This document shows positions 1 through 64,000 of a stretch of DNA of 64,000 bases, in pieces. A program made the translations under genes and the position numbers. The stretch spans positions 1-64,000 of the IMG/VR virus record IMGVR_UViG_3300024177_000003. The stretch is one strand, 5' to 3'. The stretch's first letter is position 1. Each line of letters starts with the position of its first letter. Below the pieces are notes generated by a model. It made no database searches. It worked only from the letters and a program-made list of their open reading frames with translations, and was not told where the DNA came from. The stretch is from a virus.

Positions 1-39
1 TAGCCCCTATCAGCGACCCCCCAGCACCGGGGGCACCCC

Positions 40-345
40 TCATGGCAAATCGTCCTGTCCCTCCGACTCCAACTCCGTCCGCGGCCCATTGCGATAAAGC
101 TCGAGAATCCGCTCCAACTGCGCCGGCTGGATGCAATCGGCAAGCAGTTTCTGCGCGCTCGCCTGCTGCTCAAGTGTCGTTTTGGTCACATCCGCCTGCA
201 ACACGCGTGTCGTATGCGTCGACCAAGCGATCAAAGCGAAGATCACACAGTTCATCAACACCAACGCGAGCAACGCCGGTTGACTCTTCAAACCTTCGAT
301 AACGCTTCGCGCCGTTGCCCCGGCTTCGTCGATTGGCCCATTCAC
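40..345 (-). CDS. Small single-pass membrane protein, possible holin
   Basis: This 101-residue protein has one hydrophobic segment at about residues 24-42 (PALLALVLMNCVIFALIAW), followed by a polar, charged tail that may form a helix. I chose the GTG at 345 because GGAGAG lies about six bases upstream; the longer reading frame to 402 has no such site. It is the last gene seen at the left edge of the minus-strand late cluster, after the proline-rich gene. Small one-helix proteins at this place in podovirus late operons are often holins or other lysis proteins, but no lysin gene is visible nearby, so the role is a guess. Confidence 0.6.
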   Translation of the reverse strand: MNGPIDEAGATARSVIEGLKSQPALLALVLMNCVIFALIAWSTHTTRVLQADVTKTTLEQQASAQKLLADCIQPAQLERILELYRNGPRTELESEGQDDLP

Positions 346-447
346 CTCACTCTCCAATAGGATGGGCCGGCAAACGGGGTTAGGAAGCCCGAGCCAGCCC
401 ACCGTCGGCCCCCAGATCAGGAACTACTTCCCAATCCCCCCCAACCT

Positions 448-1026
448 TTACGTCTTCGGTCCAGGTTCGCTGCCACCCGGAAAATATCCCCATCCGTAGT
501 CAGGATGATACGCCCACCCACCCTCATCGGGAGGAGGCTTCGCGGCACCATCCGCCGGTGGCGCAGGCGGAGGCGGCAGCACAATCGGCTGCTCCGGATG
601 CCCTGGCCGCGGCCAGATCGTGACCGGTGGTCCGCCCGGCTTGTAGGGCGGCAACACGATGGGGTTGGACGGAAACCCGGGCCCCTGTGACGGATAGGGC
701 GGTTGCCCCGGCAACCCTTGATCGGGATAGGGCGGTGGTGCACCGCCCCAATAACCTGGCGGTCGACCGCCCGGTGCGATCGGGTGCGAGGGATGCCCCG
801 GCGAAGGCCAGATGCCCGGAGGCTGGCCCGGAAGCCCTTGATCCGGATACGGTGGAGGTGTACCACCCCAATACCCCGGAGGCTTTCCAGGAAGACCTTG
901 GTCGGGATACGGCCCGCCCGGTGCGATCGGATGCCCCACACTCGGACCACCCGGCATCGGCCCGCCGCCGATACCTAACTCCGAATAGAACAAAACGCCC
1001 TGAAATATAACCGGTACTGCTGCCAT
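448..1026 (-). CDS. Proline/glycine-rich repeat protein
   Basis: The 192-residue protein is dominated by repeats of the form PYPDQGLPGQPP, GGxPPGYWGG and GHPxxPI, with a C-terminal WAYHPDYGWGYFPGG segment. There is no hydrophobic core or recognisable enzyme fold. The ATG at 1026 was preferred to the upstream start at 1077 because AAGGG precedes it at suitable spacing and the protein then begins MAAVPVIFQG. Similar proteins rich in YPDQGLPG repeats are common in phages of alphaproteobacteria, with no assigned function known to me. The 156 bp between it and the next gene upstream hold no gene I can see. Confidence 0.75.
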   Translation of the reverse strand: MAAVPVIFQGVLFYSELGIGGGPMPGGPSVGHPIAPGGPYPDQGLPGKPPGYWGGTPPPYPDQGLPGQPPGIWPSPGHPSHPIAPGGRPPGYWGGAPPPYPDQGLPGQPPYPSQGPGFPSNPIVLPPYKPGGPPVTIWPRPGHPEQPIVLPPPPAPPADGAAKPPPDEGGWAYHPDYGWGYFPGGSEPGPKT

Positions 1027-1182
1027 GATGTCTACCCTTTCATGGTCACTTGCGAGCCGATCTACGCCTCGGCCCATGGCGATTCACCTCATCAACCGGC
1101 TGTCCCGGCGCCGACGTGGGCGCCAGAACATTAACGGTAGAAATTAACGCCCTACCGCCACGCCGTCGGCACCGAGCTTAAA

Positions 1183-1905
1183 TCACGAAAGCCACAATCC
1201 GTCCTCGCGGACGTCGCTGTGTCTGACCTGCTGCCACCCACCGGCGTCTTCCTCCCGGCGGTAATTGGTAAACATCGTCGCATCGTGATCGGCCTGGTAC
1301 CACCACCCAGGAAAATACGGATCATGCCGCTCAAGCCGCGCCAAAGTGTTCACCTCCCAACTAACATTCCCGGTTTCCTCGATATGCGCGATGCATTCGT
1401 GCTGCATGGCATCGGCGAACGGCACGATGAACGCCCGCGGCACCACCATGACCCCGCCGCACCAGCGCCAGCACGGAAACGCATCGTCGTAAACATAATC
1501 CTTGCCCCAGCAGCCGGGAATCGCGATGGCGTGCTCGGTCTCAGTCCGTTTAAGAAAAGATTTAACAATATCGACCGTCATACCGGGTAGATGAAAAATG
1601 CCGTAATCGATCCAGACGAACACCTTACTGTGTGGATCATGCTGCGCCGCCTTGCGCAAGCACTCAGTCTTTTCAGCTTGAACAATGTGATAATACAGTG
1701 AATTTTTCTGCGGATTATCGGCCACCGAATGCGTAAACGTGTGTTTATGCTTGACCAGATAGCCGTACAGCCAGCAATCCTCAACCGTGCCGTTAAACCG
1801 GATCGCTGGTGCTGCCTGACACAACTTGGCGCCAAGCCGGTGATAATCACGTTCACTGCGTGGATTGTCGGGTATCGGCACATAGGCCGTGACGATTCGG
1901 CTCAT
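1183..1905 (-). CDS. Putative glycosyltransferase-like protein (HtrL/YibB-like)
   Basis: The protein is 240 residues. Its layout of an N-terminal IVTAYVPI strand, a central WIDYGIFHLPG segment and a later CWRWCGGVMVVPRAF followed by a histidine resembles the HtrL/YibB type of nucleotide-diphospho-sugar transferase-like protein. The assignment rests on motif impression only. Its ATG overlaps the stop of the upstream GT2 fusion gene by four bases (ATGA), so the two are probably translated together. With that gene it forms a small glycan module in the late operon, which could modify virion proteins or host glycans. Confidence 0.5.
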   Translation of the reverse strand: MSRIVTAYVPIPDNPRSERDYHRLGAKLCQAAPAIRFNGTVEDCWLYGYLVKHKHTFTHSVADNPQKNSLYYHIVQAEKTECLRKAAQHDPHSKVFVWIDYGIFHLPGMTVDIVKSFLKRTETEHAIAIPGCWGKDYVYDDAFPCWRWCGGVMVVPRAFIVPFADAMQHECIAHIEETGNVSWEVNTLARLERHDPYFPGWWYQADHDATMFTNYRREEDAGGWQQVRHSDVREDGLWLS

Positions 1906-3905
1906 GTTCGCTTTCCCTCGCCTAGAAATAGAATCACCTCGTCAAGCCGCATTGTAGCGTACCACGCCTCGCAGTCACGCACGCCATAGCTGAGGACCAA
2001 CGATTTACCGTCACGAACATAGGCCAGTCCGGCGCAAAACTCGATCTGTTTGTCGTGAAAGCAAAACGGCGGCGAGATCGACCAGATCTTGCCGACAGCA
2101 TCCAGCAACACGAACCGGTGCTGGTAGTACCGTGTCGACCGGCCGGGGATCTGCCCGGCTTCATGAACGACGCAGAGGTACATATCCGGCCCGACCCGCA
2201 CCACTTGCGACGACCCGGACAGATGCGATACATCTATTTTCGTGTCATGCCGGACAAGTTCACGACCTTGGGAGTCCACCAATGTACCAAGTCGATATAC
2301 AAAACGCAGTCCGTCAAGTTCGTGTGGATACGCCGCCTTGTAGTCAGCCCACGGCATCCAATTCTTTTCATGATAACGATCTTTTGGCCGAAGCACTCGC
2401 CAGTCTGATCCGTAGGTCCATCCTTGGTCTGCGAGAAAAACTTTTGCTAGAACTTGCTCGCACCATCCTTCACGGTTCAACTGACGCACAGTTGATAGCG
2501 TATACAACGCTCCAGCGTGTCGAAAAAGACGAGAGTCCTCCAAGCCCAGCACCTGATCATATTCGCGCCCGAGATTGGTAGGCTCGGCTATTTCCCGAAA
2601 ACCAGCACGAAGACCACCAATAAAATTACGAGTGCGAATAGGATTTGCAGCAGATATATCGGCATTGGTCTCCCCGATCAGATAGCGTCCAAGCCCGTCG
2701 ATGTGATAGTTCACGGTGCGAACCAGAAACGTCAGCTCCCCCGTTTCGTCGACGATCGCCGACGGATTCAGCGCCACCCAGCCGGGATCGGGCGAAAACG
2801 GAATCTTTACAGCATCGAATGACGGCACAAATTTGGACAGCTTGTCCAAGTACCAGAATGAATTCGCTCTGGCCTGGCTGCTACCCTCCAAGACCAGCTG
2901 ATTGACCACCTTGGCGCCGCGATCGCGTTGACGCCTGTCATAATACGCGGCTATGCCGAATTCTTCACGCGCGCCATAACGGTGCGCCCAGTCGTTGACG
3001 AACAGCAGCTCGCCAGAAGGTGGCGGAATCTCCATCGCCGGTACCGAAAACAGCAGGCTGGTGAGGTTCTGCCCCGACGCCCGGAACCACCGCGCCAACG
3101 CCAATAACGGCTCGACCCGGTGTGGCCGCATCTCATAAGCCCGCAGCATCGTGAACACGAAATCGCGGATCAGCCCGATCTGCTCGTAACACAGCCCGAG
3201 CTGATACTGCGCAAACCAGCACTCTTCCGGAAAGCCTCCCAGCTCCACCCGCATCGAATAATGCTTAGACGCAGTGGCAAAATCCTTCTTATCGAAATAC
3301 GACTGTCCCAAGTAAAAATGATAACGCTGGATCAACCCAGGATCGGTCTCCGTCGCCAACGCATTGGTTAAAAGAGCAATGTCGCGATCATATTTTTCAG
3401 GGCGATTAGCGCCATCAGCATAGTCAATGAAACGAGCGCCAGTAACAAGGCCAGCAGAGCCGATGTCCAAATATTCATGGGTGACTCCACGATAGACACC
3501 CGAGGCGTGCCGGTTGACGATGCGCCGATTGGCGTAACTAACGGCACCCCCTGTCTGCAGCATATCGTAACTAAGCCCACCGTTAAGCTGTTGCTTCCAG
3601 GCTGGGTCGTCAACACAAAGCTCCATATCCGCGTCTGCGAGCAGCGCAAAGTCCCAGTTAATGTCACTATGTCGCGCAGCCTCCAAGCCGGCGTTGCGCG
3701 CCTGAGCAAAATCCTTAAATGGGGTGAAATCGACATGAACCGGCTTGTTAACGCTCTTGAACGCCTGGGTGATCTTCGCCATGGTGTCATCCGTCGATCC
3801 GGTGTCGACGACGACAGCGCCATCAACGTGTGGCAGCAGAGATGTGATGAGACGGTCGATAATTTTCGACTCATTACGAACGATTCCGTTCCAGATCAAC
3901 CTCAT
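1902..3905 (-). CDS. Fusion: GT2 glycosyltransferase, TPR-like middle, GH130-like beta-propeller
   Basis: In this 667-residue protein, residues 1 to about 200 are a GT-A family 2 transferase (VVVDTGSTDDT near residue 35, LLADADMEL near residue 90). Residues 200-330 are helical with TPR character (YHFYLGQSYFDKKDFATASKHY). The remainder has features of five-bladed propeller glycan phosphorylases or hydrolases (GH130/GH43-like): NPSAIVDETGELTFLVR, LGLEDSRLFRH, and a final FCAGLAYVRDGKSLVLSYGV. The gene is coupled to its neighbours by four-base overlaps at both ends. A sugar-transferring head joined to a propeller suggests glycan assembly or remodelling; the substrate cannot be read from sequence. 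Confidence 0.7.
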   Translation of the reverse strand: MRLIWNGIVRNESKIIDRLITSLLPHVDGAVVVDTGSTDDTMAKITQAFKSVNKPVHVDFTPFKDFAQARNAGLEAARHSDINWDFALLADADMELCVDDPAWKQQLNGGLSYDMLQTGGAVSYANRRIVNRHASGVYRGVTHEYLDIGSAGLVTGARFIDYADGANRPEKYDRDIALLTNALATETDPGLIQRYHFYLGQSYFDKKDFATASKHYSMRVELGGFPEECWFAQYQLGLCYEQIGLIRDFVFTMLRAYEMRPHRVEPLLALARWFRASGQNLTSLLFSVPAMEIPPPSGELLFVNDWAHRYGAREEFGIAAYYDRRQRDRGAKVVNQLVLEGSSQARANSFWYLDKLSKFVPSFDAVKIPFSPDPGWVALNPSAIVDETGELTFLVRTVNYHIDGLGRYLIGETNADISAANPIRTRNFIGGLRAGFREIAEPTNLGREYDQVLGLEDSRLFRHAGALYTLSTVRQLNREGWCEQVLAKVFLADQGWTYGSDWRVLRPKDRYHEKNWMPWADYKAAYPHELDGLRFVYRLGTLVDSQGRELVRHDTKIDVSHLSGSSQVVRVGPDMYLCVVHEAGQIPGRSTRYYQHRFVLLDAVGKIWSISPPFCFHDKQIEFCAGLAYVRDGKSLVLSYGVRDCEAWYATMRLDEVILFLGEGKRT

Positions 3906-6232
3906 CCTGGACCACCCTCCGGCGGACGTAAACGCTGTCCTGGTTGCTGCGAAATTTGATTTCCCACAACGTGTGTTTGCATCGCTGATTGTTGATTCGG
4001 CCGCTGGGCCTGTGCCCCTTGCGCCTGCGCGGCGCGCTGTGCTATACCGCCAGCGCTAGGTCCGGTCTGTGCAGTGGCGCCCCCCGGACCCGGCGGTGGG
4101 TTGTTTCCTTCTGATAACGTCTGTGCGTTCGGTTCTTGGCCAGTCGGGCTCATGCCATGACTGGCCAAGAGACCGGCCGTCAGCTCCTTGGCGATCTGCT
4201 GCACACCCAACTCGACACCCTGCTGAATCCCCTCATCGACCTTCTGCTCAAGCGCCTTGCCCTGGCCGCCAGCCTCCTGCTCTTTTTCCTTCTTTTCGAG
4301 GGCTGCATCGTCCGGGACGACCTCCTCGCCATCGAGGCCGATGGTCTGCGCCACCGACCGCAGCACGGCGCCGCGGCCCTTGATGCCGACGATGTGCATG
4401 TCGGTCGGGTTGTTGGTGTGCTGCAGGAATTCGAGCTGGCGCTGCCGCTGCGTCTCACGCTGGACGGCAACGTTCACGCCTTGGACGCTGACATCCTCTT
4501 CGCCGCTGAGGAGGCCCGTCGTATCGGTCAGGAGAATGAGGTCGACCAGCTGCTGCAGAGCCGGTTCAAATATCTCGCGATCGATGTTTGCAGCGACCGT
4601 CTGCAGGATTTTGCTCGCATTGCCCATGAGCATGGCCAGGCCGGACGCCGTACGACCCGCGCCGCCGCCCGCCTGTCCACCGATGTACTTTGGAATCGCA
4701 CTAACGTCATCACTGAGATCGACAAACGCTTTGAAGACCTCAAGCAGCTGCTGGGCGATACCTTGCGGCTGAAAGAACTCAACGGGAGGCTTCGCATTGT
4801 TGCCCACCGGATCGTTGCGAACATGCCATCGCTTCCACGGGTACAGCTCATCGGTGTTGTCCTCCGGCCGGCAGCGGTCGTCATTGACGACCACCTGCGG
4901 CCCGGACGCAATCGACATGTTGTTGACGAGGCTGCGCAGCGTCGCATTGGCAACACTCTGCAAGTCGGCAACGAGATCGACCAAGCCGTTGCCCACCGGC
5001 GTGCCGGGGACCTTCTCGAAGCTGGTGATGAAGTAGTTATGACGCGATCGCGGCGACGGGTTGAGGTTGACCTTGATGACATGCGGCCCGAGACAGTAGG
5101 CGTCAATATGGTAGTCCCGGTACGGATCCTCGACACCCTGAACGCCATAGTCCAATAGGCATTCACCAAACACGTTACCGTGGAACTCGATCTGGGTGAT
5201 CATCCCCGACCGGTTCCAGGCCGGATTCTCCCGCGACTCGAGCACAGCCCGCTCGGCGTCGGTGGTGTCCCAATAATCGTAATATCCGCCACGGCCGTAA
5301 TCCTGGAGGGCCGCATAGACCTCGGCGGTGTTGTACCCCGGCAGATCGAGGAGCGCGTTGATCTCGGCGCGGGTGAGCTGGCTCTTCTCGATGACATTGG
5401 CATTAGCGATATCGGCGACCCCCGGCGTCCACCAGATATCGAACGGGCTGACCCGCGCCCACATCATCTGTGGAATCTGCTGGATGGTCGGCTTCCCCCC
5501 GCCCTGCGGCCACATCACCTTGGGCATGATCTTGACCATCGGGCCCTTCAGCACCGCGAAGGGAAACACCGGCAGGTCAACCAGGAACTCCGCCAGCGCA
5601 TGATAGAATAGACCCTCGCGCAGATACGTCTCGATCCTGTCCTCGGCGATCTGGGCCTGCTCGCGCGCCTTCTTTTTGGCCTGCTCCTCGGCCGCCTCGA
5701 CGAGCGCCATCCGCCGCTCCATCTCTGCCTCGATCGGCGGCGGCTGCCCCGTCGTCTGGATGATCATCTGGTGCTCGTGAGCGAGCAGCCGGTTGATCGA
5801 CTGCAGAATCTGCGGCGGGACCTCGACATAGGCCGGCGGCTTGATCGCATACGGCTTGTCGGCGCCGAGATAGACGTCACGCAGAAGGCTCGAAGCCGCA
5901 CGGCATTTCTGCGCGGTGAGGCGGGCATAGACCTGACTGCCGCCGAATTTCTTGATTTCGTTCAGCTGCGTCGGCGAATACTCACCGTTGAACGTCCGCA
6001 TGGCCACGAGCAACCGCTCCGACCAGCCCGACTCGGCGGTGTTGCGATGGTTGCGGAAGATCTCGAATTGGCTGCGGATGTAGCCAACGAGCTGCGTCGG
6101 GGCGGTCTGCTGCTGTTGCTGATACGCAGCCGCTGCCGCCTGCGAGCGCTGCAGTTCCTGGGCTTCCAGCATCGCCGGGGTCGCAAACTGCAAAACACCG
6201 CGCTGGCCTATCGATGAGGTCGCGTCTACCAT
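3902..6232 (-). CDS. Portal protein
   Basis: The 776-residue protein has portal features: a long helical region with an Ala/Gln-rich stretch (residues about 18-36), a wing containing FDIWWTPGVADIANAN and the PRSRHNYFITSFEKVPG segment, VGNGLVDLVADLQSVANATLRSLVNNM, and a Gln/Pro/Gly-rich C-terminus. Portals form the dodecameric DNA gate that docks terminase and the tail. The frame stays open to 6817, but everything beyond MVDATSS at 6232 is antisense to the terminase-side gene, so I placed the start at 6232. It is divergent from the terminase genes, with a 39-bp gap, and overlaps the GT2 fusion gene by four bases. Confidence 0.88.
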   Translation of the reverse strand: MVDATSSIGQRGVLQFATPAMLEAQELQRSQAAAAAYQQQQQTAPTQLVGYIRSQFEIFRNHRNTAESGWSERLLVAMRTFNGEYSPTQLNEIKKFGGSQVYARLTAQKCRAASSLLRDVYLGADKPYAIKPPAYVEVPPQILQSINRLLAHEHQMIIQTTGQPPPIEAEMERRMALVEAAEEQAKKKAREQAQIAEDRIETYLREGLFYHALAEFLVDLPVFPFAVLKGPMVKIMPKVMWPQGGGKPTIQQIPQMMWARVSPFDIWWTPGVADIANANVIEKSQLTRAEINALLDLPGYNTAEVYAALQDYGRGGYYDYWDTTDAERAVLESRENPAWNRSGMITQIEFHGNVFGECLLDYGVQGVEDPYRDYHIDAYCLGPHVIKVNLNPSPRSRHNYFITSFEKVPGTPVGNGLVDLVADLQSVANATLRSLVNNMSIASGPQVVVNDDRCRPEDNTDELYPWKRWHVRNDPVGNNAKPPVEFFQPQGIAQQLLEVFKAFVDLSDDVSAIPKYIGGQAGGGAGRTASGLAMLMGNASKILQTVAANIDREIFEPALQQLVDLILLTDTTGLLSGEEDVSVQGVNVAVQRETQRQRQLEFLQHTNNPTDMHIVGIKGRGAVLRSVAQTIGLDGEEVVPDDAALEKKEKEQEAGGQGKALEQKVDEGIQQGVELGVQQIAKELTAGLLASHGMSPTGQEPNAQTLSEGNNPPPGPGGATAQTGPSAGGIAQRAAQAQGAQAQRPNQQSAMQTHVVGNQISQQPGQRLRPPEGGPG

Positions 6233-6271
6233 GCGAATCGCGTTACCAGAAAAGTCTGAAGAAAGTATTAA

Positions 6272-6991
6272 ATGTCGCAGACCATCTACGACCCGGTCCA
6301 ATACCACGACCCCTACGATATCGACGAGATGACCCTGGTCAAACTCGCCAAAGAACTTGTCATGAATATCCGGAATTATAAGGATATTTTCAGGGATTTC
6401 GGCATTTCCGAAGACGATTATGTGATTATCGAAAAGAACCCGTTTTTCCGCAAAGTCCGTGAACAATTCACCCTCGAATGGAACGCCGTCGGCTCGACCA
6501 AGGATCGCACCACGCTGCAGGCGCAGGCCGCCTGGGAACAGCTGATGCCCGTGCTGGTGCGCCGGGCGCTGCGCGAAGACACCAATATCGGCGCGTCGAC
6601 CGATGTCGGCAAACTGGTGATGAAAGCCGCCGGAATCGGCGATAAATCCGAAGAAAAGGGCAACGCGGAGCGATTCGTGATCCACATCGACATGAGTGCC
6701 GGCAGCGACACGCCGGCGGTCGAGCATTACAACAAAAGTGTCGTCATCGATGTCACCAATGGCGGAATCGACGCAATCGGAGAAGGCAATGGCGAAACTG
6801 TCGACGAAGCAACGCAACGCCCTACCGACAAGCGCTTTCGCGTTACCCGGGAAGGGTCAGGGGAAATCGGGGAAAGGGAGCGGCAGCTATCCCGTGAACA
6901 ACCCAAGCCACGCCCGCAACGCGTTAAGCCGGGTCGCGCAGCATGGCACACCATCCGAGAAAAAGGCAGTGCGGGCCAAGGTGAAGGCTAA
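6272..6991 (+). CDS. Putative terminase small subunit
   Basis: Residues 20-110 are a helical domain (TLVKLAKELVMNIRNYKDIF, GISEDDYVIIEKNPFFRKV, LEWNAVGSTKDRTTLQAQAAW) of the type found in small terminase or packaging proteins, and the gene lies two genes before the large terminase. It is the first gene of the plus-strand packaging operon. The reading frame is 239 residues, but about the last 67 residues (arginine-rich, low complexity) are read out of frame through the whole next gene starting at 6789. The functional protein may therefore be effectively shorter, or the frame may have lost an earlier stop. Confidence 0.65.
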   Translation: MSQTIYDPVQYHDPYDIDEMTLVKLAKELVMNIRNYKDIFRDFGISEDDYVIIEKNPFFRKVREQFTLEWNAVGSTKDRTTLQAQAAWEQLMPVLVRRALREDTNIGASTDVGKLVMKAAGIGDKSEEKGNAERFVIHIDMSAGSDTPAVEHYNKSVVIDVTNGGIDAIGEGNGETVDEATQRPTDKRFRVTREGSGEIGERERQLSREQPKPRPQRVKPGRAAWHTIREKGSAGQGEG

Positions 6992-7013
6992 ATATCCAGC
7001 AATCGGAGAATGA
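6789..7013 (+). CDS. Conserved small basic protein (MAKLSTKQRNALP family)
   Basis: This 74-residue protein starts MAKLSTKQRNALPTSAFALPG and continues with HARNALSRVAQHGTPSEKKAVRAKVKAKYP. That pattern, of the DUF6582 kind, is very common in phages and bacteria, though its function is unknown. The start at 6789 is supported by GGAGAAGG just upstream. It lies inside the 3' part of the preceding frame in another frame, an overlap of 203 bases. The familiar family pattern makes this the frame under selection here. Confidence 0.8.
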   Translation: MAKLSTKQRNALPTSAFALPGKGQGKSGKGSGSYPVNNPSHARNALSRVAQHGTPSEKKAVRAKVKAKYPAIGE

Positions 7014-7014
7014 T

Positions 7015-7245
7015 ATGGCGGACGTGGCGGATATGGACATCGGCGACGCTGTCGCGGCGATGCGCGATGGCAAGAAGGTCAGCCGGCGCGACTGGGTCGG
7101 CCTGTGGATGGCCATGGGTCATGGCGGCGGCCAGGGCGTCGATCACCTACGGCTATACGAGATCGCGGGCCCACCCGAAGGGCTGCTGGCCAGCTCCATG
7201 GACCAGTTCGATGTCCTCGGCCAGGACTGGTACGTCGTTGAATGA
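7015..7245 (+). CDS. DUF2829 family protein, Tad2-like anti-Thoeris candidate
   Basis: This 76-residue protein fits the DUF2829 pattern: an N-terminal helix with GDAVAAMRDGKKVSRRDW, a central beta region, and a C-terminal DQFDVLGQDWYVV that matches the family's usual (T)D(L/M)LAxDWxVV ending. Members of this family include Tad2, an oligomeric sponge that binds the Thoeris signal 1''-3' gcADPR. It begins one base after the preceding stop and overlaps the large terminase start by four bases, so it is expressed with packaging genes. The family fit is good; the anti-defence role is inferred. Confidence 0.78.
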   Translation: MADVADMDIGDAVAAMRDGKKVSRRDWVGLWMAMGHGGGQGVDHLRLYEIAGPPEGLLASSMDQFDVLGQDWYVVE

Positions 7246-8705
7246 GCATCGAATTCACGGCACCGCTGACGATCGCGCGGTTCATGCGGTCGGCCGCCTT
7301 CGGGCGACTGATCGCCGGCCCGGTCGGATCCGGCAAGACCACCGGCTGCGTCATGGAATGCCTGCGTCGGGCGATGGGGCAGTCAAAGGCCAAGGACGGC
7401 ATCCGCTACACCCGGTTCGCCTTCGTCCGCCAAACGTTGAAGCAACTGAAGGATACAGTACTTAAAGATGTAAACTCCTGGCTCGCCGGGCTCGGCGAGT
7501 GGAAGGTGAGCGACGGGACCTATTATTTAAACTTTGGCGATGTCAACAGCGAGTGGATATTCGTCCCGCTGGAAAATTACGACGATCAAGCCCGTTTATT
7601 GTCGATGCAGCTGACGGGGGCTTGGATATCCGAAGCGATCGAGTGTAATTTCGACATCCTCCCCGCTGTCAGCGGCCGTATCGGTCGTTACCCGTCAGGT
7701 AACAGGGGTGCCCCGACTTGGATGGGCATCATTGCCGACACGAATCTGCCGGTCGAAGGGAGCGACTGGTGGAAATTCATGACCCAGCCGCCGCCGAACT
7801 GGCAGATCTTCATCCAACCCGGCGGCATGACCCCCGATGCCGAGAATTTAAATTATCTGCTCCAGACCGAAGAAACGATACGTCTGCCCATAAATCACCC
7901 CCGCCGACTCGCGCAGGGGCGACGTTACTACGAGCAGTTTGTTGAAATGTACGGGTCCGAGCACCTGTGGGTTCGACGCTATGTAGACGCCCAATTTGGG
8001 GACGACCCCTCCGGCGAGGCCGTGTTCAAGGCTTCGTTCAAGTCGAATTTCCATGTGGTGGAAGACACCCTGATCATCCCCGGCTATCCGCTGATCATCG
8101 GCCAGGATTTCGGCCGCAACCCGTGGAGCCTGATCTGTCAGGTCGACCATATGGGCCGGCTGCTCGTGCACAAAGAAATTCCAGCAACCAACGTAGGCCT
8201 GGAGAAGCACGTCGAACAGAGCCTCCGCGGGGTTCTGTACCGCGAGGAGTTCATAGGCCTTAAAGTCATACTGGTCGGCGATCCGTCCGGTGTCGCCAAG
8301 GGCACTATTGCCGAAGAGTCGAGCTTCGAGGCCTTGAAACGGATGGGCCTCCCTGCGTTCCCAGCTCCGACCAACGACATTGACCCGCGCCTTCGGGCCG
8401 TCGAAGCGCTGCTCGGGCGGCAGACCAATGGCGGCCCGTCGCTGCTGATAAGCCGGCGAGGCTGCCCATTTCTGACTCGCGGGATGTCGGGCGGGTACCG
8501 TTATACGAAACACAAGGATGGCGCTCTCAAGACAGTGCCGGAGAAATACGACCGCGAAGGATTTTCGCACGTCGCCGACTGCCTGCAATATGTCTGTCTG
8601 GTCGTCCACGGCAACCTCGTGTTTGAATTTTCCAAGCGGTTAGCCGCGATGGGGATGAACAGGGCGGCCAACCGGCCACGCATCAGCGCGACCGGCTGGA
8701 CGTGA
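7242..8705 (+). CDS. terL: Terminase large subunit
   Basis: The 487-residue protein has an N-terminal packaging ATPase with Walker A GPVGSGKTT (Lys32). A C-terminal RNase H-like nuclease begins at IIGQDFGRNPWSL (Asp289), continues with VILVGDPSG, and ends near FSHVADCLQYV, where acidic metal ligands are expected. It cuts and pumps DNA into the capsid through the portal, whose gene lies divergently 1 kb upstream. The first box of the repeat array begins at its stop codon (TGAGGGACGCT), so no terminator space remains. Confidence 0.95.
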   Translation: MSIEFTAPLTIARFMRSAAFGRLIAGPVGSGKTTGCVMECLRRAMGQSKAKDGIRYTRFAFVRQTLKQLKDTVLKDVNSWLAGLGEWKVSDGTYYLNFGDVNSEWIFVPLENYDDQARLLSMQLTGAWISEAIECNFDILPAVSGRIGRYPSGNRGAPTWMGIIADTNLPVEGSDWWKFMTQPPPNWQIFIQPGGMTPDAENLNYLLQTEETIRLPINHPRRLAQGRRYYEQFVEMYGSEHLWVRRYVDAQFGDDPSGEAVFKASFKSNFHVVEDTLIIPGYPLIIGQDFGRNPWSLICQVDHMGRLLVHKEIPATNVGLEKHVEQSLRGVLYREEFIGLKVILVGDPSGVAKGTIAEESSFEALKRMGLPAFPAPTNDIDPRLRAVEALLGRQTNGGPSLLISRRGCPFLTRGMSGGYRYTKHKDGALKTVPEKYDREGFSHVADCLQYVCLVVHGNLVFEFSKRLAAMGMNRAANRPRISATGWT

Positions 8706-9296
8706 GGGACGCTCTACAGTACCGAGTCACTACAGTCGGCCGGCACGCTTCGGCGGTGCGGAACAATTCGACGTCGACGGCACGCTCTGGGTATCCGGGT
8801 CGATTTGAGATGCCGGCACGCTACGCGGCATCGGGTCGTTATCGCGGGATAGGCACGCTGCCGAAGCCAGGATCACTTTGTTCGGTTCGGCACACTCTGG
8901 TGGACGGGTCGATACTGTTACTCGGCACGCTCTGCAATTCCGGACCACTGCGTTCTGCCGGCACGCTACATCTTGGCGGGTCAATTCTAGACAAAGGCAC
9001 GCTTCGGGCTCCCGTGGCATTCACAATGCCAGGCACGCTATTCAGTGAGCGGATCTATTCCCTCCTTCGGCACGCTGGCCGTGACCGGGTCACTATTTAG
9101 AAGCCGGCACGCTACGTTTACGATGGGGCATTAACGGGCCCGGCACGCTCTCCTAGGTACGAGTCATTTGACGTTGACGGCACGCTGCGCGTCACCGGGT
9201 CGTTTAAATTATGCAGGCACGCTTGTTGGCTTCCGGGTCGTTACAACCAAAAGGCACACTTGCAGGGCCAGGGTCACTGCCAATAACAGGCACGTT
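8706..9296. repeat. Repeat array 1a: 17 units of a two-box motif, A boxes on plus strand
   Basis: A boxes (consensus CGGCACGCT) begin at 8706, 8742, 8779, 8815, 8852, 8889, 8924, 8960, 8996, 9032, 9069, 9106, 9142, 9179, 9216, 9253 and 9289, giving steps of 35-37 bp and a mean of 36.4. About midway between them lies a B box, CGGGTCRYT or close variants (clear at 8797, 8833, 8907 and 9199). A and B are variants of one pattern, CGG-S-W-C-R-Y-T. The roughly 10-bp spacers share no similarity with each other. The first box starts at the terminase stop codon and the last runs into the 3' end of the opposing regulator gene. Confidence 0.93.
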
Positions 9297-9796
9297 TATT
9301 TATTCACGGCATCGAGCAGCAAGTCAAGAATCTTCCGCCGATCATCTGTGGATAATTTATAGCCGTAGCCCCAACAGGTTAAGATCTGAACGTTGTACGG
9401 TGCGAGTGCACGCCGCAGTCGTGAAATGTGCACCTCGAGGCTGTTGGACGTTCGTGTGGCGTCTTTGGCAAATGACGGGTGCTGCAGCAGCGAGAGTAAA
9501 ATATTGATTTGAACTTTGGTGATGCCGAGCAGCTGCTGCACAGCAACGATAAAATCCCGTTTATTTTCATGGATGATTCGCGACAGCTGCAGCGCACGTT
9601 GATCGCGGGGGAAGCCCGGTGGCCAGTCAGCCCGCGGCAGGCCGGTGAGGTCTCCGGTGACGACGGCGGCCTCGAAGGTCTCCCGCAGCTGCGCGGCGGG
9701 CACGCGAACGGCACGCGCAATGGCAGCGAGTGGGACGCCTTCGTCGGCGAGGGCGAGCGCTATCGCTACGATATCGTGGGCCTGGCAGTCATGCAT
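9296..9796 (-). CDS. Winged-helix DNA-binding protein (OmpR/PhoB-type C-terminal domain) inside the repeat array
   Basis: The protein is 166 residues. The N-terminal third (ALADEGVPLAAIARAVRVPAAQLRET) resembles a helix-turn-helix. Residues about 95-160 match a Trans_reg_C winged helix, with LLSLLQHP, then the recognition-helix region LEVHISRLRRALAPY and the wing ILTCWGYGYKLS. There is no receiver domain. The ATG at 9796 has GGGGG upstream. The gene runs against the terminase operon and is embedded between repeat arrays 1a and 1b, with its stop codon overlapping the final array box. Related proteins occur in other rhizobial phages as far as I recall. A role in binding the flanking repeats is inference. 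Confidence 0.82.
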   Translation of the reverse strand: MHDCQAHDIVAIALALADEGVPLAAIARAVRVPAAQLRETFEAAVVTGDLTGLPRADWPPGFPRDQRALQLSRIIHENKRDFIVAVQQLLGITKVQINILLSLLQHPSFAKDATRTSNSLEVHISRLRRALAPYNVQILTCWGYGYKLSTDDRRKILDLLLDAVNK

Positions 9797-9866
9797 CCCC
9801 CAAACCTAGCTTGGAAGATGCACGACCACAAGTCGCTACGTGGTGTCGGGATACTTTGTGTGAAAA

Positions 9867-10163
9867 GGCACGCTGTTTGATCCGAGGGGCGCTATCACAC
9901 GCAGGCACGCTGCTGGATGACGGGTCGTTATATTCACACGGCACGCTGCTGCGTCTAGGGTCGTTGCTAGATTTCGGCACGCTTCCGAATCCCGGGCCAA
10001 TAGCGGGCGACGGCACGCTTTGTAATCGCGACACGCTACCGCCATGAGGTTCTCTACTGTGGTTCGGCACGCTCGCCGACGCCGGGACACTGAGGTGCTT
10101 CGGCACGCTCCACAACTCCGGGGCATTCACATACTCCGGCATGTCGACCGGTGGACGAATCTT
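9867..10163. repeat. Repeat array 1b: continuation of the two-box array, A boxes on plus strand
   Basis: Box starts fall at 9867 and 9904, then every 18 bp exactly: 9922, 9940, 9958, 9976, 9994, 10012, 10030, 10048, 10066, 10084, 10102, 10120 and 10138. They alternate A-like (GGCACGCT) and B-like (GGGTCGTT, GGGACACT) sequences, with two neighbouring A-like boxes at 10012 and 10030 and increasingly degenerate boxes at the right end. The remaining bases of the 9797-10226 gap show no gene. Because the step here is an exact multiple of three, the boxes stay in one reading frame, broken by a TGA at 10045. Confidence 0.88.
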
Positions 10164-10226
10164 CAGCAAGGGAAGAAGACGCATCCTTCGCCTCACGGCA
10201 CGCCGACCGGCCGGCGCCTGCCGCCT

Positions 10227-10550
10227 TCAGGGCGGAAGCTTGGCATCGCATAAAATGGCTTCACGCAGCTCTTTGGCGAATTGCTGCAGTTCGCCGTGGA
10301 TGCTGTTCATACGGGCCATGTCACGAGCGGTTGGTTCGGTGTTAGGATCGAGTATGGTCATGACTGAGGACCATAAATGCTGTGAACCGGCGAAAAACGC
10401 TATGCGGCAGATATCACGCATGTTGTCTGACATGTCGGCCGGCAGGCACACGCTGTTGAACGTCAGCCAGCCGCCTTGAACCAGGACGCCGCGGTCGGTC
10501 AGTTCTTCCGAGATACGAGCGGCGATACGATCGAGATCAGGACGTGCCAT
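10227..10550 (-). CDS. Conserved phage hypothetical protein
   Basis: The 107-residue, mostly helical protein contains RIAARISEELTDRGVLVQGGW, AFFAGSQHLWSSVMTIL and DMARMNSIHGELQQF. I recall small phage proteins with the AFFAGAQHLF...EL pattern, usually without a function and often next to regulators or replication genes. The ATG at 10550 has AAGGGAG six bases upstream, better than the longer frame to 10601. The gene points away from the non-coding control region and lies just beyond array 1b. Confidence 0.75.
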   Translation of the reverse strand: MARPDLDRIAARISEELTDRGVLVQGGWLTFNSVCLPADMSDNMRDICRIAFFAGSQHLWSSVMTILDPNTEPTARDMARMNSIHGELQQFAKELREAILCDAKLPP

Positions 10551-10650
10551 TGTAAACTCCCTTGCTGCCTGAACACTAGCGAGTTCGACGACGGCGTTCA
10601 AGCTGTTTTATGTGGGTCGATCATGATACTACTCCATTTCCATTGTCATT

Positions 10651-10667
10651 TTGTATATTTTATACAA
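10651..10667. promoter_or_regulatory. Palindromic operator-like site TTGTATA-TTT-TATACAA
   Basis: A perfect 7-bp inverted repeat with a three-base centre lies about 100 bp upstream of the minus-strand gene at 10550, in AT-rich DNA that could hold its promoter. The related palindrome TTGTACAA appears near 10700 and again at the early promoter near 11407. This is a plausible dimer-binding operator; no binding protein can be named. Confidence 0.5.
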
Positions 10668-10721
10668 TTTGTATTACGTTCTAGTAGATCTGGACGTTTT
10701 GTACAATGTTGCTAGGCCATC

Positions 10722-10809
10722 TCACACGGATACGTTAGTAAGTTTATACCTTTTTGTTTTTTGTGTCACACGAGTACGTTAGTAAGTTTATACCTTTTTG
10801 TTTTTTGTG
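10722..10809. repeat. Two tandem copies of a 44-bp repeat
   Basis: Two adjacent copies share TCACACG, two variable bases, TACGTTAGTAAG, TTTATACC and a T/G-rich tail (TTTTTGTTTTTTGTG). They begin at 10722 and 10766. The second copy is followed directly by TCGTGTGA, the reverse complement of the repeat's leading box. The variable dinucleotides (GA and AG) show the copies are not a simple recent duplication. Such iterated units in front of an early region could be iterons or operators. Confidence 0.75.
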
Positions 10810-10890
10810 TCGTGTGAATTTGTGGGTCACCTCATCATAACGCGCGCGGGGGTGGGCCGGTCCAGGGTGGGGTGGGGCCAGCGACGGTGG

Positions 10891-11002
10891 CCGAACACCA
10901 GAAGGTGTGGTGTCCGAACACCAGTTCAGTAGCAGGGAAGTCGCCGAAGGACTTTCGGCTACTAGCCTTTCAGCAAATCGGTAATTAGGTATATGCTAGT
11001 AG
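10891..11002. repeat. Cluster of stem-loops and inverted repeats
   Basis: Two 5-bp hairpins abut: ACACC-AGAA-GGTGT at 10895-10908 and GGTGT-CCGA-ACACC at 10909-10922, inside a direct repeat of CCGAACACCAG. A longer two-step stem follows at 10928-10963, with AGTAGC pairing GCTACT outside and AAGTC pairing GACTT inside. CTACTAGC (10959-10966) can also pair with GCTAGTAG (10995-11002), competing with the previous stem. The competing pairings are suggestive of a regulated RNA or a protein-bound DNA structure. Confidence 0.6.
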
Positions 11003-11040
11003 GCTAAGTGCTTGAAATCATTGGTGTTTTAGACCTCACT

Positions 11041-11328
11041 AGTTCACTAGATCGCGATTCCGGAACAACACCCCCTTTTTCTAACGAGGGGGGGAACGCC
11101 ATTGGCCGGCACGCCCGTTCTGTTCTTGTTCTGTTTGAATAGTTCAATAGAACATTTTACCATAATAATATATATTTCGTGTGCAAGATAGTAGTATTAT
11201 CGTACTAAACTATTGATCTAATTGATGGTAAAGAAGAAAACGTGATCAAATATATAGGCCTATTCATGCCTACGAAAAATTCCCCCTAAAACATGTGACT
11301 GTTGTTCCAAACTCGCTACTAGTGAACT
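11041..11328. repeat. Long-distance inverted repeat flanking an AT-rich core
   Basis: The left arm has AGTTCACTAG (11041-11050) and GGAACAAC (11062-11069). The right arm has GTTGTTCC (11301-11308) and CTAGTGAACT (11319-11328) in inverted order and nearly equal spacing. Further similarity extends outward on both sides (GACCT...CG on the left against its complement up to about 11365). The 230 bp between the arms include the most AT-rich stretch of the region. Confidence 0.6.
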
Positions 11329-11406
11329 ACTGAAAGACCCGATCGCGTCAGGTCTATGGGGCCGGGTGCCGTTCACGCGATTCCAGCAAAAGGTATTAAA
11401 ATATTG

Positions 11407-11434
11407 TTGTACAATCGGAAAAATCTGCTACGTT
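11407..11434 (+). promoter_or_regulatory. Early promoter 1 (sigma70-like) with AATCGGAAAA in the spacer
   Basis: TTGTAC (-35) and TACGTT (-10) are 16 bp apart, about 40 bp before the first early gene at 11475. The spacer begins with AATCGGAAAA (11413-11422), which recurs at the equivalent place of the second early promoter at 13732. The palindrome TTGTACAA overlaps the -35 element. The shared spacer box suggests co-regulation by a phage or host factor. Confidence 0.55.
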
Positions 11435-11474
11435 AGGTGACAGTTGGAAAGGAAATACGTAAGGAGAACACCCC

Positions 11475-11681
11475 ATGACACGTACAGAAATTCGCGTCGG
11501 ACAAAAGGTCGTCGTCAAAGGTTCATGGCTTGCCGCATGTGGCTTCAACACCGTCGAAAATACGGCAATGGAGGTGCTCCGGGTTCTGCCACGCGCATTG
11601 CCCGATGGCACACGCTTTTATGAGGTCAAGCGGCCCGATGGTGCGACATGGCTGGTTAACGACTGGCGTATCGTCCGCTAG
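11475..11681 (+). CDS. Hypothetical early protein
   Basis: The 68-residue protein looks like a small beta-barrel: MTRTEIRVGQKVVVKGSW, a middle helix, then RFYEVKRPDGATWLVNDWRIV. It is the first gene after early promoter 1, with AAGGAG upstream of the ATG. The function is unknown. Confidence 0.7.
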   Translation: MTRTEIRVGQKVVVKGSWLAACGFNTVENTAMEVLRVLPRALPDGTRFYEVKRPDGATWLVNDWRIVR

Positions 11682-11737
11682 CACTACGCGCGCGCCGCGA
11701 TGTGCGGCGCGCTTCAACGCACGAAGGAACGAATCCT
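11682..11737 (+). promoter_or_regulatory. Intergenic hairpin followed by Shine-Dalgarno site
   Basis: A 9-bp perfect stem GCGCGCCGC (11690-11698), loop GATGT, then GCGGCGCGC (11704-11712) is followed by TTCAACGC and AAGGAACGAATCCT before the next ATG. It sits where the recurring early leader elements sit and shares the hairpin, TTCAA and SD order, but lacks the second hairpin. I treat it as a possible distant relative. Confidence 0.55.
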
Positions 11738-12040
11738 ATGAACACCGCATATTATGTTTTCACCTCTGGTCTGCCCGGCTGTCTGCCCGATTATAACAGC
11801 GGCGCAATGGCGTTCACCACGCGACGCGACCTCAGTCGCGCCATTCGTGCTGAACTAGAAATACTCAACTACCCCAAATCATGCTTTGCTGATGTGTGCA
11901 TCGAAAAGCTTTGGGGATTCATCAAGCGCCATGGTTCCAGCACCGCGCATCGTGCCGTCTATCACGGCGATCGTGTCTTTGAAATGCATGGTCTGACCGA
12001 ATCCGAGTACAACGCTATGCTTGACGCGGACTGCGCATAA
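11738..12040 (+). CDS. Hypothetical early protein
   Basis: The 100-residue mixed alpha/beta protein contains MNTAYYVFTSGLPG, TTRRDLSRAIRAELEIL and RVFEMHGLTESEYNAML. The ATG at 11738 follows AAGGAACGAATCCT. The same SD context (AAGGAACGAATCCC) precedes the next tiny gene, so the spacing module was duplicated. No family is recognised. Confidence 0.7.
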   Translation: MNTAYYVFTSGLPGCLPDYNSGAMAFTTRRDLSRAIRAELEILNYPKSCFADVCIEKLWGFIKRHGSSTAHRAVYHGDRVFEMHGLTESEYNAMLDADCA

Positions 12041-12052
12041 GGAACGAATCCC

Positions 12053-12163
12053 ATGTTCAACATCTCGTATTCCCGCAACGGCGCTATGCGCTTCCTGAAG
12101 ATCGGTCGGTTTTGCTTTCAATTCTGCATCGCCACCGCTTATCGCCCCTTGAAAGGAATTTGA
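12053..12163 (+). CDS. Tiny early protein
   Basis: This 36-codon frame starts MFNISYSRNGAMRF and ends RPLKGI. It has its own AAGGAACGAATCCC site upstream, and its stop is followed three bases later by the next ATG. The tight spacing and good SD argue for translation, perhaps mainly for coupling; the product has no recognisable features. Confidence 0.45.
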   Translation: MFNISYSRNGAMRFLKIGRFCFQFCIATAYRPLKGI

Positions 12164-12165
12164 CC

Positions 12166-12312
12166 ATGCCTGCCGGTTGGGACGTTCACACATTGCAGCA
12201 TGTCGCCATGCTGTTATTTTCCGATCAGGAGGCACAGTCGTGGTTCCGCTGTGCTTGCCATGGCTACGCCCAAACCCTCTATGACGAAATGCCGATGCTC
12301 GTTTGGTGCTGA
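12166..12312 (+). CDS. Small early hypothetical protein
   Basis: The 48-residue protein starts MPAGWDVHTLQHVAML and ends YDEMPMLVWC, with GAAAGGAATTTGACC ahead of the ATG. The longer in-frame start at 12112 lies inside the previous gene and lacks an SD. The function is unknown. Confidence 0.55.
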   Translation: MPAGWDVHTLQHVAMLLFSDQEAQSWFRCACHGYAQTLYDEMPMLVWC

Positions 12313-12331
12313 TATAAAAGGAATGAATGTG

Positions 12332-12577
12332 ATGACAATCCAAGTCGAGACCTTCACGGCTCCCGCTTATTGGGCAAGCGCTCTGATTAACGGCGACACG
12401 ACCGGTATGGAAGATAAAGAAATTGCCACTATGGAGGCATGGTGCGAGTCAATCGCACCGTGGGAAATTATCGATGTTGTCGATAACTGCGAGCCCTATT
12501 TCACATGGGATTACGCCCAATACGAATCCGGCATCTATGGTGGCGACGTTCTAGACTACATCGCCCATAAAAGGTGA
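12332..12577 (+). CDS. Small conserved acidic protein (APxYWASALINGD type)
   Basis: The 81-residue acidic protein carries FTAPAYWASALINGD, then MEAWCESIAPWEIIDV and YESGIYGGDVLDYI. Proteins with the tAPxYWASALINGD signature are frequent in phages and plasmids and have no known role; a DUF6926-like assignment is possible from memory. The ATG at 12332 lies nine bases past AAAAGGA, unlike the ATG at 12323, which abuts it. Confidence 0.75.
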   Translation: MTIQVETFTAPAYWASALINGDTTGMEDKEIATMEAWCESIAPWEIIDVVDNCEPYFTWDYAQYESGIYGGDVLDYIAHKR

Positions 12578-12659
12578 GGTGCTGACAGCGTGAACGGCAG
12601 GGCTCCTGCCGTTCAAGCGGTCCGCAATCATGCGGCGACCGATAGCAAAGGCTTGAACA
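12578..12659 (+). ncRNA. Structured early leader element, copy 1
   Basis: A conserved ACAG is followed by P2, GAACGGCAGG paired with CCTGCCGTTC (12592-12614, 10 bp, three-base loop). Then comes AAGCGG and P3, CCGC-AATCAT-GCGG (12622-12635). AGCAAAGG lies upstream of the ATG at 12660. P3 here is CCGC/GCGG instead of the CGGC/GCCG of the other copies, a compensatory change with a conserved loop. Confidence 0.75.
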
Positions 12660-13055
12660 ATGGAAATCAACGTCACGCACATGGTCGATGATGCCGACAG
12701 CATGATCGATCTTTCAGGTTCCGTCATGGAACACGGCGAAAACGCCAGTAAGATAACGTGGAACAATGCGCTCGATTACGGCCGCAATCATCCATTGCTC
12801 ACCACCGATGATGAACGCGACGACGCACGCAATCACTTTGCCGCATTCGGTGCGTGGTCGCGCGACGACATTGCCGCGTGGTCGGATGACGAATTGCAAG
12901 CCATCACATGTCAGGATGTCGCCGCGGCAATCCGTGAAATGAACGACATCTCCGACGATTACGCCCATTATGAACGTCTCTGCGAAGAGGGTGTTTGCGA
13001 CGGCCGGTTATTCCGCGGCATCGACGGTGAATGGTATTTCCACTTAGGTTGTTAA
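12660..13055 (+). CDS. Conserved early hypothetical protein
   Basis: The 131-residue protein is strongly acidic and helical: DDERDDARNHFAAFGAWS, then DDIAAWSDDELQAITCQDVAAAIREM, and a C-terminal FRGIDGEWYFHLGC beta segment. I recall similar proteins on rhizobial plasmids and phages, without a function. Strong net negative charge would suit a DNA mimic, but this is only a thought. It has a structured leader upstream and a degenerate one downstream. Confidence 0.7.
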   Translation: MEINVTHMVDDADSMIDLSGSVMEHGENASKITWNNALDYGRNHPLLTTDDERDDARNHFAAFGAWSRDDIAAWSDDELQAITCQDVAAAIREMNDISDDYAHYERLCEEGVCDGRLFRGIDGEWYFHLGC

Positions 13056-13156
13056 TCGCAGTGTGCTGACAGTGTGGACGGCACCCCCCATGCCGTCCAA
13101 GCGGGCCGGTCACTCGCTAGCGCTAAGCCGGATTCGACCGCGTAGGGAGGCCGCTG
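13056..13156 (+). ncRNA. Structured early leader element, copy 2 (divergent)
   Basis: AATCGCAGT directly follows the stop codon. P2 is GGACGGCA paired with TGCCGTCC (13076-13098, seven-base loop), followed by AAGCGG. The P3 position is enlarged: GCCGG pairs with a second CCGG around the palindrome CGCTAGCG. It is followed by GGGAGG and a possible ATG at 13157. Confidence 0.6.
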
Positions 13157-13516
13157 ATGCGTTCTAGCGACCTCCCTGCTACGGTCATGAGGCTCACAAA
13201 AACGCGCATCCTGCCCCCCTTAGAACGCCAGGACGGGCTTTCGGTATCATGGCATGGTGGCGTGATGATTGTACACGGTCACGGCGCCCATGCGTTTGCG
13301 TATGGGGAGGCTGTCCTAGGGCGGAGCCTCCCCTGGAACGCATGGACGGCTCCACGCGAGCGGGTTTTGATGCCATCGCGTGAAGCGCGGTGGTCCGTGT
13401 GTTTCGCTCACGGCTCTTGCCGCCGCATAACCTACGGTGCTGACCATGTCGTCGGTATCGCTGCCCGCACGCCGCATCGCGATTTGGTCCGCAGGGGCGA
13501 TGCCGTCAGCAAGTAG
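13157..13516 (+). CDS. Doubtful ORF downstream of leader copy 2
   Basis: The 119-residue frame starts MRSSDLPATVM after a good GGGAGG site and a leader element, so some translation is likely. About half of it is antisense to the better-supported minus-strand gene at 13316-13642, and its composition there (Arg/Ala/Trp-rich) looks like shadow sequence. Only the first 50-60 residues could be a real product. Confidence 0.3.
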   Translation: MRSSDLPATVMRLTKTRILPPLERQDGLSVSWHGGVMIVHGHGAHAFAYGEAVLGRSLPWNAWTAPRERVLMPSREARWSVCFAHGSCRRITYGADHVVGIAARTPHRDLVRRGDAVSK

Positions 13517-13642
13517 AACGCGCGCCGCGTCAAGCAGTGGTTGCGTACTGGCGTTCAAAATCTGCCGCTCGCCATAGTGTGCCGCGTAGGTCGGTCCGCG
13601 TGAGGTGTATTTGCCAGTCGGCGTAACGACGATGATGTGCAT
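13316..13642 (-). CDS. Conserved small hypothetical protein, opposite to the early operon
   Basis: The 108-residue protein reads MHIIVVTPTGKY, then QPLLDAARVLLADGIAPADQIAMRRAGSDTDDM and PPRFTRWHQNP. It fits a small family common in alphaproteobacteria and their phages, in which a short N-terminal strand precedes QPLLDGARALLAEGxDPATxIVMRHAGS. GGAGG lies six bases before the ATG at 13642. It is the only minus-strand gene among the early genes and would be transcribed from the 13.65-13.79 kb gap. Confidence 0.7.
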   Translation of the reverse strand: MHIIVVTPTGKYTSRGPTYAAHYGERQILNASTQPLLDAARVLLADGIAPADQIAMRRAGSDTDDMVSTVGYAAARAVSETHGPPRFTRWHQNPLAWSRPCVPGEAPP

Positions 13643-13716
13643 GAGCAACCTCCATTGCTGTGCGCAAGCTTACACCTCGCAACAGCGGCCCACACATCAT
13701 GAAAAAATTTTAGTAC

Positions 13717-13760
13717 AAACGGAAAAAGTCATTGACAATCGGAAAAGCTAGGCCTAGGTT
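13717..13760 (+). promoter_or_regulatory. Early promoter 2 (sigma70-like) with AATCGGAAAA box
   Basis: TTGACA (13732-13737), a 17-bp spacer and TAGGTT (13755-13760) make a good promoter for the gene at 13796. The spacer opens with AATCGGAAAA (13737-13746), as at early promoter 1, and a near copy AAACGGAAAA lies 20 bp upstream (13717-13726). Conservation of a box inside two promoter spacers suggests an operator. Confidence 0.7.
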
Positions 13761-13795
13761 TACATCGTGAACGCAACACAGGAAGGAACACACAA

Positions 13796-13966
13796 ATGAG
13801 TTTGTTGTTCAAGCAGCTAAACGAAGCGGAGCAAGCAAAAGCGCGGCAATGGGCGCGCGACAACTACCGGAAATTTTCGCCCATCAACGGTATCTGGCAT
13901 CCCATCGTTCGGGAGGAATGCGCCAAGATCAATGCGGAAACCGAGTCTTTGCCACGTATGGATTGA
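13796..13966 (+). CDS. Small early hypothetical protein
   Basis: The 56-residue protein starts MSLLFKQLNEAEQAKARQWA and contains FSPINGIWHPIVREECAKIN. AGGAAGGAAC precedes the ATG. It is the first gene of the second early transcription unit. The function is unknown. Confidence 0.65.
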   Translation: MSLLFKQLNEAEQAKARQWARDNYRKFSPINGIWHPIVREECAKINAETESLPRMD

Positions 13967-14033
13967 TTGCAGTCTATGGCCATGCCGTTGCATGGCCATA
14001 AGCGGCGATCATGCCGAGCAAGGGTAAACCCAC
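13967..14033 (+). ncRNA. Structured early leader element, copy 3
   Basis: TTGCAGTC follows the stop directly. P2 is a perfect 11-bp stem, TATGGCCATGC / GCATGGCCATA (13975-14000), with loop CGTT. AAG and P3 follow (CGGC-GATCAT-GCCG, 14003-14016), then AGCAAGGG before the ATG at 14034. The P2 sequence is unrelated to copies 1, 2, 4 and 5, but pairing is kept. Confidence 0.8.
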
Positions 14034-14897
14034 ATGAACATGCTTTACACGCAATCCGCTCGTTTCGACACCGGTCACGCTCTGACCGAAGATGAACTAT
14101 TCAAGCTGGCACCGTCGGTGTTCGCCACCGATGCGCATCATTCCCGCTCCGAACGGTTCGCACCGGTGCCGACCATCGACATGGTGCGCGGCTTGCGCAA
14201 TGAAGGTTTCTGCGTCGTCGGCGCCAAACAGGCTGTCGCGCGCGTTGACGATAAGCGCAACTACACCAAGCACATGTTGCGTATACGCCACATTGACGAC
14301 ATGCGGCATCACAAGGTCGGTGACACGGTTGCCGAAATGTACCTGAAAAACGCCAATGACGGCACTTGCGCTTATGAACTGATGGCGGGCTTGTTTCGCA
14401 TCCAATGCCTCAACAGCTTGGTTGCGCAGACCGATACGATCGACAGCATCAAAGTTTACCATAAGGGGCGAGCGCTTGAACAAGTCATTGAAGGCACCTA
14501 CCGCGTCATCGGCGAATCGCAGAAACTACTGGACAATCGCGAGCGATGGGGCGACCTCCAGCTTAACCACGGTCAACGCAATGCCTTCGCCGAAGCCGCT
14601 CACGTATTACGATTTGATTTGCAGAACGAATCGGACGCGGCACGCGAAACGCACGCAATCAAGCCAACGGCATTGTTAAGCCCGCGCCGCTTTGACGATC
14701 AAGGTACCGATCTATGGACGACCTTGAACGTGGTACAGGAAAATTGCATGCGCGGCGGGCTGACCGGCATCGGTCGTGACGCCAATAATCGGCGCCGTCG
14801 CACCACGACACGGGAGGTGAAAGGCATCGATCAGGACGTCAAGCTGAATAAGGCATTGTGGGTTCTGACCGAGCGCATGGCGCAGCTAGTCGCGTAA
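14034..14897 (+). CDS. DUF932 family phage protein
   Basis: The 287-residue protein matches the DUF932 phage/plasmid family: an N-terminal RSERFAPVPTIDMVRGLRNEGF segment, then a beta-rich middle (KHMLRIRH, YELMAGLFRIQCLNSLV), HKG, a long helical segment and a C-terminal TTLNVVQENCMRGGLTG. DUF932 proteins are abundant in phages and plasmids; I know of no settled function. It is the largest early protein here and has its own structured leader. Confidence 0.88.
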   Translation: MNMLYTQSARFDTGHALTEDELFKLAPSVFATDAHHSRSERFAPVPTIDMVRGLRNEGFCVVGAKQAVARVDDKRNYTKHMLRIRHIDDMRHHKVGDTVAEMYLKNANDGTCAYELMAGLFRIQCLNSLVAQTDTIDSIKVYHKGRALEQVIEGTYRVIGESQKLLDNRERWGDLQLNHGQRNAFAEAAHVLRFDLQNESDAARETHAIKPTALLSPRRFDDQGTDLWTTLNVVQENCMRGGLTGIGRDANNRRRRTTTREVKGIDQDVKLNKALWVLTERMAQLVA

Positions 14898-14971
14898 GCA
14901 ATCGCAGTCTGAACGGCACCGCGCGTGCCGTTCAAGCGGCGATTGTGCCGGATAGCAAGGGATTAACGATC
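14898..14971 (+). ncRNA. Structured early leader element, copy 4
   Basis: AATCGCAGTCT is followed by P2, GAACGGCAC paired with GTGCCGTTC (14911-14933, loop CGCGC), then AAG and P3, CGGC-GATTGT-GCCG (14937-14950). AGCAAGGGA precedes the ATG at 14972. AATCGC at the 5' end can also pair with GCGATT of P3, giving an alternative enclosing stem. Confidence 0.8.
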
Positions 14972-15502
14972 ATGCGTGCGCTCACAAAGCTCGATATTGC
15001 TGCAATCCGCAAAGCAGATACACTTGTCATTCACCTGAACAAAGCGAACCCACAAGGGACCGTTAGATGTGTCAAGCGGGCCGATTATACAATTGATCCT
15101 TATGCAAAAGACCAAAGCTATTCACTCGACTGCGATGTAGTGTTACGTCATGTCTACGGCGCGACTACCAGTGTTACCGACACCGATATCGCTTGCTTTG
15201 GCCATGTCAGCATTTATTCCGGACAACGTTGCCCTGTCTATTGCATGTTGGAAACGTTGAAGGAGGGCGACGAATTGACATTTAGCTTTTACGCCGATGC
15301 ACATTCAAACGGTTATATCGCCAAAGCAGGATTGCACGCCGATGTGCTCAATTTGCTTGTGCGTCGGCCGTTGAAAGACGGCAAGTCGCGCTATTACACA
15401 TGGGAATTAAACGTTAGCATTTGCCCGGAAAACAGCGCTCGCATGTGTCGCAACGTTCCAGTGTCACGCTGGTATCTCGAAGCAGCAAGCGAAGCGGCGT
15501 GA
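14972..15502 (+). CDS. Hypothetical early protein
   Basis: The 176-residue, beta-rich protein contains LDIAAIRKADTLVIHLN, VLRHVYGATTSVTD, then LKEGDELTFSFYADAHSNGYI and a final SRWYLEAASEAA. I do not recognise a family. The start at 14972 uses the SD of leader copy 4; the longer frame upstream would run through that leader. Confidence 0.7.
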   Translation: MRALTKLDIAAIRKADTLVIHLNKANPQGTVRCVKRADYTIDPYAKDQSYSLDCDVVLRHVYGATTSVTDTDIACFGHVSIYSGQRCPVYCMLETLKEGDELTFSFYADAHSNGYIAKAGLHADVLNLLVRRPLKDGKSRYYTWELNVSICPENSARMCRNVPVSRWYLEAASEAA

Positions 15503-15572
15503 ATCGCAGTCTGAACGGCACGCACCGTACCGTTCAAGCGGCGATTGTGCCGAAATGCAAAGGAAACGACTT
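15503..15572 (+). ncRNA. Structured early leader element, copy 5
   Basis: AATCGCAGTCT, then P2 (15513-15535): GAACGG pairs CCGTTC, with an inner ACG/CGT pairing after one mismatch. AAG and P3 follow (CGGC-GATTGT-GCCG, 15539-15552), then GCAAAGGA before the ATG. It is very close to copy 4 at both ends but differs inside P2. Confidence 0.75.
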
Positions 15573-15698
15573 ATGAACAACAGCGCGGAAACACTTGTCA
15601 TTCTTATTGTCGGCTTGATCGTCGGCGCTTTGCTTTATGCCGGCTCGCAACCAACCGAGGCTTGCAAGCACGACTACACGATGTGTGATCGTGATTGA
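15573..15698 (+). CDS. Tiny membrane protein
   Basis: The 41-residue product has one transmembrane helix near the N-terminus (TLVILIVGLIVGALLYAG) and a short Cys-containing tail (ACKHDYTMC). Leader copy 5 supplies an AAAGGA ribosome site. Small early membrane proteins often act on the host envelope or in superinfection exclusion; nothing specific can be said here. Confidence 0.65.
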   Translation: MNNSAETLVILIVGLIVGALLYAGSQPTEACKHDYTMCDRD

Positions 15699-15712
15699 GT
15701 AAGGGGATAGCT

Positions 15713-15988
15713 ATGGACGTGAATGCAGCATTGGAACAAGCGCGCGCCGCGTACAAGCATTGGCTTGGAGGCGAACGTGGCGATAAGGATATGGAGGTTT
15801 TTGGCGACTTGGCGGGGGCTTTCCACATTCTTGACGTATGGCTGTCAAATCGTGGCTACCTGCCGGCCGATTGGGCGGAAGGTCGTGTCATTCGCACCGC
15901 ACCGCCGCTTGCAAATGAACGCGAACGTGGTCGCGCGGAGCTAGCACAAGCGCGCGATATCATGCAGCGGATCGAGGGTGAACCATGA
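15713..15988 (+). CDS. Hypothetical early protein
   Basis: The 91-residue helical protein reads MDVNAALEQARAAYKHWLGG, then FGDLAGAFHILDVWLSNRGYLPADW. AAGGGGATAG precedes the ATG. Its stop overlaps the next start by four bases (ATGA). The function is unknown. Confidence 0.7.
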   Translation: MDVNAALEQARAAYKHWLGGERGDKDMEVFGDLAGAFHILDVWLSNRGYLPADWAEGRVIRTAPPLANERERGRAELAQARDIMQRIEGEP

Positions 15989-16215
15989 AATACTACGTCC
16001 AGCGCACATGTGCGGTGATGATTATCGAGGTTAACGAGATCGAAGCCGACGACATCGAGTCCGCAATCGAGGGTGCTGACAACGGCGAAGGCAGGTATTT
16101 AGGCCTATCCGTCGGCGATTACGTTGATAGCATCGATGAAAGCTGTCAAGCGCGTCCCGCCGAGCCGTGCAACATACCAAGGCCTTTTTATCCGGCCGCT
16201 TCGATCGAACACTGA
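15985..16215 (+). CDS. Hypothetical early protein
   Basis: The 76-residue protein has an N-terminal beta-alpha unit MKYYVQRTCAVMIIEVNEIEADDIESAI followed by GLSVGDYVDSIDES, a pattern seen in small phage proteins that open with a YxV strand and an acidic helix. It is translationally coupled to the previous gene. Confidence 0.65.
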   Translation: MKYYVQRTCAVMIIEVNEIEADDIESAIEGADNGEGRYLGLSVGDYVDSIDESCQARPAEPCNIPRPFYPAASIEH

Positions 16216-16284
16216 CCGCAGTCTATGGCCATGCCGTGGTGTGGCCATACGCGGCGATCATGCCGAGCAAGGGAAACAAATATC
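16216..16284 (+). ncRNA. Structured early leader element, copy 6
   Basis: CCGCAGTC, then P2: TATGGCCA (16224-16231) pairs TGGCCATA (16242-16249). P3 is CGGC-GATCAT-GCCG (16252-16265), followed by AGCAAGGGA and the ATG at 16285. P2 matches the outer part of copy 3 but has a different apical loop. Confidence 0.78.
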
Positions 16285-16800
16285 ATGTCTACGCGCGGAA
16301 TGTTTACGATCAAAGGCAAGAACGGTAAAGACAGTTTCAATATTTACAAGCATCACGATATGTACCCGGAAGGGGCGGCGGCCGTTATTCGCATGGCGTT
16401 CGATGTGTTTGCGTGGCCATTGCCACGCTATGAATCGGATGAACTGGCGGCCGCTATTGTCGCCGCCGCCAAGTGTTCCGGCATCATGCGCGTTATGCGG
16501 GCTCCCGACGAAAAGGCGCCGCACTACTACCTCGATGAAAGCTATATGCCGGGCGGTGAACTTGCGCGGTACCGCGGCGGCGGCACGCGGTTATTGCCGC
16601 AAGGCAAGCCGTTGAAGGTTGCATCTGCGCATTGCAGCGATATCAGATACCGCTATGAGATTTTTCAAAGCGATGACGGCGGGGTGCGTGTATGCGGATA
16701 TAGCGTTGATGCCTTTGGCGATGAGCCAAGCGAGCAATTGTTGTTCGGTTGCGTCTTGGATAATCTGGCGACTGCCGTGGCAAAGGTGGAGGCGGCGTAA
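16285..16800 (+). CDS. Early hypothetical protein, paralogue of the next gene
   Basis: The 171-residue protein reads MSTRGMFTIKGKNGKDSFNIYKHHDMYPEGAAAVIRMAF in outline, then YMPGGELARYRGGGTRLLPQG and HCSDIRYRYEIF. The same order of motifs, with about half the residues identical by eye, appears in the following gene. A family function is not known to me. The tandem pair, each with its own structured leader, points to duplication of a gene-plus-leader unit. Confidence 0.78.
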   Translation: MSTRGMFTIKGKNGKDSFNIYKHHDMYPEGAAAVIRMAFDVFAWPLPRYESDELAAAIVAAAKCSGIMRVMRAPDEKAPHYYLDESYMPGGELARYRGGGTRLLPQGKPLKVASAHCSDIRYRYEIFQSDDGGVRVCGYSVDAFGDEPSEQLLFGCVLDNLATAVAKVEAA

Positions 16801-16871
16801 TCACAGTTATTGTCCTGCTTGAACGGCAGGGCAGTAGCGGCGATCATGCCGATACAGCAAGGGAACTACCA
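16801..16871 (+). ncRNA. Structured early leader element, copy 7
   Basis: TCACAGTTAT, then P2: TGTCCTGC (16811-16818), loop TTGAACG, GCAGGGCA (16826-16833), with one T-G wobble. P3 is CGGC-GATCAT-GCCG (16838-16851), followed by AGCAAGGGA. In copy 8 the wobble is replaced by a C-G pair, which is direct covariation support. Confidence 0.8.
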
Positions 16872-17396
16872 ATGTCTACACGAGCACTCTACACCTTCAC
16901 GGATAACGATGCCTCCTTCAACGTTTACAAACATTCCGACGGATACCCAACCGGCGCGGCCGCTGTGTTGCGGACGGCATTTGCGTTGTTTGCGTGGCCA
17001 CGGCCGCGCTTTGAAGCCGATGAAGCGGCAGCGGCCTTTGTTGCCGCTGGCAAGGTGGCATCGCTGTTGCGCGTTGCCACCGATGAAGCATGGGAGATTA
17101 CCAATGTAACACTCGATACGGACTACATTCCGGGCGGTCAATATGCACGCTATCGCGGTGGCGGTGTGCGCCTCATGCCGCAAGGCGAGCCCAAGCGCGT
17201 TGCGGCGGAGCATTGCAGCGATATCGAGTACAGATACGAGGTTTTCCAAGGCAATGACGAAGCTTTGCGCGTACGCGCCTACACGGTCGATTATTGGCCT
17301 GATCCTACTAAGGGCAGTAAGGAGGAATTGATCATCGACTGCCGTTTGGACGAATTTACAGCCAAAGCCGTGCAATACGAAAAAGAGGACGCGTAA
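16872..17396 (+). CDS. Early hypothetical protein, paralogue of the preceding gene
   Basis: The 174-residue protein starts MSTRALYTFTDNDASFNVYKH and shares YIPGGQYARYRGGGVRLMPQG, HCSDIEYRYEVFQ and the Asp/Glu-rich end with its upstream neighbour. The ATG follows AAGGGA of leader copy 7. The two may form a hetero-oligomer or be redundant; the activity is unknown. Confidence 0.78.
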   Translation: MSTRALYTFTDNDASFNVYKHSDGYPTGAAAVLRTAFALFAWPRPRFEADEAAAAFVAAGKVASLLRVATDEAWEITNVTLDTDYIPGGQYARYRGGGVRLMPQGEPKRVAAEHCSDIEYRYEVFQGNDEALRVRAYTVDYWPDPTKGSKEELIIDCRLDEFTAKAVQYEKEDA

Positions 17397-17463
17397 TCAC
17401 AGTTATTGCCCTGCTTGAATGGCAGGGCAGTAGCGGCGATCATGCCGATGCAAGGGACAAACA
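17397..17463 (+). ncRNA. Structured early leader element, copy 8
   Basis: TCACAGTTAT, then P2: TGCCCTGC (17407-17414), loop TTGAATG, GCAGGGCA (17422-17429). P3 is CGGC-GATCAT-GCCG (17434-17447), followed by GCAAGGGA and the ATG at 17464. It is nearly identical to copy 7, consistent with recent duplication. Confidence 0.8.
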
Positions 17464-17700
17464 ATGCGTGAACAGCAAGAGGCGTTCGATGCTTTAATGC
17501 AGGATGATGCCGAATTAGCAGCAGAGGAATACGTTGCTTACCAGCGTGCGTTCGAAGAACGTAAAAACCGTAACAATATCATCATCGCAGTCGGCATAAC
17601 CGTGCTCATATGTTGGGTATTATTCACGCCGCGTAGCAGTGTTGGCTATGACATTGACGATGATGCACTGACGGCGTGTCAGGTGGAGGAGGTGCAATGA
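17464..17700 (+). CDS. Small membrane protein with N-terminal cytoplasmic helix
   Basis: The 78-residue protein has an acidic, probably coiled N-terminal helix (residues 1-37) and then one transmembrane segment NIIIAVGITVLICWVLF. The C-terminal tail is short and acidic. The stop overlaps the next start (ATGA). The role is unknown. Confidence 0.65.
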   Translation: MREQQEAFDALMQDDAELAAEEYVAYQRAFEERKNRNNIIIAVGITVLICWVLFTPRSSVGYDIDDDALTACQVEEVQ

Positions 17701-18005
17701 ATTACGTCATTCACGGTGTCAGTGAACACTATTTCGTCAACAACGCCGGAGAAATCCGGCGCACGCGCAAAGGCTATGAAACGCAGTACAGTGGACAATG
17801 GCATGTCGTCGCGCTGGTGCAACTGACCAATTTCGGCAACGTGACTTGCCGTATCCCGTTCAAAGATTGGGCAACGTGCGACTGGTCGAAAATCCAATGG
17901 ACGTTCAAGAACGGCAAGCCACGCTGGACGCTGGAAGATGACGACCACGGCAGACGGCGGCGGTGGAGTGAGGGGGTGCGATTCGTAACGGGAGAAAAGC
18001 CATGA
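17697..18005 (+). CDS. Hypothetical protein
   Basis: The 102-residue protein is rich in Trp and aromatic residues (YETQYSGQWHVVALVQLTNFG, DWATCDWSKIQWTFKNGKPRW). I chose the ATG at 17697 for its four-base overlap with the previous stop and for GGAGGAGG upstream. No family is recognised. Confidence 0.65.
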   Translation: MNYVIHGVSEHYFVNNAGEIRRTRKGYETQYSGQWHVVALVQLTNFGNVTCRIPFKDWATCDWSKIQWTFKNGKPRWTLEDDDHGRRRRWSEGVRFVTGEKP

Positions 18006-18184
18006 TGTATCGCGTCACCTGGACGATCGATATCGAAGCCGGCAGCCCGCAAGAGGCGGCGCGCAAGGCGTTGAAAATTCATCGTGATCCTAAGAGCACC
18101 GCCACGGTTTTTGAGGTTGAGTGGCGGCACCGTGACGACGTTTCCGGTGGCATGACGATTGATCTAGGAGAATACCTGAGATGA
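18002..18184 (+). CDS. Small beta-alpha-beta early protein
   Basis: The 60-residue protein MMYRVTWTIDIEAGSPQEAARKALKI...TVFEVEW has the beta-alpha-beta pattern of many small phage proteins whose helix carries SPxEAAxxAL. Both ends overlap neighbouring genes by four bases, so it is part of a tightly coupled run from 17464 to 18683. Confidence 0.7.
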   Translation: MMYRVTWTIDIEAGSPQEAARKALKIHRDPKSTATVFEVEWRHRDDVSGGMTIDLGEYLR

Positions 18185-18351
18185 AAAAATACGCGTCTGA
18201 TCTCAAACCGGGCGACATGTTCATGCACGACACGCAACGGGTTCGCGTGCTGGAGGTGGCGAATCACAGTTACGGTACGGTCGCGATCTACACCGATGCG
18301 CGGAGCAAACCGTTCGTGCTGCGCACCGATCAAGAGGTGGATGTCGGATGA
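18181..18351 (+). CDS. Small hypothetical protein
   Basis: The 56-residue frame MKKYASDLKPGDMFMHDTQRVRVLEV...RTDQEVDVG looks like a small beta-barrel (DLKPGDxF is common in hint/KOW-like barrels). It overlaps both neighbours by four bases. Confidence 0.6.
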   Translation: MKKYASDLKPGDMFMHDTQRVRVLEVANHSYGTVAIYTDARSKPFVLRTDQEVDVG

Positions 18352-18683
18352 AGCTACAGCGATGGCGTCCTAGCGAAAAAGAGAAAGAATTAAACAAGAA
18401 GATGCGACGACGCCGCGCCTATCTGCGGCGGCAAGCGCGCAAGAAAATGAGCAGACAAGTGTTCGACCAGATCGCAGAGGGACTGAAGGAAGCGATTGCT
18501 GTCGCCAAAGGAGAAGCGAAACCTTACAAGCTCACGGTTTGTGACCGCGATCTGCGCGATTCCGACCCCTCGCGAGAGGGGATATTCCGCGATCACAATT
18601 GCTGGCGCTGCCGGTCCGGCGAACTGCCGTGCGTGCAAGGCCATCCCCGGCAGTGTGAGTACCCCCATGCGAGAAACGATTAA
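18348..18683 (+). CDS. Basic hypothetical protein with Cys-rich C-terminus
   Basis: The 111-residue protein has a very basic N-terminus (KKMRRRRAYLRRQARKKM), a helical middle and a C-terminal CWRCRSGELPCVQGHPRQC that could bind zinc. DNA or RNA binding is plausible from charge and cysteines, but no family is recognised. Confidence 0.6.
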   Translation: MKLQRWRPSEKEKELNKKMRRRRAYLRRQARKKMSRQVFDQIAEGLKEAIAVAKGEAKPYKLTVCDRDLRDSDPSREGIFRDHNCWRCRSGELPCVQGHPRQCEYPHARND

Positions 18684-18695
18684 AGGAATTTATTT

Positions 18696-19127
18696 ATGAC
18701 CAGCAAACGATGGCCTTACAATATGCCTTACGCTCCAAAGCGACAGACATACAAGAAGAGAAGGCCGTTCACTCCGCTACCACCTATCGTATGGTGTGAA
18801 GAAATGAAAGATAATTTTTACTACAAACTCGGTTATGAACATGGCTCCAAAGGAGCTACCGTATGGGATCACCCTGATTTTGACACTTATGAGAAGAGAA
18901 AAAACATGGGGCGTGAAAACTGGTTCATATTTCAGATGGGACAAGAAGCCGGTGCTAAAACATATGTCAAGCCACCTCTTACAATGCTTGAGAATATAGC
19001 TGTGTATGGTGCCATCGCAGGAGCATTGGCAGTCGGTGCCGGAGCGTATCTTGGAATATGCCCGACCTGCACAATTATCTTTAAAGGCCTTCGATTTTAC
19101 GACGCCTTCACAAAAAAGAAACGGTAA
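18696..19127 (+). CDS. Hypothetical protein with one transmembrane segment
   Basis: The 143-residue protein has an N-terminal Pro/Lys/Arg-rich part, a middle YYKLGYEHGSKGATVW...FIFQMGQEAGAK with two related GxxxGxK turns, and a hydrophobic span IAVYGAIAGALAVGAGAYLGI near residues 101-121. AAAGGAATTTATTT precedes the ATG. Lower GC than its neighbours hints at a separate origin. Confidence 0.6.
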   Translation: MTSKRWPYNMPYAPKRQTYKKRRPFTPLPPIVWCEEMKDNFYYKLGYEHGSKGATVWDHPDFDTYEKRKNMGRENWFIFQMGQEAGAKTYVKPPLTMLENIAVYGAIAGALAVGAGAYLGICPTCTIIFKGLRFYDAFTKKKR

Positions 19128-19134
19128 GTGAAAA

Positions 19135-19215
19135 ATGATTACGCTCGATTTGACAGACAACGGCGCGGACCTCACTCGCGCTCAAGAACGGGGCGCACCG
19201 CGCCCCGACCATTAG
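19135..19215 (+). CDS. Possible tiny ORF at the end of the early operon
   Basis: The 26-codon frame starts MITLDLTDNGADLTRAQ just after the previous stop and ends next to the opposing methyltransferase gene. Most of its second half is the hairpin described separately, so it may only be the operon's tail. Confidence 0.25.
   Translation: MITLDLTDNGADLTRAQERGAPRPDH
19193..19211. terminator. Hairpin between convergent genes
   Basis: GGGGCGC, ACC, GCGCCCC forms a 7-bp GC-only stem with no clear T-run on either side. It lies exactly between the convergent early operon and the methyltransferase gene, so a terminator for one or both directions is likely. Confidence 0.5.
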
Positions 19216-19216
19216 C

Positions 19217-20245
19217 TTATATGTAACCGAGGATGGCACCAAACTCACGAAAAATACGTGCGAATGTGTCTGCGTTGTTGCCGAGATAGAAAAAGACTTG
19301 GCCTTGTGTTGCGTTGCATGGGTTACCTTGTGTGTTGACGAAGCCGACGCGGCCGCGGGTGAAGCAGAAACGATCCGTAACTGTGGCAAGTTGGTGAAAC
19401 CACGCCGTATCCGTATAGCTGTGTGTAAGAACGATCGCTTCGGTAACGCGACCGCTTTCGTATTCGGCGATTGTTTTTTCTACGAAATTGGCAAGCAATG
19501 GTTTGGCGTAGGGTGGGTTCAACCAGACTTTGCCGCTCCATGTGTGCGCAAGGCCGTCGGTCTCTTTGGTAAAATAGGATTCGGCTTTGACGGTCTTTTG
19601 TGCTTGTTTGTGCGATGCCGGGTCGAGGTCGATAACGTGCATCACTTTACGGGCGGCATCGACATATTTGCGTGGCGTAAACCATTCATTGATTCCAGTG
19701 CCTAAAGCGCGATGATTAGTGGCGGCAGTGGTATCACTTGTATTTTGGTTAGTATCACCGCGACTGGTACCGCTTGAGCTGGAGTCGGTGCTAGCAGTGG
19801 TATCGTTTGTATCAACGTCTGCGGTGCCATAATCTTCAACACCATAACCGGCAGCGCAGAGAATTTTATCGCGGTAGGCATCTCGATCTTTCAGGTTGCC
19901 GCGCCAGCGGGAGACCTGCTGCTGCTTGATGCCGGTCTGCTGCTCGGCGATGGCGCACGATGTAGATGAACGCAGGTCGGCGTGCGTCTTAAACCGGTTG
20001 CCTCCGGCTGCTTGTCGCACCGTGACGGTCTCGCTCCACCAATCGACGAAGGCTTGCTGGTCGTCGAGTTTAGCTTCGACAGCCTCAAGTAGCAGATCGA
20101 GATCGTTCACCTTCGCGGCGTAGTCGATCAAGGCTTCGAGTTTGGCTTGTTGCCTGCCGAATGTTTGCGGGCTGAACGGTTGAATGTTGGTGGTCTTGAC
20201 GTTGAGGTTGTTCATTTTTGCTGTCTCTATTAGCCGGACCGTCAT
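19217..20245 (-). CDS. DNA N6-adenine methyltransferase (phage Dam type)
   Basis: The 342-residue protein has a C-terminal half with EWFTP, IDLDPASHKQAQKTV, WLNPPYAKPLLANFVEK (the catalytic NPPY) and AIVLTHSYTDTAWFHQL, the order seen in phage DNA N-6-adenine-methyltransferases (PF05869 type). The N-terminal 150 residues are helical, with IAEQQTGIKQQQVSRWRGNL, a possible helix-turn-helix, then a Ser/Thr-rich linker. GGGGAGA precedes the ATG at 20245. It probably methylates phage DNA against host restriction. It is divergent from the ParB-like gene. Confidence 0.88.
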   Translation of the reverse strand: MTVRLIETAKMNNLNVKTTNIQPFSPQTFGRQQAKLEALIDYAAKVNDLDLLLEAVEAKLDDQQAFVDWWSETVTVRQAAGGNRFKTHADLRSSTSCAIAEQQTGIKQQQVSRWRGNLKDRDAYRDKILCAAGYGVEDYGTADVDTNDTTASTDSSSSGTSRGDTNQNTSDTTAATNHRALGTGINEWFTPRKYVDAARKVMHVIDLDPASHKQAQKTVKAESYFTKETDGLAHTWSGKVWLNPPYAKPLLANFVEKTIAEYESGRVTEAIVLTHSYTDTAWFHQLATVTDRFCFTRGRVGFVNTQGNPCNATQGQVFFYLGNNADTFARIFREFGAILGYI

Positions 20246-20356
20246 TTTTTCTCCCCAGACCGTGGAATTTCGCTTGACACAGGTCTCATATTACCCAACT
20301 TTTGCGGTCCGGGCAAATATAGCACCGGTCACACGTAAACAGGAGGAGATTTTGCG
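20246..20356. promoter_or_regulatory. Divergent intergenic region with a plus-strand promoter candidate
   Basis: TTGACA (20274-20279) is followed after 17 bp by the weak -10 AACTTT (20297-20302), reading towards the ParB-like gene, which has a strong AGGAGGAG site before its ATG. The region also must serve the divergent methyltransferase; no clear minus-strand promoter was seen. Confidence 0.4.
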
Positions 20357-21070
20357 ATGAAAGACTACAATGTGCAGCACATCGCACTCGGTCAGATCGA
20401 TAAGAACCCGCTTAATCCGCAGGGGCGCGGGGAGATCGGCGACATCAAGGATCTCTTGAAGTCGATCAACGATAGCGGACTATACTACCCTATTCTGGTC
20501 AACCAGAAAGCCGATGGGCGCTTCGAGATCATCGAAGGGCACCGCCGCTATGCGGTTTTCCACTTCAAGGCGGAGCATCATCCCGACTACGCGCAGATTC
20601 CGGCGCTGGTGATCAAAGTCGGGGATGAATACCTGACCAAGATTTTTCGCGAGATCAACGATACCGCGAAAAAACTCACAGGACGGCAATGGTTCGAGGT
20701 CTTCGCTCTCGGTGGTAAAGAGGCTGATATGCCGTCACGGCTTGCTCCATCGATCAAGGCGTTGGGGGAGCTGTTTGATAGGAACGAGTTGTTGGCCTTG
20801 GCGAGGCGGTCGGGGCCGTCGGTGCATGGCTTAGCGCGGCGTGTCGCGCAATTTTGCGGGTTTAATCCTGACGATAAGCCCACGTTGCGTCGTATCGTGG
20901 CATGGCTGATCAATTCGGGTGACAGCGTGAATGTGCGGATCACGATGAAAGAGGGATCGGCCGAGAAAGTAAAGCACGCCATTGCCGAGAAAAAACGGCT
21001 TAGCGGTCAACCGTTTCCGGACGGAGAAGTCGTTGCTTACGCGCCGCAGCGAATGCGCGCCGCTGCGTAA
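20357..21070 (+). CDS. ParB-like nuclease/CTPase-fold protein
   Basis: The 237-residue protein has an N-terminal ParB/sulfiredoxin fold: LGQIDKNPLNPQGRGEI, LLKSINDSGLYYPILVN and FEIIEGHRRYAVFH, where GHRR is the phosphate-binding signature. The C-terminal part is helical (LARRSGPSVHGLARRVAQFCGF, LRRIVAWLINSGDSVNVRI) and could bind DNA. Phage ParB-like proteins act in partition, regulation or as nucleases. Its neighbour is a DNA methyltransferase. Confidence 0.82.
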   Translation: MKDYNVQHIALGQIDKNPLNPQGRGEIGDIKDLLKSINDSGLYYPILVNQKADGRFEIIEGHRRYAVFHFKAEHHPDYAQIPALVIKVGDEYLTKIFREINDTAKKLTGRQWFEVFALGGKEADMPSRLAPSIKALGELFDRNELLALARRSGPSVHGLARRVAQFCGFNPDDKPTLRRIVAWLINSGDSVNVRITMKEGSAEKVKHAIAEKKRLSGQPFPDGEVVAYAPQRMRAAA

Positions 21071-21085
21071 ATAAATTTTCAGGAC

Positions 21086-21104
21086 AGGGCGCGTTTCGCG
21101 CCCT
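21086..21104 (+). terminator. Hairpin after the ParB-like gene
   Basis: AGGGCGCG, TTT, CGCGCCCT forms an 8-bp perfect stem 15 bases after the stop codon. No T-tract follows, so it could be a factor-dependent terminator or an RNA stability element. The remaining 150 bp to the next gene show nothing further. Confidence 0.5.
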
Positions 21105-21258
21105 CTCCGCGGAGGAAGACCTAATCCGACTGCTGACGGCGTTGACGCGGCGTTCAAAATGTATTAAGCGAACCTGAACGGTTGCGGTATTGTTCGGTAG
21201 GTGAACAAAAAGTCAAGTTCGGCGTTCCGTGATCGGTGTAGCGTAGGAGTAGCGTGTC

Positions 21259-21474
21259 ATGCCGACCACATTCAAACGACGGACGGTCAGTCCGCAGTAT
21301 TGGCTCGATCGTGCCGAGGAAGCCTACACGCTGTCGGAGATCACCAAGTCGCCGAATCTGCGGGCGCTGCTGCACGGCATCGGTGTCGCGTATGAACGGC
21401 AGGCCTTGGTTGCTGAGCAGCAACTGGCAGCAGAAATTGACAACCAGAAAGCTGCATTGACAATTGTAAAGTGA
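21259..21474 (+). CDS. Small helical protein
   Basis: The 71-residue protein MPTTFKRRTVSPQYWLDRAEEAYTL...VAYERQALVAEQQLAAEI is an amphipathic helix pair, probably dimeric. AGGAG precedes the ATG. It starts a run of about a dozen tiny coupled genes ending at the DNA polymerase. Confidence 0.65.
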   Translation: MPTTFKRRTVSPQYWLDRAEEAYTLSEITKSPNLRALLHGIGVAYERQALVAEQQLAAEIDNQKAALTIVK

Positions 21475-21512
21475 CGTTACATATTGTCAACGTGTCGGCA
21501 AGGGAGGCACAG

Positions 21513-21746
21513 ATGACAAAGGTGTTTCTGGCCTCGCTTTGCGACGGCGTGTGTGAACGGCAAAAGATCTTCGCCAGCAAGCGGGGCGCTTTTGTCTGGG
21601 TCTTGGAAGAGACCTTCACGCGCTGGTCCGCCGGCGAGATGTGCAAAATCATCGACTGCGCGATAGACGCGATTCCTCCCGGTGGGCACGGCAACGATGT
21701 CGGCACCGCCAGCTATTATATCGTGGAAATGGAGCTTGAACCTTGA
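21513..21746 (+). CDS. Small hypothetical protein
   Basis: The 77-residue protein starts MTKVFLASLCDGVCERQKIF and ends ASYYIVEMELEP. GGGAGG lies five bases before this ATG, favouring it over the GTG at 21471. Its two ends look like edge strands of one sheet. The function is unknown. Confidence 0.65.
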   Translation: MTKVFLASLCDGVCERQKIFASKRGAFVWVLEETFTRWSAGEMCKIIDCAIDAIPPGGHGNDVGTASYYIVEMELEP

Positions 21747-22183
21747 CGAAGAGCGCAACGGAAGCGGCGGATGCGGCTATAGCCGGACTGATAAAATCAC
21801 TTGCACGGGCGACCGTCACCCGCAGCGTGCGTATGACCAATAACCCCGACGACATCAACGAATCGCATACCGTCATCTTTCAGGTCGGGCGGCCGGATGC
21901 GTTGGATCCCTACCATGCGAACGGGTCGGGGGAGATGTTTCGCAAGACCATCGACGAACATCCGACCGTTACCATACTGCTGTACATCCCCGGTTATGAC
22001 GATGATCCGCGTGACTTGTGGGATATACCGGAGGTGGTGATCTACGTGCAACAGTTCGCCATCGCGGCCAAGATCGAAGACGCTGCAACGTTGCTGCCCC
22101 GCATCGGTGAACACGGCGTCGGGTTGCTGGCGGCCTGTGGCGTGCCGTCTTCGATACGGATGGTGCATGTCGATGCCCCATGA
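21743..22183 (+). CDS. Hypothetical protein
   Basis: The 146-residue protein has a helical N-terminus (TEAADAAIAGLIKSLARA) and a beta-rich C-terminus (VTILLYIPGYDDDPRDLWDIPEVVIYV). The start is a TTG overlapping the previous stop, with GGAG upstream; the ATG at 21833 is a fallback. No family is recognised. Confidence 0.6.
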   Translation: MTKSATEAADAAIAGLIKSLARATVTRSVRMTNNPDDINESHTVIFQVGRPDALDPYHANGSGEMFRKTIDEHPTVTILLYIPGYDDDPRDLWDIPEVVIYVQQFAIAAKIEDAATLLPRIGEHGVGLLAACGVPSSIRMVHVDAP

Positions 22184-22433
22184 AGGTTTCACGGCGCCGA
22201 TCAACGCGAAATGTTTTCTGGTCGGCCGTGTGCATGATCATGGACGGTTTCGCGTTCGCATCGTTTCCTGGGACGCACAGGATGCCTTCCAGGCCATGAA
22301 ACAAGGGGAGTCCGTTCGGCACGGGCTGCTCTATGCCCGCGTCAGCAATATCGAGGGACAGGTGATCGATGCTCGAAAAGGGGGATCTGGTGGAGTTGGA
22401 AGACGGTCTGTGGGGCCGCGTGATCGGGATTGA
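22167..22433 (+). CDS. Small hypothetical protein overlapping the next gene
   Basis: The 88-residue frame starts MSMPHEGFTAPINAKCFLVG and is protein-like to about VSNIEGQVIDAR, then turns Gly/Arg-rich where it overlaps the next gene by 65 bases in another frame. The SD is weak. The functional part is probably the first 70 residues. Confidence 0.5.
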   Translation: MSMPHEGFTAPINAKCFLVGRVHDHGRFRVRIVSWDAQDAFQAMKQGESVRHGLLYARVSNIEGQVIDARKGGSGGVGRRSVGPRDRD

Positions 22434-22545
22434 TGCCGTCAACGGCACGGTCCTGGTGGCCAACCGTTATGGTAACAACGAACCGTTCGAGAAATGCATT
22501 GTGGACGTCAAATTGGTGGCGCCGTTACGCGCGAGGAAAGCATGA
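22369..22545 (+). CDS. Small KOW-like protein
   Basis: The 58-residue protein MLEKGDLVELEDGLWGRVIGIDAVNG...GNNEPF has the GDLV...GRV turn-strand pattern of small SH3/KOW barrels. GAGGGACAGG lies upstream, and the stop overlaps the next ATG (ATGA). This makes it a better candidate than the overlapping 3' end of the previous frame. Confidence 0.6.
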   Translation: MLEKGDLVELEDGLWGRVIGIDAVNGTVLVANRYGNNEPFEKCIVDVKLVAPLRARKA

Positions 22546-22814
22546 GCAAAGAGTCTCCCTGGAAGGCCGGCACGCAGCATGACGCTACGCAGCAGGCGAC
22601 GCTGCAAAACTTCATGTGCGAGGTCGTCGATCTGGCGCAGAAATACAAGCTGCAGGGCGGGGATGTGGCCTTCGTATTGTCACAGCTGTTGACCGCTACG
22701 ATGCTGATGGGGGGCTGCGGCCCGAATGCGTTTGACACAATACTGCGGTTTATGGCGCTGGAATTTCGCAAGATGCATAAACAGCATGAACAAGACAAGA
22801 AAGACGGAGATTGA
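22542..22814 (+). CDS. Small helical protein
   Basis: The 90-residue protein contains LQNFMCEVVDLAQKYKLQGGDVAFVLSQLL and FDTILRFMALEFRKMHKQ, a compact helical fold. AGGAAAG precedes the ATG. The function is unknown. Confidence 0.65.
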   Translation: MSKESPWKAGTQHDATQQATLQNFMCEVVDLAQKYKLQGGDVAFVLSQLLTATMLMGGCGPNAFDTILRFMALEFRKMHKQHEQDKKDGD

Positions 22815-22815
22815 C

Positions 22816-23133
22816 GTGGATACATTGACGGGTTTTGTCGCGGCCGAACGGGCCCGGCGCAAGGCGCGTGCCGCCCAGGATGCGGCCGTGTTTCTGGTGC
22901 GTGAAGGCATTGCGACGGTCGGCGAAGCGGCGCGCATTTCGGGTTGTTCCCGGCAGTCCCTGTACCAGTGGACGCGCGATAACGATCCGATGCAGAAACG
23001 CGAAGCGCTGTTGCAGGAAGCGTATGAGTACGCCAAGGCGACATTCTTCAAGGATCCGGCCAAGCGCAAGCATAAGCGAAGGGGCCGGCCGCCGATCACG
23101 ATCGCAGGGGTGCAGAAGGAGCAAGCGGCATGA
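22816..23133 (+). CDS. Helix-turn-helix protein with AT-hook-like tail
   Basis: The 105-residue protein has VREGIATVGEAARISGCSRQSLYQW, a clear helix-turn-helix, and near the C-terminus KRRGRPPI, an AT-hook-like motif. The GTG start at 22816 has GGAG six bases upstream and follows the previous stop directly. It probably binds DNA as a small transcriptional regulator. Confidence 0.75.
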   Translation: MDTLTGFVAAERARRKARAAQDAAVFLVREGIATVGEAARISGCSRQSLYQWTRDNDPMQKREALLQEAYEYAKATFFKDPAKRKHKRRGRPPITIAGVQKEQAA

Positions 23134-23324
23134 ACTGCCAACAAGATGGCCGGCTCCGCGACCTTGTCGATGGGTTGCGCGATGTCGAAACACTGTTGGA
23201 GAATGTCGCCGAAGACCGGCCTGAATACGTTACGTCTCTCGAAATAACCGACGCCGGAAAAGCTGTCGAGAAAACAATCGCCTATCTGCGCGACCTTAGA
23301 TACAGCGGAGATGTGTTCAAATGA
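23130..23324 (+). CDS. Small hypothetical protein
   Basis: The 64-residue acidic helical protein contains RDLVDGLRDVETLLENV and GKAVEKTIAYLRDLRYSG. Four-base overlaps on both sides indicate coupled translation. Confidence 0.6.
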   Translation: MNCQQDGRLRDLVDGLRDVETLLENVAEDRPEYVTSLEITDAGKAVEKTIAYLRDLRYSGDVFK

Positions 23325-23584
23325 ACGAGGCAAGGGTGCGCAAGCTGGCCGACGCGATGTTCGACCCCGTTCTGGCCGCGGCAAAACGCGGTGCGCGTGA
23401 GCCGCTGGAGGCTTTCGACATGCTTGGAGCACTTGCGATCTTGAACGGCCGGGTCGTCGCGCTGCTGCGAGAAAATCTCTGTGAAAAATGTGCCACCGAT
23501 GCGCTCGCGGCCTATGACGACATGCGGGCGTCTGCTATTGTCCAAGCCATTCACGCGATCAAGTGCAAGCCACCGTGTGAATGA
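23321..23584 (+). CDS. Small hypothetical protein
   Basis: The 87-residue helical protein MNEARVRKLADAMFDPVLAAAKRG...LCEKCATDALAAYDDM ends in KCKPPCE. A CxxC pair near residue 54 and a second pair at the end could form a metal site. Confidence 0.6.
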   Translation: MNEARVRKLADAMFDPVLAAAKRGAREPLEAFDMLGALAILNGRVVALLRENLCEKCATDALAAYDDMRASAIVQAIHAIKCKPPCE

Positions 23585-23598
23585 GGAGGGCTTAAATA

Positions 23599-23787
23599 AT
23601 GGACGTCGGTCATGCCAAGGAACTTGAATACCTTATTCGCAGCACGATGATGTCCCCGGGCGTCGCCGATTGTCTGCGCGATCTGATCAAGGATATCGAG
23701 CGCGCTGCCGTCCGGCAGTGGATCGCCCAAGTTGATAAAGGGCTTGAACAGGCTATGCTGGTCATAGCGAGAAAGCAGCAGCGATGA
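23599..23787 (+). CDS. Small hypothetical protein
   Basis: The 62-residue helical protein MDVGHAKELEYLIRSTMMSPGVADCLRDLIKDIERAA follows a GAGGAGG site. It overlaps the next start by four bases. The function is unknown. Confidence 0.6.
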   Translation: MDVGHAKELEYLIRSTMMSPGVADCLRDLIKDIERAAVRQWIAQVDKGLEQAMLVIARKQQR

Positions 23788-23957
23788 GCAACGAGCGCGT
23801 CGAGATTGAAGCCCACATCGTTGTCGAAACCGATGGGGCGTATCTGCTGGACGACGGCAGCATGGAAGAGTGGGTGCCGAAGAGCTGTTGTCAGGACAAC
23901 GGCGACGGCACGGTATCGATCGATGAATGGATGGCAAAGCAGAAAGGATTTATTTAA
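23784..23957 (+). CDS. Small conserved phage protein (WVPKS type)
   Basis: The 57-residue protein has GAYLLDDGSMEEWVPKSCCQ and a C-terminal EWMAKQKGFI. Small phage proteins with WxPKS and a terminal W-x-x-x-K-G-(L/F)-I are common beside replication genes; their role is unknown. Confidence 0.7.
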   Translation: MSNERVEIEAHIVVETDGAYLLDDGSMEEWVPKSCCQDNGDGTVSIDEWMAKQKGFI

Positions 23958-24179
23958 GTGGCACAGGGACCGGGAAAATACGATGATCTTGCGACCATCA
24001 TACAGGCACGAACGGGGGCGCAAGGAATCATGCTTGCGGTCGTCGGTGGCGACAAAGGTGACGGCTTTAGCGTCATCGCGACACTGGACACTGCCCAAGC
24101 CATACCCCATGCGTTGCGAAAGGTGGCTGACGAGATCGAACGCGATTTGGCAGAGGATTCGTGCGATGCTTCCTCATGA
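23958..24179 (+). CDS. Small hypothetical protein
   Basis: The 73-residue protein begins at the GTG directly after the previous stop and reads AQGPGKYDDLATIIQARTGAQGIMLAVVGG, then PHALRKVADEIERDL. It is an alpha/beta protein of unknown function common in shape to other small phage proteins (ARxxTGAxGxxLxVxxG). Confidence 0.62.
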   Translation: MAQGPGKYDDLATIIQARTGAQGIMLAVVGGDKGDGFSVIATLDTAQAIPHALRKVADEIERDLAEDSCDASS

Positions 24180-24309
24180 CGAATTACATTATGTCGTCAA
24201 AGACCGCGTTAAGGAGCGGCTCGAATATTTCGCCTACGGCATGATCATCGGCGGCACCGTCGGCACGCTCTTGGGGATGTTCCTGGTGCTGTACGCGGCG
24301 CGGCCATGA
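24166..24309 (+). CDS. Tiny membrane protein
   Basis: The 47-residue product has an amphipathic N-terminal helix and one transmembrane segment MIIGGTVGTLLGMFLVLYA. It overlaps the preceding gene by 14 bases. It is probably anchored in the inner membrane; the function is unknown. Confidence 0.55.
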   Translation: MLPHDELHYVVKDRVKERLEYFAYGMIIGGTVGTLLGMFLVLYAARP

Positions 24310-24312
24310 AGC

Positions 24313-24504
24313 ATGTCCCCGGCCTATAGGGAATTCGTCAAGCTCTACGGGGACTACACCGATGAAATCCTCTATACGGCCTGGTGCATCAAGCAGAAGC
24401 GCGAACGGATTGCCCGATTGCGCAGACAGCTCGCCAAAGAAGAGCGCGATCTGATACGATTGGAATCGGTGCAAACGACGACTCGGGCGGCAGCGCGCCG
24501 TTGA
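24313..24504 (+). CDS. Short coiled-coil protein
   Basis: The 63-residue protein MSPAYREFVKLYGDYTDEIL continues with a basic coiled coil (RERIARLRRQLAKEERDLIRLESV). It is the last tiny gene before the DNA polymerase and may assist replication, which is only positional inference. Confidence 0.58.
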   Translation: MSPAYREFVKLYGDYTDEILYTAWCIKQKRERIARLRRQLAKEERDLIRLESVQTTTRAAARR

Positions 24505-24527
24505 AGGGGTATGAAGGGGGTGACCAA

Positions 24528-26387
24528 GTGGCGCTAATAAAGCATTTCCTGGTCGTAGACTTTGAGAGCTATTACGATCAGGATTTTAGCCTTCGCAAGA
24601 TTTCCCCGCCCGAATACATCCTCGGCGACAAGTTCAAAACCCACATTATGGGGGTGTGGGATCCCAACACATGGCTCGCACCGCGGACATTTCTGCATGA
24701 AGAAATTCCCGGACTGCTCGCCGATTATCCGGCGGCCGACACCGCCATGGTCAGCCACAACGCGCTGTTTGACATGTCCATTTTGTCGTGGCGTTACGGC
24801 TATGTCCCGCGCCGCATGCTCTGTACCATGTCCATGGCGCGCGCGCTCTATACGCTCAAATCCTACAGTCTCGGCAACTTGGCCAGCGCCTTATTCGGAC
24901 ATAATCCGAAGGGCGACATCATCCATAAAGTGAAAGGCATGGGCATTGCCGATATCAAGCAAGCCGGCCTTTGGCCTGTCTATAATACCTACTGTATGAA
25001 CGATGTGCGGATCTGCTGGCACATCTTCCAGCGGCTTTACGCCATGTTCCCCGTCGAGGAGCAGATCGTGCTCGATCTGGTGCTGCGCTGTGCCGTCGAG
25101 CCGGTCCTGGAGGCCGACATCCCGCTGCTGACCGAGCATCTGGTCGATGTTCGCCGGAAGAAGGCGGCGCTGTTGAGCGAGGCCGGCAGGGAGAAGACCG
25201 CGCTGATGTCTACGGCGCAGTTTCGCACCGCGCTGGAGCGGCTTGGCGTCGAGATCGCGTATAAGGCGTCGCCGCGAGATCCCAACAAGTTCATTCCGGC
25301 GTTTTCCAAGACCGACGCATTCATGTCCGAGCTGCTGAGCTACTGCGGATCGGGTGATGACGATGTGAACTGGGCGGTGCAGACGCTTGCGGCGGCACGG
25401 CTGAATTTCAAGTCCACGATCGAGGAGACCCGTGCCGAGCGATTCGTGACGGTTGCGAGTCAGTCATGGCCAAGCGGCCGGCCGTTGATGCCGATCCCTT
25501 TGCGGTATGGTGGTGCTCACACGCATCGTCTTGCTGGGGATTGGCAGATGAACATGCAGAACCTGACCCGGGACCAGAAAAAGAGCAAGCTGCGCACGTC
25601 GCTGCGGGCGCCGCGCGGGTGCAAGATCCTGGCGCCCGACCTGTCGCAGATCGAAGCGCGCATCGTCGCCACACTGGCCGGGCAGGATGATCTGATCGCG
25701 GCGTTCGCTGCCGGCGTCGACGTCTATGCCGAGTTCGCCAGCGTCATTTTCGGGCATCCCGTCAACAAGAAGGATCATCCGGTCGAGCGGTTCGTCGGCA
25801 AGACCGGCATCCTGGGGCTTGGCTATGGCTGCGGCCATGAGCGGTTTTTCGCTATGGTGACGGCGCAGGCGCGGCAGAACAATATCAGCCTGGCCGGTCT
25901 GTTCGATAAGGAAACGGCCGAACGCACCGTGCAGACCTATCGCAGCCGCTACGCCATGATCCCGCGGGCTTGGTACGTGCTCGACGGTTTTTGGCAAAAG
26001 TACATCAATGGGCCCGGTGCGGAAAAACTTTGGCCGGATCCCGAATACGGTCCGCTATTGTTCAAACCCAAGACAATCGTGCTGCCCAACGACTTGACGC
26101 TGCGCTACACCGGCGATGAAAAGCTCTGGGGCGGCGTGATCCTCGAAAATGCCACGCAGGCACTCGCCCGCGTGCTGATCATGCAGGTGGCTGTGCGATT
26201 GTCCAAGCGCGGCTACCGATTCGTGATGCAGGCGCATGATGAGTTGATGTACGTTGTGGACGCAACACTGGTTGACGAATCCAAAGCGGTGATTATGGAA
26301 GAGATGACACGCCGGCCGGCATGGCTGCCGGAGCTGCCGGTCGCTGCCGAGATTGGGGTTGGTGACACCTACGCAGAAAGCAAATAG
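24528..26387 (+). CDS. Family A DNA polymerase with 3'-5' exonuclease domain
   Basis: The 619-residue protein has exonuclease motifs I (VVDFESYYD, Asp11/Glu13), II (SHNALFDMSIL) and III (YCMNDVRICW) filling the first third. The polymerase domain has motif A DLSQIEARI (Asp371), motif B RFVGKTGILGLGYG (Lys425) and motif C QAHDELM (Asp571). There is no 5' nuclease domain. The GTG at 24528 has AAGGGGGTG upstream, and the frame before it is not conserved-looking. It replicates the phage genome with the helicase, primase and ssDNA-binding protein encoded downstream. Confidence 0.95.
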   Translation: MALIKHFLVVDFESYYDQDFSLRKISPPEYILGDKFKTHIMGVWDPNTWLAPRTFLHEEIPGLLADYPAADTAMVSHNALFDMSILSWRYGYVPRRMLCTMSMARALYTLKSYSLGNLASALFGHNPKGDIIHKVKGMGIADIKQAGLWPVYNTYCMNDVRICWHIFQRLYAMFPVEEQIVLDLVLRCAVEPVLEADIPLLTEHLVDVRRKKAALLSEAGREKTALMSTAQFRTALERLGVEIAYKASPRDPNKFIPAFSKTDAFMSELLSYCGSGDDDVNWAVQTLAAARLNFKSTIEETRAERFVTVASQSWPSGRPLMPIPLRYGGAHTHRLAGDWQMNMQNLTRDQKKSKLRTSLRAPRGCKILAPDLSQIEARIVATLAGQDDLIAAFAAGVDVYAEFASVIFGHPVNKKDHPVERFVGKTGILGLGYGCGHERFFAMVTAQARQNNISLAGLFDKETAERTVQTYRSRYAMIPRAWYVLDGFWQKYINGPGAEKLWPDPEYGPLLFKPKTIVLPNDLTLRYTGDEKLWGGVILENATQALARVLIMQVAVRLSKRGYRFVMQAHDELMYVVDATLVDESKAVIMEEMTRRPAWLPELPVAAEIGVGDTYAESK

Positions 26388-26389
26388 CC

Positions 26390-26599
26390 ATGGACATCTG
26401 GACGATTTACGACCACCCGCGCGATCAACCCGATAAGTTCGTGATGCGGAAATGGCAGGTGACGGAAGAAATCGTCGCCGGGCCCAAGGTCGTCGCCGAT
26501 TCGCTCGATGAACTGCGCGACCTGGCCCTCACCAACGGCATGGTCTGCGTCACCCGCCACACTACGGACGACCCCAAGATCGTCGAAAGCTGGATATGA
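26390..26599 (+). CDS. Small hypothetical protein
   Basis: The 69-residue protein MDIWTIYDHPRDQPDKFVMRKWQV...DSLDELRDLAL is a common small phage fold, with an N-terminal WTIYDHPxDxPxxFVxR motif. It lies two bases after the polymerase stop. The function is unknown, but the motif recurs in many phage genomes. Confidence 0.72.
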   Translation: MDIWTIYDHPRDQPDKFVMRKWQVTEEIVAGPKVVADSLDELRDLALTNGMVCVTRHTTDDPKIVESWI

Positions 26600-26654
26600 T
26601 GGCCAACACCAGCGCATCGTCCTACCATCAAACGAATCAATCGGAGATATCATC

Positions 26655-26903
26655 GTGTCCTACGCCGACGTCCTCAGCGCCGAAGAAATTCATAGAGCGA
26701 TGCTTGACGGCAAAAACTTGTACCGTGCCGGCGAATCGGCAGCCGAATGCCTAACGGTGTCGCATAAGACGCCGGCCAACAACATCTATTACCGGCTCGA
26801 AGTCATCGATCTGATGCGACTGGTCGGTTTCCTGACAGCCTGTGCCGACGGCATGCCCCGGACAAAAAAGAGCAGCGACGATGTCATCACAGACGACCGA
26901 TAA
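26655..26903 (+). CDS. Small hypothetical protein
   Basis: The 82-residue protein starts at a GTG eight bases after GGAG and reads VSYADVLSAEEIHRAMLDGK...NNIYYRLEVIDLMRLVGFL. The upstream extension of the frame is antisense-like and was dropped. It overlaps the nuclease start by 23 bases. Confidence 0.55.
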   Translation: MSYADVLSAEEIHRAMLDGKNLYRAGESAAECLTVSHKTPANNIYYRLEVIDLMRLVGFLTACADGMPRTKKSSDDVITDDR

Positions 26904-27570
26904 AGGCTTCGCCTTCAGCTACAGCCGCATCAAGGAATACGAAAATTGTCCAAGACGGTACTATGAGACACAGGTCGCCAAGACCACCAAGGACACATCC
27001 GATCTGCTGGAAGAAGGCGACAAAGTCCACAAGGCCATGGCCAAGGCCTTGATGGACGGCACCCCCCTGCCGCTCAAATATCGCCAGTGGCAGAAATGGA
27101 TCGACCGGGTGGCACAGACTCCGGGCGAAATGCTGATCGAAGACGAAGCCCGCTGGGCTTGCACCCGTGATTTCAAGCCGGTGCCGTTCTTCGCCCCTAC
27201 GGTGTGGGGGCGGTGTATTGTCGATGTCTACAAGCACGCGCCGCCGGTCGGCTATATCGTCGACTGGAAGGCGGGTAAGAGCGCGAATGTCGATCCGGTG
27301 CAGATGACGCTGATGGCGTTGATGGCATTCATCCACTTTCCGGAGATTGAAATTGTCAAGGGATTTTTTATATGGTTAGGTGAAGATGATAGTACATCGT
27401 ACGTCATCGATCGCGAAGATGCCGTCCAACACTGGACGGCGTTAATACCAAGGGTGAAGAGACTTGAAAAAGCAACCAAAGACGGCTTCTTCCCGCCGAC
27501 CCCGAACCGATTCTGTGAACGGTGGTGCCCCTGCACCAATTGTGAGCACAACGGTTCATATGAAGGCTAG
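26881..27570 (+). CDS. Cas4/RecB-like PD-(D/E)XK nuclease with Fe-S cysteines
   Basis: The 229-residue protein has FSYSRIKEYENCPRRYYET at the N-terminus with a lone cysteine, then EEGDKVHKAM (the conserved His). The active-site core is VDVYKH...YIVDWKAGK (Asp, then D-W-K), and the C-terminus has CERWCPCTNC. One early cysteine and three or four late ones is the Fe-S layout of Cas4/AddB-type exonucleases. In phages such enzymes act in recombination and end processing. It sits between the polymerase and a DNA-binding protein; no CRISPR genes are nearby. Confidence 0.85.
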   Translation: MSSQTTDKGFAFSYSRIKEYENCPRRYYETQVAKTTKDTSDLLEEGDKVHKAMAKALMDGTPLPLKYRQWQKWIDRVAQTPGEMLIEDEARWACTRDFKPVPFFAPTVWGRCIVDVYKHAPPVGYIVDWKAGKSANVDPVQMTLMALMAFIHFPEIEIVKGFFIWLGEDDSTSYVIDREDAVQHWTALIPRVKRLEKATKDGFFPPTPNRFCERWCPCTNCEHNGSYEG

Positions 27571-27967
27571 GCGGCGGGGCCGGCCACCGAAAGTTCAAGC
27601 TGCCCCTGCCGTCGAAAAGAAGGTCCGTAAGGCTCGCGGTCCCGTCAAGCCGACGACGGTGGTCAAGCCGCGGACGCAGGCAGCGGGCAAGCAGCGCTGT
27701 CCGACCTGTGGTGCGTCGTGGCAACCGCCGCTCGATAACGGCGTGCAGCTGACCCCGATCAAGTCGAAGATTTACGACAAGGTCAAACGCGCTGGGAAGA
27801 GCGGAATCGCCATGAGCGATCTTATCGGCAGCGTCTACGGTGACGAGCATGTGACCACGCAGGCGATGCGCAGTCATATCTGGCAGATCAACGAGCGGCT
27901 GGAAGAGGTCGGCACGGCGATCAGGGCGCGGCATGGCGCCTATGTGCTCGAACAGCGTGCCGGATGA
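27560..27967 (+). CDS. DNA-binding protein: AT-hook, zinc-knuckle-like CPTCG, C-terminal winged helix
   Basis: The 135-residue protein starts MKARRRGRPPKV (AT-hook-like), then CPTCGASW, then a winged-helix domain: KSKIYDKVKRAGKSGIAMSDLI, TTQAMRSHIWQINERLEEVG, and the wing AIRARHGAYVLEQ, which parallels the OmpR-type domain of the protein encoded at 9296-9796. The ATG at 27560 was preferred over 27464, which lies in the nuclease gene. It is one small gene away from repeat array 2a, as the other winged-helix gene adjoins arrays 1a/1b. Confidence 0.75.
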   Translation: MKARRRGRPPKVQAAPAVEKKVRKARGPVKPTTVVKPRTQAAGKQRCPTCGASWQPPLDNGVQLTPIKSKIYDKVKRAGKSGIAMSDLIGSVYGDEHVTTQAMRSHIWQINERLEEVGTAIRARHGAYVLEQRAG

Positions 27968-28113
27968 TTTTTCATCTCGTCTTACATCGGCACGTTGCCG
28001 ATTTTCTGGCATGCGGTTGGGTGGTGCGCGCCGATCTCGGCGACTACCACGGCCAGTTTGCGGTTATGATGCAGTGGCTTTGCGATTGCCCCATTCGGAA
28101 GCCACTGTTATAA
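27964..28113 (+). CDS. Small conserved phage protein
   Basis: The 49-residue protein MIFHLVLHRHVADFLACGWV continues GDYHGQFAVMMQWLCDCP. The pattern of a short amphipathic start, RHVADFLACGW, then MxW and Cys-rich end is one I associate with many rhizobial phage genes. It overlaps the previous stop by four bases and is followed directly by array 2a. Confidence 0.7.
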   Translation: MIFHLVLHRHVADFLACGWVVRADLGDYHGQFAVMMQWLCDCPIRKPLL

Positions 28114-28120
28114 AATAACC

Positions 28121-28733
28121 GCCGGGCGAGGCTAATTGACCCTGACGAAGACAGCGTGCCGGAACCGTAAGAACCATCCGACATTGGGCAGCGTGCCGGA
28201 GAAATTCAACTGACCCTAACGACGGTAGCGTGCCGGAACGATATAAGTGACCCTGACGAAGGCAGCGTGCCTGGTGCAACAACAGCCACGGACACGTCTT
28301 AGCGTGCCGAAGCGCGCCAGTGACCCGTTTCCATATAGCGCGCCCCATGGAACGACAGACCCGAATCCCAATAGCGCGCCGATTCCACATAAAAAAGCGC
28401 TTGAACTTTTCGGCAACCCGTGTCAACAAACACGGGTCGCCGTGATAGGCGAATGATCCGGGTTGATTAAGCGTGTCGGGGCGATCTAGCAGTAGCCGTC
28501 TAAGAGAAGCGTGCCTTTCCCCACAAGTCATCCAAAACTGAAAGCGTGCCAATGCGGCACAGAGACCCGCAAGGAAAAAGCGTGCCGGTCAGGGTAAAAG
28601 CCTCGATCCCAAGAAGCGTGCCGTACTCATGAAATAACCCCGGCAGACATAGCGCGCCGGCGATGCCCTAGAGACCCGACACCCGCAAGCGTGCCGATCT
28701 CGCGCCAGTGACCCGGATCCCGATTAGCGTGAA
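28121..28733. repeat. Repeat array 2a: about 15 units of the two-box motif, A boxes on minus strand
   Basis: Boxes appear as AGCGTGCCG (A) and AGTGACCCG or similar (B), the reverse complements of those in arrays 1a/1b. A-box starts are 28153, 28190, 28227, 28264, 28301, 28337 and 28373. After a disturbed stretch, where 28374-28469 lacks good boxes, they continue at 28470, 28508, 28543, 28579, 28615, 28651, 28688 and 28726. Steps are 35-38 bp. Spacers are unrelated. The array fills the whole gap between the genes at 28113 and 28780. Confidence 0.92.
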
Positions 28734-28779
28734 GAAGCGAAGGAAACAGCATGGGTAAAGAGCAAGGGGAACCCCAATA

Positions 28780-29832
28780 ATGGCGAAAGACAAGAAAAAG
28801 TCCAAAAAGCGCGAGCGGCTGGAACAAACACTCGACCTTCAGCCGCCGGTGTCGGATATGTCATCCGAGGAACTTAAGGCAGCAGAAATCCACGCCTTGC
28901 GCCTCCTCACCCGGGGCGCCTACGCGCTGCAGAAGCTCCGCATCCAGATGGGGCTTCGTCTCTGTGCTAACTTTCGCAATAAACTGAAAGTGTCCATTGA
29001 TGACGTCATCAATGATGAAGAGGATGACGCCGATGAGCTGAGCGAGAAGGCGCAGAGCATTATCGACATGCTCAAGCTGGAATACGGCAGGTTGACCGAC
29101 GGCATCGCCAAGAATCGCACCCTGCCGCGGCGTGAGGGCTTTGTCGGCACCGGCGTGATCTCGACGTTCACCGAACTCGCGCTGATCGATGATTACCTGT
29201 ATTTGGAATCGCGTGAGAAAAAACAATTCCGCCATATCGGCGATGCCCTGCAGGATTTCGCCATCTATCGCGATTGGCTGCGCCATCAGATCGGCATCGG
29301 GCCGGCCATGGCGGCCGTGCTGATCACCAAGTTCGACGTCCATAAAGCGGTTCGTCCAAGCCAATTCTGGGCCATCGCAGGACTCGATGTTGGTCCGGAC
29401 GGCAAGGCGCGGTGCCGGCGCAAGGAACATCTCATCGAGCGCGAATACGTTGCCAAGGACGGCAAGACCAAAAAGAAACTCTCGACAACCTTTGATACAT
29501 GGCTACAATCACGGTTGCTGGGCGCTTTGGGGACGTCGCTGATGCGAACGGGTTCACCGTATAAACGCTTCTACGACGGCTATAAAAAACGTAAACAGGA
29601 CGACCCGAATATCCGGCACGGGACACTGAAAGATAAAAAAGCGGATATCGACGCCGGCTTGGACGGCGATGACATCTGGCACCCGTTGCGGATCCACCGT
29701 GCTGCCAGCCGGTACATGGTGAAAACATTCGTCGCCGACTTTTGGCGGCGGTGGCGCGAGATCGAGGGGCTGCCCGTTGTTCCGACATACCACGAAGCCA
29801 AGCAGGGCGGGCACAGCGGGAGGGCAGCATGA
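28780..29832 (+). CDS. IS110 transposase C-terminal-like HhH protein flanked by repeat arrays
   Basis: The 350-residue protein has a charged, helical N-terminal half (AAEIHALRLLTRGAYALQKLRIQ). From about residue 168 it has the helix-hairpin-helix and following region of IS110/IS116/IS902 transposases: RHQIGIGPAMAAVLITKFD, SQFWAIAGLDV, then a long insert, STTFDTWLQSRLLGALG, SPYKRFYDGYKKR and HRAASRYMVKTFVADFW. The N-terminal RuvC-like DEDD domain of true IS110 transposases is absent, so it is probably a DNA- or RNA-binding derivative and not a mobile element. Array 2a lies directly upstream; 2b follows two small genes later. Confidence 0.7.
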   Translation: MAKDKKKSKKRERLEQTLDLQPPVSDMSSEELKAAEIHALRLLTRGAYALQKLRIQMGLRLCANFRNKLKVSIDDVINDEEDDADELSEKAQSIIDMLKLEYGRLTDGIAKNRTLPRREGFVGTGVISTFTELALIDDYLYLESREKKQFRHIGDALQDFAIYRDWLRHQIGIGPAMAAVLITKFDVHKAVRPSQFWAIAGLDVGPDGKARCRRKEHLIEREYVAKDGKTKKKLSTTFDTWLQSRLLGALGTSLMRTGSPYKRFYDGYKKRKQDDPNIRHGTLKDKKADIDAGLDGDDIWHPLRIHRAASRYMVKTFVADFWRRWREIEGLPVVPTYHEAKQGGHSGRAA

Positions 29833-30080
29833 AAACCACACGGCTTCCTAAATTCGCTTGTCTAGCCTGTGGATCGGTTCATGATGCGGCGACGCATCCG
29901 ACCGGCAACCACAAGCCGAAGAAAGGCGACATCTTCGTCTGCGTTCGCTGTGGAGCCCCGGCAATTTTTGAGAATCCGAATACGATCAGGCAGATGACAG
30001 AAAAGGAGAAAGCTGAAGAAATGAAAGTAAATCCGGATCTTGTACAAGTGCAAACGGCAGTCCGGATGCTGCGTAATTAG
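29829..30080 (+). CDS. Small zinc-ribbon protein
   Basis: The 83-residue protein has CLACG near residue 11 and CVRCG near residue 37 (two CxxC pairs, typical of a zinc ribbon), followed by a basic/acidic helix. It is coupled to the IS110-like gene by a four-base overlap. Its stop codon TAG overlaps the first base pair of an array box (AGCGTGCC at 30079). Confidence 0.75.
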   Translation: MKTTRLPKFACLACGSVHDAATHPTGNHKPKKGDIFVCVRCGAPAIFENPNTIRQMTEKEKAEEMKVNPDLVQVQTAVRMLRN

Positions 30081-30121
30081 CGTGCCGTCCAAGTGCGAAT
30101 GACCCGACATGAGAAAGCGCC
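30079..30121. repeat. Single two-box array unit filling an intergenic gap
   Basis: A box AGCGTGCCG begins at 30079 inside the upstream stop codon, the B core GACCCG is at 30101-30106, and the next A-like box AGCGCCAT begins at 30115 and runs into the ATG of the gene at 30122. Step 36 bp. It has the same polarity as arrays 2a and 2b. Confidence 0.8.
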
Positions 30122-30352
30122 ATGCCAAAACTCGGACCGACCGGTGACTACCCTGAAGGCAAGTTGAACGGTGATGACGAAGGCGGGATCGCGATCGGTG
30201 TCGCCTATGACCCGGAAAAGGACGTCGTGGTCGTCAATTTCGGCAAGCCGATTAGGTGGGTAGCTATGCCGCCAGCCGACGCAATCGCGTTCGCGCGCAT
30301 GATTTTATCATCAGCGCATCGTGAACATGACGGGAAGAATCTGCCGGTGTGA
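30122..30352 (+). CDS. Small conserved hypothetical protein (MPKLGPTG family)
   Basis: The 76-residue protein reads MPKLGPTGDYPEGKLNGDDEGGIAIGV, then VVVNFGKPIRWVAMPPADAIAFARMIL. The combination of an LGPTGxxPxGKLxxxDEG start and a C-terminal PxxAxxxAxxL helix is familiar from rhizobial and phage genomes; the function is unknown. It is enclosed by array units on both sides. Confidence 0.72.
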   Translation: MPKLGPTGDYPEGKLNGDDEGGIAIGVAYDPEKDVVVVNFGKPIRWVAMPPADAIAFARMILSSAHREHDGKNLPV

Positions 30353-30373
30353 TAAAGATATCCGACGGATCTT

Positions 30374-31076
30374 AGCGTGCCGATGTGGTAAAGTGAAGAC
30401 CGTAAAGGAGGAGCGTGCCGGAGCGACAAAGAGAACCGTTAGCACGTAGCGCGCCGACAGCGACAAAGAGATCCGACGGCTTGCAGCGCGCCGCTTAAAC
30501 GTAGTTGACACCTAAGGACGATAGCGTGCCGTGCGAGACAAGACATCCGTAGTAAAGTAGCGCGCCGCTCATCAAGAACGATCCGGAGATGAGCAGCGTG
30601 TCGTCATCGCGTAGAGACCCGCAGACCTGAAGCGTGCCGAATGTCCAGAAAGCCCCGATGTGGTGGAGTGTGCCGAACAAGCTGTGTTCGCGGACCCGTC
30701 AACGAGTAGCGTGCCGTTGGGACGAAGAGACCCGTGGCGATGGAGCGCGCCATAAATACTAGTCACCCGGAAACGAGTAGCGTGCCGAGGACGGCGAAAC
30801 ACCCTTGAAAGACAAGCGCGCCGTGATTGCGCAGTGACCCGGTAGACCGTAGCGTGCCGTACGTAAACAAAGCCCCGGATGAAGGAAAGCGTGCCATGAG
30901 CCGATAGTGACCCGAAGATGGTGAGCGTGCCGGTATTTGACAGCGACCCTCGGATCTCTAGCGTGCCGCGACCCTTAAAGTGATCCGATCGCGCCAAGCG
31001 TGCCCGGTGGTTAAGATACCCGACAACCCGTAGCGTGCCGGATATTAGCAAGAGACCCGTCGTAGCGTAGCGTGTT
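30374..31076. repeat. Repeat array 2b: 20 units of the two-box motif, A boxes on minus strand
   Basis: A boxes AGCG(T/C)GCCG start at 30374, 30412, 30448, 30485, 30533, 30559, 30595, 30631, 30667, 30708, 30744, 30779, 30815, 30851, 30888, 30924, 30960, 30997, 31032 and 31069. The mean step is 36.6 bp. The box at 30533 is displaced by about 11 bp, yet the flanking boxes stay in register (30485 to 30559 is 74 bp). B boxes (for example AGAGACCCG) lie about midway. One spacer pair, GCTCATC/GATGAGC near 30568-30595, is complementary; others are not. The array ends at the VRR-NUC gene. Confidence 0.93.
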
Positions 31077-31087
31077 AATGTCGTTCC

Positions 31088-31474
31088 ATGCTGGAACGCC
31101 AAATCAAGAAAGCCGTTAAACTGCGGCTGAAACAACTCGGGTCCGAATGCTGGTCGTTCTGGCCCGTGAGCAACGGAATGGGCGCACCATGTCTTGACTG
31201 CCATGGTGTGCTTCGCGGCCGGGCTTTCGCCATCGAAACGAAAGCACCGGGCAAAAAACCGACGCCCCGGCAGCGCCTGACCATCCATGAGCTGGTCGCT
31301 GCCGGGACACTTGTTTACGTGATTGACAATCCTGAGGATGCCAATGCCCTCTTTACCAATAATCCACCGCCCGTCGCAGACGGTGTTGATCCCATACGAC
31401 CAGATTCAAGGCCTGTTCCCCGACACCCCGACAATCGACTACGAAGGCGTCCGATGGGCCGTTTTGCCTCATGA
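31088..31474 (+). CDS. VRR-NUC domain nuclease
   Basis: The 128-residue protein has MLERQIKKAVKLRLKQLG, then MGAPCLDCHGVLRGRAFAIETKAPGKKPTPRQ, which holds the D...G...E-x-K core of VRR-NUC PD-(D/E)XK nucleases, and ends its domain near GTLVYVIDNPEDANALF. The last 35 residues are arginine/proline-rich and overlap the helicase gene by 137 bases, so they are probably not part of the fold. VRR-NUC enzymes cut branched or flap DNA. It is typically next to a SNF2 helicase in phages, as here. Confidence 0.88.
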   Translation: MLERQIKKAVKLRLKQLGSECWSFWPVSNGMGAPCLDCHGVLRGRAFAIETKAPGKKPTPRQRLTIHELVAAGTLVYVIDNPEDANALFTNNPPPVADGVDPIRPDSRPVPRHPDNRLRRRPMGRFAS

Positions 31475-32951
31475 TCCGTACACGCAGGTCAAGCTGCGTG
31501 CCGTCGATGTCGACATCCCGGCGCCGATCCTGCACCACTATGACTGGAAAAGCGCCGATCGGCTGGTGCCGTTCAAGGTCCAGCGCCTCACCGCAGCGCT
31601 CGCGACGTCTTGGCAACGCGCTTACATCTTGAACGACCTCGGCACCGGTAAGACCCGTGCTGCGCTTTGGGCGTGGCGTTATCTACACATGGTCGGAATG
31701 TCGAAAAAACTTCTGGTGGTCGCACCGCTGTCCACGATCCGTTTCACCTGGGCCGCCGAGGCCGCGATGTCGATGCCGGACATCAAGGTTGCCGTTCTGC
31801 ACGGCACGCGCAAGCAGCGCGAAGCGCTGTTGGCATCGGATGCCGATATTTACGTCATCAACCACCACGGGCTGCGCATCCTGGAAGACGACATCGCCAA
31901 GCGCGACGATATCGACTGCATGGTGATCGATGAACTGGCGGTTTATCGCAACAACAGCCAACGTTCCAAGGCGATGCGTAAATTCGCGCAGCATTTCACC
32001 TGGGTGTGGGGCATGACCGGACGCCCCATGCCGCAGTCACCGGTCGATGTGTGGGGGCAATGTAAAATCATCACGCCGCAGAACGTGCCGAAATACTACA
32101 CGCATGCCAAGACGGCGTTGATGCAGCAGGTGGGCCCCTACGCGTGGGTGCAGCGTGAGGGCGCCAAGGAACTGGCGTTTTCCTGGATGCAGCCGGCGGT
32201 CAGGTTTTCACTGGATGACGTCACCGAGCTGCCGGAGGCGATTTACCGATTCGAAAACATCGCCATGACGGATGAACAGCAGTTCGCCTACCGGCACATG
32301 GCCAATGAATTTGCCGTCATGGTTAACAGTGAACGGATCGTCGCCGCCAATGCCGGTGTAGCACTTGGCAAGCTGCTGCAGATTGCGGCCGGGTACGTCT
32401 ACAGCACGAACCCCGATTATCTGACACTCGATTCGGCACCGCGGCAGCAGCGGCTGCTGGAACTGATCGATGAAGCCTCCGACGCCAAGATCATTGTTTT
32501 CGCGAATTGGCGACATTTGATTGACAATCTGTCGGAATTGCTTAAGAAGGAAGACATCGAGCACGCCGTGATTCACGGCGATGTCAAAGACAGAGAGCGT
32601 AGTCACATCTTCAGTGACTTTCAAAACACAAGCAAGTACCGTGTGCTACTCGCGCATCCGCAGACAATGGCTCATGGTGTTACATTAACCGCCGCAGCAA
32701 CAATGATCTGGTACGGCCCTGTGCCGAGCTTAGACATCTACGAACAAGCCTGTGCAAGAATAAGACGTCCAAGCCAAAAGAAAAAACAACTGTACATTCA
32801 CTTTCAAGCTACCGGTGCCGAACGCCGTATCTACACGCTGCTCCGGCAGCGCGCAAAAATGCAGAATGCGTTCTTAGACATGTTACGCGACGCGACAAAA
32901 GAAGGAGCAAGGGACAATGACAGTCTGGGACATGAACAATCTGGTTGCTGA
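31338..32951 (+). CDS. SNF2-type DEAD/DEAH-box helicase
   Basis: The 537-residue protein has Walker A LNDLGTGKTRAALWAW (Lys105) and a motif II variant VIDELAVYRN. Later motifs are WGMTGRPMPQSPVDVWGQ, KIIVFANWRHLIDNL and the C-terminal LAHPQTMAHGVTLTAA...YEQACARIRRPSQKK (motifs V and VI). This is the usual small phage SNF2-like helicase that follows VRR-NUC and probably works in recombination-dependent replication. ATGs at 31338 and 31344 are both possible; the SD (GAGG) is weak. It overlaps the next gene by 35 bases. Confidence 0.9.
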   Translation: MPMPSLPIIHRPSQTVLIPYDQIQGLFPDTPTIDYEGVRWAVLPHDPYTQVKLRAVDVDIPAPILHHYDWKSADRLVPFKVQRLTAALATSWQRAYILNDLGTGKTRAALWAWRYLHMVGMSKKLLVVAPLSTIRFTWAAEAAMSMPDIKVAVLHGTRKQREALLASDADIYVINHHGLRILEDDIAKRDDIDCMVIDELAVYRNNSQRSKAMRKFAQHFTWVWGMTGRPMPQSPVDVWGQCKIITPQNVPKYYTHAKTALMQQVGPYAWVQREGAKELAFSWMQPAVRFSLDDVTELPEAIYRFENIAMTDEQQFAYRHMANEFAVMVNSERIVAANAGVALGKLLQIAAGYVYSTNPDYLTLDSAPRQQRLLELIDEASDAKIIVFANWRHLIDNLSELLKKEDIEHAVIHGDVKDRERSHIFSDFQNTSKYRVLLAHPQTMAHGVTLTAAATMIWYGPVPSLDIYEQACARIRRPSQKKKQLYIHFQATGAERRIYTLLRQRAKMQNAFLDMLRDATKEGARDNDSLGHEQSGC

Positions 32952-33375
32952 ATATATCCGTCAACGCGACAACATCGCCACTATCGAAGATCGTCACAAG
33001 GAGGAGCTGCGTCCGTTCAAAGAGGTGCAGGAAATTCTCACCGTCAAGCTGCTGGAAATACTCGATCACACCGGTCAGGAAAGCGCCCGTACCAAATCCG
33101 GGACCGTCACGAAAGGAGTCCACACCACCGCATCATGCGCCGAAGATCCCGACGGATTCATTCAGTTTGTGCGCAAGAATGACTTGTGGGAACTCGTCAA
33201 TCGCGCCGCGAACAAGGATGCCTGCATGCAGTATCTCGACCAGCATGGTGTGCTGCCGCCGGGCGTCAAGCTGAACCACCGCCGCACTGTCAGCGTCAAG
33301 GTACCGACCAAGACCAAATCCAAATCTAAAACCAACTCCGACCAACTGCTGAAACTGGTGTCCAACAATGGCTAA
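32917..33375 (+). CDS. Conserved phage replication-cluster protein
   Basis: The 152-residue protein has a helical N-terminus (LVAEYIRQRDNIATIEDRHKEEL), then LEILDHTGQESARTKSGTVTKGVHTTA, FIQFVRKNDLWELVNRAANKDACMQYLDQHGVLPPGVK and a basic tail. This order is familiar from many siphovirus and podovirus replication clusters, where the gene sits beside an ssDNA-binding protein. The biochemical role is not established to my knowledge. Confidence 0.75.
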   Translation: MTVWDMNNLVAEYIRQRDNIATIEDRHKEELRPFKEVQEILTVKLLEILDHTGQESARTKSGTVTKGVHTTASCAEDPDGFIQFVRKNDLWELVNRAANKDACMQYLDQHGVLPPGVKLNHRRTVSVKVPTKTKSKSKTNSDQLLKLVSNNG

Positions 33376-34552
33376 CAATGTCGTTCCGTTCCAAATGGCG
33401 CCGGCTTTCGCCGAAGCGCTCAATCCCGCAGAGCAATTCGGCGAAGGCATCAATGCTGCCGGATTTAACCGCATCTCGATCAAGGGCAAGCGATTCACGC
33501 TGTTCCACGAAGGCGCGCCGTATCAGTTCACGACGTTCGATACGGACGGCAACAAGATCATCAAGCAGCACATCGATTGCGTTGTCCTGGCCGAAAATCC
33601 GAAGACGGCACGCACCTATTACGCAGACGCCTATGTCGAAGGGTCGAATGCTTCGCCGACCTGCGCCTCGTCCGACGGCATTCGCCCGGATTCCGGCACT
33701 GAAATACAAGCGAAGAGCTGTCATAACTGCCTTCAGAACCAGTGGCCGGGCGGCCGCCGGGCGAAACCGTGTAAGGAAAATCGGCGGGTGGCCCTCCTGC
33801 TGACCGACGGCATGTTCAAGGGCAAGCACGGGCCCAACACGCAGCCACCGTTTACAGGCGTTACGGTGTTTCCGGTGTTCTTCCGGATCGCGCCGGATTC
33901 GCTGAAAGCCTACAAGCAGTATTGCGACCACCTGCATTCGATCGGCGCGCATCCGTCGTCGGTCGTCACCCGCATCAGCTTCGAAGAGAAAGAACAGAAT
34001 CGGCTCAAATTCGAGATGATCCGGCCGCTGACCAACGCCGACGCTCCGGTGGTGCTGCCGCTGCGGACGTCAACCGAGACCAAGGCGCTGATCGGCACCG
34101 GACCGGCGTTGTTGGAATCGTCCGGATCGCCGCCGCCGATTCAAAGGCCGAAACCGGTCGTCGAGGAAGACAACACGGGCTTTGGCGGGCAGCAGGAAAC
34201 GATCGGCGGCGGCCGACCGCTCAACCCGTATGCGCAAGAGCGCGGCCGTCTGGCGGCCGGCGACGACGCCCCGGTGCCGCAGCGCCAGCAGCGGGCGCCT
34301 GTCATCGAGGATGATGACGAAGCAACCGCGGCCTTCGGTGAGCAGACCGTCACGGCCGACGCGTCGGAGGCGTCGGAAGAGACGGTTGTCGCCGAACCGC
34401 CGAAGCGGCGCGGGCGTAAACCGGCGGCCAAGGCAGCCAGCGACGACGATGAATCGGGAGGTGCCGTCGTCAAAAACGCCGGCGACGACCTCGGGCTCGA
34501 CGGGCTGGTGGGGAACCTGCAAAATAGGATGAAGAATTACCAGTCTACCTAA
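33368..34552 (+). CDS. Putative ssDNA-binding protein with zinc site and acidic tail
   Basis: The 394-residue protein has a beta-rich N-terminal domain (ISIKGKRFTLFHEG, KQHIDCVVLAENPKTARTYYADAY) with cysteines at CASS...KSCHNCLQNQWPGG...KPCKENRR that could hold zinc. A second beta region, VTVFPVFFRIAPDSLKAYKQYCDHL, follows. The last 150 residues are disordered, Pro/Gly/Asp/Glu-rich, with KRRGRKPAAK. Acidic flexible C-termini are typical of phage single-strand binding proteins, and its place between helicase and primase supports that. Confidence 0.68.
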   Translation: MANNVVPFQMAPAFAEALNPAEQFGEGINAAGFNRISIKGKRFTLFHEGAPYQFTTFDTDGNKIIKQHIDCVVLAENPKTARTYYADAYVEGSNASPTCASSDGIRPDSGTEIQAKSCHNCLQNQWPGGRRAKPCKENRRVALLLTDGMFKGKHGPNTQPPFTGVTVFPVFFRIAPDSLKAYKQYCDHLHSIGAHPSSVVTRISFEEKEQNRLKFEMIRPLTNADAPVVLPLRTSTETKALIGTGPALLESSGSPPPIQRPKPVVEEDNTGFGGQQETIGGGRPLNPYAQERGRLAAGDDAPVPQRQQRAPVIEDDDEATAAFGEQTVTADASEASEETVVAEPPKRRGRKPAAKAASDDDESGGAVVKNAGDDLGLDGLVGNLQNRMKNYQST

Positions 34553-34564
34553 GAGGTCAGCCGG

Positions 34565-37500
34565 ATGGGGGAGATCGAGCGCTTCCTTTCGGCGGTGCTC
34601 GCTTGGGGATCCGGTGGCTACGTCTGGCTGCAGGCGCTCTATGCGAAGAACCCGCGCTGCACGAAGCAGGGTTCCTACCGCCGCCACGGATACACGACTG
34701 CCGCGGAGCTGCTGCGTTCCGCGGCCGCCATTAACGTTGAGTACGTCGACGTCTATTTCTGCCTGTCGATGCAGCGCAGCGACCACGTCCGTTCAAAGGA
34801 CGGCGCCCACGCCTTCCGGGCGCTGTTCTGCGACATCGATGTCCGGCCGGGCGACCCCAACCACTACGAAACGTTCGAAGAGGCCAAGGAAGCGCTGCTG
34901 CGCTTCTGCCACCTGATCGGCATCCCCGAGCCGTCCTGGATCGTCCACAGCGGCCACGGCCTGCATGCCTATTGGTGCTCGCACCGGGATCTATCCGTCG
35001 CCGAGTGGCGTCCCATCGCCGAGGCCTTCAAGACCGCCGCCATGGCGGCCAGCCCGAAGCTCTTGATCGATATGAGCGTCACCGCGGACGCCAGCCGGAT
35101 CTTGCGTTTGCCCGGGACGCTCAATTGGAAACGTGAAGATTACCATACCCACGATCCTGACAGCCCGCAGCCGGTGCAGCTCCTGCCGTCCAGCGAGGCG
35201 GTCTATGAATTCGACGTCGTTTTCGCTGACATGGTGCGGGATTTCCCCTACGACCCGACGGCCAGACGCCCGGCAGGGCCCCAGGTCGGCATGGCCTCGG
35301 AATTCGCCGCGCAGCTCATGCCAGGCGATCGTTTTGGCGCAGGCATCGACGTCAACACGATCGGGCTGGTGCCGTTCGAAGGGGTGAAAAAAGTCTGCGG
35401 CTGGCTGCGACACGTTTACGACACGCATGGTGAGCACGAAGACCAGCCACGCTGGAACCAGGCGGTCTTATGCGCGACGTTCATGCAGGACGGGCAGACG
35501 CTCGCGCATGAATTCAGCAACGCCTATCCACGCTATACCGCCGAAGATACGAACGAACTATGGCATCGCAAGAACAACGAGCGCACCCGCAGCGGCGAGC
35601 GAATCGGCTGGCCGTCCTGTCTCGCGATTAAGGACCTCGGCGCCGAGGCCTGTCAGACCTGCCCGTTGTCCGGCAAGGGCAAGTCACCGCTGTGGCACGG
35701 TTACGTGGCTTATCGCGAAACGATCACCGCAGAACAAATCGACGCGGAAGTCAAAGAGCTTGGCGGTGAAAAACCAGCCTATTTACGACTTCCACCTGGA
35801 TTTTATATCGATGAACAGTCCCGCATCAGCGCGTATATGGCGCCGGTCATGTCTGGTACCAAGCTCAAATCTGGTGGCCGGCTGCTATGGTTGTTTGCCA
35901 ATGCGGTGCCGACGGCACCGCGGATCGAAGGAATCGGCGAGCATTACGGCATCCGCTTTACGATCGAGACAACGCGCGGACGCACCCAGGAGGTGTTTCT
36001 TTCCGCGCACGACACGCACTCACAGCGGGAGATACGTAAAGCTTATGCGGTCAGCGGTGCGCTCTTGAACCCCGACTCGGAAGCGAAGGACATGTTGGAT
36101 AAATTTTCGACGTCATGGCTCGATAGTCTGCGTAAAGAGGACGTTTCCGAAGAGCGCGATTTAGGCGAATTGGGATGGCGGTACAGGAACGGCGCCATCG
36201 TCGGCTTTATCTATGGCGGGGTCTTCTATCGATCGGATGGCTCTACGGCGCCGTCGATGCCCAGCGTGGCCGAAAGTGAATTCTATAGATGGTATAGGCC
36301 AGCAGGAAATACAACCGTCTGGGCGCAGGCCTCGAAATTGATCACTGACCGCAAGCGGCCCCAGCTCGACTTGATCATCGCCTCCGCCTTTGCCGCCCCC
36401 CTGACGGTGTTCGCCGGGTCGTTATACGGCCCGGTGCTGGTGGTCTGGGGCGACTCCGGCACCGCCAAGACCACGGCACAGCAGGTTGCCTCGAGCGTGT
36501 GGGGGCAACCCAAGCAGACCCGCGAGTCGTTGATCTCGACACCGAAATCGATTCTCGGGCGCCTCGGCCGTACGCGCAACCTGCCGTCGTTCTGGGATGA
36601 CGTCCAGGATGAGCGCCACCTGGAGGGGCTATTCAATACGATGTTCGTGGCGACGGAAGGGGCCGAAGGCAGTCGCTTGAACGTCGATACCTCGGTCAAG
36701 GAACGTAAGCAGTGGCAGACGATGATGGTCGTCGGTGCCAATATGTCCTTTGTTGAATTTCTGACACGGAAGCAAAAGTCCACGACGGCCGGCATGCGCC
36801 GGGTCTTCGAGGTTCATCTCAAGAAAATGGCCAACGAACCAGGGATGATAAACGCGTTGGAGGCAAGCCGGACATTCGCGAGCCTCGAACATCATTACGG
36901 GCACGTTGGCCAGCAATACGCGAAGCTCCTGGCGTGCGAACACGAATACGTCAGCGGGCTGGTCACGGAGGTCATCAATCGTTTCAGCGCTAAAGTGGGA
37001 GCGAACAGCGACGAAGCGTTCTGGGTTGGCCTGTGCGGCGTGCTGCTGGTCGGCGCGATGCTCAGCCGCACCTTCGGCGCCGACATCGATATTGCCAGGC
37101 TTGAACACTATCTTGTCGGTGCCTTCTTTGAAAATCGCCGTGTCCGGGCGGAAGAAGGGACTGAAGGCGGGACGTACGAGCACACCGAACACGCGCTCAC
37201 CGGATTCATCAACGAACATTATCTCGAAGGCCATTTTATCGTTGTGCAGAATCGCTGGTTCAACCGGCACACCGTCATTCATTCGTTGCGCGACCCCAAC
37301 ACCGGCAAGACGATCTACATCCAGGTCGTACGCGATGATCGGATGCTGATCGTCTCGAAACGGGCGTTTCGGGCTTGGCTCGATAAACAAGACATCCGAT
37401 CGCGGCATGTGTTCACCGGGTTGGCGCAGTGGTTCAGCGCCGAAGAAAAGCGCATGACCTTAGGATCCGGCACCGCCTTTGCCCAGACCCAGGAAGCATG

Positions 37501-37570
37501 TTTCTTCATCCCCGTGCCGGAGGACGGGCCGCTGGTCGAATTCCTCGATGGAACGGCCAGGAAGGCCTAG
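34565..37570 (+). CDS. Primase-helicase fusion: AEP-like primase plus DUF927 ATPase
   Basis: In the 1001-residue protein, residues 1-250 resemble archaeo-eukaryotic primases of the RepB/prim-pol kind: FCDIDVRPG (Asp90, Asp92), IVHSGHGLHAYW (His128) and ASRILRLPGTLNWK. A zinc-like CQTCPLSGKG follows near residue 363. The C-terminal half is a DUF927-type helicase with Walker A GDSGTAKTT (Lys635), SFWDDVQDERHLEGLF and TTAGMRRVFEV. It primes and unwinds DNA for the family A polymerase. It is the last gene of the plus-strand module and overlaps the end of the convergent late operon by four bases. Confidence 0.88.
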   Translation: MGEIERFLSAVLAWGSGGYVWLQALYAKNPRCTKQGSYRRHGYTTAAELLRSAAAINVEYVDVYFCLSMQRSDHVRSKDGAHAFRALFCDIDVRPGDPNHYETFEEAKEALLRFCHLIGIPEPSWIVHSGHGLHAYWCSHRDLSVAEWRPIAEAFKTAAMAASPKLLIDMSVTADASRILRLPGTLNWKREDYHTHDPDSPQPVQLLPSSEAVYEFDVVFADMVRDFPYDPTARRPAGPQVGMASEFAAQLMPGDRFGAGIDVNTIGLVPFEGVKKVCGWLRHVYDTHGEHEDQPRWNQAVLCATFMQDGQTLAHEFSNAYPRYTAEDTNELWHRKNNERTRSGERIGWPSCLAIKDLGAEACQTCPLSGKGKSPLWHGYVAYRETITAEQIDAEVKELGGEKPAYLRLPPGFYIDEQSRISAYMAPVMSGTKLKSGGRLLWLFANAVPTAPRIEGIGEHYGIRFTIETTRGRTQEVFLSAHDTHSQREIRKAYAVSGALLNPDSEAKDMLDKFSTSWLDSLRKEDVSEERDLGELGWRYRNGAIVGFIYGGVFYRSDGSTAPSMPSVAESEFYRWYRPAGNTTVWAQASKLITDRKRPQLDLIIASAFAAPLTVFAGSLYGPVLVVWGDSGTAKTTAQQVASSVWGQPKQTRESLISTPKSILGRLGRTRNLPSFWDDVQDERHLEGLFNTMFVATEGAEGSRLNVDTSVKERKQWQTMMVVGANMSFVEFLTRKQKSTTAGMRRVFEVHLKKMANEPGMINALEASRTFASLEHHYGHVGQQYAKLLACEHEYVSGLVTEVINRFSAKVGANSDEAFWVGLCGVLLVGAMLSRTFGADIDIARLEHYLVGAFFENRRVRAEEGTEGGTYEHTEHALTGFINEHYLEGHFIVVQNRWFNRHTVIHSLRDPNTGKTIYIQVVRDDRMLIVSKRAFRAWLDKQDIRSRHVFTGLAQWFSAEEKRMTLGSGTAFAQTQEACFFIPVPEDGPLVEFLDGTARKA

Positions 37571-37785
37571 GACCGCGGCTTGACCGCAGGCAGCTTTTTC
37601 GAATCCCCTTCGGTGTCCGACATTTCGCCACCCGGACTCGATTTGCCGTAATCGGTGCGTTGCTGGCTGGTGCGGAACGTGTCCGGCGTTTTGATGAACC
37701 GCGAATTGGTCTTGTTGATGCATTCGCCGCCTTCAGCGAAGCGGGCAGGCACCGGCTTGGAGCCTTTGACGTATTGCGTTGCCAT
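37567..37785 (-). CDS. Small hypothetical protein at the end of the late operon
   Basis: The 72-residue protein reads MATQYVKGSKPVPARFAEGGECINKTNSRFIKTPDTFR and has a Lys/Ser-rich tail. GGAGG lies upstream, and TAATG overlaps the previous stop. The start and the GGxCINKTxSRFxKxxDxFR pattern resemble small proteins seen after virion genes in rhizobial phages. The function is unknown. Confidence 0.68.
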   Translation of the reverse strand: MATQYVKGSKPVPARFAEGGECINKTNSRFIKTPDTFRTSQQRTDYGKSSPGGEMSDTEGDSKKLPAVKPRS

Positions 37786-37997
37786 TACGGCCTCCATGTT
37801 AAGGCTTTGACGGCCCACATTTGGGCTGTTTGCGCGTTGGCGATGGAGGCCATGCGCTTGACCGCCTCATCGGTGCTATTCTCTCGTAAATCATGCATTT
37901 GATCGATGAGCGCCGCATAGCCTGCTTTACAGCGATGGACGGTTTCATCACCCGAAGGGTTGAAAGTGAGGCCAACAGCACGTTCTCCAAAGGTCAT
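37785..37997 (-). CDS. Small helical protein resembling the Acb2/Tad1 hairpin family
   Basis: The 70-residue protein starts MTFGERAVGLTFNPSGDETV and continues with two helices, AGYAALIDQMHDLREN and RMASIANAQTAQMWAVKALTW. The FNPSG turn, ALID, and an R-x-x-S-x-A-x-x-x-x-Q-x-A-x-M-W-A-V-K-A second helix match what I remember of proteins annotated with the Acb2/Tad1 hairpin domain. That family includes cyclic-nucleotide sponges that block CBASS and Thoeris. It lies at the distal end of the late operon. The match is from memory and must be tested. Confidence 0.5.
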   Translation of the reverse strand: MTFGERAVGLTFNPSGDETVHRCKAGYAALIDQMHDLRENSTDEAVKRMASIANAQTAQMWAVKALTWRP

Positions 37998-38000
37998 TTT

Positions 38001-41000
38001 TTACCTCGCTGGGATCTGATATTTCGGCTCTGCCGGTAGCCCGCGTAGCGCCCGATCGCGGGCGCGAGCGTTTTCTGCCCGTTTCCATTCCCGGATATCG
38101 CGTGCATCGGCGCTTTTGGCGAAGCCTGTCGGATCTGTCTGCCAGGTCCCCGGCGGTCGCAGCCCCATGAGCTGTTCCGGATAGGAAATGTTAGACCCTT
38201 TCTTTGACGTCTGGGCGGCCTGCTCGCCGAAAATGGGCAGGAATTTCTGACCCAACGCTGTGGCACGGCGTTTAACGTTTTCAGCCATCGATGCATGTGG
38301 CGGCACGATCGGTTCTGGACCGTAGGCCGTCATGCGTTCATTGCGCCATTGATCGGCAATCGCCTGGCCGAGCACCGGCGACTTGTTGCCCAGCTCATCG
38401 GTAATGTCGGTTAGCTTGCCGCCCGGCAGCAGCGGCCTGGTGTAAGCCCGGATGTCTTTGTGGTAGCCCGGCAGCAAGCCTTCTTCCTTGACAGTACCCT
38501 TGCCGCCGACACCCGGTGCGGTGCCCCCGGTATGGGGGGTGCCGAGGAAGGCGGGCAGGATGTCGTCTTTCTCGACTTTTCCGGTTTTGGCGTAAGTGTA
38601 GAGCATGCCGAGCATTCCAGTCGTCAGCGCGTAGGTCAGCGCTGAAGCAGCGCGAGGGTCGTAATGCTGCGACGTGATGCTGAAACGATTCTGCCCCTGT
38701 GCCGCACCTTTAACGGCCGATAGCGTCCCACCAGCGAGACCGCGGAGCGTGCCGCCGATCGTAAATGACGGTGATTGAAAGGCGAGCGACATCAAATCTT
38801 TCGCCGCTTTGTTCATGAACGTGTTGTCGTGAACGGCTTCACCCATGAAATTGTCGGCATTCTTGGTGATCTGGACGGCCATATCCTGGAATTGCTCCTG
38901 CGGCGCATTCGGGTTGGCTCTGCGCCATGCTGCCAGGTTGGCGTATTGGGCGGCAAGTTTGATACGTGGAATGTAAGCCTCAAACAGCGGCTGCGAGACG
39001 ACAGACATCAGCCGCAGGGCCTGCCGTGGGATGAACAACGCACCGGCACCGATATCGCGGGTCTGTGCGATACGCTGCAGCTCTGTCTTCCACCCTGGAA
39101 TCAACGCGCCACGCATTGCCGCCGTGAACATCGACCCGGCACGCGACATTTCATAATCCATGGTGTGACTGACACCGAACGGCTTAATATTGGCGTTGCG
39201 AAGCGCATCGACGATCGACTGTTCTTCATGCGTGACGTTCTGGGCTCGGCCTAGATAAATATCGCGGATGCGATTGGCTTCGCCGATCCCCGTGACCGGG
39301 CGGATCACGCCGCGGACAAGGCTCTGGATCGAGCTTGTGGGTTTACCGGCAGCCATCTCCGATGCCGCGATATTGAGCGCCTGCCCCAGCGTCTCATGAA
39401 CTGTCGTTATGGCGTGATACGCCGGACCGAGCAGTTTTATCTGTGTTGCCGCGTTGGACGTCTGGCGCCAGGCATCGAGGAGATTCTGGGGAACAATCCG
39501 CGCCAAGCCCGGGCTGTGAAAATTGTTGAACGCCTCGGCGAATTCCCGCGGTGCATAGGCTTGCGCGCCACCCTGTTCAACACCTTCAAGGCGAGTCCAG
39601 CCCTCCGGCGGTCTGCCGACGACTCCGGGTTCCGGCGTGCCGGCGCCGCCGACGGCATGGGGACGGAAATATTCGATGTAACCGGCGCGCTGACCTTCGC
39701 CGAGCTGCTCTTGCCGAGAAATGAATTTGGACATCGAATCGACGTACATCAGCGTGCGTTCGATCGGGTTATGGGTGACTGGAGTCAATCCATGGGCCAT
39801 AGCCTCTTCGTCGGTCTGGAACCGTTTCTGCCGCAAGCTGCGACCACCGCCTGCCGTTGTCGGCCCGCCTCCACCGGCGTAGGTACCCATGGCGGCCGGT
39901 CGTCCGGACGGATCCATGAAATGTCCGGTCATGTAGTTGTCACGAAATTGCTGCTGAGCGAACTCCGGCTGTGACGTGATGTAATTTTCGAACCGTTTAT
40001 AGATGTCACGCACCGTATTGGCGACGTTTCGCATTTCCGGCGGCGGTTGGTAGCCGGGAAAATGGTTGCCGCCTTGGATGTAATTGGCGAGCTGCCGCTG
40101 CTCGAGCGGCGTTGATCCGTTGATCGCCCTGTGCATCGCGTCGGTGAACGCATGATGCGCGATCTGCTTCTCCTGCTCGGCACGCCCCTCGGCCTTCATG
40201 ATGATATCGCGGGCGGCACGCCCAGACGACGATGAGCTTGCGCGCGTGCCGGTCCAGCGCAAGAGCGCCGGGATGAGCCCGTCCTGCAAATCCTGCCGGG
40301 TCGCGCCTACAAGCCCACGGCCTTGTGGCGTTCCTTGTGTGGTCCCACCACCGGCCGGCGGCGGCGGCGTCAGCGGTGGATTCGCTGGCGGCGTGGGGAC
40401 ATGGGGTGGACCGCCGGCAGGGGGTTGGGCCGGAGGCTGGGCCTGCGCCGTCGGTGGCGCGGCTGGTGGTGGCGTGGCAGCTTGTCTGCTCTGCAGCACG
40501 GCGGTCGCTGCCTGCCGCATCGCCTGGGATTTCACCCCAGCGATAAGTTGCCGAAGCTCTGCGTCGGTTAAACGGGAGAGCGTCGTGTCGCGTTTGGTAT
40601 CCGACATCGCCTGTTGCTGCTGTGTCGGCTGCTCGATGGTCGGCTGTTCCGGCTCTTTAACCTGCCTAAGCTTCTCCTGGCGCTGCCGCTGCTCTTCCTG
40701 CCATACCCGTTGTTGTTCGCGTTGAGCGTCGGTCGGCATGTGCCGGCTTTGTGGCTGTTGTTGTTCTTGTTTTGTCCCCCCAGCTGCGGCCGGCAAATTT
40801 TCTGAAATCCGGTCAAGTTGCTCCCGTGCGCGGGCGAGCGGCGCGCCCTCGGCCGTTCGCGTCTTGACCGGCCCTCGCTCCGCGGCCGCGAGCGCTTCGG
40901 CGGCGTCAGCCGCAGCGCCGCGGGTGCGCGAGCGTGCGGGCGGTCGTGCGACGGGCGCCGGCTCTTTCCGCGGTGTGGCGGGCCGATCGAGACTCTCGAG

Positions 41001-42950
41001 CTGTTCGCGCGCCTGCGCCAAGGCTTGACGCCCTGCAGTCCGTGCCGGGATTGCCGGCGCCGGTTCGCCGACAGGTCGTTCGGCACCGGCCAGGGCCGTG
41101 CGCGCAGCGCTGAGCGCAGCGCGCTGCGCCGGCGGTGAAGACACCATGCGCTCACCGGATGGTGCGCGTGCAGCGGCTTCGCGAGCTTTGCTGGCCGCAA
41201 CAGCAGTTTGTGCGGCCGGGGATGGTTCGCTGCGCGCTTTGCTGGTCGCCACGACCTCGGCTGCGGCATCGGGCAACCCGAACTCGGCCTTGGCCGCTTC
41301 GACTCGCGCCCGGTGCATCTCCGCACGCTGTCGGATCGCCGCGATCGCGCGATCGGTCTCCTGCGCCATCTGCCGGTCGATACTACCGACGTGAAGACTG
41401 AGGTAATTCCGGAACTTGTCAATCACCGGGTTACCTGTCGCAGATGCTGGCGGCTGCGATGGTACGGCGATTTTATCTGTTTGATCCGACAGCGTTTTTT
41501 CGGACGGCGATTTAGCGGCGATTTGCTCCGGCGATTTGGCGGTTGGCTCCGGTTCTACGCGCGTAACCGGTGGCTTTACCTCCGGCTGAGCCGCAGGCTC
41601 CGACACGGTATCAGCGCGCGGCGCCTCGGCCGCAGCGTTGCGCTGCTTGATCTGATCGAGTACCGCCTGGATCCGGGCGTCAGCCTCGGGGCTGAGTGTC
41701 TGCTGTTCGGCAGGGGCTGCCGGCTTCACCGCCGTGGCCTGTTCCTGGGCATGCAGCTCCGCATCGTCTTCAAACAGCGCCCGCAAAGTCGGGTCCATGC
41801 CGTCATGGATGACGTTGACCTGCCCAGCTGGTGCTTGTTCTTTAGCGTAGGAGGAGTCTACCGTTGAACGCGCGTTGACCGGCTTAGTCTGTTCAGCCGC
41901 GGTACCGAGGCTGTTCGAACCTGGGTTGCCGGACTGGGGTGGTGTCGTCGTTCTGGTGTTTGGCGCGTCGGCAATGCCAGAGGTCGTACCTTCGACTTGT
42001 GGATTGGATTCGCCACCAACTTGCTCTGGCACGCGCACGGGCGGCCACACGTCACGCGTAGGCGTGGCAGGCATAACGTTCTGTACGTTCGGTGTAGGCG
42101 CAACAATATTATTAGTTGTAGGCGCAATAGCGTTGGGCGCCGGCTGCGTCGAACCGGACGGTGGCACAGCGGGTACCGGCTGTTGGTGGACTCGCGCGCC
42201 GATCTTTTCGCCGAGCGTTGTCGGGCCCCACCCTTTCGGCGCCGCCGCACCCAACGCCGTGCTGAGGGCGACGTCCCGCAGCCCTTCCGCGGTGCCGAGC
42301 TTGCCTTGGTAGCCCTGCTGGCCGGCTTCGACGGCACCGCTGATGGCTCCCGCCTGCGCCATGTTCTTCGCCGTCATTGCCAGCGACGGCCGGAAGCCGA
42401 GAAGATTCGTAGCCAGCTGACCGGCCTTGGCCCAATACGGATGCATCTCTGCATTACGCTGCCGGATCGCTGCGTCGTCACCGAACATGGCACGCTGCGC
42501 CGCTTCGGATGGATCCGACGCGGCATACGCACCCCAACCACCTCCGAGGATGCCACCAACAGTAGACCCGACCGGACCGGCACCGAGCGCACCGAGACCG
42601 GCACCGGTCGCCGCTCCGGTGAGAAAGCCTGCGGCCGCGGGTGGTGCGCTATGACGAAACTCACGCAGGAACGTGTCGATCCTGCCTTCAGGTTGCGGTG
42701 GAGGGGGCGGGGGGTCCGGCACGTCGCCGAAATCCGGGTACTCACGCTGTTGCGCCAGCGGCGCCACCGGCAGATCGGGGCGCGATCCTGACGACGGGGT
42801 CGCCGGCTGGTCGGGAACGTCGCCAAAGTCAGGGTATTCACGCTGTTGCGCCGGCTGTAGCGGTATATCTGCCGCTGCGACCTGGTCCCCACCGCCACCG
42901 CTTGTGTCGTCGGCGACAATCTGGTCGACGGTGTCGTCGTCATTGTCCAC
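38001..42950 (-). CDS. Giant internal virion (ejection) protein
   Basis: The 1649-residue protein opens acidic, with two copies of REYPDFGDVP. A glycine-rich hydrophobic stretch follows (AGFLTGAATGAGLGALGAGPVGSTVGGILGG, residues about 110-140). Then come long Pro/Ala/Glu/Arg linkers (residues 250-900) and a folded C-terminal half of helical, membrane-active type (YHAITTVHETLGQALNIAASEMAAG, TRDIGAGALFIPRQALRLMSVV). Size, composition and position after the other internal proteins match podovirus ejection proteins that form a DNA channel across the envelope. No transglycosylase or peptidase motif was seen. Confidence 0.75.
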   Translation of the reverse strand: MDNDDDTVDQIVADDTSGGGGDQVAAADIPLQPAQQREYPDFGDVPDQPATPSSGSRPDLPVAPLAQQREYPDFGDVPDPPPPPPQPEGRIDTFLREFRHSAPPAAAGFLTGAATGAGLGALGAGPVGSTVGGILGGGWGAYAASDPSEAAQRAMFGDDAAIRQRNAEMHPYWAKAGQLATNLLGFRPSLAMTAKNMAQAGAISGAVEAGQQGYQGKLGTAEGLRDVALSTALGAAAPKGWGPTTLGEKIGARVHQQPVPAVPPSGSTQPAPNAIAPTTNNIVAPTPNVQNVMPATPTRDVWPPVRVPEQVGGESNPQVEGTTSGIADAPNTRTTTPPQSGNPGSNSLGTAAEQTKPVNARSTVDSSYAKEQAPAGQVNVIHDGMDPTLRALFEDDAELHAQEQATAVKPAAPAEQQTLSPEADARIQAVLDQIKQRNAAAEAPRADTVSEPAAQPEVKPPVTRVEPEPTAKSPEQIAAKSPSEKTLSDQTDKIAVPSQPPASATGNPVIDKFRNYLSLHVGSIDRQMAQETDRAIAAIRQRAEMHRARVEAAKAEFGLPDAAAEVVATSKARSEPSPAAQTAVAASKAREAAARAPSGERMVSSPPAQRAALSAARTALAGAERPVGEPAPAIPARTAGRQALAQAREQLESLDRPATPRKEPAPVARPPARSRTRGAAADAAEALAAAERGPVKTRTAEGAPLARAREQLDRISENLPAAAGGTKQEQQQPQSRHMPTDAQREQQRVWQEEQRQRQEKLRQVKEPEQPTIEQPTQQQQAMSDTKRDTTLSRLTDAELRQLIAGVKSQAMRQAATAVLQSRQAATPPPAAPPTAQAQPPAQPPAGGPPHVPTPPANPPLTPPPPAGGGTTQGTPQGRGLVGATRQDLQDGLIPALLRWTGTRASSSSSGRAARDIIMKAEGRAEQEKQIAHHAFTDAMHRAINGSTPLEQRQLANYIQGGNHFPGYQPPPEMRNVANTVRDIYKRFENYITSQPEFAQQQFRDNYMTGHFMDPSGRPAAMGTYAGGGGPTTAGGGRSLRQKRFQTDEEAMAHGLTPVTHNPIERTLMYVDSMSKFISRQEQLGEGQRAGYIEYFRPHAVGGAGTPEPGVVGRPPEGWTRLEGVEQGGAQAYAPREFAEAFNNFHSPGLARIVPQNLLDAWRQTSNAATQIKLLGPAYHAITTVHETLGQALNIAASEMAAGKPTSSIQSLVRGVIRPVTGIGEANRIRDIYLGRAQNVTHEEQSIVDALRNANIKPFGVSHTMDYEMSRAGSMFTAAMRGALIPGWKTELQRIAQTRDIGAGALFIPRQALRLMSVVSQPLFEAYIPRIKLAAQYANLAAWRRANPNAPQEQFQDMAVQITKNADNFMGEAVHDNTFMNKAAKDLMSLAFQSPSFTIGGTLRGLAGGTLSAVKGAAQGQNRFSITSQHYDPRAASALTYALTTGMLGMLYTYAKTGKVEKDDILPAFLGTPHTGGTAPGVGGKGTVKEEGLLPGYHKDIRAYTRPLLPGGKLTDITDELGNKSPVLGQAIADQWRNERMTAYGPEPIVPPHASMAENVKRRATALGQKFLPIFGEQAAQTSKKGSNISYPEQLMGLRPPGTWQTDPTGFAKSADARDIREWKRAENARARDRALRGLPAEPKYQIPAR

Positions 42951-45744
42951 GGCGTTCGTCCCATTGTTTATACAGACGACGATTAAAATCCCGCATTGTC
43001 GGCGGCGGTGCCGGCGGTGCTGGCGTTGTCGTCGTGTCCGGCGGAGGTGCAGCCTTCGTTACGGGTGCCGGGATGTTACGGTAACCCATCTCACCCTTCG
43101 GACCGAACGAACCGAACTCCTTACCCTCGCGCTTCGGTGCCAAGTGCCACAATCCAGTGCCGGGTTCACGCGCCATCGTGTGGGTGTCCGGCAATTTTAT
43201 ATTTGGAGGCTGCGTGCCTCTGTAGGTCGACAGATCGTCATCGCCCGGCCGTGGCCGTGGTTGATTCGATGGAAACGCGTTCGACGGGGCATAATCGTTC
43301 GGGTTCGGCACGCTTTGCCCGCTTGCAATGTTGGCCTGCCGCCGGACCACATCGCTGAGTCGTTGTTTATAATCAGCGATCTCCTCAGGAGTTGGTTTAT
43401 CGCTTTTAAACAAAGCTTCAAGACCTAACCGCGCATCCCTCCCGTTGCGATCCTGCGAATCGGTTAAAAGTTTACGCTCCTGCTGGCTCAGCGACATGAT
43501 CAATCGCTGCATCGCCGCATCACGCGTCTCCCGTGCAGCGCCTTCACGCCGGCCCTGCATTTCGCGACCGTAGTCTTGTGCTTGTTTCTGATAATCGTTG
43601 CGCGCTTGGATGCCAGCAGCCTGCCGTGCAAACTGGTTAGCCTGGCCTTGATCCCATTGATAGCGCCGGTCACCGGCCGTGAGTTTATACTGCTCGTCGA
43701 CGCGATCGGCGTGATACCGCGCCACCTGCTGTTGATAAATGCGTTCATCCTGCCGACGTGCTGCGTCCAAGGCGCGGCTCTGCTGCATCCGCGTGTTGTC
43801 TGGATACTCGCTCATCACCCGGTTATAACGCGCACGTTCACGTTCAAACGAGTGCGGATGCGGCATGCCGGGCACCTCCGACGGACCAACCCATTGCCCG
43901 TTTACATAACGCCCGATCGGCTGCTGCCGTGGTTGCAGTTGTTGTGGCTGCTGCGCATAACCGGTCGGCACCTGCTGCGGTGTCTGCTGTCGCGATGCTG
44001 GCTGCGGCTGGCTGGCACGGTAGCCGGGCTGCTGCATCTGCCAGGCTTTCATGACGCCAAGACCGGGCGCCGTCAGCCGTTGATCGGCAGCTGCCCCGCG
44101 ATCGGCACCCGCCCGGAGCGCTGCCTGCGCGGCGTCGATGCGTCCGGCCAGTGCCAGATCGGTCGGTCCGCCGGCCATCTGCCGGGCAGCGTCGGCAACT
44201 CCGGCATCCCCCAGACCTGCGACTTGGCCGCGGGTACCACCCGAACCCGTCAGCTGCGCCAAGGTTTGCTCGAGACCCTGCGATCCTTGCACGTCGAACA
44301 GCGATGCCGGCCCTGCCGCGTACTGCTGGAACTGCTCGGGCGTCATCGCGAACGACGTCACCCGGCCGTCCGGAGCATGCACCACCGCGGTGATGTTGCC
44401 GTCGTCGGTCTGGTGAAAGTCGAGCTTGCGGCCGTTGGGGACCAGGTCGTTGAGCTTCGAGGCCAGCTCCAAGGCCTTGCCCATATCGCCCTGCGTCAGC
44501 GCCGCCATCATGACCCCGCGGACCTTGTCGTAGGACGGCCGCAGCGACTGGACGAACTTCGACGCCATGTCGATGTCGCCGCGCTGCACCAGCGCGTCGA
44601 CGGTGCGATAGATCGCCCGATTCTGGTCGCCGCGATGCGCCTCGCCGGTGGTCTGGTCCATCAGCTGGGTGACGGCTTCGGGGCTGAGGCCGCCCTGTCC
44701 CTGCAGCATCGCCTGCAGCGACTGCTGCGGGAACGCACCTTGTCGTGGCTGCGGCTGCCGTTCGGTCGGGGTCTGCGGCGCCTCCATGGGCGCAGCGCGC
44801 TGCGCATAGCCGGTCGGAACCGGCGCTTGCGCAGCTGGGGCTTCTCCCTCGGGTACGAAATAACCCGTCCGCTCCGTAGTTTGAGGTTCTTCCTGCTGCG
44901 GAGCCGTCGCCGTCGCCGCCGTCTGCGGCAGCGCCTGCCGGCCGCTACCGGACAGCCCGAACTGCTGCTGGGTGTAGCTGAGGACGTCACGCAGATCCGT
45001 CGTCGGCTTGTCCATCGCGCCGGCACCGGGCGAGAACCCGGTCTGGACGCCACCGGGCGCCCACTGTGACGGCCGCCCCTGAGACTCGTCGGCGAGCATG
45101 TGCGAAGGGCCAAAGTCCTGCGCCCGGGCTTCGGGCATGCCGCCGCCACCGCCTTCACCGCCACCACTTTCGCCGCCGCCACCACCGCCGCGCGGCGCCC
45201 CGCCGCCACCGCCCCCTTCTTCTGCAGGGGGTCGATCGGTTGGCTCCTTCTCCTCGTCATCCGCCTTCGCGGCTTGCGGCTGGTTCTCTTCGTCGGGGTC
45301 TTTCAAGTCCTCGTCATCGGCCGGCAGCGCGCCGGTGTCGCCGGGTTCAAGCGGCTCCTCTTCCTCCTGAGGTTCCTCGCGCTCCTCCGGCAATTCCGAC
45401 CACGTAGGATTGTACTTTTCATCGTCGTCATCACTATCTTCGGACGCGCCGCTGTCGTCTTCGACCTCGCCGCCGTCTTCGAACCGATATTGCGGCGGCA
45501 CCACCGGCGCCTGGGCCGGACGCGTTGCTCGCGCAACCTTGTCGGTGTTGTAGTTCGCCGGGTTGGAGGCGCGGGCATCGAGCGACATCGACATGATCAT
45601 CGGATCACTAACAGGATACCTTGGCATCGCCCCGGTGCTCGCCGCCGGATCGGAGGTCCCGGCGGCCATGGCGGTGCCGACCTCGCCACCGGCGGCGTAG
45701 CCAATAACCTTGCGGTTGGCCGGACGACGGCGTCGCTTCTTCAT
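42940..45744 (-). CDS. Large low-complexity internal virion protein
   Basis: The 934-residue protein has a basic start (MKKRRRRPANRKVIGYAAGGEV), acidic Glu/Asp tracts, a glycine run (residues about 175-205), Gln/Pro-rich segments, a helical middle (GEAHRGDQNRAIYRTVDALVQRGD) and a C-terminal Gln/Arg coiled region. The MxxRRxxPxxRKVxGYAxGGEV start is shared with internal proteins of related phages in my memory. It overlaps the giant protein gene by 11 bases and the upstream gene by four. It probably travels inside the capsid and is ejected with DNA. Confidence 0.7.
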   Translation of the reverse strand: MKKRRRRPANRKVIGYAAGGEVGTAMAAGTSDPAASTGAMPRYPVSDPMIMSMSLDARASNPANYNTDKVARATRPAQAPVVPPQYRFEDGGEVEDDSGASEDSDDDDEKYNPTWSELPEEREEPQEEEEPLEPGDTGALPADDEDLKDPDEENQPQAAKADDEEKEPTDRPPAEEGGGGGGAPRGGGGGGESGGGEGGGGGMPEARAQDFGPSHMLADESQGRPSQWAPGGVQTGFSPGAGAMDKPTTDLRDVLSYTQQQFGLSGSGRQALPQTAATATAPQQEEPQTTERTGYFVPEGEAPAAQAPVPTGYAQRAAPMEAPQTPTERQPQPRQGAFPQQSLQAMLQGQGGLSPEAVTQLMDQTTGEAHRGDQNRAIYRTVDALVQRGDIDMASKFVQSLRPSYDKVRGVMMAALTQGDMGKALELASKLNDLVPNGRKLDFHQTDDGNITAVVHAPDGRVTSFAMTPEQFQQYAAGPASLFDVQGSQGLEQTLAQLTGSGGTRGQVAGLGDAGVADAARQMAGGPTDLALAGRIDAAQAALRAGADRGAAADQRLTAPGLGVMKAWQMQQPGYRASQPQPASRQQTPQQVPTGYAQQPQQLQPRQQPIGRYVNGQWVGPSEVPGMPHPHSFERERARYNRVMSEYPDNTRMQQSRALDAARRQDERIYQQQVARYHADRVDEQYKLTAGDRRYQWDQGQANQFARQAAGIQARNDYQKQAQDYGREMQGRREGAARETRDAAMQRLIMSLSQQERKLLTDSQDRNGRDARLGLEALFKSDKPTPEEIADYKQRLSDVVRRQANIASGQSVPNPNDYAPSNAFPSNQPRPRPGDDDLSTYRGTQPPNIKLPDTHTMAREPGTGLWHLAPKREGKEFGSFGPKGEMGYRNIPAPVTKAAPPPDTTTTPAPPAPPPTMRDFNRRLYKQWDERRGQ

Positions 45745-48047
45745 TGCTGATACCCCGTCTGGATCTGCATCTGCTGCGGGCTGCCGCCGGCGGCCTGGAT
45801 TTTCCGGGCCTGGGCAATGAGCTTGTAGAAGAACTCCTTACCTTTCCATGCCGCCACATCCTTGGGGATGACGAACTCGCCGGCGTTCAGCTGCGCTTGG
45901 ACGTCATCGACTTTCTGCCCGCCGGACGGGCTCAATTCGTGCGACACGAACCCGCCCGTGGTCGGCGGCTTGACCTGGCCGCCACGCGCCATCATCGGCG
46001 GCCCGTTGCCCGCTGGCTGGCGCGGGTTGAAGAACAGCGGCGGCTGCTGCGGCGGCATCATCGGTCCGGTGGTCGGCATGCGCGGGCGGGGCGGCGGACG
46101 CGCCGGCCGCATCGGCCGTGGGCGGTACCCGGTCTGCGGCCGCCTCATGACGGGCCCGCCGGCGGCCATCTCTTCACCGCCACCGCTGTCGCCACCGCTA
46201 TCGCCACCGCCGTCACCGCCGCTGTCACCACCGTCATCGCCGCCGTCATCGCCGCCGCTGTCGCCGCCGCCGTCGCCACCGTCGTCACCCCAGCTATCGC
46301 CACCATCGTCGCCGTAAGGATCATCGCCCCAGTCGGTCTGGTCATCGTTGGTGCTGCCGTCGTCCCAGCCGGAGTCGCCCCAGTCGATGTTGTCATAACC
46401 GGTGTCGCCGCCGGTGTCGCCGTATGGGTCGCCGCCCCAGTCGATGTTATCGCCGGTGTCACCATAAGGATCAGCACCCCAGTCCGTGGTGTCGCCATAG
46501 GGGTCGCTGCCAAAGTCGTAGCCGGTGTTGCCGTATGGATCGCCATAAGGGTCGCTACCGTACGGATCGAATTCGAAATTCGGCGCGTCCTGGCCGCCCC
46601 AACCTTCGTCGTTGGGGTTGGTCGTACCGAAATCGATGGTCTGGCCGCCGGTGGTGTCACCGAAATCGATGTTCGGGGTGTTGAAATCCTGGACGTTGAC
46701 GTCGGTCGTCGGCGCCGTGTCGGTGCCGGTCGTGGTCGCATCGACCTGCGAAATCGGCGTCTGGCCGAAATTCGGTGAATTCGCGTCGCTCGTCTGATCG
46801 TCCGGACGCCACTCACCAAACGTCTGATTCAAATTATCGAGCGCAGACTGCGTCCGTGCGTCGGCCAGCACCTGGTTGGAGTCATAACCGGTCGGCGCCG
46901 CCGCGTTATCGCCGACGACTTGATAAGGCGCACCGTTTTCCGCCTGTGTACCAGTGTCTTGAACGTTACCGCCCCATGTCGACGGGTCGTTCGGATTGGC
47001 ACCGGGAATGTCGTATCCGGGCGGCACGCCGCCCGACACGCCCGGCCCAGGGGCCGGCGCCGCATCATTAGGAAACGCCGAACCTGGGCTCATCGGCGTA
47101 AACCCGGTCGTATCGAACTGCGGCGCTTGCGGCGCAGTATCGGGGGTTGCCGGCCAACCCTGATTTGCCGGTAACTGGAACCCCGGCATGTTCGTCGGAT
47201 CCTGCCATGTATCCGGGTTGTTGGGGTCGTAAGGCGGAACGTTGCCGCGCGGGTCAGGCTCCGGCAGCGGGATATCTCCTCCAGGCTGTGGCTGCGCGTT
47301 CGGGGCGTTCTGCTGCTGTGGCGCCTTCGGCCCGGCCGGTTTCGGCGCCGGCGGTTTGGCCTGCTTGGGGGCGCCGCCCTTACCTTGCTGAGGTTGCCCG
47401 CCGCCACCTTTGTTGCCGCCGTCCCCGCCGCCCTTATCGCCGCCGCTGGGGCTCGAGCTAACCGAACCTTGAGTCGACTGCGATTTCGACTGCGACTGCT
47501 GTCCGACCGGCGGCAGCTTCATCTGCATGGCGGTGCCGAGCAGCGCGTTCATCGCGTTGGCAGCATTGTACCCGATCTGGTTGTTCTGCAGGCTCGCCGA
47601 GATCGCCTGCTGCCGCATCGCGTTGCCTGCGGCCTGGTCGGCCATGCGCTGCTGATTGCCGGCACCGGCCGCCGCTGCTGCCGTCATCACCCGGTTGGCT
47701 TCGTCGAGCGCGGCGTAGCGCCCACTCGAGGGATCGATGCCGTAGCTCTGCAGGTCCTGAATCGCCGACTGCCGGCCTTGCTCACCGGCCTGCTGCACCC
47801 CGGCTTCGGCCATGCCCATATCGACAGCGATGCGCTGCGGCGACGCATAGCTGAGCGCGTCGCGCATGACGCCGTCGATATTGCCTTGGTTACGATTGTA
47901 TTGATCGATGCCCCACTGATAAACCTGAGGCGCCAGATCCCGCGCATACTGCGCGATCTGCATCATCAGATCGCTTTGCGGCGTGTTCATCAGGACCGGG
48001 GTCGATGTCGACTCCGATGTGGACTGGCCAAAACTCGTTGAAGCCAT
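45741..48047 (-). CDS. Internal virion protein with Asp/Gly/Tyr repeats
   Basis: The 768-residue protein has helical residues 1-180 (QSDLMMQIAQYARDLAPQVYQWG, EAGVQQAGEQGRQSAIQDLQSYG), then Gln/Pro/Gly linkers. A long tract of DPYGD and GGDSGGD repeats follows (coded by about 46160-46570). A conserved-looking C-terminus has GQKVDDVQAQLNAGEFVIPKDVAAWKGKEFFYKLI, a segment common at the end of such phage proteins. The repeat region, with one Asp in every three to four residues, could bind calcium. Confidence 0.72.
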   Translation of the reverse strand: MASTSFGQSTSESTSTPVLMNTPQSDLMMQIAQYARDLAPQVYQWGIDQYNRNQGNIDGVMRDALSYASPQRIAVDMGMAEAGVQQAGEQGRQSAIQDLQSYGIDPSSGRYAALDEANRVMTAAAAAGAGNQQRMADQAAGNAMRQQAISASLQNNQIGYNAANAMNALLGTAMQMKLPPVGQQSQSKSQSTQGSVSSSPSGGDKGGGDGGNKGGGGQPQQGKGGAPKQAKPPAPKPAGPKAPQQQNAPNAQPQPGGDIPLPEPDPRGNVPPYDPNNPDTWQDPTNMPGFQLPANQGWPATPDTAPQAPQFDTTGFTPMSPGSAFPNDAAPAPGPGVSGGVPPGYDIPGANPNDPSTWGGNVQDTGTQAENGAPYQVVGDNAAAPTGYDSNQVLADARTQSALDNLNQTFGEWRPDDQTSDANSPNFGQTPISQVDATTTGTDTAPTTDVNVQDFNTPNIDFGDTTGGQTIDFGTTNPNDEGWGGQDAPNFEFDPYGSDPYGDPYGNTGYDFGSDPYGDTTDWGADPYGDTGDNIDWGGDPYGDTGGDTGYDNIDWGDSGWDDGSTNDDQTDWGDDPYGDDGGDSWGDDGGDGGGDSGGDDGGDDGGDSGGDGGGDSGGDSGGGEEMAAGGPVMRRPQTGYRPRPMRPARPPPRPRMPTTGPMMPPQQPPLFFNPRQPAGNGPPMMARGGQVKPPTTGGFVSHELSPSGGQKVDDVQAQLNAGEFVIPKDVAAWKGKEFFYKLIAQARKIQAAGGSPQQMQIQTGYQQ

Positions 48048-48060
48048 CTGTAAAGCCCTA

Positions 48061-48080
48061 CAAAATACCGCTGTATTTTG
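48061..48080 (-). terminator. Hairpin between virion genes
   Basis: CAAAATAC, four-base loop, GTATTTTG is a perfect 8-bp stem in the 61-bp gap between the LamG-like gene and the next internal protein gene. It is AT-rich, unlike its surroundings. It may act as a partial terminator or RNA processing site that lowers downstream expression. Confidence 0.45.
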
Positions 48081-48108
48081 GCCTTAGCAGAAATGGCTGA
48101 ACGATGTA

Positions 48109-49377
48109 TTAACCGGACGCAGGAAGCGCATCCTCGGCAGGGGGCGGAGGTGGCGGCGCGGTCGGATCCGGCGTCGCTAACGCCGGCTGCGGGTCGAACG
48201 GCGTGATGTGAAACGGATCCGGGAATCCCGGTCCGGAATCCCAATGATCGAACTTGCTGTGCCAGTAACCGGTGTTGGTGCCTTTCATCCAGTTTTTATC
48301 GACGTGAAGCTGCAGCTGCGCCTTGGGCTTCGTCTCGCCGAAATTGCCGCTGAATTTACCAAGCGCCATCTCGGCGGTCTTCACCGGCTCCGGCTTGCCG
48401 CCATTGGTGATGAACAGCTTGCGCATCGCACCGTCGCGAAAATCCACGACCTTGCCGTCGTAGAATTGGAACTCGGCGAACTGCAGATCACCGTATTTAT
48501 AGCTTGTCAGATCGACCGGCACGGGGATGCCGAGCCCGCCGGTCGGTGCAGAAAAGCCACCGGATTCAACCTCATCGTATTGACTTGGATCAAAAGTCCA
48601 GTTGTACACAGCGGTTATCGACTGATCACCACCGCCACCAAACCCCCCCACAGCCAAAGCCGCTCCCCCACACGGCCAAAGTTTAAGCCCATCAATAGGT
48701 TCATCATCGAATGATATCGACAGCGTTCCAAAAGCACCGGTGATGTCGTAAGAGATGGCAATGTGGTGCCATACATCGGGCTGAACGGTCACGAGGAAAT
48801 CGGAATCATCGATACTGATACCGTATTCATGTTGCGAATCCTGAAACCCGACCGAGAAAAAATTACCTTCTGTTCGCCGAAATGTTATCTTACCGTCGTT
48901 GTCGCGTATCGTAACTGAAGACGTGTTCTGCGATTGAAATCGAAGCGCCAAGTTGCACAGATTCGGATAGAATCTCGGGTTGCCGTTGTCATCAAAGCCG
49001 CCAACATAAACACCGATAAACGACGGACCTTGTGACCAGACAATTGTCTGAGAACCAAAATTACCCTGGTCTGTATAGCTGGTAACAACGTTCGTATCTC
49101 CCCATGTCACGATCGGGACGATCCCGGCCAAGACAAGGTCCGGCGTATAATCTGCTACAGCGAGATCGGCCCAAACCGCATACGCCGCCTGTAACGTCGC
49201 GAGCGGCATGCGGAACCAGATCGACATCGTCCCTTTATCAAGCCCTGGCTGGTCTGCAGCTTCGGCACGGCCCCAGGTCTCCGACCCCTCCTTGTCGATG
49301 TTGACAGAGAGCTTGCCACCCCAACTGACATTGACGATGCGTTCGAAAAAATCCTCTTTGAAGACGTAGCGTGTCAT
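48109..49377 (-). CDS. LamG/concanavalin A-like lectin-fold virion protein
   Basis: The 422-residue protein has the jelly-roll features of LamG-type domains: SETWGRAEA, KGTMSIWFRMP, a strand SFIGVYVGGFDDNGN, then VQPDVWHHIAISYDITGAFGTLSISFDDEPIDG and a later DLQFAEFQFYDGKVVDF. The C-terminus is proline-rich. Such proteins are typically tail-associated carbohydrate binders. Its position among tail fibre and tail tube genes supports a virion role. Confidence 0.75.
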   Translation of the reverse strand: MTRYVFKEDFFERIVNVSWGGKLSVNIDKEGSETWGRAEAADQPGLDKGTMSIWFRMPLATLQAAYAVWADLAVADYTPDLVLAGIVPIVTWGDTNVVTSYTDQGNFGSQTIVWSQGPSFIGVYVGGFDDNGNPRFYPNLCNLALRFQSQNTSSVTIRDNDGKITFRRTEGNFFSVGFQDSQHEYGISIDDSDFLVTVQPDVWHHIAISYDITGAFGTLSISFDDEPIDGLKLWPCGGAALAVGGFGGGGDQSITAVYNWTFDPSQYDEVESGGFSAPTGGLGIPVPVDLTSYKYGDLQFAEFQFYDGKVVDFRDGAMRKLFITNGGKPEPVKTAEMALGKFSGNFGETKPKAQLQLHVDKNWMKGTNTGYWHSKFDHWDSGPGFPDPFHITPFDPQPALATPDPTAPPPPPPAEDALPASG

Positions 49378-49959
49378 TTATGTCAGTCCTACCGGCCCGA
49401 GCAGCATTCCCGGTGGGCCTTCGACGGGTGGCCCTTCGCCGGGATCGCCCGGCCCGGTCGGTCCCGTCGGCTGCGGCGTCTCGGGAGCAAATTCGTCGCC
49501 CGTCTGTGCCGACCCCGGGCCGCCTGCCGGTGCCGTCAAGTCCTGATCGGTCTTCTTGTAGTAGCTCCAGAAAAAATTCGGCCGCGGACTGTCGAACGAT
49601 TCGAACTGGATCTGACTCTGCCGGGTCACGTAGACTTTCTGGGTACTGTCCCGTTTACGTTCACCAGCATCATTGATGTGATGGTTGTAAACGATCCCGC
49701 CAAAGTCAACGATGTAAACCTCGTCATAAGAATCCGTCGCATAGAGTGTGTCCCCTTGCGAAGCGAAGAACGGCTGCCGCGGAATGTAGAGATTGTTGAT
49801 GGTGTAGTTGTTCGTCAGCGCCCGCACGGCATCGGCCAGCAGATTGATGGCGCGCAGCAGCGATGCCAGATCGTAAGCCGCCGGGATGGCGGGCAGGGTG
49901 TACCCAGTCCTCGGTTTGCGAATCTGTGTGTAGCTCGCAGGACAGGTCGACGCGATCAT
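49378..49959 (-). CDS. Virion-associated protein, paralogue 3 of a tandem trio
   Basis: The 193-residue protein starts MIASTCPASYTQIRKPRTGYTLP, then DLASLLRAINLLADAVRALTNN and a beta-rich region (DEVYIVDFGGIVYNH, QIQFESFDSPRPNFFW). The tail is Pro/Gly-rich. The opening and the DL-x-S-L-L-x-A-x-x-x-L helix recur in the next two upstream genes, so this is a triplicated family. It probably belongs to the tail complex. Confidence 0.65.
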   Translation of the reverse strand: MIASTCPASYTQIRKPRTGYTLPAIPAAYDLASLLRAINLLADAVRALTNNYTINNLYIPRQPFFASQGDTLYATDSYDEVYIVDFGGIVYNHHINDAGERKRDSTQKVYVTRQSQIQFESFDSPRPNFFWSYYKKTDQDLTAPAGGPGSAQTGDEFAPETPQPTGPTGPGDPGEGPPVEGPPGMLLGPVGLT

Positions 49960-50489
49960 GGCCCGCCGTCTCCGGAAGGCTCGTCTGATCCTGTATCGGT
50001 CGCGGCATCCGGCCCCGGATCCGGCGGGATGATATCATCGATCAGCTGTCCTTCACCCTTATTGCCGTAAATGAAATACAGATAGCTGTCCAATGTCTTG
50101 TCGTACCACACCATTTGTTCAATGCGCTCGGTCACCACCCACTTGGTCTTGTCGGGCGTGCCGTCCAGATTGGTGCCGTAGTAAACGTAAAAGTTCTTGA
50201 CCCGCAGATCCTTGCGCTCGATCCATTTCGAATGTTTAAGGTTGTCTTGAACGGCAGCCACCCAGCCGCTCTTGATCCGATGGTCGTACACATTGTTGAT
50301 CGGCTTGCGCTGCGCCAGCGCGTTGTATATCCCGCGCGCGAAATCGAGCGCCTTGAACGCCGATGACAGGTCGGTCGGCATCGGGAAGGTCGAGCGGGTG
50401 TAGAGCCCGGCACTGCCGCGCGGCAGCCCAGCAGGCTGGTCCCGGGACGACGGGCAGGTCTTGGCGACGGGACCGAAATACACCGCCAT
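49956..50489 (-). CDS. Virion-associated protein, paralogue 2 of a tandem trio
   Basis: The 177-residue protein starts MAVYFGPVAKTCPSSRDQPAG, then PTDLSSAFKALDFARGIYNAL, RKPINNVYDH, a beta region (FYVYYGTNLDGTPDKTKWVV, MVWYDKTLDSYLYFIYGN) and an acidic tail. I set the start at 50489, inside the previous gene's last codons; the longer frame to 50636 is antisense-like. It shares the TCPSS / DLxSAxxAL / beta layout with its neighbours. Confidence 0.65.
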   Translation of the reverse strand: MAVYFGPVAKTCPSSRDQPAGLPRGSAGLYTRSTFPMPTDLSSAFKALDFARGIYNALAQRKPINNVYDHRIKSGWVAAVQDNLKHSKWIERKDLRVKNFYVYYGTNLDGTPDKTKWVVTERIEQMVWYDKTLDSYLYFIYGNKGEGQLIDDIIPPDPGPDAATDTGSDEPSGDGGP

Positions 50490-50884
50490 CACAAGAACCT
50501 CGTGTACACCAGCGTAATGCTCGTATCCATATTGTGGAACGTGACAGCGTTGAGCGGCCTGAACTGGATGTACTGTGTCGGGTCGTCCGGATTGACGATC
50601 ACATCGTGACCGTAAACACGGCTGTCCTCGACCCACTCAGCGCCCTTCAACCGGGATACCTGATCGTCGCCTTTGAGAATGACCGATGGCTCCCGCGGCA
50701 CCACCGTGTTGTTCACATGCGGCGGCTGGTGCAGCATGTGATTCAACAGCTGCAGCAACGCCCGCAAGGCAGCCAGTGCCGACCGCAAGTCGGTTGCCCG
50801 CGGCACGCCGCGGGCCGTATCCACGATCGTCTTCGGGATCGGCTTGAGCTGGCCGTAGCTGACGGGGCAGGTTGAAGCGATCAT
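50489..50884 (-). CDS. Virion-associated protein, paralogue 1 of a tandem trio
   Basis: The 131-residue protein starts MIASTCPVSYGQLKPIPKT, then RATDLRSALAALRALLQLLNHM and ends in beta strands (QYIQFRPLNAVTFHNM, TLVYTRFL). It overlaps the propeller gene upstream by one base and the next gene by one base. The shared first 15 residues and helix with the two downstream genes show duplication followed by divergent C-termini. Confidence 0.65.
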   Translation of the reverse strand: MIASTCPVSYGQLKPIPKTIVDTARGVPRATDLRSALAALRALLQLLNHMLHQPPHVNNTVVPREPSVILKGDDQVSRLKGAEWVEDSRVYGHDVIVNPDDPTQYIQFRPLNAVTFHNMDTSITLVYTRFL

Positions 50885-53187
50885 TAGACAAGCGCCAGCT
50901 CTTTGACAGACGTTGCCGTCTGCACGTTACTGATTTCAACGCGGCCTTCCAGTTCCCAGCTCCATTGCTCAGCCTTGATCCCGGAAAAAATTCGCAGCAG
51001 CTCCCCGCTGGTCCGGATTTCGCGTGTGCACCAGAGTTGGCCGTCCACATACACCCTCACGATCCCGTACTGGTTCGGGCCCAGCACAGACTGCGGGAAG
51101 GTTATGTCCCGGTCCACTTGCGGCGGCGTCGTGCTCGGTACGCTGAAGAACACCCGCATCACCTCGAAATTGCGCCGGGCTTCTTGCTGAAACGTCTTCG
51201 ATCGCCAGAGGTACGGGATGATGATCGGGTCTGCGTCGGTAAAGTCGTAGAAATAGACTCCACCGCCCTGCACCAACAGACAGATGCCAGTCCATGCGTC
51301 CAACTCCACATTGTCAATGTCAAGTTTATTCGGGCTCGACAATGTGTTGAATCCAAGCCGGTGTCCACCAGCTTGTGGCCAGATCGTAAACGAGGTCTGA
51401 TCCTCGGCCGTCAGCTCAACCGTGTAGCCGACCTGCATGGGGTCGCCGACATTCATCGCCCCGAAGGCGAAATAGTTGGTCATCAATTTAACGGCACGCA
51501 CCGTAGCCTGCGGCGTCAGCTTCTTCCACTGCTCACGCAGGATCCAGCCTTCGGTCAAGTTGATCCCGGCGCCGGACTGGCTGATTTGGATGAGCCCGTT
51601 CTGGCTGACATACAGCACCGCGGTATCGGTCGGCACGATCGATGCGCCGTGCAGACACGGCTCGGGCAGATTGATCTTGGTCATCGCCATCGACGCCGGG
51701 TTGACGCCGTTGACGACATAAGGCGTCCCCTGCGTACAGACGACGATCGATTGCCCGCAGACCCCGATCCCCATGATCGGAAATTCGGTCGTGATCACGT
51801 AGCCCGGCGGCCAGGCATGCGGTCGGTAGGCTTCGCTGAACCAGACCTCGTTGCCTTTGTAGCCGACCGCGACGCCGTTCGGGAACGCCTTGATGGCCTT
51901 CATATCTGGCGGTGGGCCATACCAATAGAGCGACACCATCTGCGCGTTGAGCGCCACTACGTCATCGGAAATCGTGTCGACGTACTGTCCCTGCGAGACC
52001 GGCACCTCGGCGACGAAGAAATAGCTCCCGAGCCCCGCCTGGTTGGAGATCGTCCGATAGATCTTGGTCGTCTTGATGTTGCGCTGCGCCGGCAGCATCT
52101 CGCCCGGATTGTTCGGGTCAGGGTAATCGGCGCCGAGATTCTCGATCGTCGGCTGGAACAGATCGATCGTCCAGGTCGCGTTGGACCAGCCATTGACGAC
52201 CACCGGCGGCGATGGCGGACCCTCCTCGCCATATTCCGTCACCCAGGTGTAGACATAGCCGCGCGCCTCAAACACCGACGCGCCGAGCAGATTGCCCCAG
52301 ACCTGCGTTACCGGCTGGCCGCCGGTGGTGCCGCTGATCGGATCTGGTGGTGAGTTCGAATAGGTGTTCGTCCCGGTGGTACCAAACGTAACCGCGTTGT
52401 TGGCGTTGAACACGTACATCGGCCGGCTATGCGCGATGCCGATCCAGTACGTGACGTTGGACATCACGTTGACGCTGTTGATGATGGCGCTGTTGGCCTC
52501 GACACTGGTCGTGACGCCAACCATGTCCTCGCCGGTGCCGAGCAGCTGGTACGGCGCCCCGTTGTTGTCGCTGTAAACAACGGCTTGGTAATGCATCGCC
52601 GCGTCGGTCGTACCCGGCATAAAGCTGATCGACTGGATCATCATCGCGCCGCTGGGCACGATCGGGACCAGGAATATGCCGTTGCCGTTCTGATAGGTCG
52701 CCCCGCCGCCATTGACCGCGTCGACGAACTGATAACCGATCGCTGTCGTGTCGCCGCCGCCGGTGACGGTCACCCCGGGCGGACACCCCGAAGCCGGCAC
52801 CCCCAGAACCCAGTCGTGGTCACCGGCGACAATGCGATCGTAGGTGTTATAGCGCGGCTCCTGCGACGGGCTGGCGAAGTAGAACCGGTCGTACTGGTCA
52901 TCCACGATCGGGGTGTGCATGACCGTGGTGTCAGGATCGAGGAATTCGAGCCAGTGCGAATCCGGCGCGGTGATCGCCGTGTTGTTGCTGGTCTTGTCCG
53001 GCACCCGGTAGACGTATTTGGCTGCCGAATTACGCAAGGTCCGCAGCAGCTTCGGTTGCCGCCAGCCGGTCAGATTGCCCGAAAATATGTACGCGTCCCT
53101 GCTGAAGGCCGCTTGGCCTTCAGGCAGCAGACGGACGTCCCAAGCTGGTAGCATGCCACCGTATTTATCGAGTTTGATGGCGGCCAC
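50884..53187 (-). CDS. Large beta-propeller tail protein (tail tube/nozzle candidate)
   Basis: The 767-residue protein opens MAAIKLDKYGGMLPAWDVRLLPEGQA, runs through repeated beta blades (DQYDRFYFASPSQEPRYNTY, VFEARGYVYTWVTEYGEEGPPS, NIKTTKIYRTIS, GNEVWFSEAYRPHAWP, QSIVVCTQGTPYVVNG) and ends in a sandwich-like region. This is the layout of podovirus tail nozzle or tubular B-type proteins that cap the tail. An inserted domain (residues about 140-270) with GVTVTGGGDTTAIGYQF looks like an added beta domain. Confidence 0.78.
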   Translation of the reverse strand: MAAIKLDKYGGMLPAWDVRLLPEGQAAFSRDAYIFSGNLTGWRQPKLLRTLRNSAAKYVYRVPDKTSNNTAITAPDSHWLEFLDPDTTVMHTPIVDDQYDRFYFASPSQEPRYNTYDRIVAGDHDWVLGVPASGCPPGVTVTGGGDTTAIGYQFVDAVNGGGATYQNGNGIFLVPIVPSGAMMIQSISFMPGTTDAAMHYQAVVYSDNNGAPYQLLGTGEDMVGVTTSVEANSAIINSVNVMSNVTYWIGIAHSRPMYVFNANNAVTFGTTGTNTYSNSPPDPISGTTGGQPVTQVWGNLLGASVFEARGYVYTWVTEYGEEGPPSPPVVVNGWSNATWTIDLFQPTIENLGADYPDPNNPGEMLPAQRNIKTTKIYRTISNQAGLGSYFFVAEVPVSQGQYVDTISDDVVALNAQMVSLYWYGPPPDMKAIKAFPNGVAVGYKGNEVWFSEAYRPHAWPPGYVITTEFPIMGIGVCGQSIVVCTQGTPYVVNGVNPASMAMTKINLPEPCLHGASIVPTDTAVLYVSQNGLIQISQSGAGINLTEGWILREQWKKLTPQATVRAVKLMTNYFAFGAMNVGDPMQVGYTVELTAEDQTSFTIWPQAGGHRLGFNTLSSPNKLDIDNVELDAWTGICLLVQGGGVYFYDFTDADPIIIPYLWRSKTFQQEARRNFEVMRVFFSVPSTTPPQVDRDITFPQSVLGPNQYGIVRVYVDGQLWCTREIRTSGELLRIFSGIKAEQWSWELEGRVEISNVQTATSVKELALV

Positions 53188-53194
53188 GGCATCC

Positions 53195-53683
53195 TCATTT
53201 CAGTGTCGCACCCGAGGCCGGGAACGGCTGGTTCTGTCCCGGATTCTGCGGCTGCATCGTCGTGGTCTTGGCAGCCTCCTCGGCGGCCAGGCGTTCGCGC
53301 AAGAGCCGTACCCGCTCCTGTTCGGCTTCGGCCCGGGCCACGGCCTCGCGGCCAGCCTTCTGCTCGGCTTCGAACTGCGCGAGTTCCGGACCGTGCCGCC
53401 CGAGCGCGACAGGCGGTGGCGCCGACGGTTCGTTGCGCATCTGCCGAATCTTATCGAGGATCGCTTCGCGGGTGTCGAGCCCCTGCGCCGACGCGGCCTG
53501 TTTCTCGAGACTCTCGATCTCGTCTTGGCGGGCGGTCTTCTCCTGCAGATCGCGCGCGATCGTGCGCTGGCGCTCGGCCTCGGCCTCCTGGACGCGGTGC
53601 TGCGAACTCTGCGCCTGCATCTCCTGCAGCCGCTGCGCGTGGTGATCGACGGAAGCGGGGGCCGGTTCTTTGATTTTCGCCAT
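53195..53683 (-). CDS. Coiled-coil virion-cluster protein
   Basis: The 162-residue, almost wholly alpha-helical, highly charged protein (HHAQRLQEMQAQSSQHRVQ...REAVARAEAEQERVRLLRERL) has a Pro/Gln-rich end. AAAGGAGG precedes the ATG. It could be a chaperone or a structural rod beside the tail propeller. The 75 bp upstream hold nothing further. Confidence 0.65.
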   Translation of the reverse strand: MAKIKEPAPASVDHHAQRLQEMQAQSSQHRVQEAEAERQRTIARDLQEKTARQDEIESLEKQAASAQGLDTREAILDKIRQMRNEPSAPPPVALGRHGPELAQFEAEQKAGREAVARAEAEQERVRLLRERLAAEEAAKTTTMQPQNPGQNQPFPASGATLK

Positions 53684-53758
53684 GAGTCCTCCTTTGTGAT
53701 ACAGTCCTGTTTCGCCCAGCTACACTCGCCGTTAACGGGTCTATTTGAAGATTCGGAG

Positions 53759-54157
53759 CTATGGTGCTACCACCATGAACAGGACCGTATCGGGTTGAAC
53801 GTTGCCGAATGTGTCACTGACCGTCAACGTTATCGTGACCTGTTCGTTCACCGCACCCCCCGTTACGGTGAACGTCGCCTCCTTACCAAGGATTTGTGTC
53901 TGCCCGACCGTCAATGTCTCCGACGACGATACCGCGTTGAACTGCGCGATCGAAGCCGCATTATCGAGCCAGACGGAATAGTCCACCGTCCAGATCTTGG
54001 TCGCGCCAACGGTGTGCTTCTTTGATCCCAGCACCATGTCATCACCTATGACGATCAGGGCCGGATCGGCCGGCCGATAAAGTTCACGGCTTTCACCCGG
54101 CCGTTCGATCAGCCGATATTCCGGCGGCACGATGAATGTTTCGTCCGGTTCGCTCAC
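53759..54157 (-). CDS. Small beta-sandwich protein, possible fibre-tail adaptor
   Basis: The 132-residue protein starts at a GTG that overlaps the previous stop and reads [23 protein letters not shown], then [31 protein letters not shown] and a C-terminal Ig-like [13 protein letters not shown]. Small proteins of this form occur next to collagen-like fibres in related phages and probably attach fibres. The longer frame to 54241 is antisense-like. Confidence 0.65.
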
Positions 54158-55608
54158 AGCAACGCCCCGTAAAACAACGTGATGGAATTGACGGCGCCGA
54201 CCACAGACGAGCCGCTGAACGCGGTTCCACTCGCGTAGCATTCGTAGAAATCCGTGCCGTTGGCGTAGTCGATGACCGTGACATCCGGCGATAAATTGAC
54301 CGACAATGACTGACCCTGCACGCTGTTCTGAGCAAGAGGACTGCCGTTTTTATAGATGTACACGCTGTGCTGCGTCATACTCTGCGCGTTCGACGTAAAC
54401 ATCGCCGCCGCGCCCAGCATCACCACGCCCGCCGATGGCGTCCACCGGCAATTGGTCGCGTCATAGCGCGTGTTGATGTCAAGCAGCTTGGATGTGAACA
54501 AGAGCTTGGTCACGCCGCTTAAACTTTGATCGGACGACAGCCTGGCCCTGAACGCATCCTTGGTTGTCGTGCCGGATCCGGGCGGGCCGGTCGGTCCTGT
54601 GTTCCCGTTTTGTCCCGCAGGACCCGTCCCGCCAAAATTTCCAATCGGGCCGGTCGGTCCGGTCGATCCCGTCAGACCCTGCGGTCCCGTCGCGCCCTGA
54701 ATTCCCGTCGGGCCGGTGCGCCCAGTCGGCCCGCTCACGCCCTGCAGGCCTGCGACCCCCTGCGGCCCGGCCTGCCCCGTCGGCCCCGTTACGGCAGGGC
54801 CGGTCGGTCCAGTCGGGCCGTCATCACCGTTGTACCCATCGACGCCGCGCGGGCCGGTCGGTCCAACCCCGGAAGGACCGGCAGCCCCCGTGGCACCCGT
54901 CGGTCCTGCGGCTGGACCCGTCGGCCCGGTGGCACCGGTCAACGACGCCGTGCCTGCCGGCCCGGTCGGGCCCTGGCCGGATGGCCCAGTCGGTCCCGTC
55001 GCGCCAACCCCGGTTGGCCCGATGCCGCCGGCGGGCCCGGCGGCGCCGCCGGGTCCAACCGTTCCCTGCGGTCCCGGCGGTCCGGTGTATCCCGTGACGC
55101 CGGACGGACCCGTGACCCCGACACCGACTGGCCCGGTGTTACCCTGTTGCCCTGTCGGCCCCAGGCTACCTGTCGATCCGGTATACCCTTGCGGACCGGT
55201 GGGTCCTAGTGTGCCAGTAGGCCCAGCCGGTCCGCTCGCCCCGGTCACACCAGGGATTCCGATACTGCCTTGCGCCCCTGTCGGGCCGATGCCAAAAGGC
55301 CCCGTCGGCCCGGTCGCTCCGGTCGCTGACGCGAGCCCCGGCACACCCGTCGGGCCAGCCTGCCCTGGGGGGCCTGACGGTCCCGTGGCTCCTGTCGATG
55401 ACGCGCTGCCGGCCGGCCCTGTCGGCCCGATCGGTCCCACCGCCCCGATGTCACCAGTGACACCGGGTGCGCCCGGTGACCCGGTCGGGCCGCCGGCGGG
55501 ACCCGTCGGCCCCGTCGAGCCGTACCCGGCCGAACCCGTCGGTCCCGCCACCACCACGATGGGGCGGGTCATGATCGGAGCTGCAGGTGCGCCGGCGCCG
55601 GTGGTCAT
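54154..55608 (-). CDS. Collagen-like tail fibre protein 1
   Basis: The 484-residue protein opens [25 protein letters not shown], has about 300 residues of G-P-T or G-x-y triplets, and ends in a folded head ([31 protein letters not shown]...TLFYGALL). The start at 55608 has GAGAGAG upstream. The triplets should form a trimeric collagen helix, with the C-terminal head binding a receptor. Genes with the same design lie upstream at 56419 and 59548. Confidence 0.85.
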
Positions 55609-55618
55609 TTGCGCTCTC

Positions 55619-56422
55619 TCACCCATTCCACGTAAATGTGCCAGCAGCCGTGAAGGTGTGGATCGTGTAGCCGCCGACATTGGTGATGGTGCCGCCGCTG
55701 GCGCGCTGCGTGTCCCCAGGGTAGCGCACGATCACAATACCGGACCCGCCGGCACCACCAGTGTTATTGTATGCCCCGTAACCTCCGTCGCCCGAATTGG
55801 CCGCGCGTGCCGCCGGAATAGCGCCCTGTGCGCTTCCTGTTCGACTGGCGCTGCCGCCCGTCGCGTAGGTCTTGGACGTGCCGCTGATCGAACTCGTGTA
55901 GCCGGGACCACCGGTAAGCCCTGGATTGCCGTTGATCCCCGGCCCACCGCCACCGCCGCCACCACCGCCATCGACCGAACCACCGGCAGACCCGTTGTAA
56001 CCTTGTCCCGCGATCCCTGTGCCGGCGCCACCAACCGCCGCGCCGCTTGTTCCGCCACCACCGCCGCCGGAGCCACCACCGGCACCAGCACCGGCGGCAA
56101 CGATTGACGATCCGCCGAAACCGCCGCCACCGCCGCCCGTCGCCGTTGCTATGGCGCCGAGACTGCTGTTACCGCCGACGGTGCCGCTCCCGGTGGAACC
56201 AGCCCCACCCGCCCCGCCACCGCCGATCGTGACCGTGTAAGCTGTGCCCGCTGTCGGCGCCTGGAAAGACCCCGGCTGGACACCGCCCGCGCCGCCACCG
56301 CCACCAAGGCCCTGACTCACCCCGTGTCCGCCACCCGCCCCACCAGCCACGACCAGATACTCGATCATGGTTGGTGGTGGCGTCGAGACGCCGGCCGGAA
56401 CCGGCCCTAGCGGAAAGCTCAT
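55619..56422 (-). CDS. Glycine-rich receptor-binding tail protein
   Basis: The 267-residue protein starts with a short strand [14 protein letters not shown], the typical opening of phage glycine-rich tip proteins, followed by many poly-Gly runs and [12 protein letters not shown]. It ends [13 protein letters not shown]...[16 protein letters not shown]. Such proteins pack as polyglycine-II sandwiches at fibre tips, and their variable loops set host range. It is coupled to collagen-like gene 2 by a four-base overlap. Confidence 0.82.
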
Positions 56423-57861
56423 TGGTTGACCCCGTTGGCGTAGCCCACGCAGTCATAAGTCGCGGTGCCGCTGTCAAAACGGAACACCAGGTGGTCGCGC
56501 ATGGTGCCTGAAGCCCAGGTGCTCTGCTTGTAGTTGGTCAAGCCCTTGAACTTGTTCCCCCACGAGAGCGTGCCTGCCGCCGTCATCGAGACGGTGATCG
56601 AGATCATGGTTCCGGTCGGCGGATCAGCCGATGGATTCGCGATCGTGAACGCCGCGGCAACGGCACAAGTGAATGCTGGCGCCGATGTAAAATCCGCTGC
56701 AACACCGCTCGTAATCGCCGCCGGCACCGCCGTCTGCGGCTTGGTCCAGTTGTGCGCCGTGGTGTAAATCGTCGGATCCAACGGACCTGTCGGTCCGGTC
56801 GCGCCGACGGCGCCGCCTGCACCCTGTGAACCAGTCGGCCCGGTCGCGCCGACACCTGTCGGCCCGGTCGCACCGACACCGCCAGCCGTGCCCTGTGCAC
56901 CGGTCGGCCCCGTCGATCCCGTCGCGCCGGTACCACCCGCTGAACCCTGTGCACCGGTTGGACCGGTCGGACCGGTCGCACCGACACCGCCGGGGGTGCC
57001 TGGGCTGCCTGCCGTCCCCTGCGCGCCGGTCGCTCCCGTCGGACCCGTCGCGCCGGTCGCACCAACGCTACCTGCTGTGCCCTGTGCACCCGTCGGTCCG
57101 GTCGGACCCGTCGCACCCGTCGCGCCGGTCGCACCAACGCTACCCGCTGTGCCCTGTGCACCCGTCGATCCGGTCGGCCCGGTCGCGCCGCCGCCTGGAC
57201 CGATCGGCCCAGTGGTGCCTGTCGGACCCGTAGATCCAGCGCCGGTCAGACCTTGTGGCCCGGTCGGGCCGGTGAACGCGCCCGCTCCCGTCGCCCCCGT
57301 CGGGCCGGTCGATCCAGCACCGGCCGGACCCGTCACGCCAACGGCGCCGACCCCTCCCGTTACCCCCTGCGGTCCGGTAACACCGGTCGGGCCCGTCACA
57401 CCAACGGCGCCGACCCCTCCCGTTACCCCCTGCGGACCCGCCGGCCCGGTGACCCCTGCCGTACCCTGGCTCCCGGTCGCGCCCGTCGGCCCTGTGGCGC
57501 CAACACCTGGCCCGGTCGGCCCTGTGGATCCGGTGAGCGAAGCCGTACCGGCCGGCCCAGTCACCCCCGTGGGCCCGAAATCCCCCGTCACCCCCGTCGG
57601 CCCCGTCGGCCCCGTCGACCCCGGGAGCCCATAACCCGGCGGCCCGGTCATGCCGATCGGGCCGGTGGCACCCGTCGCGGATACGGCGCCGGCCAAGCCT
57701 GTCGGTCCGCGGATGCCGGTCGGCCCGGTCACCCCATCCGGCCCCGTCATCCCCACCTGCCCCGTCGGCCCAGTCGTCCCCGTCGGGCCGCCGCCAGGCC
57801 CTGTTGGACCTCCGACGACGACAACCGGCTGCGCGGCGATGAGGGCGGGAATCGAGGTCAT
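56419..57861 (-). CDS. Collagen-like tail fibre protein 2
   Basis: The 480-residue protein starts [24 protein letters not shown], followed by about 330 residues of G-x-y triplets with many GATGPTG and [12 protein letters not shown] blocks. The C-terminal head of about 115 residues includes [21 protein letters not shown] and [13 protein letters not shown]. Internal blocks are nearly identical at DNA level, so the triplet number is likely to vary between isolates. Confidence 0.85.
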
Positions 57862-58013
57862 GGGAACGGATGGACGATCCAGATGAGCCCGGACAGGAAG
57901 GCGATGACGCCGACATTGGAGACGACCTGGGTCTTCTTCGCGGTGCCGTCGACAACGATCACCGAACCAAGCCCGGCGCGTGAACTGCTGATGACCTGTG
58001 TCTTGATTGCCAT
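57858..58013 (-). CDS. Tiny membrane-type protein between fibre genes
   Basis: The 51-residue protein [30 protein letters not shown] ends with a hydrophobic segment [15 protein letters not shown]. It has four-base ATGA overlap with the next gene and directly follows the spike gene's stop, so it is clearly placed as a gene. The role is unknown; a small membrane or fibre-assembly factor is possible. Confidence 0.6.
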
Positions 58014-59551
58014 CAGACGATACTCAATTGCGGGTTGACCCAGACCGTCGTCGACGCTTTGCCGAGACGAATCAATCCACGGACCCGGCCAGCCCGCTGC
58101 GGCGTGAACGCGACTTGAAGCAGCTGTTTCTGCGGCGTTGCCGGAGGATTGTTCCAGGTGTTGCTGGACGCCGGCAGCGCGCTCGCCGCTGCCAAGATCG
58201 ATGACAAACTGTCCACGAAATTGGCCATCGGATTGCCGCTTGATCCCATATATTCCAGCGACAACCGGATATCAGTATTGTTCAGTGATCCGGAAGAAAT
58301 AAGCTCCACCGTTGCCGTCTTGGATGCGCCGACAGCCGTGTTCTCGACATCGAGCGTGAAGCAAGGCAGCGGCATGCTAGCAAAATCGGATCGTACGGAC
58401 GATACCAATTTCAGACTATAATTGCCGATATCATCCACCGCGCCATTGGCAAGTGTCGCGCTGCGATCCGTCGTGACCGCACCGGCCGGTGTATAGCGCT
58501 CGTTGAGGACATTGCTGCCGTCCCAACAATTGACAAGTTCGACCTCATCTGCAGCGCACGTAGCCGCCGCCGGTGTACCATAGCGGGTAACAGCCGCAGC
58601 GATCTTGCAGCTATCAAACAAAACTTTACTCACAGGACTTACCGCTGGATTCGCCGCAACAAGCGTTCCTGTAACAGCACTTAGATCGACACCTCGACAC
58701 GTAATCGTGTTAACTCCCGTATTGAGGGTAAACAATGTTGTCGGCGGCGTGCTTCCACCGACCGCCGACGGTGTGTTCACCCATGTAAGATCGAATAGCG
58801 TAGATGCGCATCCAATAAAAGATGCGCTTGTACTGTTAAATTGCACTGTCGTGTTATCAAATGTCACTTTTGCAGAGCTTGTGGTCATCAGACGTGAGGT
58901 CGTTGTACCGTTTAAGTTAAACGTGCAGTTCTTGAAATACGCACTCTTCGATCCGATGTTGGCCAGATAAATATTTGTAGTTGTTGGAGAACCCGACACC
59001 GTAAAACTGAAACCTTCCCAATAGGTGTTCACGATAGTATCAAGCACCAGCGAATTTGTTCCTGTCAGCGTCAATGTAATCGTCGCGCCGGCTTGGCTGT
59101 CCGCCGCAACCGGTGGAACAGACCCAGCGCGATTAACAGATAAGACTTGAACCAAACCGAAACCGCTATTGCCAAACCCGTAGTTTAAATTCGCAGAAAA
59201 ACTATCGACGCTATCACTGCTGACAAAAACACGATCGCCAGCAACCGCGCGTGTCCCCGTATTTGCCGTAAAAACATAAAGAGTCCCTGCCGCTGCACTC
59301 CATCCGTAAGCAGACTGCCCCGTGACATTGGTAAACGTCGCACTGCCTGATAACGTTGTTGAATTATTACCGGTATTCCAACCAGGCTCCGTCGTCCCGG
59401 ATGTCCCCGCCGTCGTACACCGAAACGCGTATTCCCGCCCTGCAGCTGGAGCCGCCAACGGCCGGATGATCTGCCCGACCGAATACGCTGTCGATGCCGC
59501 CCACTGCGGGATCGCTGCCCACGCTACGGATGATGCATACCAGTCGCTCAT
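58013..59551 (-). CDS. Tail spike/fibre with N-terminal carbohydrate-binding-like module
   Basis: The 512-residue protein has an N-terminal module [15 protein letters not shown]...[17 protein letters not shown] of the CBM5/12-like type common in phage tail proteins. It is followed by a repetitive beta region ([68 protein letters not shown]) that reads like a right-handed beta-helix. The C-terminus has [27 protein letters not shown]. It probably binds or cleaves a surface polysaccharide; no catalytic residues can be assigned. Confidence 0.75.
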
Positions 59552-60726
59552 TGTAGCGCTTTCACGACATAGCTATACGTACCGTTAACACCCCACATCG
59601 ACACCGTAAACTTATGTCCACTGATCGTATCCAACGCATCTCCCGTGTTCGCACTCACTGTAAATCCTGAGAAAGTCACAGCTCCGGCGCTGCCCTGGTT
59701 CACGAGCATCAGGATGCATGAGCCATCATGAGTCGGCGCCGTGATCGTAAACGCACCGTTATTGTTCACCCACTGCATCGGATTCAAACTGAAATCGACC
59801 GTGATGTTGCCCGTCGCGTACTGGTACGCCGTCGCATAGACCCCGCCGGATAAATTCTGCCCCGTCGCCCCGAGCAGCATCGCGCCGGGCTGGTACGGCC
59901 CGGTCGGGCCGGTGCCGAGCGGCCCGGTCGCCCCGGCCGCCCCGGCCGCACCGGTCGGCCCCGTCGCCCCCGTGGTCGAGGCGAATCCGGGCGGCCCCGT
60001 TACACCGGTCGGCCCGGCAGGTCCCGTGGCGCCAGTATTGGTGGCGTCACCAGCCGGACCTGTCGGGCCGCCGAGCGGTCCGGTCGGCCCGGGAGGTCCA
60101 ACCGGACCGAACCCCGTTGGTCCGGTCTCGCCAAACGGTCCCGTCGGACCAGTGTTACCTGTCGGCCCCGAATTTCCCGTCGGCCCAAGATTACCAGTCG
60201 GCCCTGTCGTACCGGTGACGCCGGTCGGACCGGTGTTCCCCGTCGGCCCGAACGGCCCAGCAGGACCCGTCGGACCGGTACCGGGCGGACCCGTGGACCC
60301 CGTCGGCCCGGTCGCACCCGTGTTGGTCGCCGACCCCGGCGTGCCCTGCGGACCGGTCTGCCCGACACGGCCGGTCGGCCCGGTGGCGCCAGTATTGGTC
60401 GCCGCTGCGGCCGGACCCGTCATCCCGGTCGGCCCCGACGGACCTGTCGGACCAGGTACGCCGGGGCTTCCCTCACCGGTCGGCCCGGGAAAACCCGGAG
60501 GACCGGTCATCCCGGTTGGACCGGTGACCCCCGGCTCACCGGCGCCGGTCGGGCCGGTGTTGCCGGTCGGACCAGTCGATCCGGTGGCCCCTGTCGCGGA
60601 TATCGGCCCTGTCGGGCCGGTATCTCCGGTCGGACCACCGTAGGCACCTGTCGGTCCGGTCTGACCGTGAACGACAATGACTGGCCGGGTCTGGATGATG
60701 GGAGGATCGTTCGACGGGTATGACAC
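59548..60726 (-). CDS. Collagen-like tail fibre protein 3
   Basis: The 392-residue protein starts [24 protein letters not shown], with about 260 residues of G-x-y triplets ([20 protein letters not shown]). The C-terminal head [35 protein letters not shown] ends [20 protein letters not shown], a beta head common on phage fibres. It is coupled to the spike gene by a four-base overlap. Confidence 0.85.
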
Positions 60727-61122
60727 TTACACCCCCGTCACGCCTTGAACGACCGTCAGACAGCCATGCATCAACGCCGTCTTAATCCCCATCGCGTCGG
60801 TCATGATCAAGTCATAAACATAAGCACCTGGCAGTAGCGCGTTCTGAATAGCCAAGGGGGCGACGCTGAAATGAAGCACCCGTTGATTGGGGTCATCAAT
60901 GACAATGGTGCCAGCCGCTGACGACACCGACAGCTTCGGCGTAGCATCGTAATAGGTCAGCTGAACATCAGCAGCGAAAGTACACCCGTTAAAACTCCAT
61001 GTCGTGTCAGTGGGAGTGCCGAACTGGAAGGCGTTCGACCACGTCGCATTGTTGTCGATCGCCATATCCTCATGGGCCGACGTCTCGCTATGCGGGTATG
61101 TGCAGCCACAATAAACGGACAT
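60727..61122 (-). CDS. Small Ig-like virion protein
   Basis: The 131-residue beta-sandwich protein contains NNATWSNAFQFGTPTDTTWSF, TFAADVQLTYYDA, then a strand-rich region ending AYVYDLIMTDAMG. Proteins with this pattern (a substrate-like low-noise Ig fold) are frequent beside fibre genes. An alternative ATG at 61065 has GAGGAT upstream; the longer start has GCGAGG. Confidence 0.65.
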   Translation of the reverse strand: MSVYCGCTYPHSETSAHEDMAIDNNATWSNAFQFGTPTDTTWSFNGCTFAADVQLTYYDATPKLSVSSAAGTIVIDDPNQRVLHFSVAPLAIQNALLPGAYVYDLIMTDAMGIKTALMHGCLTVVQGVTGV

Positions 61123-61125
61123 CGT

Positions 61126-61773
61126 TTACCTCGCCGGCGGGTAAACACTGAAATTCGATACGCCACCACGCTGCCCATCAACGCGAAACTGCTGCGGATA
61201 CGCCCACGTCTGCGCGCCGAACGTGTTGGCCTTCATCCCGGCAACACGGGCACCGGCGATGCCGTCCCTGAACTTTTGCAGGTGAAACATGGCCTGCTGC
61301 GGGTTGGAGAATGCCTCACCCGGAATGGTCATGACATTGCCGACCAAGCCATGCTGGATCGTCAAATGATGCGCCGGCAGCACCCAGTCGGGGATATGTG
61401 GCGGGAAACATTCCAGCGGGTCGGTCACCGTCTTGATCACGGTCACCGTCATCGTCTGCGTGTTGCTGTAGCCGAACTGAAACCGGACCGTGCCGATCGT
61501 CGGCATGATCGCGTTCTGCGGCGTCAAGTTCTGGTCGACGACGCCTGCCAACCGCAGGATCCGCCCGGTCCGTACCGGGATCGGGTAATCGTATGTGTTG
61601 GGGACAACGACGATGTCGATGTTCTCTTTCCAGCAATTCGAATCGCCGAAGAACTCGGCCAACGTATCGAACAGCACGACCTTGATCTGATCTGCCGACG
61701 CACCGGTCAGCATGACCTGAGCGTTGCCGAACACTTTGGCCCAGTACAGGTCGACCCCATCCGGTTTGCTCAT
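61126..61773 (-). CDS. Putative head-tail joining/tail adaptor protein
   Basis: The 215-residue alpha/beta protein contains QIKVVLFDTLAEFFGDSNCWKE, VVPNTYDYPIPVRTGRILRLAGVVDQ, DWVLPAHHLTIQHGLVGNVMTIPGEAFSNPQQA. The sequence and its location between the connector-type gene and fibres fit the podovirus adaptor family, which bridges portal and tail. Start and stop overlap neighbours closely. Confidence 0.65.
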   Translation of the reverse strand: MSKPDGVDLYWAKVFGNAQVMLTGASADQIKVVLFDTLAEFFGDSNCWKENIDIVVVPNTYDYPIPVRTGRILRLAGVVDQNLTPQNAIMPTIGTVRFQFGYSNTQTMTVTVIKTVTDPLECFPPHIPDWVLPAHHLTIQHGLVGNVMTIPGEAFSNPQQAMFHLQKFRDGIAGARVAGMKANTFGAQTWAYPQQFRVDGQRGGVSNFSVYPPAR

Positions 61774-62216
61774 GTCGGATGCCCTCGCGGCGGCGACCCG
61801 CCTGTCATCTGATCGATCGCTTTACCCGTCAATCCGGTCGCAAACCAGCGCATAAAGGATGCCACCCTGGCGTCCTGATAGTCTTCCTGGTCGCGCGCCA
61901 TCGCTTGTCCGCACAAACCATAAACCAGCGCCTGGCGGAACTGCGGCTCCATCCGCAGCGGCGTGTCATCCACCGCCTGGAACGACGGCACTTGGCCCCG
62001 CACCGCCAGATTCCAGACGAACAGGTCCGGGCGCAGCCGGCGGGCTTCGAGCAGCGTCATGTTGAACGCCGTCAACATCGAGGCGTCATCGTACCGGTAC
62101 GGCGCAATCGTATCCTGCAGCTCGGTCCGGGCCGCAGTGACATAGTCGGAGATCGTCGACAGCGTCGGCTGGTCGGCGTCTCCGAAATTGCCGTAGTAGA
62201 TCTGGCTTGTCGCCAT
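61770..62216 (-). CDS. Putative head-tail connector protein
   Basis: The 148-residue protein has IYYGNFGDADQPTLSTISDYVTAARTELQDTIAPYRYDDASMLTAFNMTLLEARRLRPDLFV in outline, then FRQALVYGLCGQAMARDQEDYQDARVASFM. The two helices with the AYRYDDxxML junction are typical of phage gp6-like connectors that ring the portal. The longer frame to 62345 is not protein-like, so I start at 62216. Confidence 0.72.
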   Translation of the reverse strand: MATSQIYYGNFGDADQPTLSTISDYVTAARTELQDTIAPYRYDDASMLTAFNMTLLEARRLRPDLFVWNLAVRGQVPSFQAVDDTPLRMEPQFRQALVYGLCGQAMARDQEDYQDARVASFMRWFATGLTGKAIDQMTGGSPPRGHPT

Positions 62217-62464
62217 TACGGCCCCGTCACACCCGTCGGTCCGGTCGCCGCGGCGATGAACTGCCCGACCGGCCCGCCGGGCGCGTACTGGCTGTAAGTC
62301 GTGCCCTGCGCCGTCGGGCCGCCGGCAGCCGCCAGCTGATTCCACGCCCCGCCGGTCGCATACTGGTTGAACGCCGCCGCGCCGCCGGACATGCCGACGG
62401 CGTAGGCGAGCTGGTTCGCCACCCCACCAGGCTTACGCTGGTCGGGGGTTACGTTGATAGCCAT
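62216..62464 (-). CDS. Small Gly/Ala-rich protein after the capsid gene
   Basis: The 82-residue protein MAINVTPDQRKPGGVANQLAYAVGMSGGAAAFNQYA ends in GPTGVTGP, a trace of the collagen-like triplet seen in the fibres. GGAGG precedes the ATG. It may be a minor head protein; nothing else is recognised. Confidence 0.6.
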   Translation of the reverse strand: MAINVTPDQRKPGGVANQLAYAVGMSGGAAAFNQYATGGAWNQLAAAGGPTAQGTTYSQYAPGGPVGQFIAAATGPTGVTGP

Positions 62465-62474
62465 GATCGCCTCC

Positions 62475-63378
62475 TTACCCGCCGGAGATGACCTGCGCCT
62501 GACAGATCGCCGTACCGTCGACCACCTGATAGCCGTAGACCTGCAGTCCGCGGAGGATCTGACCGAACGTCAACTCGGAACGCAGCGTCTCGACCTTGCT
62601 GATCTGCGAGGCGAATGTAAGCCCATGGGCATGCCCGGCGAAGATCGGCTGCTCACCGGCGGCAAAGTTGACCGAATCGGTCGTGCTGTTGGGCATCAGG
62701 TTGCTGACGTACAACGTGAACCGATCGATCATCCCGAGGCGGCCATTGCGCAGAATCGAGACGGAGTCGCCCGACAGATAGGCCTGACGGAGTTCCGACT
62801 GCTTGATCTGACGACCCGCCCATGCCGGCATGATGACCCAGCGGCCTTGCTCCGGAATGTTCTGTTCGTCGAGCGCCTGCCCCATCTTCAACAGCAGGTC
62901 GATCAGGTTGGTCTGCCCCGAGGTCGCGCCCTGGCCGACGGTGACAATCGGCGTGCCCTTGATGCCGAGATTCAAATTCCCCGACAGGACACCCGCGGTC
63001 GCGCCGCGATTGAAGGAGTTGCACTGGTTGACGATGCCGTCAAGGACATCGCGGTCGACCACGATCTTCAGCTGTTGCGCGGCATCGTCCGACCACATGG
63101 AAAGATTGTTCAGATCGCTCTGAACCTCCATGACGTCGTCGAGCACCAAGCTGAAATATTTACCGATGCCGATGTACAGCTCGATAGAGCCGCCCGTCGG
63201 ACGATCGAGACCCAGCAGGCCGTCAGCCAGGTAGTTGCGGATCGTGATCGTGGGCTTCGTTCGGATCTTCACCCGATCGCCCATATTCTTGATCTCGCCT
63301 TCGTAGTCCGTGTTGGAAATCGCGGCCAGGACCGTGCTCGCGTAGAATTTCTCGACGAGCTTCGCCGACCAGATTTCC
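62475..63378 (-). CDS. Major capsid protein, exon 2
   Basis: The frame is open from 63378 to the stop at 62475 and continues the HK97-like or coat-type capsid protein begun by exon 1. It reads EIWSAKLVEKFYASTVLAAI, NTDYEGEIKNMGDRVKIRTKP, SIELYIGIGKYFSLVLDDV, then RGATAGVLSGNLNLG, PEQGRWVIMPAWAGRQI and FGQILRGLQVYGYQV. No start codon fits its beginning, and an in-frame TGA lies a little upstream at about 63396-63398, so it must be joined to exon 1 by splicing. About 300 residues are coded here. Confidence 0.85.
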
Positions 63379-63963
63379 CAACTGTTACTACGCGGAGGTC
63401 ACTCGCGTTCAACTCGGTCACCCGAGCGGAGCAGCCATTTCTACTGCTCTCCCCATGTCGCCATGGGGGTCGGACTGTCGCATCAGCGAAGCGATACGCT
63501 CCGCCGCCCTCTCACTCAGTCTCTGCGGGTCCAGCTTCATAGCACGCAGCTCTTCTGCAAAAGCCGCGCGCGCCTGCTCCATCCCCACATAGCCGGCAGT
63601 GGTGAAGCGGCCGGACGCATTGTCCAACCACCACAACACGAGCTTTGCCTGCTCTGCTTTCAAGATCAGGTGCGGAAGGATCATACCGAGAATCCGACGG
63701 ATTTCCGCGCCGCTCAGCCATTCGAGCGACCAGCTGTTTTGCTGGTTCCGCCCACTCGCTTTGCGACTGACGAAATGACCGCCAAACTTACCGTGAAGCA
63801 TCTCCCCCAAGGAACGGCAGCCATCAGCCATGCACATCCGCACACGCGGACGAACATAAAGCCGATTCCTACCTTTCTTCGGATACATACGCTGCACGTC
63901 GATACAACCTTCCCCGTCGAAGAGCCCGGCTAAGTATTCCGGTGTCATGTAGACCCCTCGTAT
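63379..63963 (-). other. Probable group I intron in the capsid gene
   Basis: The 585-bp insertion separates two in-frame parts of the capsid protein. If spliced after CC at 63964 and before GGAA at 63378, the junction codes KFIPEIWSAK. Near the 3' end (minus strand) there is a GACTG...CAGTC pairing that fits P7. It is followed by CCCCATG-GCGA-CATGGGG and CTCGG-GTGA-CCGAG, two stems with GNRA tetraloops, and GAGCAG...CTGCTC. P1 can form between exon AUUCC and intron GGGGU. The intron core would overlap the C-terminal part of the LAGLIDADG ORF. The precise ends are inferred. Confidence 0.65.
63418..63948 (-). CDS. LAGLIDADG-type homing endonuclease in the capsid-gene intron
   Basis: The 176-residue protein starts MTPEYLAGLFDGEGCIDV, the LAGLIDADG helix with its active-site acidic residue. 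The fold continues with YVRPRVRMCMAD, FGGHFVSRKASGRNQQNSWSLEWLSG, ILGMILPHLILKAEQAKLVLWW and a helical C-terminus. A single LAGLIDADG motif implies a homodimer. GAGGGG precedes the ATG only 15 bases into the intron. The endonuclease would cut intron-free capsid genes and spread the intron. Confidence 0.85.
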   Translation of the reverse strand: MTPEYLAGLFDGEGCIDVQRMYPKKGRNRLYVRPRVRMCMADGCRSLGEMLHGKFGGHFVSRKASGRNQQNSWSLEWLSGAEIRRILGMILPHLILKAEQAKLVLWWLDNASGRFTTAGYVGMEQARAAFAEELRAMKLDPQRLSERAAERIASLMRQSDPHGDMGRAVEMAAPLG

Positions 63964-64000
63964 GGAATGAACTTAGCGAGCTTTACTGGTTCCCTCGGGT
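63964..64000 (-). CDS. Major capsid protein, exon 1 (partial, continues beyond the window)
   Basis: On the minus strand the window edge reads, in frame, PREPVKLAKFI and then CC of a proline codon. Joined to exon 2 this gives a continuous capsid N-terminus. If not spliced, the frame would read YEGST and stop within six codons. The start codon lies outside the window. Confidence 0.65.

Follow-up and report, generated by a model that had tools for sequence, protein, structure and literature searches.

In the process termed core creep, a stop codon mutates to a sense codon and the open reading frame (ORF) extends into the core of its intron (Edgell, Chalamcharla and Belfort 2011, PMC3073962). ORF/core overlaps of up to 81 nucleotides (nt) have been catalogued, including a LAGLIDADG case that runs over P6 to P9 (PMC3073962). 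Introns within phage capsid genes are also on record, and in LittleE, of the Cluster J mycobacteriophages, splicing of the capsid intron was shown by RT-PCR and protein sequencing (PMC3706429). The first-pass annotation of the locus described here had held both an ORF/core overlap and the choice of the capsid gene to be notable; the overlap is real, but core creep (PMC3073962) and capsid introns (PMC3706429) have both been published, so the type is already known and the locus is less unusual than was claimed. From sequence comparison we conclude that a viral major capsid gene very probably carries a mobile group I intron at the site FIP/EIW, and that the LAGLIDADG ORF of this intron shares 117 nt with the ribozyme core.

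An insertion in the major capsid gene

The window, a 64,000-nt stretch, comprises bases 1-64000 of a 69,682-bp IMG/VR virus record; its end (64000) falls within the intron, and the stretch beyond it was fetched from the record (locus L002). The capsid gene lies on the minus strand, and the main part of it (62475-63284), which matches Phage_capsid_4 and PHROG 267 major head protein, extends upstream to 63377, and homologues place exon 2 (EIWSAKLVEKF...) at 62475-63377 (minus), with 63377 as its first base. Exon 1 (record 64193-64065, minus) lies beyond the window. It was recovered from a 46-codon ORF, MPPWGNAMPIPITGFPGATSGSSPPITPVGSSPNNLQATGFIPSPF, located just past the window and directly after a scaffold-like gene, and it ends ...NNLQATGFIP at record 64065. 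An uninterrupted ...LQ[AS]TGF[IV]PEIWS[AG]KLVEKFYAS... occurs in 71 of the 80 capsid homologues that were retrieved. The empty site is therefore FIP|EIW, where exon 1 ...LQATGFIP joins |EIWSAKL, and the insert measures 687 nt. On the basis of this empty site and of the splice sites, the whole intron occupies record positions 64064-63378 (minus), with 63378-64000 inside the window. The predicted spliced peptide reads ...NNLQATGFIPEIWSAKL....

The first-pass annotation had the geometry wrong, as the end of the window cuts through the intron. It had proposed a compact insertion of 585 bp with only 15 nt before the endonuclease ATG, a 5′ exon inside the window that ends in KFIP, a core confined almost entirely to the last 70 codons of the ORF, and a junction peptide KFIPEIWS. 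The frame that prompted this reading, PVKLAKFIPYEG, is in phase with EIWS and resembles the capsid motif FIP. It has no start codon, however, its bases form P4, P6 and P6a of the intron, and intronless homologues join LQATGFIP to EIWS, so that we give the compact geometry next to no chance. 'KFIP' is intron sequence and the predicted junction is LQATGFIP|EIWS; 116 nt of the intron precede the ATG and 40 nt follow the ORF stop. As to the core, its 3′ half does lie in the ORF, within the last 39 codons, and the remainder is found in the 116 nt upstream of the ATG.

Predicted structure of the ribozyme

To describe the core we aligned 11 sequences with the ORF loop cut out. RNAalifold found P1, P3, P4, P5, P6/P6a, P8, P9 and a P9.1-like stem unaided, with two-sided changes in 29 of 60 pairs. 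With the P7 pseudoknot added, 97.3% of helix cells pair, against 82.1% in shuffled sequences and 37-46% with slid partners, and the same alignment holds 28 covarying pairs against 16.6 in shuffles, a count that none of 500 shuffles reached. MAFFT misplaced gaps in P4 and P8 in some rows, so for P8 and P6a a second count at fixed offsets was made. These covarying core helices, together with the empty site in 71 homologues, uphold the original assignment to a group I intron in the capsid gene.

The 116 nt upstream of the ORF hold P1, the P10 guide, P4, P5 and the 5′ strands of P3, P6 and P6a; the first 64 nt of the intron, beyond the window, contain the P1 loop, the P10 guide, the P1 3′ strand, the 5′ strands of P3 and P4, and P5. 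Inside the window, with all features on the minus strand, the P4 3′ strand CCCG (63996-63999) pairs with CGGG (record 64021-64018) and is followed by the P6 5′ strand GGG (63992-63994) and the non-coding P6a 5′ strand CCAG (63986-63989), the partner of ORF codon 139 (CTG) and the next G. The P6a 3′ strand CTGG (63531-63534), which is codon x of the motif MKxDPQRLSERA, opens the dual-coding stretch. Further along the ORF come the P6 3′ strand CCC (63527-63529), the P7 5′ strand GACTG (63517-63521), the P3 3′ strand GAGAGGG (63507-63513; partner CCCTCTC, record 64035-64029), the eight-pair P8 hairpin (63484-63506, with 63506-63499 paired to 63491-63484 and two-sided changes in 7 of 8 pairs) and the P7 3′ strand CAGTC (63473-63477), the first three bases of which are an in-frame CAG codon. 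The P9 hairpin CCCCATG-GCGA-CATGGGG (63451-63468) and a P9.1-like hairpin GAGCAG...CTGCTC (63429-63449; two-sided changes in 6 of 6 pairs) complete the part inside the ORF. A P9.2-like hairpin read from the sequence, CTCGG-GTGA-CCGAG (63413-63426), carries the ORF stop TGA in its GTGA loop. The GACTG/CAGTC P7 pair and the GNRA-capped stems that had been noticed in the 3′ part of the ORF are thus confirmed.

At the 5′ splice site the end of exon 1, CATCCCU, pairs with intron GGGGAUG to form P1, leaving a U.G pair that is present in 12 of 12 sequences, and a terminal G precedes exon 2 in 11 of 11. The six bases 5′ of the P1 guide strand pair with the start of exon 2 as P10; in the window copy these are GATTTT (record 64054-64049) and GAAATC (63372-63377, minus). 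Across the alignment 61 of 66 P10 positions are paired and three pairs show two-sided changes, with a one-base shift needed in two sequences and with the P9 and P10 strands of the fixed-offset count picked by eye, a bias towards pairing. The guide tracks exon 2 changes in L092 (GAAT with ATTT), L110 (GAG with CTT) and L089, and is imperfect in L083, in L109 and, past the third pair, in L110.

Bypassing by the ribosome or an intein would each also yield a mature capsid protein free of the insert. The capsid frame, however, runs into a TGA three codons inside the insert, which excludes an intein, and the covarying group I helices and exon-matched P10 are accounted for by splicing and not by bypassing; such a route is in our judgement extremely improbable. 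We therefore retain a group I intron, for which we propose the following course. The capsid transcript would fold into the ribozyme, which would cut after the U of exon 1 that forms the U.G pair in P1; exon 2, aligned by P10, would be joined at the terminal G, restoring the capsid frame.

The Rfam group I covariance search, suggested as a check at the outset, returned no group I intron match for the window copy, a miss that is most likely due to the split of the intron by its ORF; the ORF-less relatives reach 17.7 and 22.2 bits with RF00028, under the curated gathering cut-off of 50. The RF00028 gathering score sets a threshold for detection and does not define the class, and it is known to fail where an ORF splits the core. 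An Rfam Bacilli-1 match on the window (E=0.27) was dismissed as chance.

Could the intron have decayed, with splicing lost and the capsid gene inactive in this assembly? Endonuclease decay does occur: the ORF-less relative L004 has the same core in a 302-nt intron and has lost most of the endonuclease. In the window copy, however, every helix of the core is preserved, no stop interrupts the ORF, and the capsid frame downstream is unbroken, with 77-87% identity to relatives, which leaves decay a small residual chance beside an active intron.

A predicted LAGLIDADG endonuclease

As had been proposed, a LAGLIDADG ORF lies upstream of the capsid 3′ exon (63948-63418, minus; 176 amino acids). Its motif LAGLFDGEG and its predicted fold identify it as a putative single-motif homing endonuclease of the I-CreI type. 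D11 and E13 of the motif, which bears the catalytic acid, are invariant in 11 relatives. Pfam LAGLIDADG_1 matches at E=0.0081, below Pfam's own cut-off, and the best Foldseek match of the model (mean pLDDT 83.8) is I-CvuI (E=1.1e-8), followed by I-CreI and I-MsoI. The PHROG label 'HNH endonuclease' was rejected for this ORF on motif and fold; the match at 63418-63948 (minus) to PHROG 5046, which is described as HNH, is a LAGLIDADG protein of I-CreI fold, and the label may be wrong.

Confidence in the alignment-based model extends to about residue 157, and disorder sets in at residue 162; residues 162-176 have pLDDT <50 and are missing in many relatives. The helix encoded by P3/P8 (residues 145-157) belongs to the confidently predicted fold, so the model indicates that here the overlap serves the protein as well and that only the P9-encoded C-terminal end looks dispensable. 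The ORF is inserted in the P6a loop, and the predicted endonuclease would cut intronless capsid alleles, whose repair would copy the intron into the FIP|EIW site.

One stretch of DNA predicted to encode protein and ribozyme

The overlap of the endonuclease ORF with the ribozyme core, already recognized in the first-pass annotation, spans 117 nt (63534 to 63418), the last 39 codons of the ORF, and includes P6a′, P6′, P7, P3′, P8, P7′, P9 and P9.1. The same nucleotides would therefore specify both the C-terminal end of the endonuclease and the ribozyme's 3′ half-core, and translation of the core would be expected to compete with its folding.

The conserved MKxDPQRLSERA may instead be kept for the endonuclease as ordinary protein coding, with RNA pairing secondary. 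The model predicts the helix at residues 145-157 with confidence, and the free-standing endonuclease copies found beside an uninterrupted capsid gene (n=3) keep the ORF length up to this P3/P8-encoded helix. Against this, residue x varies freely among Leu, Val, Gln, Met, Arg, His and Ala, and its codon still pairs with a strand outside the ORF: codon x and the next G complement the four bases after the P6 5′ strand, upstream of the ORF, at 44 of 44 positions in 11 sequences. In 45 further loci, which contain close relatives and are not 45 independent events, the complementarity holds at 170 of 180 positions, where the maximum of 5000 shuffles was 152. Synonymous sites are constrained as well, with third-codon-position differences of 0.14 across P6a/P7/P3 compared with 0.58 in the N-domain; in the tail, differences are near-equal over the three codon positions (0.32, 0.36, 0.41). 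The pairing of codon x with the non-coding strand, present in nearly all intron loci, is absent in the three free-standing copies, which have also lost the P7/P3 sequence and the QRLSE motif. Protein coding as the main constraint thus seems to us improbable, and selection on both products of the dual-coding stretch is the reading we adopt.

Free-standing endonuclease copies lie directly upstream of an uninterrupted capsid gene in L091/L124 (2501-2974), L120-L122 and L128; they may be intron losses in which the endonuclease was retained.

A stop codon within P7

ORF ends vary among the relatives, with the stop as early as 8 nt ahead of the start of P7′ and as late as 189 nt beyond it. We counted P7 states over loci whose ORF is in phase with P7′. 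Where P7 is GACTA/TAGTC, the ORF stops at the TAG (11 of 11 in-phase loci); where it is GACTG/CAGTC, the codon is CAG and the ORF continues for 9-189 nt (12 of 12, the window copy included). That P7 state goes with ORF end is a consequence of the genetic code; the biological content is that P7 is paired in both states. On the well-supported branches of the endonuclease tree the CAG state requires at least 5 changes and the TAG state at least 6, and the P7′ state has therefore switched repeatedly.

Many relatives thus have a TAG stop in the P7 3′ strand, and replacement of an A-U by a G-C pair would keep the helix and turn TAG into CAG, after which the ORF would extend into P9, as in the window copy; this direction of the switch is one that we infer. 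As far as sequence comparison goes, the A-U/G-C switch in P7 is a concrete route for core creep. A bolder proposal, that the overlap is obligate and ancestral in a phage-wide lineage of capsid introns rather than a late creep, and that P7 acts as a stop-codon switch whose TAG or CAG determines the distance that ribosomes travel into the ribozyme, coupling endonuclease translation to capsid splicing, is tentative and in our view rather unlikely.

In L110 (minus strand, 3′ end of the intron) and L180 the endonuclease stop TAG directly abuts capsid exon 2, as the final three bases of the intron, so that the ORF there covers the entire 3′ half of the intron.

Distribution among phages

The insert is common to the relatives L004, L010, L023, L083, L089, L090, L092, L094, L109 and L110. 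A profile scan of IMG/VR returned 119 relatives; the 80 that were kept contain 57 non-duplicate loci, 38 of them with the capsid exon E[IVLW]W[SA] directly downstream and three with an intact capsid gene. The capsid sequences at these loci have diverged widely, as EIWSDEI... and EIWSGKL... illustrate. A scan of GTDB genomes found no relative, and the endonucleases present in a phage collection were all distant, with less than 60% identity. Among named capsids the nearest (64%) occurs in four phages, including Rhizobium phage RHph_TM3_14A, where the capsid gene is annotated as continuous. The pattern match L096 was set aside as chance, in an unrelated gene.

The capsid region is an intron hotspot, with further insertions after ...LVEKF and ...SNTDY, at L132 (2440-4498), L134 (2400-3700), L119 (2440-3700), L129 (2420-3000) and L040 (1298-2480); some capsids have two or three introns at neighbouring sites, with only about 33-45 nt of exon between them. 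The two-motif LAGLIDADG ORF of L134 ends KTDPQRLNE, which resembles the overlap motif of the window ORF. L099 (6900-7220, minus) is an ORF-less ribozyme relative that sits in another capsid gene and has a long additional 5′ domain between the likely splice site and P3. In L079 (2390-2440) the capsid gene has no N-terminal segment or evident start codon, and the TAA of the scaffold-like gene is directly followed by ATTCCGGAAATCTGG; this arrangement is a deletion, an assembly error or an unusual start. Elsewhere in the window, 59548-60726 (minus) encodes a collagen-like Gly-X-Y repeat protein that matches phage tail-fibre families.

Discussion

Through the overlap, the joint evolution of a protein and a ribozyme in shared nucleotides can be tested in natural replicates: codons change to match RNA partners that lie hundreds of bases distant, and the signature is lost in copies that left the intron. 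The core-creep hypothesis thereby becomes directly testable. In phages that are very divergent, the capsid motif P|EIWS emerges as a site targeted by introns again and again, and unannotated introns split capsid genes at P|EIWS in metagenomes.

Neither the P7 switch mechanism nor family-scale evidence of this kind was found in the papers on core creep and capsid introns that we consulted. In T4 td/I-TevI and in the LSU rDNA intron of Synechococcus lividus, as here, the ORF of an endonuclease in a peripheral loop reaches into the core, and the S. lividus protein is likewise a LAGLIDADG endonuclease, with an 81-nt overlap over P6/P7/P3/P8/P9.0/P9 (PMC3073962). In contrast to those core-creep cases (PMC3073962), the overlap here is 117 nt long and lies in a phage capsid gene, codons covary with the non-coding strand over about 55 loci, and the ORF ends are toggled by a pair switch in P7. 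LittleE shares a group I intron with a homing endonuclease in a phage major capsid gene, but the capsid family and the site differ, and its endonuclease is of the HNH type and is transcribed in the opposite direction (PMC3706429), and therefore has no sense-strand overlap of the kind described here. I-CreI, I-CvuI and I-MsoI resemble the predicted endonuclease in their single LAGLIDADG motif, their group I intron carrier and a fold that aligns over about 155 residues. They differ in host, a chloroplast rather than a phage, and in sequence, with 14-23% identity in the structural alignment; in the capsid intron, moreover, the C-terminal helix and tail are encoded by the ribozyme core. Judged by its sequences, the ORF/core overlap of the capsid intron is a new variant of a published overlap type, with unusually strong comparative evidence.
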